Origin: Polytrichum commune | Lineage: Eukaryota; Streptophyta; Polytrichopsida; Polytrichales; Polytrichaceae | Direction: 5' to 3' | DNA length: 64,000 nt | Assembly (NCBI GenBank): GCA_950295325.1 | Contig: OX485807.1 | Location: forward strand, 25,887,666-25,951,665 | Shown here: piece after piece, positions 1-64,000 of the stretch | Layout: each line of letters begins with the position of its first letter | Position numbering within the stretch: position 1 is the stretch's first letter | Position numbers and translations under genes: made by a program | Notes under the pieces: generated by a model | The model's input: the letters and a program-made list of their open reading frames with translations, nothing else | The model's database searches: none | What the model was told of the DNA's origin: nothing

Positions 1-909
1 TTGGCTTCACAGTAGGGGTATAGGTCCCTTTGAGTTCGCCATTTGTTATATGTGTTGTTATTTGTTGTAGTCCATTGACATAAGTACGACGTGACTGTTC
101 TTTTTATTCCGTTATGGTCATTGGATTGTTTTTGTTTATGATCGATTATTTTGTATATGGGGAATTGTCGGGGGTCTTTAAGCATGTTATTGGGAGGAGG
201 GGGGTGTACGGGGGCGGTTGGTGGGTGTGGTAGGATATTGTGGTGTCTTATTATATATTTATTTTTTAGGGATCTTGGTGGATGGTGTTGTTGGCATGGT
301 AGGGGGAATTGATTACAAGGGGGGTGGCAAAATAATTGATTAGCTATGTTAAGTGCGCTTTTTATAAGTTTAGAAGGAGTGGAGTGGTAGATTTTGAATT
401 CGTCCGGGTTCATTAGAGTGGTACCATTAGGCATGGTAATTTGGTCTAGTGTGATTATATTATGTACAAGTAGTTTGTGTAGTAATTTAAGTGAGGTGTT
501 GGAATTTAGGCCATGAAGCATTTGTGTTTCCTGCATCCATGCAGTTTCAAGTGGGGATGGGGTTAGTAGGAAATTGTTTATTGTATTTTTTAGGTGGACT
601 CCGGCTTTATGTTTGAGCAAGAATAATGTTCTAGTGATGGGTGATCTAACACAGTGGTGGTATTTAATGTGGGTGATTTCCTTAGAGCCCCCATATTTGG
701 CGAGTATGAATTGAAGTAGACCAACATATATTTTTCCAATTCTACCTTTATCATTGAGGGCGTTTTGTAGTTGTTCTCCAATGCATCTTAAATAGGCATT
801 TTGTAGTGAGAATGCTTCGATTCCGAATAGATTGTGTGGGAGTTGTGTAGCAATGTTAGATGTGCATTTGGATATTCTGCATATCGTTTTGTAAAGTGCT
901 ATGATTTTT
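1..909 (-). pseudogene. LINE C-terminal region, open to the window edge
   Basis: Downstream of the reverse transcriptase the minus strand still reads as degraded coding sequence in shifting frames, for example a stretch around 850-560 with LPHNLFG, YVGLLQFILAKYGGSKE and ITRTLFLLKHKAG, and near base 1 a short WRTQRDLYPYCEA segment. This resembles the helical C-terminal extension that follows the RT in many LINEs. No RNase H motif was seen. The end of the element is outside the window. Confidence 0.5.
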
Positions 910-2270
910 TTATCGAGTTTTTTTGATAGCTGGTATGGAGTATGGCACTGCGTAGAAGCTGTATGCTATTCCAGCACGTATGACTGTATCTGTCATGTTT
1001 ATTTTTTGTTTCATAGTAGCTGGGCATGTTACAAGGGCTTGACACTGTTTTATTACTTTAGCTGTAGTGGTATGTATTTGTGTTTTCCATTTGAGTGATG
1101 GTGCAAGATTTATTCCTAGATACATGTATGGTTCATGTTGGTTTAAGACTGGTATAGGTTGGTTTCTGTAGTTGATATTGGTAGATTGGATTAGGGCTTT
1201 AAAGGTTGTGGGGTGAAGTTTGGATTTGTTTAGGCATCCAGTTATTGCGCACTTGGGTATTCCAAGATCCATTCCTGGCCATTCGCAGAATTTGTCTAGT
1301 TTGTTGAGTTGTGTTTGTAGTGTCTTTAGTTTATTGGCGACTGCTGCTAGGTCATCTGCATATGCTGTTGATGAGATTTTAATTTTAGATGTACCAAAAA
1401 TGTATCCATTATTCCCTTGTTGTAGCCATCTGAGGAGGGGTTCTAGGAATATGATAAATAGATATGGGCTAAGGGTATCATCTTGTATTGTATCTCTTTG
1501 AATGGGGATTGGTAAGGTTTTACCGAAGTGTTCACCAGTGAATATTGTTGAGGATTGTAAATATATGTTTCCTATGAAATTTATGGAGTCAGTGGGATAT
1601 CCCAGATCTTTCATTATGGCTAAAAGTCTGGCGTGATCAATGGAGCCGAAGGCGTTTTTGAAGTCAATATAAAAGATATATATATATCTTGGTTCGTGAG
1701 TCTTGCGTCTTCAAGCGCTGCGATTAATAATTGGATTTGTCTAGAAATGCTTCTCTCTGCTCTAAACCCTTCTTGACTATCGTGTAATATTTGGTATTTT
1801 TCTCCATACGCTGATAGGATAGAAGTTAATGTATTCGTGTAGAATTTATATATGGTGTTAGCTAGTGCAATAGGTCTATGATTTGTTAGTTGTGATGGGT
1901 TACCTTTTTTGTATAGTAAAACTGTTAGACTGGTTTTCCATGATGCAGGGATTTGTTTTTGTTTATAACAATGTTTAAAAAATAAGAAGAATAATTTATG
2001 GAAACGTGGGGGCATGTTTTTTAGAATTGAATTGGATATTTTGTTTGGGCCTGGGGCTTTGTTATTATTTAGGTTTTTAAGACAAAAGTCGTATGTTTCT
2101 TGGTCAAAATACGTGTGTATGGGGGTTTGGGGTTCTCATCGTTTGTCAATGATGTATCCGTCTAAGTCATGCCATGGATATTGCCGGACTCCACATGTGC
2201 AGTGTAGTGGGTGTGTATTTTGATATTGGCATGTGGGAACTGTAGGACGGTTACTGATGGATTGTTGCGT
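910..2270 (-). pseudogene. LINE reverse transcriptase domain, frameshifted
   Basis: The fingers region is in one frame (2015-1620: WKTSLTVLLYKKGN, then HRPIALANTIYK, then EGFRAERS) and the palm region in another (1614-910: DTLSPYLF, then the catalytic AYADDLA, then the GIPKCAITG and YLGINLAPSLKWK regions). The motif-A stretch YIDFKNAFG is recovered by changing frame at a TA dinucleotide run near 1676-1690, so the break is probably microsatellite slippage. In the motif usually written QGD(P/T)LSP the Gly is Asp (IQDDTLSP). Upstream of 2015 the frame also contains stops. These RTs copy the element RNA at the nicked target. Confidence 0.85.
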
Positions 2271-2278
2271 GTATATTT
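2271..2278. repeat. Target site duplication (left) of hAT MITE copy 1
   Basis: GTATATTT, identical to 2688-2695. It lies in the LINE coding sequence: read on the minus strand, the LINE codons continue across it once the MITE is skipped. Confidence 0.88.
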
Positions 2279-2687
2279 CACGGGGGGTGCACTTCATTGT
2301 CAAGTTGAACACCACGTGCGATAAAACAAAATCTATTTTTTACATAAAGCATCACCAAAATTGTTCAAAAGTTTATGATTTTTTTTTCATGAGTAGATAT
2401 ACATAGTATCTATTACATAGCAAAAATTGGTAACCAAATTTGATGATTTGTTTTTTTATAAAACATACCGTTTCTAACTAGAATGACGCAACATTGAACT
2501 AAACAAATTACTACAAAAAATGAAGATGACTAAAAATTTCAAAAAAATATACAAAAGATATTATCAATGGTTATGTGTATGTAGAAAAAATATCATAATT
2601 TTAAAAATTATCTATGGCATGTAAGATAGGGTAGCAAATTTTTATCGCACGTGGTTATGAAATGTAAGGGGGTGTGATCCCCCCGTG
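2279..2687. mobile_element. hAT-type MITE, copy 1, inserted in the LINE
   Basis: A 409-bp AT-rich element begins CACGGGGGG and ends CCCCCCGTG, a perfect 9-bp terminal inverted repeat followed by weaker subterminal inversion that includes ACCACGTGCGATAAA on both sides. It is flanked by perfect 8-bp duplications GTATATTT at 2271-2278 and 2688-2695. An 8-bp duplication and CA-starting termini fit the hAT superfamily. It has no coding capacity. The second copy at 53900-54307 is 408 bp and closely similar throughout. Confidence 0.9.
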
Positions 2688-2695
2688 GTATATTT
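2688..2695. repeat. Target site duplication (right) of hAT MITE copy 1
   Basis: GTATATTT, identical to 2271-2278, immediately after the terminal CCCCCCGTG. Confidence 0.88.
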
Positions 2696-3204
2696 CTGCT
2701 GCAATGTCTTCTGGGTTAGTTAATATATTGTTTTGTCTATCAATAATGGAGTCCAGGGGTGAGGTTTCAGTGTTCTTAAAAACTTTTCGATTTATCTTTT
2801 TGGGGTTTTTTTCATACATTTGACGGTATTTTGATACGGCCTTTAGAATGCAGTCTTTGGTGTATTTTGTGGTGATTTTCCTTGCTTCTTTATTTGTATT
2901 TTTTGCGATGGTTGCTATGGCATCAATCCATTCAGTAGGAGGTGCCGTTGTAACAGGTGGGTGTGGGATGTTTGTGTGTTGGTGGTTTCGTATATCGTTT
3001 AGGATGGGGTGTGCTTTCCAGGGTGGATCGTGTGTGCAATGTATATGGTTTTCCTGATGAGGTGATATGTGTTGAGGTGTCTTTTCCATTTTCTCGCAAG
3101 TTTGCGTGGCAAAAACCCACCTTGTTGTGATGTTCTGTTCGTAAGGTTGGGTAGTGGGTCTGCTTTACAGGTTTCTTCAATTGTTTATGAGATTTTGTAT
3201 ACAA
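2696..3204 (-). pseudogene. LINE linker between endonuclease and reverse transcriptase
   Basis: Two overlapping minus-strand frames (3204-2932 and 3089 downwards) carry the region that in LINEs joins the endonuclease to the RT. Part is Lys-rich and helical in character (KYTKDCILKAVSKYRQMYEK, then KKINRKVFKN), ending with NPEDIAAEIY. The frame then runs into the inserted MITE; the same codons (GAAATATAC) resume on its far side near 2271. A frameshift between the two frames lies around 3090-3190. Confidence 0.65.
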
Positions 3205-4450
3205 TGTGGTCGAATGTTGTACAGGCTTCCGCCCATTGATCCGGGCTTAAGTGTTGGTGGTTTTCGAGTAGGGTGGTAAGGGTTTTTATTTGTGCACAGT
3301 TTTCTTCGAAGAATGTTATGTTGAATTTTTCGATGTTTTCTGGTGGTATTGGGTTTAGTATTCTAGTTGGTGACGTGTTTGTGGGGGGTGGGGATCTGGC
3401 TATAAGGGTGTTGTGGGGGATATCTAGTACAACTGGATAATGGTATGAGTTTAGATTCATGTTTGTGTTTGTGGTAGAAATGAATTTGTTGTTGTCTGGT
3501 GAGTGAATGTAGAATCTATCTATTAGACTTGTTGATGTGTAATTATAGCCTCCTTGTCTGGAGATGCTAGTGTTAGTTGGGATATATTCTAGGTTGAGTG
3601 ATGCGGTGAAAATTTTCCATTGGTAATCTTCTTCTTGTGGAGGGGTATTAAAGTTGTTATTTTGTCTGCCTCTAAGTGCGATATCTCGGTTAAAGTCCCC
3701 ACATAATGTATACATGTGATTGGGGTGTATAGTGATTTTGTTAGTGATTTCGTTCTTAAGGTGTGGAATGAGACATGTGTCTTCTAAGTGTGTAGGCATG
3801 TACATGTGTATGATTAGCCAAGGTATTAGTGGATGGTTGTTTATTTTAATTATTTGTAGGTATGGGGATATATTTACTGGCGTGGGAATTTTGGTAATAT
3901 TCCTAGGGAATGCATATTTCTTGTGGATAAGTGTGAGTAAGCCTCCTCTTCCGGGGGTATAAGACATTATTTGTTGTATGCATCTTGTGAGTGCATGTGT
4001 GTTGTTGAAAATGAGTTTAAATTCCGGAAATAGGTTTTGTATGTATTTTGTAGATTTATTTGCAGTTAGTTTGGTTTCTTGGATATGTATGATTGCTGTG
4101 TTGTTTAGCGAGTTGTTTATTAGGCTTTGTAGGTTTGGTAATGATGTGTTGAGTGATGACGCATTCCATGTTATTATGTTTGTTTCGTGCTCGGTGTCGG
4201 TGTTAATTCTTGGTGTTGGTGTGGGAGTAGCTGGGGGTGGGGGTGGGGGTGGGTGTGAATATTCGTTGATGCTTTCTAGGCATCGGAGTGCTTCGGTGAT
4301 CAATTGATTTGGGAGGAAGGGAAATTTATTTTGAAGGGTGATTGGTGTTGGTGTAGTATCTTGGTTGTGGATAAATTCATATATCTCTGTGTGTATTGAA
4401 TTTTTTAGGTATATTATATCTTGATTGTTTTCTACAAAAGTTGTGTAGGG
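3185..4450 (-). pseudogene. LINE endonuclease domain (AP/EEP family), catalytic Asp changed
   Basis: The frame is open from about 4450 (an annotated Met at 4303 is internal) and starts with a Pro-rich linker of seven consecutive Pro, followed by an exonuclease-endonuclease-phosphatase domain. Visible motifs in order are TWNASSL (Asn of motif I), QETK (catalytic Glu), CGDFN (the GDxN motif) and SLIDRFY. The final motif, which should read S-D-H, reads S-Y-H in LNSYHYPVVLD. A GAC to TAC change therefore removes the last catalytic Asp while leaving the His. In active LINEs this domain nicks target DNA to prime reverse transcription. The frame stops at 3185 inside the linker, and the next segment continues in other frames. 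Confidence 0.82.
4233..4253 (+). other. G-quadruplex motif opposite the LINE polyproline codons
   Basis: Four G runs (5, 5, 5 and 3 or more) separated by single T residues on the plus strand, which encode the proline run of the LINE linker on the minus strand. The pattern satisfies the standard G3+N1-7 quadruplex rule with one-base loops. Confidence 0.7.
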
Positions 4451-5552
4451 GTGAGGTGTTGATATATGCCTTTCGTGGGGGGTTGGTGAGGTTGGCCAGT
4501 CTGATAATCAATGTGTTCGTCCATATGTTATTAAAGTGGTAATTTTGGGGTTGGGCTAGTATGTTATTGCATGTGTCTATTGAGGGGTGGATGGTGATGA
4601 TTAGAGCGTATAGCATATGGGTTAGTGGTAATTGCCTTTGTGTTTGGATATATTGATGTAGATGCGGGTAGGTGGTTATTGCTTGAGGGTGTAGTGGGTG
4701 TGTGTTTTTTAGTATGGGGGCAATTGTGTTTGCTATGTGTTGGTATTCAGGTTGTAGTTTTATAGTGTTTGGAATGAAGTAGATGTTGGCTCTTTTTTTG
4801 TGTGTAGCAGGGTGTGTATGTAGGATGTTAGGCATTGGTCCGGCGTTGGGTTCTATGTCCCCGCATTTTAGTAGTTCTAGTTTGTTAATAAAGTAGTATC
4901 CGTGGGAATGGAGTGTTTTTGGATTTTTCATGTTTGTTTTTAGATATATTATGATTGTGAACTTGGTTGTAGTAAAGAGGTTAGGTATAGCGGGTATGAT
5001 GTTTTCTATTTGTTTGGGTGAGAAGTGTGAGTTTGTATTTTTTATAGATTTTTGGCTTGTTATTGAGTTAGGTCTCCAGTTATTTATGAAGTGGTATGTG
5101 TTATTATTTGTGTGGCGAGGCCGGTAGGCCGAGGCCATTGTATCTTTTGGGTGAGGTTGGTATTTTGAATGAGGGTTTAATAGGTGTTTGAAATAGGGTT
5201 TGTGATGGTGTTTGATGTTGAGGTGAGGTTTATTTAAGGTGAGTAGTTTATATTTACTTTTTGTGAATAGATTAGGTAAGGCAATTATTGTTTTTTGTGT
5301 AGTTTTTGGGAGGTAGTGTATAAGTTTAGTATGTTGGTGGGTAGGCTTTGTGATTGTATTAATGATGGGGTTGAGGGAGTGGTAGTGTATATATCTTGTT
5401 AGTTTTATTTTGTGGCGATGCCGGTAGGCCAAGGCCGTATTGTGTACTTTGTTGTATTGGATAGGATATTGTTGTATTGTGAGTAAATAGATTTGTTTTT
5501 GTGAGGTGTTGGGGGGGTTTTCTTTGTGAATTTTTGATGTTATAGTATTCAT
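4377..5552 (-). pseudogene. LINE N-terminal region with two tandem repeats and a 2A-like motif
   Basis: A 391-codon frame rich in His, Asn, Thr and Ile. Residues about 39-104 and 138-202 are two copies of one module: each opens with AYRxRH and later has a (L/I)PNLFT(K/T)xK motif, about 98 residues apart. Just after the second copy, residues 225-241 contain LLKCGDIEPNAGP, which resembles 2A ribosome-skipping peptides (D-V/I-E-x-N-P-G-P) except that the first Pro of NPGP is Ala. 2A-like sequences at this position are known from other LINEs, where they separate an N-terminal product from the endonuclease-RT product. The start ATG (5550-5552) lies at the centre of a perfect palindrome. The frame ends at 4377, but the endonuclease frame is already open about 100 bases upstream, so the separation looks like a mutation. 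No zinc knuckle or RRM was seen. Confidence 0.72.
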
Positions 5553-5562
5553 GAATACTATA
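5541..5562. repeat. Perfect 22-bp palindrome centred on the LINE start codon
   Basis: The sequence starts TATAGTATTC and ends GAATACTATA around a central ATG/CAT. It is its own reverse complement over 22 bp and includes the start codon of the N-terminal frame. It lies at the 5' boundary of the recognisable LINE, next to AT-rich sequence at 5565-5640. Confidence 0.8.
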
Positions 5563-5671
5563 GGTAGGGTTTTATTTTTAGTATATATTAATAATTTAAT
5601 TATGTTTTTTTTAGTATATAAATATACTATAAGTAATTTATAATTGTACGCCGCCGGGATGTTTGTCGAAA

Positions 5672-7855
5672 TTAGTTTGTCAAGTCCATATTGTTTTCAA
5701 TTTCCGATATGTCCGGATGAGCCGCTTCGATAGCATCCAAGGTAATCTTCATTTGCCTTTGAAGGAGTTGTATTTGGAGCTTGGAATTCTTGTTTGACTC
5801 CGCTTACACATGGTCGGCATAAACTTTTGCCTCTTGCACAATCTCACTTTTAAGGTTCACCATTTCCTTTCGTATTTCATCCGTCCCCTTTTTTACCGCT
5901 GCTTCTACCATCTTGTTGAGATCTTTGTTGGTGATGTTTTGGTGCGGTCCATTCTCCAAAGCTTGGATGGTGTTTGCAAGTGCGGTGTTCACGTCTGAAA
6001 ATCCAAGTCTAACTAGCTCTTCTTTACTAGGTGCATTTATCCCGTCTAGACTTTTTGGATGGGGGGTAAATTCAACATATTTACCAAATATTTTTTCATT
6101 TTTCTTAACAAATTTCTTGTAGACAAACGAGTTGAGGCATTGGACATTGCATGAGCCCGTATGCTTCCCGTTCTCAAGTCTAAAGTAAAAACCGAGAATA
6201 TTTAGTTCTCCCATGCATTTTCGGATTCCTTCTTCGATTTGCATGGTTGTTTTTACCTTATTGAGGTTACGGGCAATTAGAATGAGTGCATTCTTTCGGG
6301 CTTTATCATCTTCTGAGAGTTTTTCGTTACTTGCAAAGTTTACATCTACTATTTCATTGAAAAACGAAAGTTTGAGTGCTTTAATTCTTTTGGCTTCCTC
6401 TGGAGAGGGTGCTTTAATCCAAGCAAACTCTGCATCCGCCGATTTTTGCACATTCGTTATTTCAAAGTCAAGGCCTCGTCGAAATCCATCCCCAACTATT
6501 TCTACAAACAAATCATACCATTATTTATCCTTGATTGACGGGGTTGTGACTTTGACGGAGAGCATGGATGCAATTGCAATGGTATCAAAGGATTTACACA
6601 CTTTGCCTATAGCATGTGTAAATTGGCCAAGCTTGAGGATGAAAGGTCTCAGTCCACAGAGAAGGCCATATCCATCCATTTCAGGGTTTTTAAGGTGGAG
6701 TTTAATAATTCCACTCCATCTTTTGGTCCCATGAAAACAAAAGACAGCTATAGGCTCTCCTAAGACTTCCCCGACCTCTATCCTCATTGCTTTTAGTCTA
6801 TCCTTTGTTAAGTTGAGTATCACATCTCTATCCAATTCTATTCTTTCAATTTTAAAATGGATAGATATGTGATAGTCCAAAGCAAATCCATGGTCACCCA
6901 CTTCCACATCTGAAGGAATCTGGGTGAGATTGTAGTGCATTCCTTCCTTACCATCCGTTCGTATAGAAGGCCACTCTTCTTGGGCAACGAACGGAAAGGA
7001 GGGAGATGACTCCACCATTTCATGTGCTTCAGACTCACACATACATTTTTTGACTAACTCAGTGAAAGAAGGTGTTTGAATGAGAGGCATGTTGGCAAAT
7101 TTTGCAATTGTGTTCATAGCTTGAAAACCAAGCCAATAGGGGGGGGGGCGTGTTCTCTCAGTGGGTGTTGTTCCTTTAACCTTTTTTTGACTTGACAATA
7201 CCACAACAAGCACTGGACGTTTTCCACTTGTAGAATCTATATTTTCATTTTCAAACAACTTACGGGATGATGAGGTTGGAGTGATGGTTGCCATTCTGAT
7301 ATAAGCAAAGCAAACAAACGTTTTGTACTTTAGTTTTGAATGAGGTATACTTCTTATTTTCTTTCCTCTAATTCCTTTCCACAAATTAAGTTGTGGGCCT
7401 CCTAGGAATTGAGAGTGAAAGAAGAAGTGATTTGCATGTTCTAACATCATATGAGTGCTAGTATGAGTACAACTTGCATTCATCCTATGATAACACCTTT
7501 TCCTATTCATATTAGTATTTACAAATTGGTTGTAAGTGCTCTTATGATTTGTCACAACTCTAACATTCCATACATCTCCTAAGCATTTGAGGCAAGTATA
7601 ACTAAAAGCACAAGCATCTACCGTTACTACCACGGATCCATTATTTCTAATGGAACCTTCATTTATGATCTGAACATTAAGGTTGTTATACCATACCTTT
7701 GGATTTATGACGTTCTTATATGTGTTTTTATAGCAAGAGTTTGTAAGGCATTCCCATGTGGTGTGAGAGTTGACACTATGAGAGTATATCCAATATGGTG
7801 TGGGTAGTACTAGCCACATAATGATAACAAGGTAGGTTGCATATGCAACCTTCAT
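5672..7855 (-). pseudogene. Unrecognised protein gene, one frame broken by two TAA codons
   Basis: From an ATG at 7855 one reading frame runs 727 codons to a TAA at 5672-5674, interrupted only by TAA at 6521-6523 and 5804-5806. Three parts are visible. Residues 1-187 have a hydrophobic start (a signal or anchor-like YLVIIMWLVLP) and many Cys. A second possible start, MATITPTSSSRKLF, lies at 7294. Then comes a 250-residue globular part including GTKRWSGIIKLHL and LLCGLRPFILKL, and after the first TAA a Lys-rich part with a KHTGSCNVQCLNSFVYKKF motif. The C-terminus, on both sides of the second TAA, looks like a coiled coil. I do not recognise the family; an ORF1/Gag-like RNA-binding protein of a retroelement is possible. 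Bases 5560-5670 are AT-rich with no gene. Confidence 0.55.
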
Positions 7856-7859
7856 TTTG

Positions 7860-8529
7860 CTTACTATCCTAACAACCTATCAATGCTATGATGTGTCTAA
7901 GACTATGTGTGTGCCTATGTGCAAATAATGAGAAAACAAATTAACGTGTAAACTTACCAAGCGGATGAAGGGCAGCAAAACTTGAAGCTCCACAGCTCCA
8001 CAGCTCCTTAGCCTCTCGGCTGCAACAGCTCCACATCCTCAGCCTCACAACTGCACAGTTTCGCCGCTCCTTCTCTTTCGCAGTAGAGCCTCTGTTGGTG
8101 TCAAGTCCCTCCCGAGTTCTTGATCTTGTTGTGGCAGTTGCAATTCTTCGGGTCTGTAGTCCTCCTGGGTGGTCGGGCAGCAACAGTCTGTATCCTCCCC
8201 GCTCCGCAGACTCTCAGCTCTTCATCCACCCGCCTTTCGCAGCCTCCTGTTTCAGCTACTCTCCGGAATCGCCCTGGGAGCTCCTTTAATTCGGCTGCTA
8301 TAGATGAGCACCTGCTTGTGGCAGTGTGATTATTGAGACTGCTGGATCTTGGGTTTTGTTGTGGTTACGGCAGCTACTGATTGAGCAGCGGCACGAGTAG
8401 GCTAGGCAACAGCAGTTTCTTTTGGCGGATTTCAGCAGTCCAGCAGTTTCGACTGTCTGGATGTCTCCTACTGAATTTGTTGCAGCAACTCCTTTCCGAA
8501 GTTGGCAGCAACCCTTGAGCCTCCGAGAG
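7860..8529. other. GC-rich, Ser/Ala/Leu-type low-complexity region, no supported gene
   Basis: About 700 bases rich in TCC, CAG and CTC words. Several frames are open on both strands (for example 8183-7941 minus and 8095-8289 plus), but none shows a recognisable domain, and the openness follows from base composition. It grades into the 55-bp minisatellite. Confidence 0.5.
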
Positions 8530-8694
8530 TTTCCTGGTTCTTCTGGCAATTCCCCTCCCAACAGCCTCATGGTTGCTCCGGCAGTTTCTTGGTTCTTCTG
8601 GCAGCTCCTCTTTCAGCAACATCTCGGTTGCTCCGACAGCTTCTTGATTCTTCTATCGGCTCCCTTTCCAGCAACCTCTCGGTTGCTTCGGCCG
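8530..8694 (+). repeat. Minisatellite, three 55-bp units
   Basis: Three consecutive 55-bp units at 8530-8584, 8585-8639 and 8640-8694, each with the pattern TTGGTTCTTCTGGCA, then CAGCAACATCTCGGTTGCTC. A partial fourth follows to about 8740. Since 55 is not divisible by three, the overlapping long frames at 8422-8873 change frame from unit to unit and are not evidence of a protein. Confidence 0.85.
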
Positions 8695-9004
8695 CTCCCG
8701 TTGCTCTAGTAGCCCCTTGGTTGCTTCGACCGTTTCCGATCGTTCCGGCAGTTTCGGTACTATCTCAGTCGTTTGTAGTAGCACCCCGTCCGTCGACAGC
8801 TCCCGTTGGTTCTGGTTTCTTCCTTGCCTCCAGCTCCTCTGGTATCCTGCCGCGGCTGCAGCTATCACGTTGATTTGCTAATGTTGACTTCTAATGTTAT
8901 CTTCGAGGGTGCCTTCTGAGGTTGTCACCAACTACAATTGGGGTGTGAGCGTCGGTGTTGTGTAACTAAGGACTGAATCTCTATCTATGTAGATCTGGTA
9001 GATA

Positions 9005-9255
9005 TGGGCAGTGTTTACAGTGGCGCAATAGATCTCAGCAGCGGCGTGTCAGCGACAGTGCAGCAGCGGCGTAGCAGTAGTGGTGCAGCAGCGGCGTATC
9101 AGCGGCGGTGTGGTTTGGGTGTAGCAGCAGTGTGGTAGTGGCGTAGCAGCAGCGGTGTAGCATTGGCGTAACAACAGCGATGTAGCAGTAGCAGTGTATC
9201 AGCGGCGTAACAGCAGCGGTGTGGCAGTAGCGGTGTAGCAGCGGTTCTCCTTCGG
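9005..9255 (+). repeat. GTAGCAGCAGCGG-type degenerate minisatellite
   Basis: About 250 bases built of short diverged words such as GTAGCAGCAGCGGTG, CAGCAGCGGCGTA and CAGTAGCGGTG. The unit is roughly 12-15 bp or a small multiple, with frequent single-base changes. No coding frame is supported. The flank 9256-10190 contains short open frames without recognisable domains and, from about 9950, a CT-rich stretch. Confidence 0.75.
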
Positions 9256-10221
9256 TATGAGTTGTGGCAGATCACCTCGTGTGCGGCGCAGCAATGGATC
9301 TCCTTCGGTGTCGGGTTTCAAGGAAGCTCTGTGGACTGAGTGCAGGTGGTCGAGTTCAACTGTGTTTTATATACTGGATCTTGTGTTGAGGGCCAAGCAT
9401 TTCGGTGTCCTTTCGGAATCCGAAGAGGTGGGTGGCCGGGGGGAAAGAGTTTCGAGGAGCAACAGAGTTGCCGCTTCAACTCTTTGACCCTTTCCCCCTT
9501 ACCTCCAACGGCCTCACGGATTCTTCAGGGCTTCGCCGTTTGCTTTCCTATTCTCTTGCGCTCCGGCTCCTCCTCCCCCTTACCATTGGGGACGCAATCA
9601 TGAATGATTATAATGGCCATATACATCCTGGAGGGTATGTTCACTAATACACCTATTGGTTTGATGTACCTTTTGCAAACCCCATTCAACTTCTTCTTCA
9701 ACATATGTTTTGATGTTTGATTTCAATTGCTGACGTCAACCCTAATTTAATATGAAACCATTTCAAAACCTAGACTATAAGATCTTTGATAACAAATACA
9801 TTCTTCCACGCCTTTAGGTTCCGTTTGTTCCTCGACCTAGGTTGGGTTAATATCTCCACGGGATTGGGGTGCCTTTCCAACAAATTGAATTCAAACTATC
9901 TATAAATTCCACAGAAATAGGCATTGCTTGTCCTATTTTTACCCAACAAAGTCAAAATTTTCCCCTCTCCAATTTCCGCTCTCCGCTCTCTACTCTACAC
10001 TCACACTACTAAGTTTCCCGTGTCCTAAGATAAGATGTTTTGCACACTGAAAAGTTTTTTCCTTGTATATTAACCTGGAACTTACTTCTTAGTGTTTGTG
10101 TGCACATTCCGTTAGTTATCTGATTACTTATCATGATCAAATCTGCTACAAGGCTTCTGAATAATCTTGTAGCCTGTTTGGCCACTAACTACCTTCATTG
10201 AAATTCTCTTTCTCTGTTGGA

Positions 10222-11948
10222 ATGATCGCACTCATAAGTTCTGACAAGGAACAATTGTACTTGTTGCAAATGGCAAGACTTAATGATAGATTGGCCATGT
10301 TTGATGCCATTCTGATTGTGCCCATGCTTCAAATTGTGTGGACATTTTTGTCCATATTCACAGGATTCATTTACTTTGAAGAGTATAGAGTATGTACAGT
10401 GTCACTCACTGTGATTGACGTCAATGGAATTTTCATGATTTGCCCCCAAACAACTAGGTGTCACCATCATTCGGGATATGCGCTTCTGCTGCTGCTGATG
10501 CTTTTAGAACACGAATATGTATGAAAACAACCATTAAATAGTTGGCCTTGATTCAAATTCCATCTTTTTTGCAGTATGAGGGTGCTTGTATGTTTTGTCT
10601 CTGTTGTTCTGATTGGAACATATCTGAGGTCTTGTTAGAGATGAGCATTCCCCAAGGTGTCAATATAGCTTAACCCCTAAAGGACCGGGGGTGTTTTAGC
10701 TTAGGTCATGTTTTCTTGATTAGCTCTTGTAGCAAGCTCAATTTCTTATTAGTGTGGGGTAATTCTCACGATCGGCACCGTTGAAACTAAAGAAGACTTA
10801 CATAGCTTGTTTATGAAAAAAAGATCGACAAGATCGCACAATTTTTGAGAAATCGCCACCGTTGAGAAGATTGATGGAAATTGTTCGGGCAGGGGGTACT
10901 TCGTACTTATGCCGGAATCAGATTGCTTAGAAGTGCACCAAAACATCTGAAATTTTTACCACATGTAAATAACATTATGACCCTCATGTGGAATTTTTTT
11001 CGTCAAATTCTAAGGTGTGGAAAAAAAGATATGGGACTCTGAAGTCTCCAAGCAATGAGATTGGGCCCAGAGACTGAAAACTCAAAGAATTCGCCAAAAA
11101 TCTAATCCTTCATCATTTTCTGATCGGAAAAGACCATTGGATTCATCTTGCAAAAACAGTTAGGGTCCTCTCCCTGCAAATTTGGGCTTCTTTGGAACAA
11201 TCTCATCCAATTTGCACTTTTCTACAATTAAAAGCCCCCTGGGGGCCTTACGGTCCTTAGAAGTGCTCCAAAACATCTAAATTTTTTACCACATGTAAAG
11301 AACATTATGACCTTCATGTGGAATTTTTTTCGTCAAATTTTGAGGTGTGGAAAAAAAGATATGGGACTCTGAAGTCTCCAAGCAATGAGATTGGGCCCAA
11401 AAACTGAAAACTCAAAGAATTCGCCAAAAATCCAATCCTTCATCATTTTCTAATCGGAAAAGACCATTGGATCCATCTCGCAAAAACAGCCAGGGTCCTC
11501 TCCCCGCAAATTTGGGCTTCTTTGGAACAATCTCATCCAATTTGCACTTTTCTACAATCAAAAGCCCCCTGGGGGCCTTACGGTCCTTTAGGGGTTAAGC
11601 ATGTCAGAAATGCTTTTTTCTGAAATTGTTTTGTTAAAACAGGTGTTTGACAAATTTCGAGCGGCAATGTTTGGCATGGGAATTATGGCTATCTTTGTGG
11701 GCATGTCGCTTCTGGCTCCCCAGGGTTCTAAAGGTGACACTCAGCTCCTAGTCAATGGCCATAAGAGAAAGAAAATGAGGGCGCACATTGAAGCTAGCAA
11801 GACTTCCCCATGTGGGGTTAGGGCCTGGTCTCAAAAAACATGGAATTTTTTTAATAGCCACAACCAAGAAATCATGGGCCGTAACTCATTTCTTCCATTG
11901 TGGAATAGCCTAGGAGCTCCTACATTAGACAACAGAGCATTTGAATAA
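10222..11948 (+). CDS. Last two exons of a NIPA/DUF803 magnesium-transporter-like gene (partial)
   Basis: Exon A ends at 10389 (EEYR, then GTATGT) and exon B runs 11643-11948 after TTAAAACAG. The joined protein reads in frame (EEYR then VFDKFRAAMFG). Recognisable sequence includes KEQLYLLQMARLNDRL, DAILIVPMLQIVWTF, GFIYFEEY and VGMSLLAPQGSKG, which matches my recollection of the C-terminal membrane segments of plant DUF803/NIPA proteins (Mg2+ transporters of endosomal or plasma membranes). These proteins normally have about nine membrane segments; only the last three or so are present. The exon A start is uncertain (ATG at 10222, or an acceptor near it), and no upstream exon is recognisable in 8-10.2 kb. 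Either the rest lies far upstream or this is a truncated gene. The 1253-bp intron holds a piggyBac-like element ending 44 bp before exon B. Confidence 0.7.
10670..11598. mobile_element. piggyBac-like non-autonomous element 1 (TTAA flanked)
   Basis: TTAA at 10670-10673 and 11595-11598 enclose 921 bp with perfect 14-bp terminal inverted repeats CCCCTAAAGGACCG. Including TTAA and the flanking GC, the inverted match is 20 bp. TTAA target sites and CCC-starting termini are the hallmarks of piggyBac. No transposase is encoded. Most of the interior is two 330-bp tandem units. It lies in the intron of the NIPA-like gene. Confidence 0.85.
10927..11586 (+). repeat. Two 330-bp tandem units inside the piggyBac-like element
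   Basis: Unit 1 is 10927-11256 and unit 2 is 11257-11586. Both start TTAGAAGTGC(A/T)CCAAAACATC and end GGGGGCCTTACGGTCC, with about 95 percent identity by eye and no length difference. The second unit's end forms part of the right terminal repeat, so the duplication probably arose from the right end of the element. Confidence 0.88.
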
Positions 11949-13250
11949 CCCATCTTTTAGTTGAGTGGATAAAGGTGTCTCTCATTTGGTGAATATGCAT
12001 CGTTATGCTCTGGACTGGAACCCCAAGGCTTCTGTCCCAGTTTCACCTAGATTTATGTTTTGGTTCTCCAAAAAATTTTGTGAGCTCATTCAGCTCGTGG
12101 TAGTGGATGGCAATTGTGGTAACCAAGAGGCTTACGGTCACCATCTCCCATTGTGGTCTAGACCCACAAATATGAGGCAAATCTGGTCACAACTAAAGAT
12201 TCTGCGTGTAAATCAAGGCAAATGTTGTTCCCTCCCACCCTAGGGTTTCGTATGGAACAATACTTCCTGTTTGTGCAGAAACCCGTTCATCTGGGAAAAT
12301 CGGGTTATGCTTGGGTAGCAGACACCCTGGGAGAGTACAAACCCATCAAAGGAAAAGAGATCGAGGAAATGACCAAAATAATAGTGCCCCGGGGGGCGCC
12401 AATGACACCCAACATGGGTGCCAAGCCACCCACATATGGTGGGCACCCTCGGCAGTGCATTAAGCAACCCATGAATGCCAACCCGCTTGCAACCGTATGC
12501 CCTAAACCCAAACCCGACACCCAAAAACGCCACCCAAAGGCTACCAAAACGGTTGTGGTCACCCGAACGGGTTGACATGGCAACCGTCACCCAAGTAAAC
12601 CAAGTTACACCCAACTTTTGTTGCCATATACCCAAACTGTAGTCGCGGCGGCAGTCAGACAACGGGTTACAGTCCGAATGGCAGTGCACACCGACCCTAC
12701 CATCACTGCAGAGGAGGGTTGATTTGGACACGATTCCTTCTAGTGAATTAGTATTGAGCAAGACAAATAGAATCGATGACACTACATACAATATTTAGTG
12801 TAGTTTCCACACTCATTGGTAGACATTCATTCAGGGACAGACTTATGGGCGAGAAGAAAATGAACAAGAGAATGTGACTTTGCCACGAGAGGCTCTACCC
12901 TAAAATGATATTTAGAAAATATTATATTAAACTACTAGCTCTTTTCATATTAGTCTAGAAATTTTATTGAGCTTCCACTGAACTTCACCAAACCTTATCC
13001 ACTAAGTTCTGACATGCATTATGCAGACCATGTTACCACTCAAAGACAATCTCCACAGTGTCTCTATCCCATGATATGGGACAAAGCCAATAAACCATAG
13101 CTTTGCTCTAAGGCACAGCCGATAAAATGGAACCACAACTCACCCAAAGTGTCCATAATAAGTGCACTCACCTTAACCCCTCCATGTACGTAGGGAACGC
13201 GTTCCCGTGTTTAAATAACAAGGAATGGGGGAGTCTGTGCCTGGTGAAGC
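11949..13250. other. Intergenic region between the NIPA-like gene and the helicase gene
   Basis: About 1.3 kb. Bases 12380-12720 are GC-rich with open frames on both strands (such as 12222-12575 plus and 12791-12240 minus) but no recognisable domain; the remainder is unremarkable. I see no RNA gene here. Confidence 0.5.
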
Positions 13251-13252
13251 CC

Positions 13253-13275
13253 TTAAACCCTAAACCCTAGCCCAA
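13253..13275 (+). promoter_or_regulatory. Telo-box upstream of the DDX31/Dbp7-type gene
   Basis: Contains AAACCCTAAACCCTAG, two telomere-like units, about 125-140 bp before the ATG. Telo-boxes (AAACCCTAA) are known in promoters of plant ribosomal-protein and ribosome-biogenesis genes, which fits this gene's predicted role. A regulatory function here is inferred from position. Confidence 0.55.
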
Positions 13276-13395
13276 ACCCAAACCCCGGCAGCTGGTCTTG
13301 GGCACAGGTGGGTCTAATCTGTATGCGCGATTCTTTTATCACTTGGTCACTTGCACAAAGAAAGCAAGCGTGGACAGAATCAAAATCTCTTACCA

Positions 13396-16300
13396 ATGTC
13401 GAAGCGCGCAAGGCCAGATGGCCATGCGGCCGGGAAGAATGCTCGAAGGCCGCGAATAGAATCCGGCCAAGAAGAGATTGAAGAACAGGCGCAGAAGAAA
13501 TCTGCAGGGGATGCAATCTTCGCAGCTGGCCGGTTCCATGATCTCGGTGTCGTGCCTGCGTTAGGTGACCACATACATGGTGAGAGAGTCATCCCAAATT
13601 GCCCGCGGCTGAGCTTTTATGGAGATCACGCAAAGAGCAGCTTTCTGTAAATTGAAATTTGGAGTGTATGTGATGACATAGCAATTCAACATTATCACCA
13701 TGTTCTCTTCGTGCATCTTATGTGTTTTTTGGAATTCTTTTGTGAAATGCATGTGTGTTTTTTTTTGTTGGTTCAGAGAATATGGGGTTTACAGCACCGA
13801 CATTGATTCAACAATCAGCTATTCCGCTGATTCTGAAAGGACGAGATGTGTATCCACCTGATAGTATACAAGTTTTTTTTTGCAATGGTGAAATGATGGA
13901 TTTGTCGAATCTTCTTTCTGTTCTTAAGTCTTTTAGTAGACGTCGTCTCATTAGTAGAACTAGAGGTCTTTTCTCTGAAGTTGGTGAATCCCTGCATTTA
14001 GAGCGTGTCAAACAATTAAGAGGGAGCTTGTCAAAGCCCTCTTAAAAAATGTAGGCTGTTTTCTTGATTAACCCAATCTTTTGGTTTCTGTTGTCGTTTT
14101 GAGTAGGGTTATGTCTTATCTCTCATCTTATGGTTTCCTTGTATCGAAATTGAGTTCTTAGTACACATGCTACACTACAATAATTTGCAAGAATTTGACA
14201 TGGCACAGTTTTGTCCGATATTGGTGTATTTGTCCGATGTTCACCTAAGTGTATCAATTGTGGAATCTGTCCTGACTTCTGTTTTTGAAGTGGTTGATCA
14301 CTGGGTTGGGGCCCTTGACATGCTGCAAGACAGACTGGTAAATGCAGGAACTGGAACAGGCAAGACGATGGTGTACCTTGCGCCTATAATTAATGCGCTT
14401 CAATCATATGATCCTCGATTGACTCGAAATGATGGAACCTTGGGTATGTGGATAATTTCCACTTTATCCCTTGTGATGAAGTTGAAACCTGTGAATCTGT
14501 CGTTTCTGAGGGACTATCACAAAATGTTTTGAGTCATTTGGATTCTATTCCTTTTTACCAGGGTGACTGTGCTCTTTGATGCCATAGTTGTGTTTACAAG
14601 ACTTCCTGGGAATGGCCAGGAGTTTAAGCCTATTCTCTTCTGCAAACTTTGAGGGAAGGTCTCATTGATGGAACCACAAATCACAAACTTTTGGCGGTAA
14701 AATTGTCAGATGGGAACAATAAAATGCTGAAATAGCATAATAAAATTCTGATTGATTCATCATAGTTGCATGCTTTTCTTATTTTCTTCTACTGTGTGCC
14801 ACACTCTGTTACTGCCAAGCAAATTGTTACATAAGATTATTACATATATCACAAAACAGTCACACTTTGGAAAATTGTGATGCAGCGCTGGTGCTTGTGC
14901 CTACTCGGGAGCTCTGTTTACAGGTCTGTGCTGTGGCAGAGCAAGTGTTGCACCGATTCCATTGGCTGGTCCCTGGCTGTGTAATGGGTGGTGAAAAGCG
15001 CGCAAAAGAGAAAGCTCGCCTTCGCAAAGGTCTGCAAGACTAACCAGTCTATAATGTAGTAAAGATTGTGTTTGGTTTTTGTTTTTCTTGTTGTGTCCAT
15101 CTTGTCCATATGATACTTGGTATTATAGATTGCGATGAAATTTATTTATTGAATGTGTTTGTTTCTGTAGGTATCACAATTCTAGTGGCTACTCCTGGAA
15201 GACTTCTCGACCATCTTAACAATACAGTATCATTTCGACACGATAGGCTGCGCTGGCTTGTTTTTGATGAGGCGGACAGGTATACTTCGTAATCTCGTAG
15301 TCCCCTTGCTTTACACTCTTATTGACTCTCATTTACAAGGAGATTTTGAGATGTGAATGAAATCACATGTGAAAAAGGACTCTGAAATAATATTTTGTGC
15401 ACAGTTTGACACTGTATGGTAAATTTACAGGTTACTTGACCTGGGATTTGAGAAAGACATAGAAAGCATCTTGAACGTCCTTGGGTCCAGGGATGATAAG
15501 GACAGAACTCGACAACATATTCTTCTGTCTGCAACATTGAATGAGCGTGTGGAACAGCTAGCAGCTCTAAGTCTGAACAATCCAGCAACTGTTGGCCTGG
15601 AAGAACAAACAGCACCAGCACAGATTATGAACTCTAAAGTAGGAACTTCAAAGACTACTGAGGCTCTGCGTGATATGAATGAGTTGGATAGACATACAGG
15701 GGAGGTGGGACCTTCAGATGGATACACAGAGTACAGAATTCCATCTCAGTTGGTCCAGAGTTTTCTTAAAGGTATATCTCTCTGATGTGATAGTTGTTAT
15801 TGATTCAATTCTCATCTTCCAAAACGTTGATATTTTCAAGCTTCCCATGTACTTACTTCCCAGGCAGTCTCGCTTAAAGCAATTTTAGGAACCTTGAAGC
15901 TGCTAGTGAACCATTTCTCTTATTTTATGTTATCTACAGAATTATTGCAACTTGTTTTTTATCTGTGTGCAGTGCCTTGCAAACTTCGCCTTGTTGCCCT
16001 ACTAGCGCTTCTTCAACAGAAGTCCCAAGGAAACAGTTCGTGTAAGGTGAATAAAAGTCTTTGAATTCGAATGGGATGGAAGAAAATCATAGTGGAGGTC
16101 TCATTCAGGATAATGCAGCATCATTGATTAATACCATATGTGCAACTAAGTCGCACTTAAGAAAGGACTATAGGAAACTACATTAAAAGCAAGGCCATAA
16201 TAAGTCATCCTGATGTGTCTATTGCTACATTTATCATCACAGGTGTTCAGTATTTGTGATGTACCTTAACCATGGAGGTGGTGTTTCTTTATAAGGTGCT

Positions 16301-19300
16301 GATGCCATTTGAGCTTGGTACTCAACTTTTTGAATAGTCTACAGGAGGCACTTTCCCACATTGGAAACATATGTACATGTGTGCACCTTGTATTATGTCT
16401 ATTGATAAGAAGATGGCTTAAACCTAAGTTTTTAACCTGGATCCAATGGTAACTCCAAGTCTAGGACGCCCAAGGCTGTATTAGTGCTCGGATGGGTGAC
16501 CTTACTAGCACTTGATTTCTAGTGCACCCTTACCACCTATAGTCCACCCATTCATACATAGTGGGGGTATCTGGGTGAACTGGATATTTTCAACCAAGCA
16601 TGTGGGTATCCAAGGGCTTCCCTTGGGGGAGATAGGTTCAGGGAAGCTTGTACGTGCCTGTTCAAGGTGTTCACTATCAAAAGAGGCAGTAGTCTTTAAG
16701 GGACTCTCTAATTCTTGGGATGCCAATTCGGAATTACATATAGAGATAGACCAACCTCATGATGAAGGAACACCATAAGTCACATGAGTGGTAACATTGG
16801 GGTCATCTCTTGTTTCTTTTATTGAAAAGACCACATTTTTCTTAAGAGTGTCTTGTACATGTGTGGGCTTTTGTGATGCAGTTGGTTGTCTTCTTCTCAA
16901 CATGTGATGCTGTGGATTTCCACTATATGGTCGTGAGTGGATTCCGGTGGTCTCCCACACCATGGAAAGGAGGAGGCGGAGAGAAAGATGAGAGGAAGCT
17001 TTTGGGCTGTGATGTGTTTCGACTTCATGGTAGCATGGCACAAAAGGATAGAACGGAGGCGTTTCATCAGTTTGGAAAAGCGAGTTCAGCTATCCTCTTG
17101 TGCACAGATGTTGCAGCCAGAGGACTGGACTTTCAATGTGTTTCGGGCATTGTGCAGTATGAACCCCCTGGAGATGCTGCTGAATATGTTCACAGGTTGG
17201 CACATATTGTTCTGTTATTGGGCCAATGTAGGGTTAATGAAGTCAACCATCTGAAGTATTTGCAGTGAAACAAGAAGTATATTCAGTAAATAATCATGGA
17301 GGCTAATAGTAGACATGTCATGTTGTCCTACCAATTAGCCTTCAACTGGAGTATGCAAATTCAAATACTGGCAGAGGGGGGCTAGTATTTTTCTAGTGCA
17401 CATGGTTTTTCTAATTATGAATATTAGGGACTTATGTTGTAGCTACGAGAAGAAGTTTATGAGGGATTGTTAAATCCACCACATAGTTTGTTAAAACGAC
17501 CACAGTTCTCAGCAAAAAAGGTTCCTCTTGGAGGCCTCTCCGAAAAATCCAAAAGAATGGTTGACAGAATGACGCCAGTACATATGCTAAGAAAATGGTA
17601 AACGTTTGTAAAAATAACCACCATATTAAGTAACAAGTTCCAATAATTCAATTTGGTTAAAATTACTGAATGAAAACAAGCTGTAGCCAATACCTAAGGC
17701 ATAAAAGAAGCATTTTCTACAGGATCCCAAGACCACCAACAGAGGCGTGTTGCACGGTCATATGACCTGTCAAAATTTGATTTTTCATCGCACACATAAA
17801 GAGGACCAAGGTATCAACTCTCTGCTAGAATTGATAAACTTGGCCTATGCTTCTGTATGCGTCACTTTGGTTGTTCTAACCAGTGTGTGGTCAATTCATC
17901 CATCCCCTTTTAATATGTAAGTGGGTGTAATTTAGCTAGATATCTCAACCATACACTGATATTTGAGTGATGTGTGGTGTGCATCTAAACACAAACACCA
18001 AAAGGACATGTGTATGAAAGAGATTGGAGTAATATTCTAGGTTTAACAATCAACGTAATTGGGGGGGCCTATATGATGATTTAAGGTGTATTTTACTTTG
18101 ATAATGAATAAGATGATCATAAGAGCTCCAAATATTAGGAGGAAAATTGGCCACGGGCTTGATTTGGATTTGCTAATCATCTTATCCTAATCACATGCTA
18201 AGTATTCTGGGAGAAGTGGGCTCATTGAAAATAGTAACCATTTAAGACCTGTCTACCTTACCTAGAATGCCATGGCATCCTCAAGAACCTCTCTTCAAAT
18301 GTCAAGGAAGCAAGTGTGGGTCAAATGGCGAAGGCAAGTTGTCAGGTTCTGAAGGAAATTCTTTTAATGTGCAGGGTAGGAAGAACAGCAAGGCTTGGAC
18401 AGAAGGGAGAAGCAATCCTTTTTCTTCAACCTAGCGAGTCTGACTACATGCAGGAGCTGAAGAATCATGGTGTTTCACTGAAGGAACTTCCATTGCCTCA
18501 GCTTCTGGATGGTCTACAGGCAAGGCGGGGCAAGAAAGACGACTCATTTTCTGCTGTGGAGATGCATCCTTTAGCGACCTTGATGCAGAATGCCCTCGAG
18601 GCTTTTGTTGTGGGGAAGGTTTGTTTTCAACTGAGACACTTGTATGCTGTGGAATACATCCTTCATATGCAGAGTCTGGAGTTTGTTAAATAAATGAAAT
18701 GCCTAGACCCTCAAAGGTCCTGGGGTGTGTTTAGTATGACCCCCCAGCAAGTATTGAATAGTATTTTGTTTGCTCTATGTTATTGAGTTCACACTTGGCA
18801 CAACTTATCAAAAAGAGAAAGTGGAAATCAAATGATATGTGACATTGGTGATTATATAATTGTGGTATGTATTTGAGTATGGGTCCTTTCAGACGAGTTC
18901 AAACCTCTTTAGAACTGAATCTACATATATGTATGCTTTGATTGGAAACAATGTGATTGCTATACAGGCTAATTCTAGATAGGGTCACTTTTGACACTTT
19001 TAGCCAAATGCATGAAGATTTTAAACCCCTTTGGATGACATCTTGAGGCCCAGACTGAGCCTCTTAATATGCACAAAATCGTGCATTTGATTTTAAGCTA
19101 AAGGCCACTGTACACTATGACCAAGGGCCTTGACCATGACATTGTGAGCACCCTTAAACTTATCAGAAGGCTGTACTATGAAAATATGAGATCCAATATT
19201 GTTTGGTCAAGGGCCTTCAAGTGTAGTTCAAGACCGGGCGATCAACCAAATGCTATTTTATTACCATTCTATTCATGTGCAACCTTCCACACATTAAGTT

Positions 19301-19894
19301 TCAATAAATTAAGGGTTGTAATATTTTAAAGTGTCAGTCTCCAGGTTTGTTGGGTCAACCCATCTCTTTTGGGTGAGGTTGATGCAGAATTGGGTAGACC
19401 ATGAAATATTATCCATTTTATGACATTTAGGACCCACAGATAGGTTGTACCCTGAGCCTTTAGACCATGAAAGGTTAAAAGGTAGCACCTTTAAAAATAT
19501 GGGTGTTTCTTCCAAAGATGGATGCACTTGCATCACCTTTTTACAAGTCTGAATTATTGATGTCTGGTCATGATTCTTACTTATGTAATAGATTTGTGAA
19601 CTAATGTATTTCTCCTCCATTATGGTCTGGCAGACAGACGCCAGGTTGCTTGCAGTCGATGCATTCCGTTCCTACGTTCGAGCTTATGCTGCACATCGAG
19701 GAGAGCTAAAGTCAATATTTCAGGTTCGGAAACTCCATTTGGGACATGTAGCTAAAAGTTTCGGTTTACGAGATGCGCCTTCGTTGTTTGGCAAATCGCT
19801 CAACAAGCAGAGTGCAAAGCGAGAAAAGGAACGGGATGTCAAAAGACGCATCAAGAAGAAAAGACGCCTCGCACCTGCAACAATGGAGGACTAG
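13396..19894 (+). CDS. DDX31: DEAD-box RNA helicase, DDX31/Dbp7 type
   Basis: Ten exons: 13396-13579, 13777-13849, 14334-14443, 14886-15029, 15171-15279, 15431-15771, 15973-16046, 16882-17195, 18375-18618 and 19634-19894. All junctions are GT-AG, and the 1854 nt encode 617 aa. Motifs: Q motif [14 protein letters not shown] (about 65-78), motif I AGTGTGKT (90-97), PTREL (128-132), TPGR (178-181), DEAD (203-206), SAT (240-242), VVFFST (347-352), [13 protein letters not shown], and motif [12 protein letters not shown] (449-458), followed by a DUF4217-like C-terminal region and a Lys/Arg-rich tail. In yeast and animals this family acts in the nucleolus in assembly of the large ribosomal subunit. 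The inserted [20 protein letters not shown] loop after motif IV is typical of the subfamily. Plant orthologues are often called RH17. Introns contain a 5S-like repeat (16.44 kb) and a Harbinger-like MITE (19.1 kb). Confidence 0.95.
16439..16505 (+). repeat. 5S rRNA-like fragment (possible SINE head) in helicase intron 7
   Basis: About 62 bp run from GGATCCAATGGTAACTCC through GGACGCCCAAGG to GGATGGGTGACC. The order and spacing match the internal half of plant 5S rRNA (GGATCCCATCAGAACTCC, then GGGCGAGAG, then GGATGGGTGACC), which contains the polymerase III internal promoter. The flanking 5' and 3' thirds of 5S rRNA are not recognisable, so this is not an intact 5S gene. A 5S-derived retroposon or a diverged pseudogene are both possible. 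Confidence 0.5.
17920..18130 (-). repeat. Dispersed repeat family D, minus-oriented copy in helicase intron 8
   Basis: Contains GATATTTGAGTGATGTGTGG, then CACCAAAAGGACATGTG, then GAAAGAGATTGGAGTAAT, then GGGGGGGCCTATATGATG, in the same order as the other family copies in reverse (for example 25500-25690). An adjacent segment to about 18260 recurs near 35770-35875. Confidence 0.55.
19098..19330 (+). mobile_element. Degraded Harbinger-like MITE in helicase intron 9
   Basis: Begins AAGGCCACTGTACACTATGA, then CCTTGACCATGACATTGTGA, and continues with a segment near-identical in order to 57300-57400 (CCGGGCGATCAACCAAATGC, then ATTCTATTCATG). It is the 5' part of the same family as 57171-57831, without a clear right end. 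A further diverged section may extend to about 19520. Confidence 0.55.
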
Positions 19895-20399
19895 ACTAAG
19901 AAATCAACAAGCCTGAAGCACAGCCTTGGGAAACCTTTATGTAGATTTACCCTGTGGGACAAGGCCCATGACGCACTCCATGTATTATTTATTTTTGGTG
20001 GTTTTGGGTTCTATTGGTGGAGATTGTGCATAGTCTCATACCTGAAGGTATGCAGCCCTATTGTGAGCACTTCCAACTCCACAGACACTATTGACCATTG
20101 AATTGGCTTGGGAATTGGATCAGGAATAACCTAATCTGGTTAGCAATTGTGAATCATGCAGATTGTCATTTCAAGTTCTAGGATTGGAGTTGAGATGCCA
20201 AGGGTAGAACAGGACAAATTGAACATGTCTATTGCTCTTCTCAGCGATGTTGACATTGGCCCTTCCCTCCCAAATTCCACTTGCTTCAACAATGGAACCT
20301 AGTATGGTGTCTGTATTTCGAGAAAAATAGTCCAATCTGATTGACACAGGTGTTTTGGGAGCCCGTTCTTATCTTAAAGAGTAGCAAAATAACATGTGG

Positions 20400-20630
20400 T
20401 GATGAATCTTATTCATTGTCAAACGGAGGATTCTCTTTTCAATCAGATGATAGTATAGGTCCCCCCAATTATGTTGACTATTGAACCTAGAATAATTAGC
20501 AAATGTTGAGCATGTAGTGCAGTCTCTTTCCATTGAGGGATTTAGATTGCACACTTAATCACACACCACTTAAACATTGGAGTCCGTTTAAGATGAGAAA
20601 CTGAATTAAGCCTGCTTATTTTAAGTGTCC
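20400..20630 (+). repeat. Dispersed repeat family D, copy
   Basis: Order of blocks: TCTTATTCATTGTCAAACGG, AGGTCCCCCCAATTATGTTG, ACTATTGAACCTAGAAT, GTGCAGTCTCTTTCC, CACACACCACTTAAAC, GAATTAAGCCTGC. The same blocks occur in the same order at 24697-24945 and 62578-62814. Confidence 0.65.
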
Positions 20631-21407
20631 AAGAGTCCACATGTGCCCATCCTGAACGGTAGATTATGGACGTGTCAAGGATCAAAAGTTGTAGCTGTCA
20701 GGAGTTGGACAAAGACATAACATGACTCAATGATGTGGGCCCTCAGAATATAAAGGTCGGATGTTGATAGATCAATCTGAATCTGAGTCTCCATGCGCGG
20801 CTTTTTGAGCATCTGATTACTATATTCTGAGGGCACACGGAACAAGAGCTGCATGCTGAATCATGCTATGCACGCTGAGTCATGTTCTTGGTATGTTCTG
20901 AAAAGTAGCAAATTTTTAGAGTTAAACACTTCAGCTACAGTGTAGAGAAGGTTGAGATTGAATAGAAAGAGTGTCATTTGGGAAGTGGCGCTTTCCAACA
21001 ACTCAGTAATTCCTGAGCTTGTTACGGTCTGGAATTTGGATCAATCAGTTTGTACACGTGGGGATTTGAAAATGTATAAAATCAAATTTGAGCTATGAAA
21101 TGTTCCTTATTTACACCTTAAATGAAGATGGTTGGCATAAGCCCTTGTCTGTCAAGGGCTCTATATGATATCAAAGAGGCAAACTATTACGATTGTATGG
21201 CATGTAAGATAAGTGGGTGTGTAAGTGGCTCGTTTTTTGCATTCTCCAACTTTTACCTATCAATTATACACAACAATGCTTGTCCTGGATTAGCTTATAT
21301 GTGATGAAGCATTAGCAAAAACGGATCGGAAACTAGATTTCCTTGGTTTAGTTATGATTATCTGAAGCCCATGTGTTACGATTCGTCTAAGTGAAAACTT
21401 ATGTTGC

Positions 21408-21590
21408 CCCAATTGTGTTGATTGTAGACTCTAGGATGGCCGATAAAGTTTGAGCACATATGAGCCACAATGTTTATTAACCACCTGTCTTGGTGGGTGT
21501 TGTTCTTCATTCTAACCTAACCACACACCACCAAACTATAAGTGTCTGATTAGGATACATAACCTAATAAGGCCTGCGTACCTTAGAGAA
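21408..21590 (+). repeat. Dispersed repeat family D, partial copy
   Basis: Contains CCCCAATTGTGTTGATTGTA, then ACCTAACCACACACCACC, then TATAAGTGTCTGATTAGGA and GGCCTGCGTACCTTA, matching the middle and right parts of the family. Confidence 0.6.
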
Positions 21591-21667
21591 GTTTACAACA
21601 TGTGTATATTTATGGTTTGGGAAGCAATAAATTGTAGCAGGTGCACATATAACAACGACAACTCTAA

Positions 21668-21898
21668 TGTCCGGGGAGACTTTTGAGCATAATTGATCGA
21701 GATGCTAGTGTTTCCAAGTCCAACCCATTAGATGTTGACATCTTTTGGTTTTTCTTTATTAATTTGAGGTATATTCTCTAAATTCCTCTAAAATGATGGG
21801 TAATTTTCCCAAAGTCTTTGAACCTCGACCGGTTAATCCTCAAACTCAACCAGTTCATCTGTAAAAAGCAGCCTGTTCTCTCCGTTCACTGTGCAACT
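21668..21898. repeat. 220-bp short repeat, copy 1 (partner at 42247-42470)
   Basis: Starts TCCGGGGAGACTTTTGAGCA and ends CTGTTCTCTCCG. Internal blocks (GATGTTGACATC, then TTGAGGTATATTC, then CTCAAACTCAACCAGTTCAT) align in the same orientation with 42247-42470. The ends are weakly inverted (CCGGGGAGA and TCTCTCCG), which suggests a MITE. Confidence 0.65.
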
Positions 21899-22224
21899 AC
21901 AGGGTTAAGCATCTTCCAATGGGTGCAGTTCTTATTGTTAATTACCATGTGGCATCAGATTGATAAAGGCATGGTCTGAAGCTATTCTCATGTGATCCAT
22001 GGTCTCGAAGTGACAAGACGTCATAAAATTAAGGATAGAAAAATGGGCACAGAAGTGTGGTGATACCGCTGTGGATCTTAAAATGGACACCACAAAGAAA
22101 AGTTTTTAAAACAGATTGGACGGCATGCTGAAAATTAGGAGGATTCGGCTGTTTGTATGACCGAAAGCTGCACCCGGCTGGGCCTACGAAATCAAGAGAG
22201 CCTTAGTGAAGCTGTTTGGTTATT

Positions 22225-22425
22225 ATACCGTGGGCCTTATTCGGTTCTTTATCTTAATCGGACAACTATAGTCGAGTAGTTTGTGGTTAGGTAAGATCTA
22301 AGAATGGAACCCAACAAGACATGTGTAAAAAAAAAAATTAATTCTAAAAAATAAAATGGACTATGTGTTCAATATATAAGAATTGTTCTCAAATCAATAG
22401 TCAACATTATTGGGGGAGTTTGGTA
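22225..22425 (-). repeat. Dispersed repeat family D, minus-oriented copy
   Basis: Contains GGCCTTATTCGGTTCTTTAT, then CTTAATCGGACAACTATAG, then GTTTGTGGTTAGGTAAGATC, then AACCCAACAAGACATGTG, and AATAGTCAACATTATTGGGG: the family's blocks in reverse order and complement. Confidence 0.6.
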
Positions 22426-22721
22426 TTCATTTCAAGAACCATTACACATGCACTTTCGATAATCATAACTAAATCGAGAGAGGTCCGATTTTCAATCCAA
22501 TTTTTGTTGATGCTTTGGCATAGATTTCCTAATGTAACACGAATTTCGTGGCCAAAATCTGACTGGGAGAAGTTCGAGAACATGAAAGAAAAACTAAGTG
22601 AATAACATCCATATACCCTTCATTCATTCATCCACTAATTTTTTAAAAAAATGCCAAGTTTTAGTTCGATTCATTCGCTATCAAAACAAAAGTAAAAGCC
22701 GGTGTTTCGAACCTCATTGGA

Positions 22722-22794
22722 TAGTCCCTGCGGGTTTCGAACCCGCGACCTTTCGCGTGTAAAGCGAACGTGATAACCACTACACTAAGGAACC
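22722..22794 (-). tRNA. tRNA-Val (TAC anticodon)
   Basis: Read on the minus strand from 22794, a 73-nt cloverleaf starts GGTTCCTTAGTGTAGTGG (acceptor and D arm). The anticodon stem TTCGC/GCGAA encloses loop TTTACAC, anticodon TAC, and the T arm is GCGGGTTCGAAACCCGC. The acceptor stem closes with AGGGACT, giving two G-T pairs instead of Watson-Crick pairs (T4-G69 and G1-T72), so the 3' strand has drifted from the usual AGGAACC. No intron; CCA not encoded. Boxes A and B are intact. Functional, or a very recent derivative. Confidence 0.9.
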
Positions 22795-24120
22795 CTGATG
22801 TATTCTTCGGTAAGAGAGTAATACAATTATTCTGTAAAATTTACCCACACTCAGCTACAAGTTTATTAAGATGTTGAGAAATGTTCTTGTTTAGAAAAGT
22901 GATAACATGTCATGCTCACAATCAAGAGCGTTTCTTATCTCACTATCATTGTGGGATAATCCAAAATACTTGGGATAATGCCTAAGTATGAGATCAAATT
23001 TGCGAAGGGCAAGAGTGCTCACCCACTTGAGAACCTGCCTGCCAAACATAGGGTTGGAAATGTGATATTGAATTTGTTGGTTTGATATTTGCAAGTGCTG
23101 AAAGGATGAAGCATGAGTCAATGAACTAGTGTTGAATGAACCATCAGCTACGTGTTGTTAAGGTAGCATTGAAAAGAAATTGGAGGTATGTACCTCAACA
23201 CTGACTCATGAACAACAATGAGCATCAAACGCTTGTCACTTGCACTTTGGAGATGATAGAGGGAGTCTTTGAAAGGGGTGAAGTCAAGATAGGGAGGGAG
23301 GTGTTGCAAGACAAATATTTACATCATGAGGTGCGAAAGTAAGTCAGGAACCTAGAGCTATGCGAAGAGTAACTCGGAAGTGCAAAAAAAATGTTCATTA
23401 TGTGTCCAGTTATAATGAAGTTCATTCTTTTCAAAGGCTTCTGAGGCCTTGAAAGCTTTACACTACTGAGGTTTGAGAGTGCATACCTCTTACTCATGGT
23501 TTTACATTCAAATCCACTTTCCATGTGGGCTTTCAAGTTTACAGCTTGAACTTTTACAACACTTAGATGGCGCCTTTGATGGATCCCATGTGAAACGACT
23601 ATGACAAGCTCTAGGTCAAAATCCTAAGCTTTCAAGCATCCTTTGGCATGTCACAAATGCTTCTTTGTTTACTATCATTCTCCCCCTTGATGGCTCACTT
23701 TATGCATGGCCACTTCCCATTTGCTTAAACTATGGAGAGCCTGAAGATTGATCAAGCTCTCAATAGTTTGAGGTTTAGATGAAAGCTTGTCAACTCCAAA
23801 TATTAAACTCCCCAAAAACATTGCAAGTCCGAGCTCTAGTCGAAATGACCTGTGCAGCAGTATCATAGAAAGAAAAAGCTCTGGAGCCTTTACAGGACAG
23901 TTTCATTTTACTCACTGGAACATGAAGCTCAAAACAGCATGCACTTGCAGATTTTTCAACCCCTACTTCACCTCTGGAATTACCTCTAAAAACCGATTTC
24001 ACGACAAGGAGAAGCTTTGCTCATGATGGGAAATATATGTACAGAAATTTTTTTAATCGGGAAGAATATTTGAAGGATGATTTTGGTACACTGAGGGAAA
24101 GGTGAAGCCAGCCTGCCTGC
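22795..24120. other. Spacer between tRNA-Val and the GNAT gene 3' end
   Basis: About 1.3 kb. Short frames such as 23121-22891 minus and 23787-24026 plus have no recognisable domain. The last few hundred bases are probably GNAT 3' UTR. No other feature is seen. Confidence 0.5.
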
Positions 24121-27100
24121 CTACTGATCAGGTACCAGCTTTGATCGCGACAAGCGTTTGCGCATGAGGTGGCGCCGTCTCTGAAGGGTTAACACGGATA
24201 ATAAGCTATCAGTGCTCACAACCTGGTACCCTGCATTTTGGTACATATTCAAAGGTGCGGTATCAACCATCCGGCAATGCAAATACATGTCCTGGCAGCC
24301 CATGGTCATTGCAAGATCCTCTGCCGCCTTCAACATCTGCCGACCAAGTCCCCTCCTGCACATGTTTATTGAATGATATTAGCACACCTTCTGTTTTAGC
24401 CAGTACTGAAACTTCATACCAATCAAGTTCCAGGATGAGGTAGTGTGATCCGAGTAATAGGGGCAGGAGATGTGCTTAAGGTATGTGGGCCTATAATGGA
24501 CACTCCAAACTCCACATACTCTTTAGGACGGGATCTAAAATTGTCGCATCTGATTAAGGTAGATGGGTCTTACATGGTTACTTGTTTTCACTAGCCCACT
24601 TCTCGTAGCATATGAAACATGCAATTGGTATGAGATAGTTAGCAAATCCAAATCGGGGCCACAGCCATTTTCGTCAATGTTTTCACAGCTCATATGTGTG
24701 TATCTTATTCATTATCAATATGAAGATTCTCATGATCATGACAGTCAGATAGGTCCCTCCAACTATGCTGACTATTGAGTCTAGAATGGTTATCATATGT
24801 TGAGGACACAATCTAATCTCTTTAAAACACATGTCATTTGATATCCATTCTTGGAGCCACACCTAACCGCATACCATTCAAAGTATAGGTGTCCAATCAA
24901 GATAAGTAAGCGATTTAAGCATGTCTACCAATTGTGAGTAAAGAAGATTGTTGTTTCAAGTGTCAAAAACAGATTTGAGATGCAAACATATAAGAGGTCA
25001 AAGGGAAGATTCTTTCTCTTTAAGTTGTGACATAGATCCTCCCAATTGTGGTAACTATTGAACCTAGAATGGTGTCCTTATTTTGAGCACGTAGTCCAAT
25101 CTCATCATAACACGTGTTTTTTTTGTGTCTGCTCTTAACTACAAGCCTTGCAATATACCACTCAAATATAGGTGTTCTCTTAAGGCCAGTATACCTTATT
25201 GAAGGTTGAGTTGGGGGAGGAAGAATAGGACACAGTCCATGCCTGGAGCATTTGTGGCCAACTTATTCAAATGGCTTCAGAGAAGTAGATAAATGACATG
25301 CTAAAACTCTCACAGTGGAGATAGTTCATTGCCAGTTTCTGCAACAGTAGCAAACCATGACTAAATCTAACCCTGAACTTGACTTTCATATACATTTTTT
25401 TCTGATTAAGACAAACCCAGTACGCAAGGACCTCTAACACTCCATACCGATCAAGTTCCAATATGAGGTGATCCCAGCAATAGGGGCAGAAAGTGTGCTT
25501 AAAGTAAGCGGGCCTAATTCAGTTACTTATCTTAAATGGACACCTATATTTGAGTGGTGTGGGCTTAGGTGTGGATCTAAGGATGGACGCCAAAAAGACA
25601 TCATGCGTTTGGAAGAGATTGGATTACCTGTTCAACATTTGTTGACCATTCTAGACTGGATATTCAACATGATTAGGGGGCCTAAGTGACCAAGTTATGA
25701 CTCTCTCACTGTCAACTTCCGAAAGGTATATCAATTCAGGGCGGGCTCCAAATTTCTCTGCGAATGAACCTGGATTCTCCGTCCACATTTGCGGACCAGC
25801 AAGAATTTAGAGTTTGTGAATTGGAATTGCATTTCATAACGAGCAGGAAAAAGTAACCATTTAAGACCCGTCCATCTTATGGGCAGCTTCAGAGAAGTCT
25901 AACAATGTCGTGCTAAAATCCTCACATTAGAAATAAGCTTAGATCATCAGCAATTTCTGCAATGGTAGAAAACCACGACTCCATCCAATGCTAAATTTGA
26001 CTGCCACGTACATTTCACTGCTTAGACAAACCCCCACTCCAAGGATCTCCGACATGTGAGTTTGGTACTTAATATGCTTACCTTCGATAGTCTTTGGTGA
26101 CAGCCATGTTGCAGATATACGGTGCATTTGAAGGAGGCGCCGGACTAGGGAGGTAAGGATGTCCACTTACAGAGAATGAAAGTTCCACTGTTCCAGCCAC
26201 AACCCAATTCCCTGCCCACCCATTATTGTTCTCTGTCTCAATAGTGTCTGAATTTTCCTCGGCAGGTGCAAAGAGGCCAACAAGCGTCACCGAATACGGT
26301 AAGGTTGCGTATCGTTCCCGCACATACTGCTTCACTGTGAGGGCTAAAAGAGGACGGTATGTGAGTAAACCTCCCATAAGTTCTGCAAATGAGTCCACCA
26401 GAAGCTCCTCAGTCGCGTTCATGTGCTCCGGTCGCATTGCTTGAACTACAAATACACCTTTGTCACTCACATGCCTGCACATATCAATTGCCACGTTGAG
26501 AGTTAGATACTCCTGCAGAAATTTAGGTGTGGCAATTTCAAGAGACTTGAATGTGCGTGGTAGGCTCTTATTGTAAATTTTTATCTGATTGCACAGGTTG
26601 GCAGTATACCTAGTGGTTACTTCTGCTCTCGTAAGTTGGAGTCTACTTGGTGAAGATTGAAACTGACCACAAAACCCTAAAGATCATTCCCAACTCTGAA
26701 AAGAAAATTCTTGGCATGGCCATTGCAAGAGGCAGACCGCAAAGAATTCAAAGTGTGCAGGTGAGTTTTATCTGATCACACAGATTGGTAGAGCTTTACT
26801 TTTATTCGTAAGTTTTTACTTGGTGAAGCTTGAAACTGAAGGCAAAACCTAAAGAGCATTCTCAAGTCTGATATTAATTTTTTTACATGGCCATCAAGAG
26901 ACTTTCAAAGCGCATGTTCAACTTTTATGATAAGAAATAATCTGATCACAAAGGTTGGCAGAGTTTTACTTTTACTCATGAGTGTGCGTCTACATGGTGA
27001 AGCTTGAAACTGAATGCAAAACCCGAAAGAACATTCTCAAGTCTGAAATCAAATTCTTGGTATGGCAATTGCAAGAGACAGACAGCAAAGACTTCAAAGT

Positions 27101-28195
27101 GCACGATCGAATTGCTATCATAAAAATTCCGATCACACAGGTTGGCAGAGATTTACTTCCACTCATAAAATGAGTCTATATAGTGAAGATTGAAACTGAA
27201 CACAAAACCCTAAAGAGCATTCTCAACTCTAAAATCGAATTCTTAGTATGGCCATTCCAAGAGACAGACAGCAAAGACTTAAAAGTGCGTGGTTGACTTT
27301 TCTCATGAAAACATGTCTGATCACACAGGTTTGCAGAGATTTAATTCCACTCATAAGTCAGAGTGTGCATGCTGAATCATGAAATTGAACACAAAACCCT
27401 AAAGAGCATTCTCATTCTCAACTTCACTTACCTGTACTCATATTTATGCAAGAACTTGACCTTCTCCGCTTCGGCAGGAGTCCAATTTCCCGGTTTCCCA
27501 TCAGGCAGGGGCAATAGATCCTCCGCCTTTCGTCTCTTAACCCCCCCTTGGTTGAATCCATCCTCCACATCACTGTCTACGTCACTTCCTTGCTCAGAAT
27601 CCGAAGAATCTTGATCACTTTCTGTGGCTCCCGTCAATGGTCTTGCTCCTTCTTCAGCTGCAAACATTTGCCAATTCTCGGCAACAAATTCATCTTCAGA
27701 GCTTCTTCTTGACTGCCTAACCTCATCCTCCTCTCCATTGCTTTCACTGATGTCATCATCCGGGATAGGGCTCCCATTTGTACCTAGAGATTGTGATGTT
27801 GTTATTTTATTTGCAATGTCCGCTTCAACTTGCTCCGAGGTGCTCAGTTTTTCAGAGGTAAATCCAGCCTCACTGGCATCACCTTCTTCTTCCGAACAAT
27901 TCTCCTCGACGAGAGGCTCAAGACCTAAATTGTCAACTCCGGAGACATAAATCTTCCGTTGCCTTGGCTTCGCAGAGAAAAAACTCTTGCAAATCCTTGG
28001 TGGAGTCACCACAAATTGTTGACCTATATTACATCTAGAGAAGAATGATTTTTTTCTAAATTGAAGACAAGAGAAATGTGGACGATGATGATGAGACTGC
28101 ACTAAGGCGGCTCTGCAATGATTCTGAGCTCCTTCATGGCAACCATTAGGCGACGAAGTACACAGAGGCGGTCCTACACCTATGGAAATCCCCAT
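24121..28195 (-). CDS. GNAT-family N-acetyltransferase, probably plastid-targeted
   Basis: Three exons on the minus strand, 28195-27432, 26474-26082 and 24355-24121, with GT-AG junctions. The 1392 nt encode 463 aa. Residues 1-110 are Ser/Arg/Cys-rich and poor in acidic residues, like a transit peptide (ending near KPRQRKIYVSG). Residues 115-235 are acidic and low-complexity (SEEEGD, SDSEQGSDVDSDVED). The GNAT domain follows: VVAGTVELSFSV, PYICNMAVTKDYRRRGLGRQ (acetyl-CoA-binding R-x-x-G-x-G at 385-390) and CRMVDTAPLNMYQNAGYQV. The domain resembles plant plastid GNATs that acetylate protein N-termini and Lys side chains; the exact orthologue is not certain. Intron 1 (957 bp) is almost wholly a tandem repeat, and intron 2 (1726 bp) carries family D repeats. 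Confidence 0.9.
24697..24945 (+). repeat. Dispersed repeat family D, copy in GNAT intron 2
   Basis: Blocks ATCTTATTCATTATCAATAT, AGGTCCCTCCAACTATGCTG, ACTATTGAGTCTAGAATGG, CAATCTAATCTCTTT, GCATACCATTCAAAGTATAG and GTGTCCAATCAAGATAAG occur in family order. Confidence 0.65.
25030..25205 (+). repeat. Dispersed repeat family D, copy in GNAT intron 2
   Basis: Contains CCTCCCAATTGTGGTAACTA, TTGAACCTAGAATGGTG, GAGCACGTAGTCCAATCTC, ACACGTGTTTTTTTTGTGTC and CACTCAAATATAGGTG, a truncated family member directly after the copy at 24697-24945. Confidence 0.62.
25498..25690 (-). repeat. Dispersed repeat family D, inverted copy in GNAT intron 2
   Basis: Contains GGCCTAATTCAGTTACTTAT, then CACCTATATTTGAGTGGTGT, then GGTGTGGATCTAAGGATGG, then GAAGAGATTGGATTACCTG, in the reverse orientation of the copy at 25030-25205. 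The two could pair in the pre-mRNA. Confidence 0.65.
26584..27425 (-). repeat. Five tandem units of about 170-188 bp filling GNAT intron 1
   Basis: Unit starts recognised by CTGATCACACAGGTTGGCAG lie at about 26585, 26772, 26942, 27129 and 27317 (spacing 187, 170, 187 and 188 bp). Each unit also has TGAAACTGAAxxCAAAACCC, then AAAGAGCATTCTCAA. The array ends within about ten bases of the exon 1 splice donor at 27431. It encodes nothing. Confidence 0.85.
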
Positions 28196-29123
28196 GACAA
28201 CAAATTGCTAAAGAATTCACCAAAGCAAAAAGAAAAGGGATGCTCTGATAAACCTCCTACAAGTTTCCTTGAACTTCAGAGACAAGGATTCTTGTGCAAC
28301 CAATACATGGTACACGATGTCTACGGCCTCCTCCACCTTCTCAAACACAAGCATATGTAAATCCTGTAAAAAGATAAACCTTTTAACAAATGAGCCCAAC
28401 TGAATAAGACCAGACTACCCTTCCTCCTCAGAATTGATGCATATTTTGGCTAAGGTTTATTGATGAGGCTATGTAACCCATTACATTTGACCAAGAAATC
28501 AACATTCGTGACATAACAAGAGCATCCAAGCTTTTATCTTCGAGATGCGTCCTCCCAGCCGAGGAGGTCACCGTTATTTTGGCATGCCCTTTGTTCAGCG
28601 AATTCTCATAGCAGGGATCTGGACTCTAAAATGATGAGAGGAGAAAAACAGGGGGCCCAAGGAGAACTAACGATAGGCGAGAGCAGTTTTCTCGTAAGTG
28701 CCGGAGCCACTGAGACTCTGCCACGTGACAAAGGCATACTTATCCTCTTTTTATGGCGATATTCTTGTCAGTTCTCGGTTGGGTTGCCACTTTATCACCA
28801 TCCTTGCCCACCTAATCCATTTGCCACCCTGAAATTGTGAAGAAAAAGCCATCATCAAGACCTGCTGTCATCACAATCTACAATGTACTCTCAAAAGGAT
28901 AGGCTCCGTTATCCACTTCCAAAAACTTCACCAAAATCATCCTCACGCAGTCCAGATTCTCACTCTCGAATGTGACTTGGGTTTGGAGGTTTTCATGACA
29001 ACAGGTTTAGCAAGATCGTGGCTCTGGAATTTTGTTTTCGAAGGTATGGGTCAACGGCAGTAAGGTTGCAGTAGCACTTACCCCTGTGGATAGTAATTGA
29101 AGGTATTGCTTCCGATTTCCGAG
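28196..29123. promoter_or_regulatory. Divergent spacer between the GNAT and phosphatase-like genes
   Basis: About 930 bp separate two ATGs pointing away from each other, so the spacer should hold both 5' UTRs and promoters. I see no clear TATA box or repeated motif. A short first non-coding exon for either gene cannot be excluded. Confidence 0.4.
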
Positions 29124-32100
29124 ATGAATACATGCAAAGTCATAGTGAAGCATGGGGTTTCACTTGTAACGGGAGCTTCCACTTCGAATTCGAATTCGAG
29201 TAGTTCCTTCCATGGCAATATGGGTACCATGGCAAATGCCCATAGGTTAGTCCCTCTTTGTTCATCTTCTTCTTCATCGTCCTCTTCGCAAGCTGAGTTT
29301 TTCTCAGTGCGGGCACTTGCGCATTCGTTCCCTCATCTTTGTGCCAGGCAAGCTCCCTCGCAGCAGCTGCAGCAATGGCGGAGCTTCGGCCAATCGCAGG
29401 CTCTGCAGTACAACAGCCTCGGAGGCCCATTTTTGGTGAGCTTCAAGAGGTCCGTTCGCAATGGAGATGGCTCCACAACAATTGTTGCGTCTTCGCAGAA
29501 TGGTGGTGAGAAAGATGTAGCGGTGGTCGCACAGCAGCAGGAGGAGGATGGAGGTCCCAAGTTCGATGTGAGCAGCAATTGTGTGACTCCCGTGTTCCGA
29601 TTCTCGCCCTTCATCCAGCAACCTTCGGTATGTCTGTCTGTCTGTCTGTCCGTCCCATTACTCTTTTTCGTGCTTCTGCCCGAAAATTGGTTCCCAAGAC
29701 CTTTGGTTTCCGAATCACATGGTTAAGCTATGTGCAAGAACATATCAGCTTCACGTAGCCACAACCGAAAAGCTTACAGAGTAGCCATTTGAGGGATGAT
29801 GATGCATCGTCATCATCTCTTAAGCTGAAACAGAGGCGACATGAATGTGACATTTTCGTCGCCTTAAACCTGCAGGACTTGTAATGTGTTTCGCAATGGA
29901 TGGTTTCGCTCACCATCTTTTCTCACTTTGGTTCATCTTGTAGTGAAGTTGAGTTCTGTTTCTCCACTAACCTTCGGTATGTCTGTCTGTCTGTCCCATG
30001 TTTTCTTTCTTGAGCTTCCGCACAAGAAATTTGGTTTAGAAGACTTGCAATGGTTTCAAACCACACTATTGAAGAAAATTTGAATACTTAGTATTGAACT
30101 TTCGGTCTTCAGCAACCTTCAGTCTGTTTGTCTGTCTTTCTGTCTTGTCTGTCCCATTTTCTTTTCCTTGAGCTTCCGCACACAGAAATTTGGTTTCTAA
30201 GACTTGTGATGGTTTCAAAACCTCACAACGGAAAGGGCTTACGTAGTAGCCATTTGAGGGATGATTATCTCTTAAGGCTGGAACAGATGCGACATGAATG
30301 TGAAATTGTTGTTACCTAAAACCTGCAGGGCTTGCATTTCAGAGGGTTCCTGCAATGGATGATCCGTTTGCTTCCCTCATCATTTTTACTCGCTATGGTT
30401 CACCTTATAGTTCATTTCCTCTTCCTTGAGCTTCCGCAAAAAAAATCGGTTTACAAGACTTATGACGGTTTTAAAACCACACTATGGAGGTTATTTTGAA
30501 CACACAAGTATTAAACGTTCGCTCTCCATCTTTTTCAATTGAGTTCACCTTATAAGTTGGATTCTCCCAGTTTCTCCAGCAACCTTCGGTAGGTCCGTCT
30601 GTTCCATTTTCTGTTCCTTGAGCTTCCGCACACAAAAATTCGGTTTTCTATGACTAGTCATGGTTTTAAAACCTCTCTACGGAAAGGCTTACATAGTAGG
30701 CATTTAAGGGATGGTGATAAGGCTGAAACAGAGGTGGCATGAATGTGGAAACTGTTTTTTGCCTTAAACCTGCAGGACTTACATTTTATTGGGTTTCTGT
30801 AATGGATGATCCGTTTGCTTTTCTCTCCATCTCTCTCACTTGTGTCACGTTGTAGTGAAGTTGTATCCCTTAATTCCTTAGTTGCAAGAAAGGATTATTC
30901 AATGTGACAACGCACCCTCAATAACTGAAAACACTGGTGATTCTGTAAGAAGGTTGATGCTCAGAAAATAAGGGACGTTGAACTGTAACATGCTTTCCTT
31001 TTGCAGGACCTGGAGAATACGAACCTCCGAATCCTCTTCCTGAGTGAGGGTAATGTGTGTCGATCTGTCTATGCTGAAGCGATTTTTAATTCCCTTATTG
31101 AAGAGCATGGGATGCAAGAATTTGTTGAATGTTCTTCAAAGGTATGATGAATCTGTTTTTAACTCTTTTTCTTCTTTGTAACCTCGAAGTGTGGGGATGT
31201 AAGTATTTCTTGTAATAGGTGGTACTTGCTATATATTCAACTTGTAATACATTTGCAAGGTCTGATTACAAAATTATGCTTGTTACGACTGAAGAGGGAA
31301 TACTATTTTAAGGAAGCTCAAGGTCGGAGTCTCAAATTTCGAGTGAGTTAGCAGAGAACCTGACATATGCTTAGGTTTCAATGCATTGGTCCTAGACCAC
31401 ACAACATAATTGTATGAAAGATCAACTGAGTGTGGAATTGGTTGGACTTAACAATTTCTGGCCACCATCTGCAGGGTTCAAGGGATTACAACATTGGTGA
31501 ACGCCCTGATCCTCGAGCATTGCAAGTAGCTGAGGAATTGGGATTGAAGTTGCCAGATGGCGTAGCCCGTGTTTTTGATTGTCATTCTGACATTGTTTTA
31601 TCGGATCTACTGGTTGTTATGGATAAGGTGATGAATGTAGACAAATATTAGCGTCTTTTATAGCTCTTTTTGTTACTTCCATCAAATAAAACAATCTTTG
31701 AGCAATTAAATGAACTTTTCATTAAACTGCATCAAACGAAGTTTATGTCACATAAAGATCTGGGCATTTCCTCACAAGCAATCTTGCTTTGTTCACTGAA
31801 TCTCAAATGTTTGATTGGCTACATTTTGCAGTTCAATGCATCAGATGTTCTCAAGGAGGTCACTGTATATGAGGCAGTTGATAAGGAGGCTCAATATTGT
31901 TACAAAGTGCGACGCCTTTCTGAATTTTGCAGGACAAAAGTGGTGTGGTACCCTTACCCTACCCATTTCCGTCTTTAGAACCACATTTGAATCACCATTT
32001 TCGTGTGCCTATTCAAGAAGTAGACAGTGCAATATGCAAAAGTGAATGAGCTGGAGAGTCTCAATGCGAACTTGATCAAACAGCCTTGTAGTTGTAATAT

Positions 32101-32892
32101 GCACACATCAAATACTTTAAAAGAGCGTCCTGGGTATCAATGTTTCAGTATGTGCTTATACAAACTAAGAACTCTAAGGTCTCTTGGAATACGAAGATCG
32201 TAATATGTAATGGTTGCTACAGACCCGAACTTTGTGTGTGGGTGATAATTTTGGGAGAGGATGTGTGCTGACAGATAGAAGACATCGATGATCCACTTTA
32301 TGGCAACATGGGGGGCCCTGAGGAATTGGTACTTTTTCTCCTTAACAAGCATTTCTGCTCTTTAATAAAACACTTGAATCTGTCACTTGACCATGTCTGG
32401 TGGACGCATTTTAGTGTAACAAATAACTTACATTTGTGTTTCAAAGATCACATATCTTCAATTTCAACTGCAATTTTATGACCCTGGACTTTGATTTTTC
32501 CAGGACCTCCTGCGTGAGGCATATGAAGACATACGAGATTCTTGTGTAGGCCTCATGCAGACTATACTGGACATCAAGGCCAATCTCCAAGGTATCAAAA
32601 TGTGCATAGTTTGATAAATATTCAGTTTCTCGCAGTCAAATCATGAACACCTTTGTTGCATATATACCAATCAAATTGGTCAGGTTAATTTCTTGTGGAG
32701 CACAGCAGTTTTATTTTTTGCATTAATTTTTCTGTTTCGTTTGGAACTATTTTCTGTGACGTAGGTTCAGAGACCATAAAGCAGGGAATAGCGAAATCGC
32801 TGGGTGAAATGGAGTCACTGGACTGGCTCGTACCTCCGATGCTGCAGAAAGCAGACTCTATTTTAACTGAGCGAAATCTGGAGCAATTTTAA
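29124..32892 (+). CDS. Low-molecular-weight protein tyrosine phosphatase-like protein with Ser in place of the catalytic Cys
   Basis: Seven exons: 29124-29627, 31007-31141, 31475-31627, 31832-31939, 32275-32328, 32504-32591 and 32765-32892, all GT-AG; 389 aa. The ATG at 29124 is the first in frame. Residues 1-110 are Ser-rich with a run of nine Ser and few acidic residues, suggesting a plastid transit peptide. The LMW-PTP-like domain begins near 172. The P-loop, usually C-x5-R (for example CLGNICRS), reads SEGNVCRS at 181-188: the nucleophilic Cys is Ser (codon AGT) while the Arg stays. The RPDPRAL segment and the general-acid Asp motif DDPLYG (306-310) are kept. Loss of only the nucleophile suggests a substrate- or anion-binding pseudophosphatase. 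Whether orthologues share the Ser I cannot check. Exons are intact and conserved in style, so this is not an obvious pseudogene. Confidence 0.87.
29628..30800 (+). repeat. Tandem-duplicated segments in intron 1 of the phosphatase-like gene
   Basis: The exon 1 end and donor (AGCAACCTTCGGTATGTCTG) recur as CCTTCGGTATGTCTG near 29971, AGCAACCTTCAGTCTG near 30111 and AGCAACCTTCGGTAGGTCC near 30579. A second block (CATTTGAGGGATG, then GCGACATGAATGTGA, then AAACCTGCAGGACTT) recurs near 29788, 30251 and 30702, a period of about 455 bp. Intron 1 thus contains three extra donor-like and three acceptor-like copies. Confidence 0.8.
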
Positions 32893-34952
32893 CTCCAATT
32901 AAGCCGTTTCCTTCCATCAACCACAGTTTCATTTAGCTTCTATGGCGTCCAGAGAACATAGCCAATTATTATCATTGTTGTAGGGTCCAACAGACCTGAT
33001 ATTACTTGACGAGAAGCAGAAGAATAACTCTGATCTTCAAGGACCACCGGCATGAAACTTATAGGTGTTCATTCATTGGATAGAATTCATCACAGAAAAG
33101 AAAATTAGGAATGTCAGTGTTTTTGGCACTGACATGCGATGTCCGTTCTCCAATCCCTACCCATGACCGCATGGCCATGGGGGGCATGGGATTGGATAGC
33201 ATTTACAAGCAGGAAGCAAGTAGTGAGACAGTCCCACTTAGCTAATTTTGTTTCAAGGTATGTAGTAGTTAGGTATTCACCTTCTCAATTGATTAGAGCG
33301 GTATTTCTACAGGTTTTGTAAAGGTTCAATTAGAAATGTTGATACGGTTAGAAAGCACATGACAGTGGTGGATTGTGATGGGAGTCCTGTTATCTATCCT
33401 GTTACCGAGAACTCAATTCATGGTTGAGGTTTGCAGAGGAAAAGTGTTGAGGTTATTGGTTATTCACCTCTACTTATTTCATTTCTAGTTATTTCAAAAA
33501 TTTGATCTCTCATTTTATGTCTACTTATGTCATTTACACATTATTTCGAAATTCCTTCTTTTCACTCTTAAAATAAAAAGGTTCAAATGAAGGTCTTGCC
33601 AAGAAAATTGGCAAAACTTCTGGAAATTAATTTTCACAGCTGAACTTGTGATACCTTTTCTTTTTTGCTCCTCACTGCATCTGCACAGCTTTGCAGCCAA
33701 TAAGACAGAGGGAAGCTATGACAGGAATTTCATAATGAACCAAAATTAAGTGGCATATTAGGCACCAAATTATTGTTGGTATCTTTCATACTACACAATT
33801 TTCCCTTTGCAAACACACTACCTTACTCTTCAAGCCTTTGCTTGCATAGGCAGTGGTCAGTATAATCCATCACCTTACCTTGCCCTGAGGCTGAGCTGTT
33901 AAATTTTAAGTGTGCTACGAAACAGAATGGTTCTAAAATCTCTCACTATCTCCATGTGCAGCATAGATGTCATTTTATCTTGATACTACAAAAAATACAA
34001 AACAAAAGGTAGACAACAAAGTGAAAGGAGATGCACGCAAAATATGTAACCTGTTATGAAAAATAAATGAAAGCATCCTGTTCCAATGCAGTGCACTGGA
34101 AGGATGTGCAGTTTTAGATGCTCCATTTTCAAGTCCTTGAACACTACATAGTCACAAAACTGGGGCATGGCATCCTTTTAAATTCATGACTACAACATAA
34201 CATTCTTGATTACTTGGCAGACTCCTCATATTAGACTCCTAATATCATATCCCTAGATATGCCAGAAAAATATTCCTTTCTACCCATCACTTAAGTTGAA
34301 TCCAGAGAATATTGGTTTCATGTCTAAAAATAACTAACAAAGAGGCAAGGACCATATAAGAAGAGTTTGCCACCAGCCTCTGCTCTTCTTCCATTCCTAG
34401 AAATGAACGCCCTTATTCTTAGAGATTCTTTCCTGCTAATTTCGAGATGAAAAGGGCACAAGCTCACAAACACTTAACTACTGTCTTGCAGTGCATTTAC
34501 ACACAACCACTGTTATGGTGGTTGTATTTTACTCTCTTTGGCTTTATTTTTGAGGGATGAGGATAGGGTGCATTCATGACAAGCACAACACAAGCACAAC
34601 TACTCTACCTTGCCCAACTCAGATACAAGTTGTAGTTGGGAGTAGTTGTGAGGGCTGTAGTTTCAAACTTTCTTTGGTTCTACTCTGTTTGTAGTTACTA
34701 TGTGGCACCAGGAGTGAACTTCCAAGGCCAAAGCATGGGAGAAAAGGATTTGTTAGGCGGACATTACCCTTGTAAGAACTTTGCACTAGAATCCATAAAA
34801 TGTTTGTCTCCAATCCACGAATTTCAGCAATAGGAGGGGCTATCATTGAGGTCAAATCCACTCTTCAACTATAAGAGTAGTTGTGTGTGAACACACCTTC
34901 GGATCCATTTTCTTACAAAGGCTCTGCAGCCCAAGGCTTTGGAACATCTATT
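32893..34952. other. Convergent intergenic region (phosphatase-like and SLP gene 3' ends)
   Basis: About 2 kb with no recognisable gene. It contains a motif CACAACTACTC at 34595-34605 with inverted copies GAGTAGTTGTG at 34640-34650 and 34875-34885, giving one tight hairpin and one 290-bp inverted pair. Confidence 0.55.
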
Positions 34953-37900
34953 TCAAGCAAATCTCTTGGGTATTTGCCCTAACAAAGATGCAAGCCCTCG
35001 CGTATTCTCCTCCTTTTTCACCATACTAACAGTATTCTCCATAGCACCACCACTTGGATTGATGAGAGTTGGAGGTGACCGTGACGACAGCACACGGAGT
35101 TGTTTGTCACCACAAATCTCTAAAACTTGAGGCTCACCATCCCCACAGCCTTTGGATAAACCAACGTCGACGCGGATTACCTTGTTATCACAAGCTGCAT
35201 TTAACCCCACAGGTTGTTGGATGGTGTGTCCAACAACCATCCTCTTCACTCCGGTAATTGAATCAAGGCATCGTGTGAGTAGCTCACAATCACATTTACT
35301 CTCTTTGACATCCGAGAATTTTCGCAGCCACACGAGTGCGTTTGACCCGTGCAAGTAACCAGGTCCCCTCCATCCCTTCATCCCCCGCATCCACTCACTC
35401 ACCTGCAACAATCATGGAAATACAGTCAAGAAATAGTTTGCAACTACTAGAGTAATTGTTTAACTCAATGGGACTTGCCTGCGTGAGGAGTTGGTCCCAT
35501 ATGTTTTCCCATTGGATATTTTACATACAGAATCAATAATCTCTTTCCATTTGTGGTGCATGCTTGGAGGTAGTGTTTTGAGTTTCAATGAAGAGCAACC
35601 TGCCAGACTCACTTTAGCAACCTCTTGGCATGCCAAAATGACTGACCCCTCAATGGTTCAAACCTCCACAACGCACCGGAAACTAACCAAACATGGAAAG
35701 TGTTTCCAACCAAAAGTGCTGAGTCGAAGGATAACTGCTATTGTAATAATGTTCCATATTAGGAAAATGGCTACAGCCTTGATTTGTGTCTACTAATCAT
35801 CTTGTAATAATTGTGTGTCTAATATCCTAGGAGAAGTGGATGCAGAGCAAAAAGCATCCATTTTAGGCCCAGTTAGGTTATTTTGTAGCCACTGAAACAA
35901 CATGACAAGTATACCAATTCAAGACGGAATTATGAAGCATTAATATAATAAAATTGCAAGAAGCAGCGTGAGACTCACCTCCTCATTTATACGATCCAGC
36001 CCATGTTCTACATGGACTGGCAAGAGTCCACCATGGACGAAAACCGAACTCCCCACTACAAGGACAGTTGGATGGTTTGACAGGAACCGCGATGAGATTG
36101 GACCCCCAGGCCTCAAGGCTGCGATTCGGGCTCTCAAACCCACAGGAAAGGAGTCTGGGATGTCATGAAATATGTTTGGTTGCTTTCCTAGCCCGACACA
36201 TTTCTCCTTCAGGATGTTTCCGAGGTTGAACCAGTGTGCCCAGCTATAAAACTCATCCAACCCAGCACTCGTCACATACCGGAAATCACCCTCGATGTTC
36301 ATGATCTCGTGGTTCCCATTCATGATGTGGACATTGCCTCCTGCTCGTTGCGCCTGCCCTCTTAGCTTTTCCAGCAGATAGAGAACTCTGATCTCCTCAC
36401 CACCCCTGTCTAACAGGTCTCCTACCTGCAAAAACATAAATATCATTCATCAGAGCATTGTAATGTGAAAAGAAGAGACGATCTTTGACATGTACATCTC
36501 TTAAATTCAGACAATGGCCAAAAAATCCAGAGCAGTGCACGAGGAACCACCAATCCCACCAATGCCCATGTCCATCCTCACAGAACGTAACATTACCTAG
36601 ATGTAGTAATGCAATCAATCTTATCACAACAACCTGTCACTGAAGCCTTAAACATACGAGCATACAATATTATCAGAGAGGATATGACTGCTTCACACTT
36701 CATACTAACAGTAAAAAAGTCCGCAAAACGTCATCACAAACCTCTAAAATCATATATCAACACTGACTTCACATTGACACAACCACATCAACCTACAACA
36801 TTGAATCCATGCCTACCAAACACAGAGTTGCAATATTGACCTTTTGTTTCACTACATTATAGAAACAAAAGTTGAATCATGAGATGTTGACTGGATCATT
36901 AGCTAAATGTTGTTAAAATAGCACTGAAAATATATAAAACCCTGAAGTGTATGTATCGACACGAACTCAACATTAAACACTGGTCACTTGCATTTGGAGA
37001 TGTTCAAACCAACAATCTGGACCCTCCAGTTTCTTGAGGAGAATACATCAACAATTGACAGGACTCACCATCAATTGTCTCCTATGTGTTCTCAGATTTA
37101 CCAGTTACTTGGTGTCAAATTCAGCAGACACCTTCTTCAGCCTTGCATTACATTGCAGATACTTTCACTTTATCCCTCCGTTGCTATGTGATTAACTAAC
37201 ACACGAGTCCTAAAACCATACCAGATTGCAGTTACACCTCATTGCATGCTCACCTTAAATGGCATACAAGCGGTCTTCCGACTTCCTCAAGTAGATGCGC
37301 AGAAAAGGATGGGTCAAGAAATTTGCTCTCGGACCTGGACAACAATGCATGGCACTGCATTGCAGGTACTTCCAATTCATTCCTCCTTTGCTGTGTGAAT
37401 GAATGACAAACCAACGAGTCCTAAACCAAGACCAGCTTGCAGTTAGGCTTGCTCACCTTCATTATCCACACAGATGGACTTCCAACTTTCTCAAGCACAT
37501 GCACACAAGATAAAAAGGATAGGTCAAGAATAAATGTTACTCACATACCTGGACAACCACAGTTTCGCCACCAACCCATTCGTCATTTTCATCGATTACA
37601 TTCGCAATTCGCAAGGCAGCTCGAGCTTTGGCTATGTCGCCATGGATGTCCCCTATGGCAATCAACCGCTCCGGGGCCGGCAACCATGTCCTTAACCCCC
37701 CGCCTCCAACATCTACCCAGTCCGAGGCCATGATGTCCGCATCAAGTCCCACTTTCGCGCCACTTTTGGGTTGTAAGGAAGACAAAAACATTGCCTCCTC
37801 CTCCTCCGGGCTGGAAGGGGAAGGGGAAGGGGAAGGGGTAGCTCCTTCCCCTGCATTATTTCCACCAAGGAACTGACCTCCGACCGCATAATCCACAAAT

Positions 37901-38034
37901 GCATCCACAAAGGAGGAGAATAGAGACGGCACTTCCTTCTTGCAGAATGTGGTAGAGTCATGGGATTTCCCCACATTCTTCACATCATCAACATCATATA
38001 GCCGAGGTAGCGCTTCCGCTACCGCAGTAGGCAT
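34953..38034 (-). CDS. SLP2: Shewanella-like protein phosphatase (SLP2 type), metallophosphoesterase
   Basis: Three exons on the minus strand: 38034-37549, 36425-35979 and 35402-34953, all phase 0 with GT-AG; 460 aa. The calcineurin-like metal site is complete: GDIHGD (128-133), GDLLDRG (164-170), GNHE (199-202), VFVHGG near 295 and GHT (369-371). SLPs are PPP-family phosphatases shared by bacteria, plants and protists. Segments such as MNGNHEIMNIEGDFRYVT and the CDC motif at 348-350 remind me of plant SLP2, reported in the mitochondrial intermembrane space, rather than the plastid SLP1; the choice is from memory. The first 120 residues are acidic and low-complexity, including a Pro-Ser run encoded by GGAAGG repeats, and do not look like a transit peptide. 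Intron 1 (1123 bp) contains duplicated segments; intron 2 (576 bp) has a family D-associated block. Confidence 0.93.
37140..37470 (-). repeat. Direct duplication of about 215 bp in SLP intron 1
   Basis: Blocks CATTGCAG, TTCA(C/T)TxxxTCC, GAGTCCTAAA, CCAGxTTGCAGTTA and TGCTCACCTT recur in order from about 37144 and again from about 37354. Between them GGACCTGGACAACAA near 37329 resembles the exon 1 end ACCTGGACAACCACA at 37548. Confidence 0.6.
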
Positions 38035-38571
38035 TGCTAACGTTTGAATTCAATTCAATTCAATCCCCTTCTCCTCTTCCCTTGCCCCTCCGCACCATCA
38101 ATGGCGATTGCAATAATAAACCCCTAATTCAAGACCTAGCACTTCATCCCCTGCATGCAAAAAATCAAATCTCACTGACTACATATTCTAAGCCTCCAAA
38201 TCTGAAAGGTGGAATCAAAGGCCCCAACTGGGCATTCTGGAAACTCGTGCAGGGAAAACAACGAAACGGATTGTCACCCTAAATGTTGTAATCAGCGAAA
38301 AGAGAAAGACAGAGAGGTGAAGTCAATTCTGTGAAGGTAGTTGACAAACCATCGGCTTCCCACGCACAAGTTACCTAGTCACAACTGCGGTTGGTTGGCG
38401 CTCAGCGTGAATTTGCGCACAAATTTTCTCGCAAAAATGAAGGCAAACTTTGATGAATCTGTCATCCTGTAAGCAAAAAAAAGTGGGTAAGTCTACGGCT
38501 TCCGGTGTCGCATGCATGCTGGAAGCATCATGAATTTAATAATATTTTGTTTCCTCTCACTAACATGTTCC
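38035..38571. other. Upstream region of the SLP gene and spacer to tRNA-Leu
   Basis: About 540 bp, presumably promoter and 5' UTR of the minus-strand SLP gene. It starts with a (GAATTCAATT) type stretch and CT-rich sequence. No other gene is seen. Confidence 0.45.
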
Positions 38572-38614
38572 GACGGTTTGGCCGAGTGGTCTAAGGCGCT
38601 GGATTTAGGCTCCA

Positions 38615-38646
<32 letters not shown>

Positions 38647-38651
38647 CGTCA
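38572..38651 (+). tRNA. tRNA-Leu (TAG anticodon)
   Basis: An 80-nt class II tRNA starting GACGGTTTGGCCGAGTGG. The anticodon stem CTGGA/TCCAG encloses TTTAGGC, anticodon TAG. The variable arm GTCCGAAAGGGC is as expected for leucine, the T arm is GTGGGTTCAAATCCCAC, and the acceptor closes with GCCGTC plus discriminator A. No intron; CCA not encoded. A T-rich stretch near 38690 could end transcription. Confidence 0.96.
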
Positions 38652-38699
38652 GAGAAGGTGGGCTCCTCTTCGTATATGAGCTCTTCGCACTTTTTATTT

Positions 38700-39267
38700 T
38701 CTTTTTCTTTATCTTATGACACAAATGGATTTCCTTTACAAGATCGTACCAATATGACGAGGACAACAAAACCTTATAAGGTGAGTTTCCATGTAGGATA
38801 GTGGGAATAAGGATAACCTCGTCCAAATGTAGATGGAATATGATGGGGTAGGGTTTATATGTGCCAAGTAGTTATACCCTAACCTCCACAACGTCACCCT
38901 TTGTGATGTTACTCCCTCTCTTATATCTTGAAAACTTTTTAGGGAATAGATATGTTCAATTTAGATCTCCTTCCTTGTTGTCACATTTTCCTCTCATATA
39001 TCATAGGTATTGACATTATAATAATCCATTAAAGAATTTAGACCACATGCTCGTACTCATCTTGTTGTCGTTATAGCAATGTTGACTTTGTGTTATTTCA
39101 TAATATCACATGTTACACTAATTCTCTATTATCACGCATCCATGTTAACACTATAGACCTCCTTAATATCAAGTGCACTTTGGTTGTCACAAGTGTGATA
39201 CTAGAGAAGTTAGAGTGTACTCTCATCTTTGCAAATGCAAGCCCGCTTACTAACCTCCTCCTCCACA
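38700..39267. other. Spacer after tRNA-Leu
   Basis: About 570 bp of AT-rich sequence with short open frames (such as 39090-39278) lacking any recognisable domain. Confidence 0.45.
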
Positions 39268-40100
39268 TTAACCCCTAAGTGCCCAAGCCTTTCGGAATGC
39301 ACTTTTCCTAAGAAATATGTGCATGGCTTTAATACAATCCCCAATGGAGGAATTTGTCTTTTATCCAAAATCTAACCGTATAGATGTTTAAAGAACTTGT
39401 TTATTAGTATGCATACCAATTTTGAGACCGAGATTGCATAAGAGTTGTGAGATTCAAACAAGAGAAATGTATACATTCTTTTTTTTGTATGCCGCCCCTC
39501 CCCACAATGTTGGTATGATTTGCTCATAAGTGTTTTTAGGAGTTTGAGGTGACACGAACAACTCCAACATGTGAAAGAATACGAAAATGTGATTCCAAAG
39601 ACCCTATGTATGCATATAGAGCTATCCCAATCATTTCGCAATCCTCCTTGCAATTCTTGAAATGCATTTTCTTTATTTTAACACTTGACGATTTGATATT
39701 GCAAATTACTTCACATTGGTAATTGTGAATACTAATATTCGACGGTCAAAAATACGGAATTTTTTTACTCTTTCCACTACGACACTTTTCAAAAGAAATG
39801 AATAATGAGAACTCTTTGGATGTCAAAAACAAGTACAATAGTCCAATTAGCTGAAACATTGAGGAAATAGTAAAGCACTTTCTCCACCCATTCCCTACAT
39901 CACGGACATATATGCCTTTGCGACCCTCTCTAAAATCGAATATTTACTCTTTTTGGTCAAAAATGCCTCAATCCAAAAGCTGCCCTTCCATACTGCCCGC
40001 CAAAAACATTTACGCGGTCAAAGGAATTTACCTGCCCACACACAAACGAGCCGAAATTTTTGGTCAACCATATATGGTTGCTCGGGCACTTAGGGGTTAA
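39268..40100. mobile_element. piggyBac-like non-autonomous element 2 (TTAA flanked)
   Basis: TTAA at 39268-39271 and 40097-40100 bound 825 bp with 13-bp perfect terminal inverted repeats CCCCTAAGTGCCC, extended by one mismatch plus AGC. The first seven bases CCCCTAA are shared with the elements at 10670 and 52968. No transposase frame. The interior is unrelated by eye to element 1. Confidence 0.82.
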
Positions 40101-41860
40101 AACCTCCTTCTAAAATCCAGTCTTTAATTCTTCGGTGACCAACACTTGTAAGTTAAAAAGTGCTTCAATAGACTCATAAAAATCTAGAGACCCACGTCCA
40201 CGGCCCTCCAGATTCTAGTAGACCACGAGAATGTGGTTGGTTGATGACTTGTGCTTATCTACTTGAAAACACCTCCAACCCACTATTAATTAGAATCGAA
40301 TGGACAAGTGACCTTCGTGGAAACTCACCCTAAGAATTTGTTCTCCTAGGGACCAAGTTGGTGTATAGATCAAGACACAAAAGAGAACTAAGGACGAGTG
40401 GTCAAGAAGCCAAGTGGCGTGTAATCCAAGGTGGGAGCAAGGCCACCAAGGGGAAAGCACCTATTGCACACCTCCATTGAGGTTGGAAAAACCAAGGGTG
40501 AGCGGCACCACTAAATTATAAATTAAACCTAGTGCACTCCTTCAAAAGGAGGTCGAGAAACCTATCATTGGACACCCTTTTCCGTACACTTGCAAATTAT
40601 CTCATGAAGACCCCCAAGACTTGGAGTTGTTTAGCTTTGCAGAAATGACGAGGAGGATTTCAACCTCGAAATTCGGTGCCCTTGAGATTAGTGTGAAATA
40701 TCCTCCTTTGGGTTGGAGGGAAAACCTAAGATGTGTGGATCTTATGAATGGCATGTGCTAAGGCTTGTACTTATAAATGGGCATCAAAAAAGACAAGTGT
40801 TGTGATAACATTAGACTATGTGCTCAAAAATAGGTGTGTGAATTGGTGGAGGTTCGGTAATATCGCATGATTGGGGAGGGCTTATGTGATCTTTTAAAGA
40901 GAGAGAGAGAGAGAGAATCTTCACTTTGTCTTTTTATAACTTTGAACATCTCAACTCCAATCGTGAAACTTGAAATGACAATACGCATGTGCTAATTGCA
41001 TAAGACAACTCCCAACCCGGTCCAACATGAGAATTGGCATGTGGAGTTGATAAGTGCCCACAATTGGGCCACATACCTTAAGCAAAAGGGAGAGAAACAT
41101 ACTTGGAGGCAATTTGGTGGTGCCGCAAAATGTCACTTGAGGCGAATCAAGCTATTGTAGGCTAATAACAAGTTGGGCGGAAAATAACCAAGCCTATTCT
41201 TTTTGGAAAATACTAAGTCAAATGGCCTAAATGAAAGGAAAAATAATCATCGAAATGTCTAAATATTAGGAAATTTGGTGCCATCTCTCTCAACTTGGGT
41301 ATTCAAAACTTCAATATCACTTCCAAAACTAAATAATCTCTTATCATTATCAATGGGATGGAACATATGATTGATTTGCCTTTGCCTCTTATCCATGCTT
41401 GCAAATTCTCAAACAGTCTCTAGCAAGGATGAGCACAAAGTGATAGAAAGCATTGTTCACAACCCTAATTAGCAGCTTAAGACAACTTAACCTAAACCCT
41501 AGAGGTTAACATCGTGTCCTTAGCCGCCATGAATGAAGGAAAAATAAGTTGCAATACATGGATTTGTATGTAGGATATGTTATGTGCCTAAAATAAATAA
41601 ACATGCATATACTTATTTGAATAATTTGTCATAAATGTTTTTACAAACCACCTAAGCCCTTTTTTTTAATTAAATAATTACGGGATATTGTATGTACAAC
41701 CTGCTATCAACCTACAGAAATAGCATGTCATGAAGGAGCTTATAAGAACCATGAGGGACCACATCATTAGAATAGCCTTAGGAACCTAGGAGCTCCAAAT
41801 ATTGGAACAAATTGGCATTAAGTCTAATACACAAGCTTTGCATGAAACACTCTGTGTATC
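40101..41860. other. Gene-free region with short dispersed repeats
   Basis: About 1.7 kb. Bases 40190-40262 (CCACGGCCCTCCAGATTCTAG, then GACCACGAGAATGTGG) recur inverted at about 59870-59940. Bases 40770-40900 resemble a decayed minus-oriented family D copy. A (GA)n run sits at 40901-40916. No gene is recognisable. Confidence 0.5.
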
Positions 41861-41867
41861 AATTTGA

Positions 41868-42235
41868 GGCACCATGGGCCTTGGCTTGGTGGTTAGGGCC
41901 CATGGTCTCCAATGAGGAGGTTGTGGGTTTTATTCCCCATGCCGGCGTGGTGCTCACCACCTTAGACCAGCCAACTATGGTGGGGGGTCCTTGGACCTTG
42001 TTGTATGGGTACCTCAAAGCCCTTTGGGGGGATACCATGTCCAGTATCTTCAAGGCACTAGTGGCTAGCTAGGAACTGGTATAGTGTGTCACTATAGTGC
42101 CCATCCTCGAAAGGGGAGAGTAGTATTGCCCCAATGTCCCCTTGTCCGGTGGGCATCGGGTCATTGACATTACGAATGGACACTTTATTCACGTCGGCCC
42201 CTTGCTAAAAAGGGACCGGAGTTTTTATCTATTTG
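41868..42235 (+). mobile_element. Candidate tRNA-derived SINE
   Basis: The head at 41875-41945 resembles a tRNA: box A TGGCTTGGTGG at 41882-41892 and a box B-like GGTTTTATTCC at 41926-41936, with tRNA-like spacing. The sequence reads like a degenerate pseudo-tRNA joined to an unrelated body of about 290 bp (GGCGTGGTGCTCACCACC onward). No poly(A) tail or clear target duplication is seen. A diverged tRNA pseudogene is the alternative. Confidence 0.5.
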
Positions 42236-42246
42236 TATCAGTTCCA

Positions 42247-42470
42247 ATGATCGGGGAGATTTTTGGGCATAATCGGTTGAGATCCTAGTGTTTGCAAGTC
42301 CAACCAGTTACATGTTGACATCCTTCGGTTTTTCTATATAAAATTTAGGTATATTCCTTAAATTCATCTAAAGTCATCAGTAATTCTCCTGAAGTCTGGA
42401 ACTTCAACCGGTTATTCCTCAAACTCAACTGGTTCATTTGCAACTAACTGCCAGTTCTCCCTGATCATAG
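42247..42470. repeat. 220-bp short repeat, copy 2 (partner at 21668-21898)
   Basis: Begins ATGATCGGGGAGA and ends TCTCCCTGATCAT, an imperfect 13-bp terminal inversion. The interior matches 21668-21898 block by block in the same orientation. Probably a MITE of unassigned family. Confidence 0.68.
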
Positions 42471-43789
42471 ATCAGCTCCCAAATATGACAAGATGTCGAG
42501 AATTAGGCAATTAGAATTAAATTGTTGACCTCCGAGCTTCAGCTTTAAGTCCTTAAAAGTGTGTTTTGTGACAAATATATCCATGTTGCATACAATTTGT
42601 GATTATCTTCACTGTTTGGGTAGTATATACAATGCTCTCCACAAAGTAGCACTAACTGGTAAGTTACTGTTGTGCGAAGTTCATTTAAGCACCATTAATG
42701 TGAGTTATCCACACACAAGCAATCTTCTCATCAACATTTATTGTTCTGATAGTAATTTAAGACGTGCGCCAAACCATTCACCATTCATTGCATAGCCCTT
42801 CATGAAATTTTCCACTACCTATGTACCTTACAATTTTGCGTACCCTATACTTACTTTACCAGCAGGTCCACACCCAATGTGATAGGCTTTGCTTCTACAA
42901 CCCACAACAAGCACCCCCCATATCATTATGGAGCTTCCCTCAAAAGCCCCAAAAACATGTTTTCACCTCAATATGGCAATTCATGGGCATGCTGTAATGT
43001 TGGCCACTCAAGAGAACCCCTAACCTTTTAAGAAAGGTCCTACAAACAAATCCAGGTCAGCTAACTCATCATCTGCGAACCATCTGCTTATAATTGAAGT
43101 TGTCATAATTTCTGTGGTTGTGTCACGTAGTGATGATCCTGGCGATCAAAAGTGTAGAAGGATAATGGTCAACTACATTGTGTCATTAGAGAAATGTAGG
43201 ACTTTGGGTTTTAAAACTGTTCAATCTACACCTTATGTAACATATACCCCATTTGATTGATACAAAACCCACGAACTTTCAGAAATCAACCAACCCCGTG
43301 ATCAATTTTCCATCCAACATGGAAACAGGTCAAGTAAGGAAGAAAAGGGAAATTGGTTGGCAATCAACCCACTATGAATTTATGCAATTCATGTGCCAAT
43401 TTATGTCAAAATCGCAATGCCCAACTTTGCTACGCCCTGTTTAGAACATGTCTGTACACTTTAAGTCAAACATCTCCTACTCAGAAAAACTCATCGGTGA
43501 GGGATCCTAGTCTAACCTAGCCATTGCACATGATAACACATTGGGATCAACCACATCTCGTAACAATGCACAGTATACCACAAAGGAAGTGACAGTCGAT
43601 CCCTAACAGTTCACCTTTCACCCCGAGACTTCCACCGTACATTGAAAAGGTGGAGTCTTATGCAGAAGTTCTGTTGACATGGATACACAATTGATCACAC
43701 CATGCTCATGGAGCTCATCAACTGGCAAGCTGCCTTGACATCTTAAGGCTAGATGTTTTAACAGGGCTGAGATTTTGAAGCTGCATGTC
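42471..43789. other. Spacer downstream of the ESF2/ABT1 gene
   Basis: About 1.3 kb without recognisable genes or repeats; part is presumably the 3' UTR of the minus-strand ESF2/ABT1 gene. Confidence 0.45.
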
Positions 43790-46700
43790 TCACTTCTTTC
43801 CAAAGACCTGCATGATATATACACAATGTGAGACTTGAACCTTCCATAGCACAAGAGTTTATTTTGCCACAATTGAATCATGTCAGCCCGAGTCCAATCA
43901 AAGCATATCTGACAAATCATCCATTTAGCTTAAAATCAAAATCAAGTAGAACCAAACAGATTCTAGAATGGATAACTCTGTATTTTTTGAAAGTTCCAAG
44001 GGAATCGCTTCCTTACCCCTGCCAGCACATCATGAGAAATTGTAGCACTTCTGTCTGTAACACCACCAGCAAAAGGCCTCCGTTGAGAGAAGTTCCGCAC
44101 TGGCTTGGGCCTTGAGGTCTTTTGAACATCATCCACCGCAGTGCTAGGTTTCTCAGGTTGTTGTCCCTCCAGCTCCTTCTTCTGCCAAAATATCAGAAAA
44201 TTAGTGAACATAGAAGTCTCCCAAAATAACGCTGATCGTAGTAAATACTGCAGGCCACTCTATTGAGATTATTTCCACACTAGAAATGTTGGAAAGAATT
44301 TTGTGGGTGCACACTATTTACCAAGCCACAGTATCTAACATTGGAGGTCCACAGTGCAGGTTTCAATATTTTTTTTGAATTGAAACAAACTGTGAATTTG
44401 AACTACCTTCAACCTAAAGGAAGGAGGTGGGTAATATCACTGGGACATGACAAGCGCAACTAGGGTTGCACATTATTTGCACATGTGAGGGTGTATACTG
44501 TGGGCCACACTACAGGGCTGCCCAGGGAAAGTCACACTATACATCTACCTACACTACTTAATATAATCAGTGTGGAAATAATACAGATAAATGCTTTAAT
44601 ACAAGTGGAGTCCAACTCTGGTGCATATATCTTGCATGTTTGTGATTTCCTTACACTTTATGTCATGCAGTAGGTCAGCTGCACAACATCAAATAAAAAA
44701 AGACGTACCTTTTTCTTCCTCTCTTCCATGGAATTGATCGCACGAGACTGATCAACTTTAGATAAATAGAAGTCTCGCTCTTTCTTGGCAGCTGAAATTT
44801 CAGCAGCCAATCTTTGTTCCCTAACAGCATTCTTATAAGCTGCAGAATACACACAATTACCAATTTGTCACTTTGGGCATGACCAATCTTAACCACTGGA
44901 CCAAGTCCTTTCCCAAATCCTAGACAGTACTAATTAAGTATTGTGGAAGAAAACCAAGGACCACATGACCAACCTGGATGAAGGTGGTCTCAACAGTTTC
45001 CCAACAGTCTACAAAGGTAAAAGATATCAATACGTCTCAAAGGCCTATCAACTCTACGTTGCAGACCTTAAACATGCACAAACTTTACATCTCACATTGA
45101 AATTATTCTCAAAAAAGAACTTTGCGAAGATGAAAAAGGAGGAGGTGCACATACCAATTTCCTCAGTTAGATTATCCCATTTAAACTTATGCAGGTATTT
45201 GATATTCCATAGGTCATAATGATACGCAGAGCGCTTTGAAGAATCTGGTTCAACAATTGCAGGCAAAATTTGTTGATCAGCCTCCACTTGTCAAGTTTTC
45301 ATGAATAAGCTCCAATACATAAACTTGCATAAACTTGTACAATGAACAGAAAAACCAACTGCTATAGATTACAGATGTTAGTGATATCCTTTGCCTGTGA
45401 CTTATTGGGTAAGTTCTTTCATGAGTAACACTCCAAGGACAAAAATTTCAAAGACTGCTCAGACTCACAAAATTTTATGAAGTAATGCATACATTTCAAT
45501 TCATAATTCCATTTCAATGGACGGAAAGTGGAAAAGAGAGTTGCAGTGCACATACCCATGGATTCCCCATTAAGCATTGCAGCTATTTTTTTTGCGTCAC
45601 TTTTATGAGCGAACTCGACCCATCTGCAATATTACATGAGTTGCAAAGAATGAGAAACAATCCTAGAGAAAAAAATCTTAACATATCCTTGAAGACTTGA
45701 GAAATCCATACTTACATGGTAGCTTAAACAGTAAGATGATCTTATTTAAGGTTACCACAATTCTTCAGAGGTAAGAAATTAAATAAAAACCTTGTAATCA
45801 AGAGATAGTTTTTAGGAGTAATACGCACAAAAACATTTGACCAACGTGGTGGCCACTGAAGTGACTGCAAGACGGAATCGTTTTCTAAACGTAGCTAAGA
45901 GACCCTAAACCCATCCCGAATCAAAGACAAGCACTTGACAAGTTCATTAAATTTTCTCTAACACCCTATAACAATGCCATACCCTTCAGTGAAATTTTTT
46001 CCACTATTCCCTCCTGATCGTTTCCGGCGCAGTCTTGCAGCCGCATCTGGCAAAACCGTAAGCCCAATATGCATATTATTAAAAACTACAAACATGTATG
46101 AAGGTTCTTCACAATTACAAGGATTTCGAAATTCCTGGAAAATAAGTTCTTCTCTACATCTTTCCAGCCGTCTTTCTCTGCTGCTTCCTCATCACATTGT
46201 CATGCAGCCCATAAAAATTGTACTTAGCAAACACAATTTGCAAACTCGAATGCAGTGTCTACATAAGAGACCTAACTTTGATGATCTCCTCCTCGCATTC
46301 AACCCCCAATGCGATAAATCCCTCCAATTGACCTTTCTCAAGAGTAACAAATTTTTAAAATCCTATGTCATCAAACCCTAAACCCTAACATTCAGCTCTC
46401 TAAATTGCACTTGATGCACATAGCGAACACAAATCGCGAACTCAAATGCAAGATGTCAAAGTCGCAAAATGATGACCTCCTCCTCACTTCACTCCCCCAG
46501 CAAGCTGAATATTACCAATTAACCACTCTCAAAGTACTAATCAAAAACCAAGTAGGTCATCAGCCCCTAAACTCCAACCCTAACATTCGGGTTTGATAAG
46601 GCAATTTCGGCACCTTCGGGAGCGAGGTATATCCGCAGCACTTCACCGAATTGTGAAAGAAGATGCCGCAATTTTAAGGGCTTCAAATGCGGCGGAATGC

Positions 46701-47010
46701 GACTCAAATAGCAAACCCCTCTCTTGCCAGGCACTGCGGCCCGCCCCTCCTGCAACGACTTATCTCTCTTCCTCTTCCTCTTCTTCTCTTTTTCCTTATC
46801 CTTCTCCTTTTGTCTCTGTTCTTCTTCGCCTCCCTCTTCTGCTCCCCCTCCTTCTGATTCCGTCCCCATCACTCTGTGATTTTCCCTCCTCTTCCGGCTC
46901 CTTGCCTGCTTCTTAGTCTCCTCTACCTCCTCCTCTTCTTCCGACTCTTCCTCTCCGCTGCTACTGACCCCCATATCCTCACTCTCCACGTCCTCCTCCA
47001 TCGCTGGCAT
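43790..47010 (-). CDS. ESF2: ESF2/ABT1-type pre-rRNA processing protein
   Basis: Seven exons on the minus strand: 47010-46614, 46046-45983, 45623-45556, 45244-45155, 44839-44709, 44181-44017 and 43807-43790. The 933 nt encode 310 aa with GT-AG at every intron. Residues 1-95 are low-complexity and highly charged (EEESEEEEEVEETKK, then KDKEKEKKRKRKRDK). The RRM-like core follows: GVCYLSRIPPHLKP, LRHLLSQFGEVLRIYLAPED, RLRRKRSGG, WVEFAHKSDAKKIAAMLNGE, YDLWNIKYLHKFKWDNLTEE, then helix YKNAVREQRLAAEIS and the family-typical end DVLAGVFGKK. In yeast Esf2 and animal ABT1 act in the nucleolus in early small-subunit processing with the Dbp8 helicase. The last exon is only 18 nt (VFGKK plus TGA). The ATG at 47010 is the first in frame. 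Confidence 0.94.
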
Positions 47011-47168
47011 CCTCAAAATTCTCAAATCAATTCACCAGCTTGGCAATGAGGTTCTTGGCAACCACGGCTCAATCAATCAATTCATATCTCAATCTCTCCC
47101 CTCTCTCTCTCTCTCTCTCTCAAAACAGGCGCGCCTAAACATGAAAACGAACTCCTGATTCTTAAACC

Positions 47169-47182
47169 CAAAACCCTAAAGT
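47169..47182. promoter_or_regulatory. Telo-box upstream of ESF2/ABT1
   Basis: AAAACCCTAAA about 160-170 bp upstream of the ATG. A CT-dinucleotide run (47100-47122) lies between. Both features are common in promoters of plant translation and ribosome-assembly genes. A second motif, AAACCCTAAACCCTAAC, lies in intron 1 near 46375-46392. Confidence 0.5.
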
Positions 47183-47235
47183 CATATTCTCACCCGCTTT
47201 GCTGCCCTCCAGGCTTGAAGTTCTCTACACTTTGA

Positions 47236-47725
47236 AGGCCACTTTGCAGACAGACCAAGAGCCGTGACCATTAAAATCTAAGGGCCCTTGAAAATCATCC
47301 AAAGGCCGTACCCTGAAAAAGAGGGGTTCAATCTTGCAATTGATAGGCCCTCAAGGTTAGTGTAAATTAAAGTGGATCATGTTGAGACACCACAACATAT
47401 GTCTGTGTTTAGATCCCCATAATGATTATAAATATATATATGAGAGAGAGAGATGGATGATAATTTAATTGATTGCCATGGTCTCTAGTTTTGTGTTAGG
47501 TGCACGATGTTTTTGATGGGCCTAATGCAATATCCAATGATTCATGAAACATTGTCGTGTTGCCATGTAGGAAGCCGTGTAGTTTTTTTTATTTAAATTT
47601 CTTTGATCCCTCAAGCCTTCAAGGTCTAGTGTAAAGTGAACTTGGACTGTGTATTACCTCTCAACCAATCACAAAACTTGTCTATCACTAGGAAAGGGCC
47701 CTCAAACTCTAATGTAAAGTGGCCC
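47236..47725. mobile_element. Degraded Harbinger-like MITE upstream of ESF2/ABT1
   Basis: Left end AGGCCACTTTGCAGACAGAC, then CCAAGAGCCGTGACC and CATCCAAAGGCCGTACC; right end CTCTAATGTAAAGTGGCCC. It aligns with the family at 54682-55269 but has decayed ends and no clear 3-bp duplication. Confidence 0.65.
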
Positions 47726-48145
47726 TAGTAAAGTTAGCCCTAAAATGTCCAGCTCCATGGCCTCCCTTTAACCTTGTACCTTGAGTTTAGTTGGATTAAC
47801 ATAAAACAACAGGGTCCTTTAACCCATTGTTTGTGAGGCTAATACTAGCCATGTCTTGCCAACCATACACTAGCATGCCAGCCTATGTCACCGCCACCTC
47901 ACTAGCCAGGCAATAGAGCCCATCCCAAATACCAAGATAGTGCATGTACATGGCCTTATTCATTCCCACATGTGTTCCCAAACATGTTCCCTATTATATA
48001 TGTGCTCCATTGCATACTCCATTAGACCAACGCACTTTTGGAGCTTGTTAAGCTCACCAATTGAGAATTTTCTTCAAGGTTTAGAGTTTTGCGTATTGGG
48101 GGGTGATCTCGTAGCAAACTTCTTAATCATTTCCGCATCTTTATA

Positions 48146-48952
48146 ATGGACTACATACCTCATGTGGACTCTAACAATAGTTATGGAACAGACACAAACA
48201 GTGAAATCTTGCAAGAGTTAGAGGAAGACATTTTGATGGTTGTTTGTAACACTCAACAACTTGTCCAATCCGAACGAGTTAGAGGAAGGTGCCCAAACAA
48301 CCGTCAACCACGATGTGGGAGTTATGGACATTCTCAACTGAATGCGCAAGGCGCCTAAATTGTTCAAGGTATTGACTAATTTTGATGTTCACGAACTTTA
48401 TGGGTTTGCTTCTCTTGTGTGTTCTATAATTCGCAACAATGCACGTAGCACATGCGTTGAGAGGGTTATTAGTGGCAGGCCATGAAGTTGACACCCGAGC
48501 AATGTTTGCTCAGTTTTATCACGTATCTAAAACATGATAATATACATAAGTACGAGTTTTTCGAGTGGAATGTCACACATTCGCCTTTGTGCAGCAATGT
48601 GATTTTCATTGCTTCATGCATTACTAATACTCTTGCTCATGAGATAGTTTGGCTTGATGAGGTAAAGCAGTGGCATTTGTCTTGTTTAAATCTTCATTTC
48701 TCAAGTTGTATCAAAATTATTGATGGTACAATCGTCAAGATTCAAAAGCCATGGAATAATCCCAATCACGCGAGGTGGTTTAATGGCCAAAAGAAGTTGT
48801 ATTGTATGAAAAATATGGTTGTGGTGTCCCAAGACTTAGGTTTTTCGATTTCATTCCATGATCTTACGATCTTCAATACATTTGGTTTTGATTTCATTAG
48901 TCTAAAGCTTTACGTGGAGCTTGGTACACCAAAATTGATTGGTCATGCCTAA
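48146..48952 (+). pseudogene. PIF/Harbinger transposase relic
   Basis: The clearest frame (48482-48952) has the order seen in HARBI1-like DDE transposases: KLTPEQCLLSFITYLKH, then CITNTLAHEIVW, then the first catalytic Asp in KIIDGTIVKIQKP, then ARWFNGQKKLYCMKNMVVV and a decayed SFHDLTIF. Upstream, an acidic N-terminal stretch (48146-48355) and APKLFKVLTNFDVHELYG, then CSIIRNNARSTCVERVISG (about 48350-48480), lie in other frames, so at least two frameshifts or stops separate the parts. The second Asp and the Glu are not found downstream. The family would mobilise elements with 3-bp TWA duplications, as in the MITEs nearby. Confidence 0.75.
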
Positions 48953-49460
48953 CCACATAGCTCTAGCCTATTCCTAATTGTCCTAAACCCAACACCTTGC
49001 TAAAGTATTGACAAAGCTTCGAGAAAAACATTGATTTTGCCGACTCCACTATTTGTAGAACGTCAATCAAATATGTCAAATAGAGATGAATTGAGCATCC
49101 AAATTTCTTATCGAATGTTCTTTTGACATGAACAATGTTGGAGCATTCAAGCTTGTTACCTAAAGCCAAGATCCTTAGTGAAGTTGGTTTAATATATAGC
49201 CCTTAAAGCTTGCTAGTTGGCTAATCCAAATGGGATTGCCTTTGAGGTGGCCAAGCCAAATTATGAAGAATTGGCTAGCCCTTCACATCTAATATCCAAA
49301 CCCACATGTTGAAGTCGAATGTGCCTTGGAGAAGTGGCAATGGTGAATCGGAATTGGAACTAAAACCATAACCGGAAAGGTTCATGATAAGGCGATGGAT
49401 GTACCTAGCAAAGTAATAGAACTTTGCCTTGATACTCACCTTGATTTGCACACAAAGACA
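48953..49460. other. Spacer after the Harbinger relic
   Basis: About 500 bp with no recognisable domain on either strand. It could include decayed 3' sequence of the transposon. Confidence 0.4.
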
Positions 49461-49461
49461 C

Positions 49462-49620
49462 TCCCTCTCAAGCCAACTAGCTCCCTCCCCACAACGTGAT
49501 AACCCTATCGGGCCGATCTACTCCTTCCTCACAATGCCACTCCCTTTCAAGTCGATCAGCTCCCTCCCCACAACATGATAACCCTCTCAAGATGATCCGC
49601 CTCCTCCTCACAGCACCACT
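49462..49620 (+). repeat. Minisatellite of four units of about 40 bp
   Basis: Units alternate CCCTCTCAAG, then AGCTCCCTCCCCACAACxTGATAA, and a variant CTCCTTCCTCACAATGCCACT. Every second unit is most similar (79-bp spacing). Followed by CAACCTCAAACTC repeats to about 49665. Confidence 0.72.
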
Positions 49621-49719
49621 CGCAACCTCAAACTCAACCTCAAACTCCAACCTCAACCTCAACGCAAACGATAATGGACATGGAATTTATGAGGGGGTAG
49701 GTGCCCCAATAGATTGAGG

Positions 49720-50960
49720 ATCGAGAGCAAAAGCTCATGAGGGTTCGGAAGCCATGCTTCCCAAAGATGAACCCCCGATTTAATTCTAACCCTCTAACAC
49801 AACATCAACTGGCCGGTGAATATAGGAAGAAGCCATCAACTCAAGCCTCCACCATGACTTTGACTTGGTATCCAAACATTTAAGGGATGGCTTTAATAGT
49901 GTGCAAGTGAGTTGCCCCACACTAATCTATCAACATTCCGCATTATTTTGAATGTTTATTACCACAATAACAATACACAAGTATCAATTTTATATTGCAG
50001 TGCCTATATGGACGCTTGAACATAGTTACGAAGTTTGTGATTTCATTTTAACCACGTATACTTTGCATAAATAGAGAAGCGACCTATTCACAACAACAAC
50101 CTAATTGCACATATCAACGTAGATTCTATCTAGAGTTTAGCGGTAAAGTCAACTATGCATGTGTGTAAGCGTCAAAATAAACAAATCAATTGAAGGAAAT
50201 AATAGGTAAATATCACTCGACGTTGAAATGAATAAACCCACAAGAGATCAATATCCATGTCGAGAGAGAACTATATGTTATGTCCACACAAAAAAACTAT
50301 TATTAGTATGGTTTGTCAAATATGCAAATACTTCAAATGTACCAAAGCACTACAAAAATTTAAGAATATATATATATATAACACCATAAAAATAATTTTA
50401 TTTCAATAATTTTATAATGAAATTCATTTTTATTTAATAAAAGTCTGGAGTTATAACTAGTGTAATGAGTTGTGATTAACACAGAGTTAGGTACATTGAG
50501 CACGACCACACTTATCTCTAAGAAAATAAATTCATATAATATTTATTAATTAAGAATACATTAATTTGTTATATTTCAAAATTGAACGTATTATTATTTT
50601 AATAATTTAAACTATTTTTTATTTCATCTAAGGTAATTTGGTAATGTATAGAATTTGCTTGTTATCTTCTTAACTTTTTTATTATTTGTTTTATTTAAAA
50701 TGTTATCTCTTTAATTTTTGATGTATGGATACATACATAGTTGGCTTAGATAAAATCTAGACAATTTTTCCTCTTTTTTAAAGTAATAGTAAGGTTCAGT
50801 ATCCCAATTCATTACATGGCATAAAGGGTCATTGAGTTTGATAAGAGTATGCACATTTAAAATAAGTTAAGTATACTACTTTTTGTCACTAAGAGTGCCA
50901 TGCAAGAAGAGAGTGTAAACAAGCTGAATTTTTTGTCAACAAGCTAAGAATCGTAGACAA
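49720..50960. other. AT-rich gene-free region
   Basis: No coding frame or RNA gene is seen. A TA run lies at 50368-50382, and the stretch 50380-50760 is strongly AT-rich. Confidence 0.45.
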
Positions 50961-50974
50961 AGCATATTAAGGTA

Positions 50975-51285
50975 AGGGTGGGTTTATATTAAAGTCCGAG
51001 TCCAAGAAACTTTGGGTCCAAAAAACACTCCTTAATGGGCCTTGCTTTCATACTCAAGATTGGACTTAAACTTAGAGATTGGTTTCTCATACTAAGAGGA
51101 GTATTTTCTTGAGCTAGGATGGTGAAGATTTGACAATAAATTTATGTCATTTCAACATCACTTCTTCTTTTCATACCTTGGACTTGGATCCTAATGTAAA
51201 TTTCTCGCGTCCAAAATTATGCCCCTGATCAATAAAATTGTACAATTTTGAAGTTTCTTTAGTCTTGGACTGTACTGTAAACTCG
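50975..51285 (+). repeat. GTCCAAG repeat family, copy A
   Basis: Begins near GTGGGTTTATATTAAAGTCC and ends CTTGGACTGTACTGTAAACTC. Internal blocks (CTCAAGATTGGACTTA, GAGATTGGTTTCTCATAC, TTTCTTGAGC, GATCAATAAAATTG) align with 52430-52740. Confidence 0.65.
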
Positions 51286-51424
51286 CCATGAGCTACCATG
51301 TCAATTTCATCACGGTGGGATCATGATTCATAAAGAGATCATCATCAATCACCATTGTGAACAAACATGTAGAAGCAAATCCACATGAACCTTAATAGCT
51401 CGATGTTGAATGACAACATAGATT

Positions 51425-51760
51425 GAGGTATGGCTACTTGCCCATCCCAACTCCAACGGTTTCAATTCTAGTCAAGGTTGATTCACACGGGGTCTCAAGT
51501 CCCAACGTGGAGGCGAGGTCCCGACTTTTGAACCTCAAGAGCCCAATAAGGTATGGTTTTTAAGAGATATTGATTATTGCAGGCAACAAAAGCCTCGTGA
51601 CTTGTGTTGCGACTCTCAACACAAGTCCCAAGCCTCACCTCCAAAAAAATGTTGCCATGTAGGCTTCCATGTCATACTTGAGACTTGAGATCCCGTGTGT
51701 GAGTGGTCATTCCCAACTTCCATGCTCTCAACGGCTGAGATTGCATGGATTGACGTCAAC
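51425..51760. repeat. Imperfect inverted repeat, possible MITE
   Basis: GATTCACACGGGGTCTCAAG near 51481 pairs imperfectly with CTTGAGATCCCGTGTGTGAG near 51686. The outer arms (CCCATCCCAACTCCAACGG and CCCAACTTCCATGCTCTCAACGGC) do not pair cleanly. A segment near 51648-51682 also recurs inverted at about 52165-52200. Confidence 0.4.
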
Positions 51761-52429
51761 TTACTTAGGACCTAGGACTTGGGACGTTAGTTACGTATGT
51801 ATAAAATAAGTGTAAGGAAAACTACAAGCCTCCAAAAGGACGAGTTGAAGTTGTAAGTCTCATTTAATACACAAATGTTGCAGGCCTCGGTTGGTGGAGA
51901 TAATTGATTCTAGCACCTTGGATAAAGAGCCGCACAAAGAGACAAATGCCTATAGGATGGGGGCCAATTGGGAGGTCGATCCACGATACCAATCTAAAGG
52001 ATGTTAATTAAGTAGGTAGGCTTGTATTACATGTACTTGGGATTGGTTTAGACTATGGTCAAGAATTTTAGGGGAATGGACCAATATGATTGGTTATGAA
52101 ATGGGTTCTTTGTCAGTCAAGGTTTACACTATGGTCCATATCTCTCCAGTAGAGAGTTTCGAACATGGATGAAAGTATGACATGGATGTCAACATGGCAA
52201 CACTTTTTGTTATGGGAATTCTTTGGATATTAAGTTTCTTGAGCAACCTCAAGCCCTTGGACAAGAAACTTGACCTATGGGGACCTCCAACTTTAAACAT
52301 TTTTTAATTGTTTATGTTTTTCATCTTTGGCCGCCATATCAATCGTTGCCTCAAATACCCTTGGGCATTAAATTTTTAACCGACCAATGCACTTTCAATG
52401 CATTTCTTTGATGTAGTCTAAAACCATTC

Positions 52430-52740
52430 TTAGTGTCCAAGTCCAATAAACTTGGGGTTCAAAACACCCCTCGAATGGGCTTTACTTTTAGTTTCAAGAT
52501 TGGACCCACACTCGAAGATTGGTTTCACGAACCAAGGGGAGTAGTTTCTTGAGTGTGGAGTGTCAATATTTGATGGGCATTGGGCAAGCAATGCCACATT
52601 AGAGGCATTTTATCCTTGTGAACTTTGGACTGACCTCTATTATAGATTCATGGGGTCCAAGTTTATGCTTTTGACCAATAAGATCGCTATATTTATGAAT
52701 TTTATTTGGTCTTGGACCCTAGAGTAAACCCACACTTGCA
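52430..52740 (+). repeat. GTCCAAG repeat family, copy B
   Basis: Begins GTGTCCAAGTCCAATAAAC and ends GTCTTGGACCCTAGAGTAAA. Same block order as copy A. Confidence 0.65.
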
Positions 52741-52967
52741 TGTGTAGACAATTTTATTTTGTTCATGCATAAGGTGTAGCAGGCTAGGTCACCACCACTC
52801 CATCAGACAAAACATGTGCTCACATGCGTTTTCATGTTTGCCATGTTCGAGAATACATTTGTGCATCAAAGCTTAGCAAGAAACATTTGTTTGTCAAATA
52901 TAAGCAAACGTAAGACCAAACAAGACATTACACCCATGGACCTTTGTAGGACCTTCAAATGTTTGCT

Positions 52968-53208
52968 TTAACCCCTAAAGACCAAGAAGGAGATTTTTGT
53001 CCAAGCAATCACCTCCGCTCATCCATACCATTGTACACATTTAGAACACAATATTTCTAAATTAAAATGCACAGACGGTTGAAGTTCTATGTGACAATCA
53101 TAATTGCTCGACATGCCAATAGAGATACCTATGCTCTTCATGAAGTTATACACATGGCGATTTTTTAACAAGTTTGGGGAGATTTGGGCTTGGACTTTTA
53201 GGGGTTAA
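52968..53208. mobile_element. piggyBac-like non-autonomous element 3 (TTAA flanked)
   Basis: TTAA at 52968-52971 and 53205-53208 enclose 233 bp with inverted termini CCCCTAAA(G)ACCAAG and CCCCTAAAAGTCCAAG (eight perfect bases, then a one-base gap and mismatch). It is the shortest of the three elements and has no coding capacity. Confidence 0.75.
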
Positions 53209-53285
53209 GGTTCCTACAAAGAATGTTAAAAGAATGATGAAATTATGTATAATTTAGACAAAGTGAACTTTGCGTGGAATCGAGT

Positions 53286-53852
53286 GGTTGTTTAAACCAT
53301 GGACCATGAAGTCATCCCAAGGCCTTGTAATATCCGTAATTAGGTGTGGAACTCGTCCCGGGACCACTTCGGTTTACACCAAGGAAAAATGTCAGAGTAA
53401 CCAAGGAGTTAGAGGTGCCCAAAAGACATATTTTAAGGCCTACATTATCCACCGGCATTGTCCAACAAGTTTAAGGTGCTCTAGCATTAAAAAAATAAAC
53501 ACACACACACACACACACAAGGGCCCATGGTAGAGAAACAAGGTTAAAATTTTAATATTTTAGGTAATTTTTTGTTTGGGGAGGAGAAGATAAAGCCAAG
53601 AGGAGACAAGAGAATGATCACATTGTTGTTGTTGTTTTTTTTCAAGACTGTCATTTTTGGGCATATATTAAAAAAAATCAACACGTTCGTTATTGGTGTA
53701 TGGTCATTCCTCTTGGTCCATGTTTGGTTTACACCTGGTGAGGGGCCCAAAAGCTTTGTAACTCATTTTTTTAAGAAATCAGACCATGAAGTCGCACCAT
53801 GGAAAAAAACCATCTTCCGCGGTCTGTCTTCGTGGTCCATGGTGTAAACCGG
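53286..53852. mobile_element. Terminal inverted repeat element of about 570 bp, family unassigned
   Basis: Left GTTTAAACCATGGACCATGA and right TCGTGGTCCATGGTGTAAAC are inverted with few mismatches over about 20 bp. A (CA)n run (53498-53519) and T/A-rich sequence lie inside. No unambiguous target duplication is seen. Confidence 0.5.
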
Positions 53853-53899
53853 ACCTGTGTTCATAAGTTGAAATTTTTGACATAAGAATGTGACAAATG

Positions 53900-54307
53900 C
53901 ACGGGTAGATCCCTCCATTGTCAAGTTGAACACCACGTGCGGCCAAAAAAAACTTCTTTTGGTAAGTTGCACCTTCAAAATGGGTCAAAATTTTATCAAA
54001 TTTTTTTCATGAGTAGATATGCACAGTACCTATGACACAGTTAAAAGTGGTAACTAAATTTGATGATTTGTTTTTTTCATAAAACATACCATTTCTAACT
54101 AGAATGACACGGAATTGAACCTAAAAAATTACTAAAAAAATAAAGATGACTAAAAATTTCAAAAAAGTATACAAAAGATACTATCAATGGTTATGTATAT
54201 GTAGAAAAAATATCATAAATTTTAAAATTATATATGGCATGTAATATAGGGGTAGCAAACTTTGTCCGCACGTGGTGTCAACTTGACAATGAAGTGACCT
54301 CCCCGTG
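53900..54307. mobile_element. hAT-type MITE, copy 2
   Basis: 408 bp starting CACGGG and ending CCCGTG, with longer subterminal inversion (CATTGTCAAGTTGAACACCA against TGGTGTCAACTTGACAATG). Perfect 8-bp duplications GACAAATG flank it at 53892-53899 and 54308-54315. The interior is closely similar to copy 1 (2279-2687), same orientation. Confidence 0.92.
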
Positions 54308-54315
54308 GACAAATG

Positions 54316-54678
54316 TTTTCAAACGCATTATGCATTTGTGTATCCAACCACCGGGTTGAAAAAAACTCACAACAACCATTGAATGAACTTTGTGAACAAC
54401 TTGTTGGACCACGTGACATCTTTCAAAACGAGGTGAATGTATTTGCATGCATGGTTTATTGTAAGAAATTTCAAATGGAGGCCACAATATTCTCCCCATG
54501 GAATTTACGTGGATTCTAGTCGAACTTTGACCATTTCCGGGCACATTCATGTGCACCCAAAAACTTACTAGGCCGAATAGAGAAAATTAATATAGTCCAC
54601 ACATGTGATGACAATTCCTGCAGTTTTGCTTGTTGTTGACTTTGGGTTCGCCACCAAAAAAGAATGTGTTCTTAGTAC
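54316..54678. other. Short spacer without features
   Basis: About 360 bp between the hAT MITE and the Harbinger-like pair. Open frames here (for example 54313-54519) lack any recognisable domain. Confidence 0.4.
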
Positions 54679-54681
54679 TTA

Positions 54682-55269
54682 GGGCCACTTCACACATGAG
54701 CCAAGAGCCGTGACCTTGTAATGGTGAGGATCCTTGACTCTCATCCAAAGGCCGTACCATGGGTGTTGGGAAAGCCATTTTATGTAGCCTTGGGCCCTCA
54801 AGCATAGTGTGAAGTGAGAATGAACCATGTTGCGGGACCATTGCATATTTTGTTGGCGGAAAAAGAGGGGAGGATTTGGTTTAATATAATATGTCTCCAA
54901 GTTTATCAACTTAAGATAATTATTTGGTGGTGTTTGTCTGTCTTGGAATTTGTTTTGGAATTTGCCATGTAGTATGTCCTAAATATGTCATGTTGGAAAA
55001 AATATTAAAAAATCATGGTCTCCCGAAATTTGCGTCAAGCCCACCTCTTGGAGGTGGGTCTGACGCAAATTCCGGTAGACCATGCACCCTTATCCACAAC
55101 CAACCATGTAGGACTCCATGTAGACTCTTCATCCATGAACTTTTTTTTGGGCCTTTAGGCCTTCACCTCCTAGTGTGAAGTGAACTTGGATTGTCTCCGC
55201 CTTTTCGACCAATGAGAGCTCTTACATTGCCATGGTCAAGGGCCTTCAGCCTTGTGTGTGAAGTGGCCC
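54682..55269. mobile_element. Harbinger-like MITE, tandem copy 1
   Basis: 588 bp with terminal inverted repeats starting GGGCCACTTCACAC (left) and ending GTGTGTGAAGTGGCCC (right), flanked by TTA at 54679-54681 and 55270-55272. A 3-bp TWA duplication and GGGCC ends fit PIF/Harbinger. An internal hairpin CCCACCTCTTGGAGGTGGG lies near 55039. No coding capacity; apparent frames are duplicated with the element. Confidence 0.87.
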
Positions 55270-55272
55270 TTA

Positions 55273-55850
55273 GGGCCACTTCACACATGAGCCAAGAGCC
55301 GTGACCTTGTAATGGTGAGGACCCTTGACTCTCATCCAAAGGCCGTACCATGGGTGTTGGGAAAGCCATTTTATGTAGTCTTTGGCCCTCAAGCATAGTG
55401 TGAAGTGAGAATGAACCATGTTGCGGGACCATTGCATATTTTGTTGGCGGAAAAAGAGGGGAGGATTTGGTTTAATATAATATGTCTCCAAGTTTATTAA
55501 TTTAAGATAACTACTTGGTGGTGTTTGTCTGTCCTGGAATCTGCCATGCAGTCTGTCCTGAAATCTGTCCTGCTGGAAAAAATATTAAAAAAGTCATGGT
55601 CTCCCATAATTTGCGTCAAGCCCACCTCTTGGAGGTGGGTCTGACACAAATTCCGGTAGACCATGCACCCTTATCCACAACTAGCCATGTAGGACTCCAT
55701 GTAGACTTTTCATCCACGAACTTTTCTTTGGGCCTTTAGGCCTTCACCTCCTAGTGTGAAGTGAACTTGGACGGTCTCCACCTTTTCGACCAATGAGAGC
55801 TCTTACATTGCCATGGTCAAGGGCCTTCAGCCTTGTGTGTGAAGTGGCCC
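55273..55850. mobile_element. Harbinger-like MITE, tandem copy 2
   Basis: 578 bp, near-identical to the preceding copy, starting directly after the shared TTA (55270-55272) and ending before TTA at 55851-55853. The arrangement TTA-element-TTA-element-TTA implies either insertion of one element into the duplication of the other or unequal exchange. Confidence 0.88.
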
Positions 55851-55853
55851 TTA

Positions 55854-57167
55854 GATCTCGGGATGTTGCCGATTATGATGTCGATTATATTATTTCCACA
55901 ATCATATCGTAAGACAAATGTCACTTTTTAGTGGAAGTTGTGGTCAAATGTGGGACCTCCACATGGCACACACTAATTTGTTCCCCCTTGAACTGATTTG
56001 GCAATAATGATCACCACTTGGGCCGTGGGACCTCCACATGGCGCCACCTCATAGGTCGGCTTATGTTTTGACATTAAGGTAGGTGTGTGTTAATCCAACA
56101 TAGCAATAATTTGGACACCTATATTTGCGTAGGATGTTTTAGGTGTGGATCTAAAAACAAACATCAAAAAGACATGTGTTAAAGTTCGATTGGATTGCTA
56201 ATTCAAACATGCTAACTATTCCAGGCACAAGTGTTATAACATGAACATCCAAAGGGTTTTTCATGCCCGTTTTCACCTTGAAAATAGTTCATCTTCCATG
56301 TTATGAGTTCCTTACATGTATATCCCACTTTAACATCAAAATTTGTTTATGAATTTTTCACGAGCAAGATTGAGTAAAATGGATTGAAGACTATTATGTC
56401 ATGAGTTTGGGAAGTAAGAGGTGAAAAAGAGTGGACCGTGTCTTCAAATTAGATGAACTACTCCACACCTAATAGTGAAGATGGTTGGAAGGACTTGTCT
56501 ATTTAGTTATGGAATCAACAAACATGCACTTATGATAACCATACTTAAATCAAAGGAGGCTTGATTTGTGTTGAAGCTTTTGTCGATTTTGTTGTGTAAT
56601 CAAATTGGTAGAAGTTGGAGAACATGAATAACAAACTGTATAACACCCACATGCCTTAACACAAATGCCATGTTGAAGGTTGTTTTGACATCCGCGATGG
56701 GACCATCGGGACAACTTACTTCATAAATCATAGTTTTCCATTATAAGGTATCAAATGGTGGGATTGTGAAGGAATGTAAGAAAATGTGCAACAACTTTAC
56801 CAAACATTGTATATAGTGTCGCTTACTATTTGGAATTACACAATGCTATCACTATTTATTATACGTCTTATTTTTTGCCGACAAAGGTCAAAATTGGTTA
56901 TTCAAACAACATAGAACATCAACATATTTACTTGGCAAAAGATCACATCAATGATAAAAGTATATAGCATTGTGTAACTCCATATAGTAAGTGACATTAG
57001 ACATCATATTTAGTGTAGTGTTGGCATGGTAGCACTTTTTTTTATACCATTTGGGTATCTATAGTAAGGATTCCATAAATTTTCAATCTAGCAATATATG
57101 AATATTTGAGAATAGATTTGTCTTGAATATCATTTGGGTCTATATACCATGCAAGATCTTTCATATC
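55854..57167. other. Gene-free spacer
   Basis: About 1.3 kb, including a minus-oriented family D copy near 56075-56235 (CACCTATATTTGCGTAGG, then GGTGTGGATCTAAAAACAAA, then AAAAAGACATGTG). Nothing else is recognised. Confidence 0.5.
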
Positions 57168-57170
57168 TAA

Positions 57171-57831
57171 GGGTCACTTCACACATGAGCCAAGAGCTAT
57201 GACCATGAGATTGTGAGAGCCCAAAAGAAAGTGTCCAAAGGCCGTCCCAACACACCTCCAAAATCACATAGTGTGGTCACGGACCCTCAAGTGTAGTGTG
57301 AAGTCACATGTGACCGGGCCCTCAACCAAATGCTATTTCAATGAATTTCTATTCATGCGGGTCCTCACACATGATAAAATAGAATAAATCAACGGTTGTG
57401 AGCGTTCAAAGTGCCACGGTCTTCCGGTTTTGTGTTAGGCCTACCTCCAAGGGGTGGTGTTTGCAAATGACCATAAAACATGATCCATTCGATGCCATGT
57501 AGGAGTCCATGTAGACTTCACATCCATCTTACATTCACATACTTTGTTGGTCCCTCAAGCGTAGTGTGAAGCGAACTTGGACCGGCTCCGCCTTTTCCTC
57601 TTTTTTTTTTCTTGCACAAATTGAAAAATCAATTGCAAGAAAGAACCCAAAATACAACCAACTTGAGTGAGCCATCACAACCCAAGTGGAATCAAGAAAT
57701 AATGCCCATCTGCAATTTATCCATCCAAGTGGCAACTAAATTACTCCGGGTCCCAACTCCACCTTTTCCACCAATGAGAGTGCTTGAAGTGTACTAGTCA
57801 AGGGCTCTCAGTCTTGTGTGTGAAGTGGCCC
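57171..57831. mobile_element. Harbinger-like MITE, copy 3, carrying a nested retroposon
   Basis: 661 bp from GGGTCACTTCACACATGAGC to GTGTGTGAAGTGGCCC, flanked by TAA at 57168-57170 and 57832-57834. The family is shared with 54682-55850 but the middle differs. A 158-bp retroposon-like insertion lies at 57599-57756. Confidence 0.85.
57599..57756 (-). mobile_element. Short poly(A) retroposon nested in a Harbinger-like MITE
   Basis: The insertion starts on the plus strand with a T-rich run, which is a poly(A) tail on the minus strand. It is flanked by 13-bp duplications CTCCGCCTTTTCC (57586-57598) and CTCCACCTTTTCC (57757-57769). Related MITE copies have this target once (CTCCGCCTTTTCGACCAATG). 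These are the marks of LINE-driven retroposition. No clear box A or B is seen, so the source RNA is unknown. Confidence 0.7.
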
Positions 57832-57834
57832 TAA

Positions 57835-59170
57835 GCAACAACCCCCTAATATCAATAAGGGCTAGAACGGTATTGACCCATATAAAGAGTCAAATTTACA
57901 AAGATTCTCATTACTTGAGATATCCACAAAATATCAATATTTGATTGGTGTCACAATTTTGATACCTCCGTACACAAATTTTTAATGCCAATATATATGT
58001 TGCTTGATGATACCACACGTTGACCTATATACCGGCCCAACCTCTATATAAAAAATTGTATATCCATACTTAAAGTTAGGAGAATGTGCACATCCCGACA
58101 ACCTTGGTCAAGCATCAATAAGCACGAATCCTTAGGCTCATACAACACGATTCTCGTGCTTAATAGTGTATGACATGTCATGAGGCAAGTTGTCGGGTGA
58201 TAACTTCAATATCTCCTTCGTATAAAGGGCAAGGGAGGGAGGGCCAAATCTAACCGTGTAAAACACCATGTCCACGGTAATTACATCAATTTCTATCATG
58301 TTCCCACTAACTTGCCGATTGTGGGTCACTCAAATTATGTGTATATTCGTGTGTGTGTGTTTTATTCAACTGTGACATGGTTGGGGAGATTTCATGAAAA
58401 ATGTTCAAGTTTTGAAGATATTAGAACAAGTTTTCCTGATACAAAATTTGGACTTGGGGTTCACGGCGTCTATGTGAATTCATTCGTTCTGGATGAAGAG
58501 GCTCTAGTGAAAACATGTCCCCTGCAAGGTCGAGGACCGATTCGTGCTAATCATAGTTCATTAGACTAATGCATGGTCTCTGATACCATCTTCAGGATCA
58601 AATGGTTTGAATTAGTTGTTTTTTAAATATAAAATATTACGTGCTACATTTTCACCTTGTTAATATATGATTTTACATAGACGCCACAAATGCCTAGCCC
58701 AAAATTTGTGGGGTGTTTAAAAAAGAAACATCCATTACGTGTATGAAAAACATGTAACCAACAAGACTTCGCATCCAAGTACATGCTGAACATTAGCTTG
58801 CATTCATGGCTTGCCTTCAAACAACTCACACACAATCAATGCACATTGCGAAGGTATGTCCAAGATTTCAACATCTTCGAAAATTCTCTAAAGTCTTGGA
58901 ACTACATTAAAATTTCCAAGTCCACATGCTCTAACGTTGAGAATTTTCTAAACAAGGTGCCTAAATCAAGTAGTCTTAAGCATTTAATTCTTTGACCAAA
59001 ATGTGTCCAACCCTACCTACAAACATGGTAGCCTACCTCAGAAGGCTCTTCATTCCCACCCAAAAGAAAACTCTCATTTTTCCTCGTAATTTGCCACATG
59101 TCAATCTTACGTTGGTTAAGAAACACTTGAATCACAATTGGAAACTAAATTCCGGTAACAATGAAGATGA
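57835..59170. other. Gene-free region
   Basis: Short frames (58312-58569 plus, 58992-59255 plus) have no recognisable domain. No repeat with defined ends is seen. Confidence 0.4.
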
Positions 59171-59174
59171 ATTA

Positions 59175-59605
59175 GCCCTTGGGTTTACACTAGGATCCAA
59201 GACCAAAGAAATTCCAATATCCAACAATCCTACTGGTCGGGAGCATTTACACTAGGGTTTGGGTCCAAGGTATGAGAAATTGAGGTGGTACTGGTAGCTA
59301 ACGTGACATCACATCCCCATCAAATCTTAGCAGTCTCCACTCAAGAATCTACTCCTCCTAGTTTGTGAAACCAACCTTCGAGCTTGGGGCCAATCTTGAA
59401 GACAAGGTTGTTAAATTACCATGAGCGTGTTTCTTGAGCGAGGACCTATCAAATTTGGCGGGAAAGAGATGCCACATAAGCGCCACTTCATTGTTCCATA
59501 CCTCGGACCTAGACCCTAGTTTAAACTCCCGAGTTCAAAAAATTTACCCTCAACTAATAAGATTGCTCGATCTTGGAATTTCTTCATAACATTAGTTAGT
59601 TTGTT
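59175..59605. repeat. GTCCAAG repeat family, fold-back arrangement (copies C and D)
   Basis: Bases 59175-59405 match the reverse complement of copies A and B (GGGTTTACACTAGGATCCAA, then CACTCAAGAATCTACTCC, then GTGAAACCAACCTTCGAGC). Bases 59425-59605 match the direct orientation (TTTCTTGAGCGAGG, then CTCGGACCTAGACCCTAG, then CAACTAATAAGATTGCTCGA). The two arms face each other and could form a long hairpin. Confidence 0.6.
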
Positions 59606-62570
59606 GCCCTAGTTCAGTGGGCCATGGAATCCCATATGTATTGTTATGGCATCCCCATTTTTTACAACGATGCAACAACATTTATTTCTTATTTTTTATC
59701 TAATGACTGCAACGGGCTAGTTTGTTATGTCTTGTTAATATTGGGTATGGTTGTCTTCTCCTATGTTGACCAATGTTATGTTTGGTCTTAGACACTAATG
59801 TAAGGGTGAGTTTCTATTTAAGCCACTCGTCCACTAGATTCTAGATAATAGTGGGCCGAAGGTGTTCGCACATAGTTAAGCACATTCCGGTGGTCCGCTA
59901 GAATGTGGAGGGCCATGGACACGGCCCGCTAGATTGACATGCTACCACTAAAGAATCTTTACCTTACAAGTGCCAGTCACCAAAGGATTTAGACCCGTTG
60001 GAAGACTCAAGAGAACCAATACTCCATCCTTGGTATCTGGGAGGAGGAGGTTAGTAGGTGGGCCTGGGTTTGAAAAGATGTGAGCTACGAGTTGGCACAT
60101 ACAAACCTTACCCCACCAAATTCTCGCTACATTTGGGCAAGTTTGTTCGTATTCACACTAGAACCTGATGGGCGAGTGGCCTGCATGGAAACTCACCCAC
60201 GTCACTGAGGCGATGTGAATGGAGGGTGTGTGGTCGTGGACAAACCACATCCAAGCCATCCATTCACAAAGCCCCATCCTACGGTATACGAAACTGCTCG
60301 TGTAGCCCGACAAAAAACTTCCGATAGATGCAAAAATTAATGTTTGCAAGATGAAGGGGTTGATTATTCATCCCATCATACGACTCAAAGCATTTGTGTG
60401 GGATTTTTGAAAGTTCCCAAAGGGTTCCCTAAGTTCCCAATGGAGTACCATGGAGGACTTAGGTTGAAATGGAGGACCCATGTTCCCAATGAAAGACCCT
60501 AAATCCACAAACAACAACAAAAAGGTCTTGCAGTCTCTGACACTGCCATCACGACATACAAGCATCTTTCACAAACTCCCAAATAAGGCACGGGACAAGG
60601 CCACTTGGAACTCAAGACCCCAAAATGAACTCTCGTGACCGATGTTGAATTGAATTGCCAATGTGTGGCTTGGTTTACGGGCACTTACAAGTTGGAGTTG
60701 TTTCCTTTCTTTTCTTTTCCTTTTCAAGGGAAGAAAGTGTTGTGGTATCTTATTAGCTAGACACTTGATTTTAATGGATTTGGGAACACCATAACATCAC
60801 TCAACGAAGTGCTTCCGTTACGTGGGCCTTGGGAATCTAACCGTGGAATGACTCCGATTCAAATGGAGTTCTCAACATCACATGGTGATATTCCCATGGC
60901 ACACAAAACGAATACAAGAAGGTTGAGTAACGATGGTGTTGATTTTGGTAGTTGGATTAATCTAGACATGTGTTCAGTAATAAATTACACACTAAAATAA
61001 CATAATCCTTTCCTCGGAATTTCTGGCTTTGTCTTGTGGGAAGAGACCTAGGGGTGGTCTTTGAAATGAGTAAAGTTTGGCAACTAACCATAATCATCCG
61101 CATATGGTATTGGTAACTTGCTCTTCGAGTGGTGTCTAGTTGCAAGTGACTCATAATGTAAAGTGGTCTCTAGAACGAGCCAAAGTTTGGTCTTGATCGG
61201 ATAGCGAACTGAAAGTGGCCACGTGTACAAGATAATCTAGGGCATATCAATCTTGCGACTAGCCACTTGCATGGAATGAAAGGAATATGTTTGGCATTTC
61301 ATTCAAATATATTGCCAACAATGCTCAATAACCCACCATGAGGGTCCGATGTAAAAGTTTTTTTTTAATTTCTTAATCTTTTTCTCTTGGAATACGAGGG
61401 CAATAACAACATAGAGTAGAAATCAATTGGGCTATCGTGTCATTTAACCGCATGAACCACCATGAGGACGCCCCCACAATGACTATGGATAATGACTTCC
61501 AAGTAGGTTAGTTGCTAGAACATTTAAATGTTGAAAGAGCGGAAGGAGTCTATTAAGTAGGTTAGTCAACACAACTCTTAGATCCTTGAGAAATGGAAGG
61601 TGATCATCAAATGGCTCAGTCACTACAACACTTACATGCTCGAAAAATTAGAAGGTGGGTTGTGTGTGCACATGTAGAATGGCAACCTACTTCAAGATGT
61701 CTTCATCTATGTGTTTATGTAATCATAAGTTTGCACTTGATCTACGATGTTGGAGAATACTATACTTCTCTTTTTGTGGTAACATATCCCCCTTGAAATC
61801 CTTCCTTTTGTTGAGTTTTTTTTTGGCAGGTCCAAGAAGGATAACGGTGTTAATAAATAGAAGTATCAATTAGGGGACCCAACATAGGGTAAACCAACAT
61901 GAATTTCGGAACACGTAAAACGGACCATGACAAAACCTGTATGGGCTACCTTAATTCAAATCAAGGTAGATGGGCTTGATTTTTAATTTATTTTTAATTT
62001 ATATATGTTTTTTCTTCTTCTTATTATTATTATTATGAATAACTTATTTCTCATAGGACACGGAACACACTACCATAGCTCTCTAGTAACTTGGGCACCT
62101 TTTGCTTTATAATTGATTAAAGTGTGAAAGTAAGTTAGGCATCCCATAAAATAATATTCTAAAATTGGGAAAATTTAAGTAGTAATTTAAATAAAGTTAG
62201 ACATTCATCCAAGTCATTTCTATAAATCATGGATTTTTTTTAAAAAAAATTTCTCTAATTTGATCCATGACATCTACAATTAACCTAACACTTTCCTTAA
62301 CCAACATTCCTTACCCTAAAGCTTGTCTTTTATTTGTATGGCTTGGCAACATATTTTGCTTTGATTTGATGCTACTTTGTTGGATTCTACTGAATGTCAC
62401 CTGCATAATTGTGATTTTAGGCACTCTTTGAATGATATTTCTTTTTTTTTGGACACTCAACAAAATTACTTATTTTTTGCCCGAGTTGCTAGAGAGCTTT
62501 GGTATTAGTAGGAGATGATTAACAAATCAAAATCAAGGTTGTGGCTACTTTCTTTATAACTTGGAGCTCA
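59606..62570. other. Gene-free region of about 3 kb
   Basis: Bases 59870-59940 share a repeat with 40190-40262 in the opposite orientation. A TTA trinucleotide run lies at 62019-62036. Open frames here are short and unrecognised. Confidence 0.4.
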
Positions 62571-62577
62571 CATGAAC

Positions 62578-62814
62578 GTCTTATTCATTATCAAAGTGAA
62601 TAGTCTTGTGCTCGTTAAATGGTCATATAGATCCCCTTAATCATTGTAACTACTAAACCACTAACGATCAACATACATTTTGAGCATGTGGTCCAATCTC
62701 TTTGGAACACATGTTTTTTTCGTGTCCATTTCTTGGAAACACAACTAACTACATACCACTCAAATATAGGTGTTTGATCAAGATAAGCAACTGAATTAGG
62801 CGCATCTACCTTAA
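62578..62814 (+). repeat. Dispersed repeat family D, copy
   Basis: Among the most complete copies: CTTATTCATTATCAAAGTGA, ATATAGATCCCCTTAATCAT, GAGCATGTGGTCCAATCTC, ACACATGTTTTTTTCGTGTC, CATACCACTCAAATATAGG, TGATCAAGATAAGCAACTGA and GCATCTACCTT. Confidence 0.7.
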
Positions 62815-64000
62815 AAATCCACCAACTCTCACACATGAAGGACATGAAAGGAATGTGACCCTAATAGCTTAAAGAAGGTGACCATCAAGAAAACCCTCGA
62901 CACGGGTTTCGTTGAGTTTGCAACTTGACCCGAGGCAAAGACGAGCAATTCCCGCTTCTCCACTTCTCCGGCACTTGCGCAATTATAACTTAAAAAGTGG
63001 AGAAAGGAGGATTCCGGATCAACTTTTAGTTTGGCTACCTTGACTTATAGGGGACTCTACCGCCCCTTCCCGAGTGGGCCACATGCACGGTTCTACACGC
63101 GGTTTTGAGTGAGAATTGTTGTTAGTACCCTTGAGGGAGGGAACGATGGGAACGATGGGAACTTTACAAGCGGAACCATATGTAAATGAGCTACTACCGT
63201 GCGATTCTTCCTACACCAATGCATTTTAAAGCACAATTTGAAGTGTGGCTAATTCTTAACCTCGTAAGAGGCCATATATTGGGATTACGAATGACTTTTG
63301 AAGGCGAATTCATCCAAAGGGAAGATGTTAGGAAGATCACAATAGGTATCATCGTGTTCCTCGTGATATTTTGTTGTCAATGGCAACGATCCCATTCCAA
63401 TATGAAAAGATGGTTGTTCACAAGAGAGTTAAAAAGTCAAGAATGAACTAACTTTTCCCTTTGTTGATGTATTACTATATATATAGAAGTTTATTATAAT
63501 TTTGATTGAAAATTGTCAATTTTCAATGAAGCATTTTTCTTACCTCAAAGCGTATATCCATTCTTGATATAATATTGAAATTTATGAGTCTAATTTTTAT
63601 TGCGTCTATTTGTCACGATTTCTTTAAGTTCAACGATTCTAAATCGATTATAAACAAATCATGAATATAACTAAATATTCATGGCATATTGATGTGATCA
63701 TAGAATCATTAGCAACAACTTTTCTTCTAGGTACAATAACATTCTTTTCATATTAGAAAGCTTAGTTTTTAGATTATCTAATGAGATCCCAATATGCTCC
63801 AGGTTGTTTAGGGTTGAAGGTGCTTGTAAACTTTCTAAGGCATACGTGATTGTTTGCACGAGCCCTGGATAATTGTGAAAGTCTAACTTTACTTGGTATA
63901 TATAAGAGGGGGACTGTATTCAACGCAATGGTCACAACCTGCTACAAAAGAAGGAATGAAAATATGGTCATATGTAAACAAAAACATCTATGAATGTTGT
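62815..64000. other. Right end of the window, no supported gene
   Basis: A frame at 63186-63446 (86 codons, with a hydrophobic TIGIIVFLVIFCC segment) has no recognisable domain and I do not call it. A perfect hairpin ATTGAAAATT-GTC-AATTTTCAAT lies at 63505-63527. Confidence 0.4.

Follow-up and report, generated by a model that had tools for sequence, protein, structure and literature searches.

What becomes of a phosphatase fold whose nucleophile has gone, and is a gene with such a change a damaged copy or one that has been kept? This question is raised by a locus of the moss Polytrichum commune, in a window of 64,000 nucleotides (the whole stretch of DNA that was analysed), where the P-loop of an LMW-PTP-like protein carries serine in place of the nucleophilic cysteine. 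A sequence-only reading had described the serine as a feature of this copy, had noted that the Arg and the DP motif are retained, had taken the intact splicing of seven exons and a likely plastid transit peptide to suggest a selected pseudophosphatase rather than a dead gene, and had held that such a pocket traps substrate.

In the gene (Table 1), all six introns are bounded by GT-AG and the frame is maintained, in an exon model built from homology and splice sites rather than from transcripts of Polytrichum commune. The first residues of exon 1 are similar in the Ceratodon and Physcomitrium proteins. The P-loop DNA, AGTGAGGGTAATGTGTGTCGATCT, is translated as SEGNVCRS, with AGT as the codon of Ser181, and both Arg187 and Asp306-Pro307 are present. 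The serine, the Arg with the DP motif and the in-frame splicing were thus all confirmed on direct reading.

Table 1. Positions of the gene, its exons and its motifs in the window
Feature	Position	Strand	Remarks
Gene	29124..32892	+	Seven exons; spliced product of 389 aa
Exon 1	29124..29627	+	Residues 1-168; start, plastid-like presequence, N-terminal motif
Presequence	29124..29564	+	Ser/Thr-rich, near-zero acidic in first 110 residues; likely transit peptide by composition
N-terminal motif DVSSNCVTPVFR	29565..29600	+	Residues 148-159; absent from canonical LMW-PTPs (regular expression)
Exon 2	31007..31141	+	Residues 169-213; contains P-loop
P-loop SEGNVCRS	31043..31066	+	Residues 181-188: Ser181 (nucleophile position), Glu182, Cys186, Arg187, Ser188
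Exon 3	31475..31627	+	Residues 214-264
Exon 4	31832..31939	+	Residues 265-300
Exon 5	32275..32328	+	Residues 301-318; contains D-loop DIDDPLYGN
D-loop Asp306-Pro307-Leu308	32290..32298	+	Acid retained; Leu in place of ring-wall Tyr
Exon 6	32504..32591	+	Residues 319-347 and base 1 of codon 348
Exon 7	32765..32892	+	Remainder of residue 348 to residue 389, stop; family-specific C-terminal extension
C-terminal motif WLVPPML	32824..32844	+	Residues 368-374, close to the C-terminus

The protein belongs to the LMW-PTP fold family, since it has that fold and a profile score above the curated cut-off: a match to Pfam LMWPc (PF01451) covers residues 177-335 (E value, 1.3e-21; score, 77.8 bits; cut-off, 23.2). 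The core of an orthologue model matches LMW-PTPs in the PDB, in a comparison that used one such model, mainly its residues 160-337, and scarcely covers the C-terminal tail. Among the features of a catalytic LMW-PTP, the phosphate-binding Arg187 and the D-loop acid of Asp306-Pro307 are present, and the Cys nucleophile of C(X)5R (Ser181) and the ring-wall Tyr after DP (Leu308) are absent. With residues 165-389 as the query, the nearest named proteins were those of the mosses Ceratodon (81% identity) and Physcomitrium (80%), the latter having an orthologue (P0002).

A search of the moss's own genome, in which the best candidates were scored, returned the window locus and a weak match to the canonical LMW-PTP gene, and no other locus. 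The canonical gene lies on another contig (G000:C1:36437000-36444000; L012 1338-4013) and encodes CLGNICRS; an intron falls within its P-loop (CLG / NICRS), a gene structure unlike that of the window gene.

The nucleophile position across the green lineage

Relatives were collected by a search with residues 165-389, which gave 53 proteins, and by a profile search that scored 7999 candidates and retrieved 164 proteins, the best 120 of which were used. The window protein and the 123 distinct matches from both searches were aligned as a family of 124 rows. The nucleophile column, which held 50 Ser, 3 Gly, and 1 gap in a first alignment of the 53 proteins with the window protein, held 108 Ser, 6 Gly, 1 Val, 9 gaps, and no Cys in the full alignment. 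The Val row (P0115) has no P-loop at this column and was counted as misaligned, leaving 114 rows that bear a nucleophile residue; in one of the Ser rows (P0052) the loop is shortened in the gene model, so that 113 loops are whole (107 Ser and 6 Gly). Glycine was found in P0040 (Bryopsis), P0043, P0049, P0062, P0084, and P0096. A Cys-type loop pattern was found in 0 of the 124 rows, whereas the canonical LMW-PTPs listed have Cys in 120/120 (CLGNICRS in 118 and CWGNICRS in 2; best 120 of 7998). With 108 Ser, 6 Gly and no Cys, Ser181 is not an isolated oddity. The serine is therefore real but marks a whole ancient family and not a single copy, and the prospect that the orthologues would all have Cys is contradicted.

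A tree was calculated from 73 domain sequences: 49 family rows (the window protein and 48 of the 123 matches), 18 canonical rows (17 taken from the 120 listed, plus the copy from the moss's own genome), and 6 solved chains, all partial. A branch with support of 100/99 separates the 49 family rows from the rest, and they form a clade if the root is outside the family, in a tree whose bootstrap is not fully settled and in which long branches join the family and animal chains. An orthologue of the Arabidopsis enzyme APH with a mutated Cys was rejected as an identity for the window gene, because the family and canonical rows are separate at that branch.

Character changes were counted on this tree, rooted on the non-family rows. 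At the nucleophile column Ser is ancestral and there are two changes, the Gly rows P0040 and P0043; this reconstruction implies that the P-loop probably lacked Cys already before the split between chlorophytes and streptophytes. Glu182 shows no change on the 49-row tree, and Cys186, Arg187, Asp306, Pro307, and Leu308 show one each, compared with three at N184, five at S188, and ten at the median column. The single departures are all due to P0008 (Ceratodon purpureus KC19_2G236400), a second copy in that moss that reads SEGNLFQS and has lost the Arg, the DP motif, and the C-terminal WLVPP. Its branch length of 0.22, against 0.053 for P0001 and 0.091 for the window gene, marks it as a faster-evolving paralogue.

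The family domain of the window protein is 83.3% identical to that of Ceratodon (135/162), compared with 87.2% (136/156) for the canonical enzyme. The corresponding values are 62.3 and 77.6% for Ceratopteris, 66.7 and 72.4% for Diphasiastrum, and 55.2 and 71.8% for Mesotaenium, a name read from the code Mesen1. Judged by these identities, the family domain evolves somewhat faster than the canonical enzyme, yet is clearly under constraint. The catalytic residue has been lost in a retained fold and the loss is conserved among orthologues over a long time, as expected of a pseudophosphatase. With the gene intact and the domain so similar to that of Ceratodon, the proposal of a selected pseudophosphatase rather than a dead gene is upheld.

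Every family match listed with a readable organism name came from a green plant or alga, many matches being nameless. The land plants listed are mosses including Sphagnum, liverworts, the lycophyte Diphasiastrum, and the ferns Adiantum and Ceratopteris; the algae are the streptophytes Klebsormidium and Closterium and chlorophytes such as Coccomyxa, Bryopsis, Volvox, and Chloropicon. Seed plants and Selaginella do not occur among the family matches listed (best 120 of 164 in the profile search). The canonical moss enzyme, used as a query against the same database, brought up many seed plants by name, as well as Selaginella moellendorffii (best 120 of 7998), so the database does contain seed plants. 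The matches listed are most simply read as a loss of the family before seed plants arose, although absence from such a listing does not prove loss. No relative was found in one scan of prokaryotic genomes with two short peptide patterns, and a bacterial origin was set aside on this basis, although two such patterns limit rather than exclude a prokaryotic source. A plasmid search with the P-loop exon gave no match.

The rest of the pocket and the termini

The remaining pocket residues were compared with 61 of the 121 canonical rows, which were aligned with the family. The residue following the nucleophile is Glu in 114/115 ungapped family rows (the exception is P0115) and Leu (60) or Trp (1) in the canonical rows; the first residue past DP is Leu in 121/122 ungapped family rows, compared with Tyr in 61/61. 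By our own count from the alignment, Glu182 and Leu308 correspond to positions 13 and 131 of bovine LMW-PTP. Arg187 is found in 113/115 and the D-loop Asp in 121/122 ungapped family rows, and Asp306, Pro307, Tyr309, and Arg187 are all nearly invariant. The aromatic position of the W-loop is still Tyr (Y218; 114/122 ungapped rows). In some family rows S188 is replaced by Ala or Gly and N184 by Gly or Asp, at positions that are uniform in the canonical rows and that help, in active enzymes, to hold the loop and stabilise its thiolate; since both lie below the median column in changes, they appear relaxed only relative to the canonical enzyme. Collectively, the retention of Arg187 and Asp306, the drift at S188 and N184, and the residues Glu182 and Leu308 suggest that the anion-holding part of the pocket has been retained, that the support of the thiolate is looser, and that the walls for the phosphotyrosine ring have been rebuilt.

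In the LMW-PTP of Vibrio vulnificus, P-loop Val10 and D-loop Tyr121, at the equivalent positions, lie on either side of the bound ligand's ring, and the Cys-to-Ala form still binds phosphate (PMC7948962). Anion binding by the window protein is nevertheless not assured, because Glu182, at the entrance to the pocket, may drive anions away. A Cys-to-Ser change abolishes the activity of Arabidopsis APH (PMC9345830), and by analogy catalysis through the ordinary route is unlikely in the window protein. If the family does no catalysis, the retained D-loop Asp lacks an explanation.

Two segments outside the core set the family apart. A regular expression for a WLxPPML tail matched 110/124 family rows and 0/121 canonical rows; the tail ends 2-15 residues before the C-terminus in 109 of these 110, and W368 is found in 112/116 ungapped family rows. 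Like Arg187, the D-loop Asp and Glu182, the tail is retained in chlorophytes as well as in streptophytes. A strict pattern for the N-terminal motif, DVSxxxVxPxFR, matched 64/124 family rows, some of the family rows being incomplete N-terminally, and 0/121 canonical rows. In AlphaFold models of two orthologues of the window protein (P0015 and P0002), the core has high confidence and both motifs have lower confidence: the mean values of 10-residue blocks are 67-69 for both motifs of P0015 and, for P0002, 73-77 across the N-terminal and 63-83 across the C-terminal motif. That the motifs are conserved yet not firmly placed in these models suggests that they may dock a partner.

Ahead of the N-terminal motif, the first 110 residues of the window protein include 1 D/E, 8 R/K, and 29 S/T, a composition as in plastid transit peptides. 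Among 52 rows, the window protein included, in which the motif is present and preceded by 35 residues or more, acidic residues make up no more than 5% of the first 60 in 37 and exceed this in 15, by a count of composition.

Readings of a pocket without its nucleophile

We put a probability of about 0.5 on the reading that best explains these results, namely an ancient pseudophosphatase of the LMW-PTP fold in the green lineage, non-catalytic and probably a plastid binding or scaffold protein. Such a protein would be imported into the plastid and would not hydrolyse phosphate esters; its P-loop and Arg187 would grip a negatively charged group on a ligand or partner, Glu182 and Leu308 would alter what fits at the mouth of the pocket, and the two terminal motifs would dock a partner. 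As a member of a family that seems always to have lacked the catalytic cysteine, it was probably retained for binding and not for phosphate removal, and the ligand need not be phosphotyrosine.

The main rival, which we hold to be unlikely, is that the pocket is a relic: the P-loop would serve fold stability, Glu182 would cap Arg187 with no ligand bound, and the protein would act wholly as a scaffold, through a conserved surface and the terminal motifs. An unchanging Glu182 beside a retained Arg187, pocket helpers S188 and N184 that drift where the canonical rows are uniform, and a C-terminal motif in 110 of the 124 rows all agree with this, but the near-invariance of Asp306, Pro307, Tyr309, and Arg187 goes beyond what fold stability alone seems to require. 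The mechanism of the sequence-only reading, in which phosphotyrosine proteins would be bound uncleaved in a classical LMW-PTP pocket, fits Ser in place of Cys, the retention of the Arg and DP, and the Tyr at the W-loop position. It fares worse at the walls of the pocket, where the ring-flanking residues are Glu and Leu and not Leu and Tyr, and at the nucleophile position itself, where six members have Gly; because of Glu182, Leu308, and these Gly members, we consider a classical trap distinctly improbable. The Gly members (6/114 rows; two changes on the 49-row tree) also weigh against a phospho-carrier or sensor, in which Ser181 would be phosphorylated by an energy-rich donor (phosphoarginine, for example) and would stay in the phosphoserine form. 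This very doubtful idea is hinted at by a structure reported for the YwlE C7S mutant with a phosphorylated serine.

A sequencing error or decaying copy has a negligible probability. The diverged second Ceratodon copy P0008 (SEGNLFQS, DP lost) shows that extra copies of the gene do decay, but its branch is long (0.22) beside that of the window gene (0.091), Ser is common to almost all homologues, and the window gene, with frame and splice sites intact, is the single locus besides the canonical gene among the best candidates in its own genome. The orthologues and the intact locus thus rule out a pseudogene or sequencing error. A more speculative form of the binding reading, to which we give long odds, is a plastid reader domain of the green lineage whose rebuilt pocket (Ser or Gly, a near-invariant Glu, Arg, and a Leu wall) would recognise a phospho-group that is basic or in some other way unusual, for example protein phosphoarginine, with the WLxPPML tail handing it over to a partner; the domain would have persisted from the green algae up to the ferns and disappeared before the seed plants.

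The dual-specificity phosphatase fold is unrelated to that of LMW-PTPs, and the phosphatase fold of LSF1 differs from it as well. STYX and MK-STYX resemble the moss family in that catalytic residues have been naturally lost in a retained phosphatase domain, but they belong to the dual-specificity phosphatases (PMC8907265). LSF1, a plastid phosphatase-like protein of starch breakdown that is described as a proposed scaffold, is known from Arabidopsis and, unlike the moss family, is SEX4-like with a starch-binding domain (PMC8968401); by analogy, it may be regarded as a precedent for scaffolding by a phosphatase-like protein of the plastid. YwlE C7S (4kk4) shares both the fold and Ser at the nucleophile position, but it is reportedly an engineered mutant of an arginine phosphatase, whereas the Ser of the moss family is natural and ancestral. 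The aligned chains of animal, protist and bacterial LMW-PTPs (bovine 1bvh and 1phr, Entamoeba 3ido, and cyanobacterial slr0328, 5o7b) have Cys followed by Leu and Tyr-Tyr after DP, unlike the family.

APH (AT3G44620) and its moss relative, found in the same species as the window gene, share the Pfam family, the Arg, and DP with the window protein. They differ from the window family in having CLGNICRS, Tyr-Tyr after DP, and no WLxPPML, in their separate place in the tree, and in the occurrence of their type in seed plants. APH is an active enzyme (PMC9345830), and one LMW-PTP is counted for Arabidopsis in a review of plant PTPs (PMC11593807).

A review names four families with known pseudophosphatases: PTP, DUSP, myotubularin, and PTEN (PMC9464862). 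In a search of the open-access literature, no description of an LMW-PTP-class pseudophosphatase in green organisms was found. If the preferred reading of a non-catalytic plastid protein is correct, the pseudophosphatase concept would extend to the LMW-PTP class, in the form of a group apparently devoid of its nucleophile ever since green algae and land plants last shared an ancestor, and unseen in seed plants among the matches listed. Database names such as "protein-tyrosine-phosphatase" for some family members would then seem misleading.

Other features of the window

Upstream of the gene by about 0.9 kb, an open frame of 259 residues lies on the minus strand (27428-28207); it is divergent, has no Pfam match, and is acidic in its second half by eye. 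Farther upstream, also on the minus strand, a reverse transcriptase domain was found at 910-1710 (RVT_1; E value, 1e-16). The neighbouring minus-strand open reading frames at 3185-5696 resemble, on inspection by eye, further parts of a retroelement, although the one scanned (3185-4504) has no Pfam match. Within the gene, intron 1 contains imperfect direct repeats (29824-30830) that are spaced by roughly 160-450 bases: a 50-nt unit in four copies (62-92% to the reference), a 43-nt unit in four copies, and units of 75 and 58 nt in two copies each.
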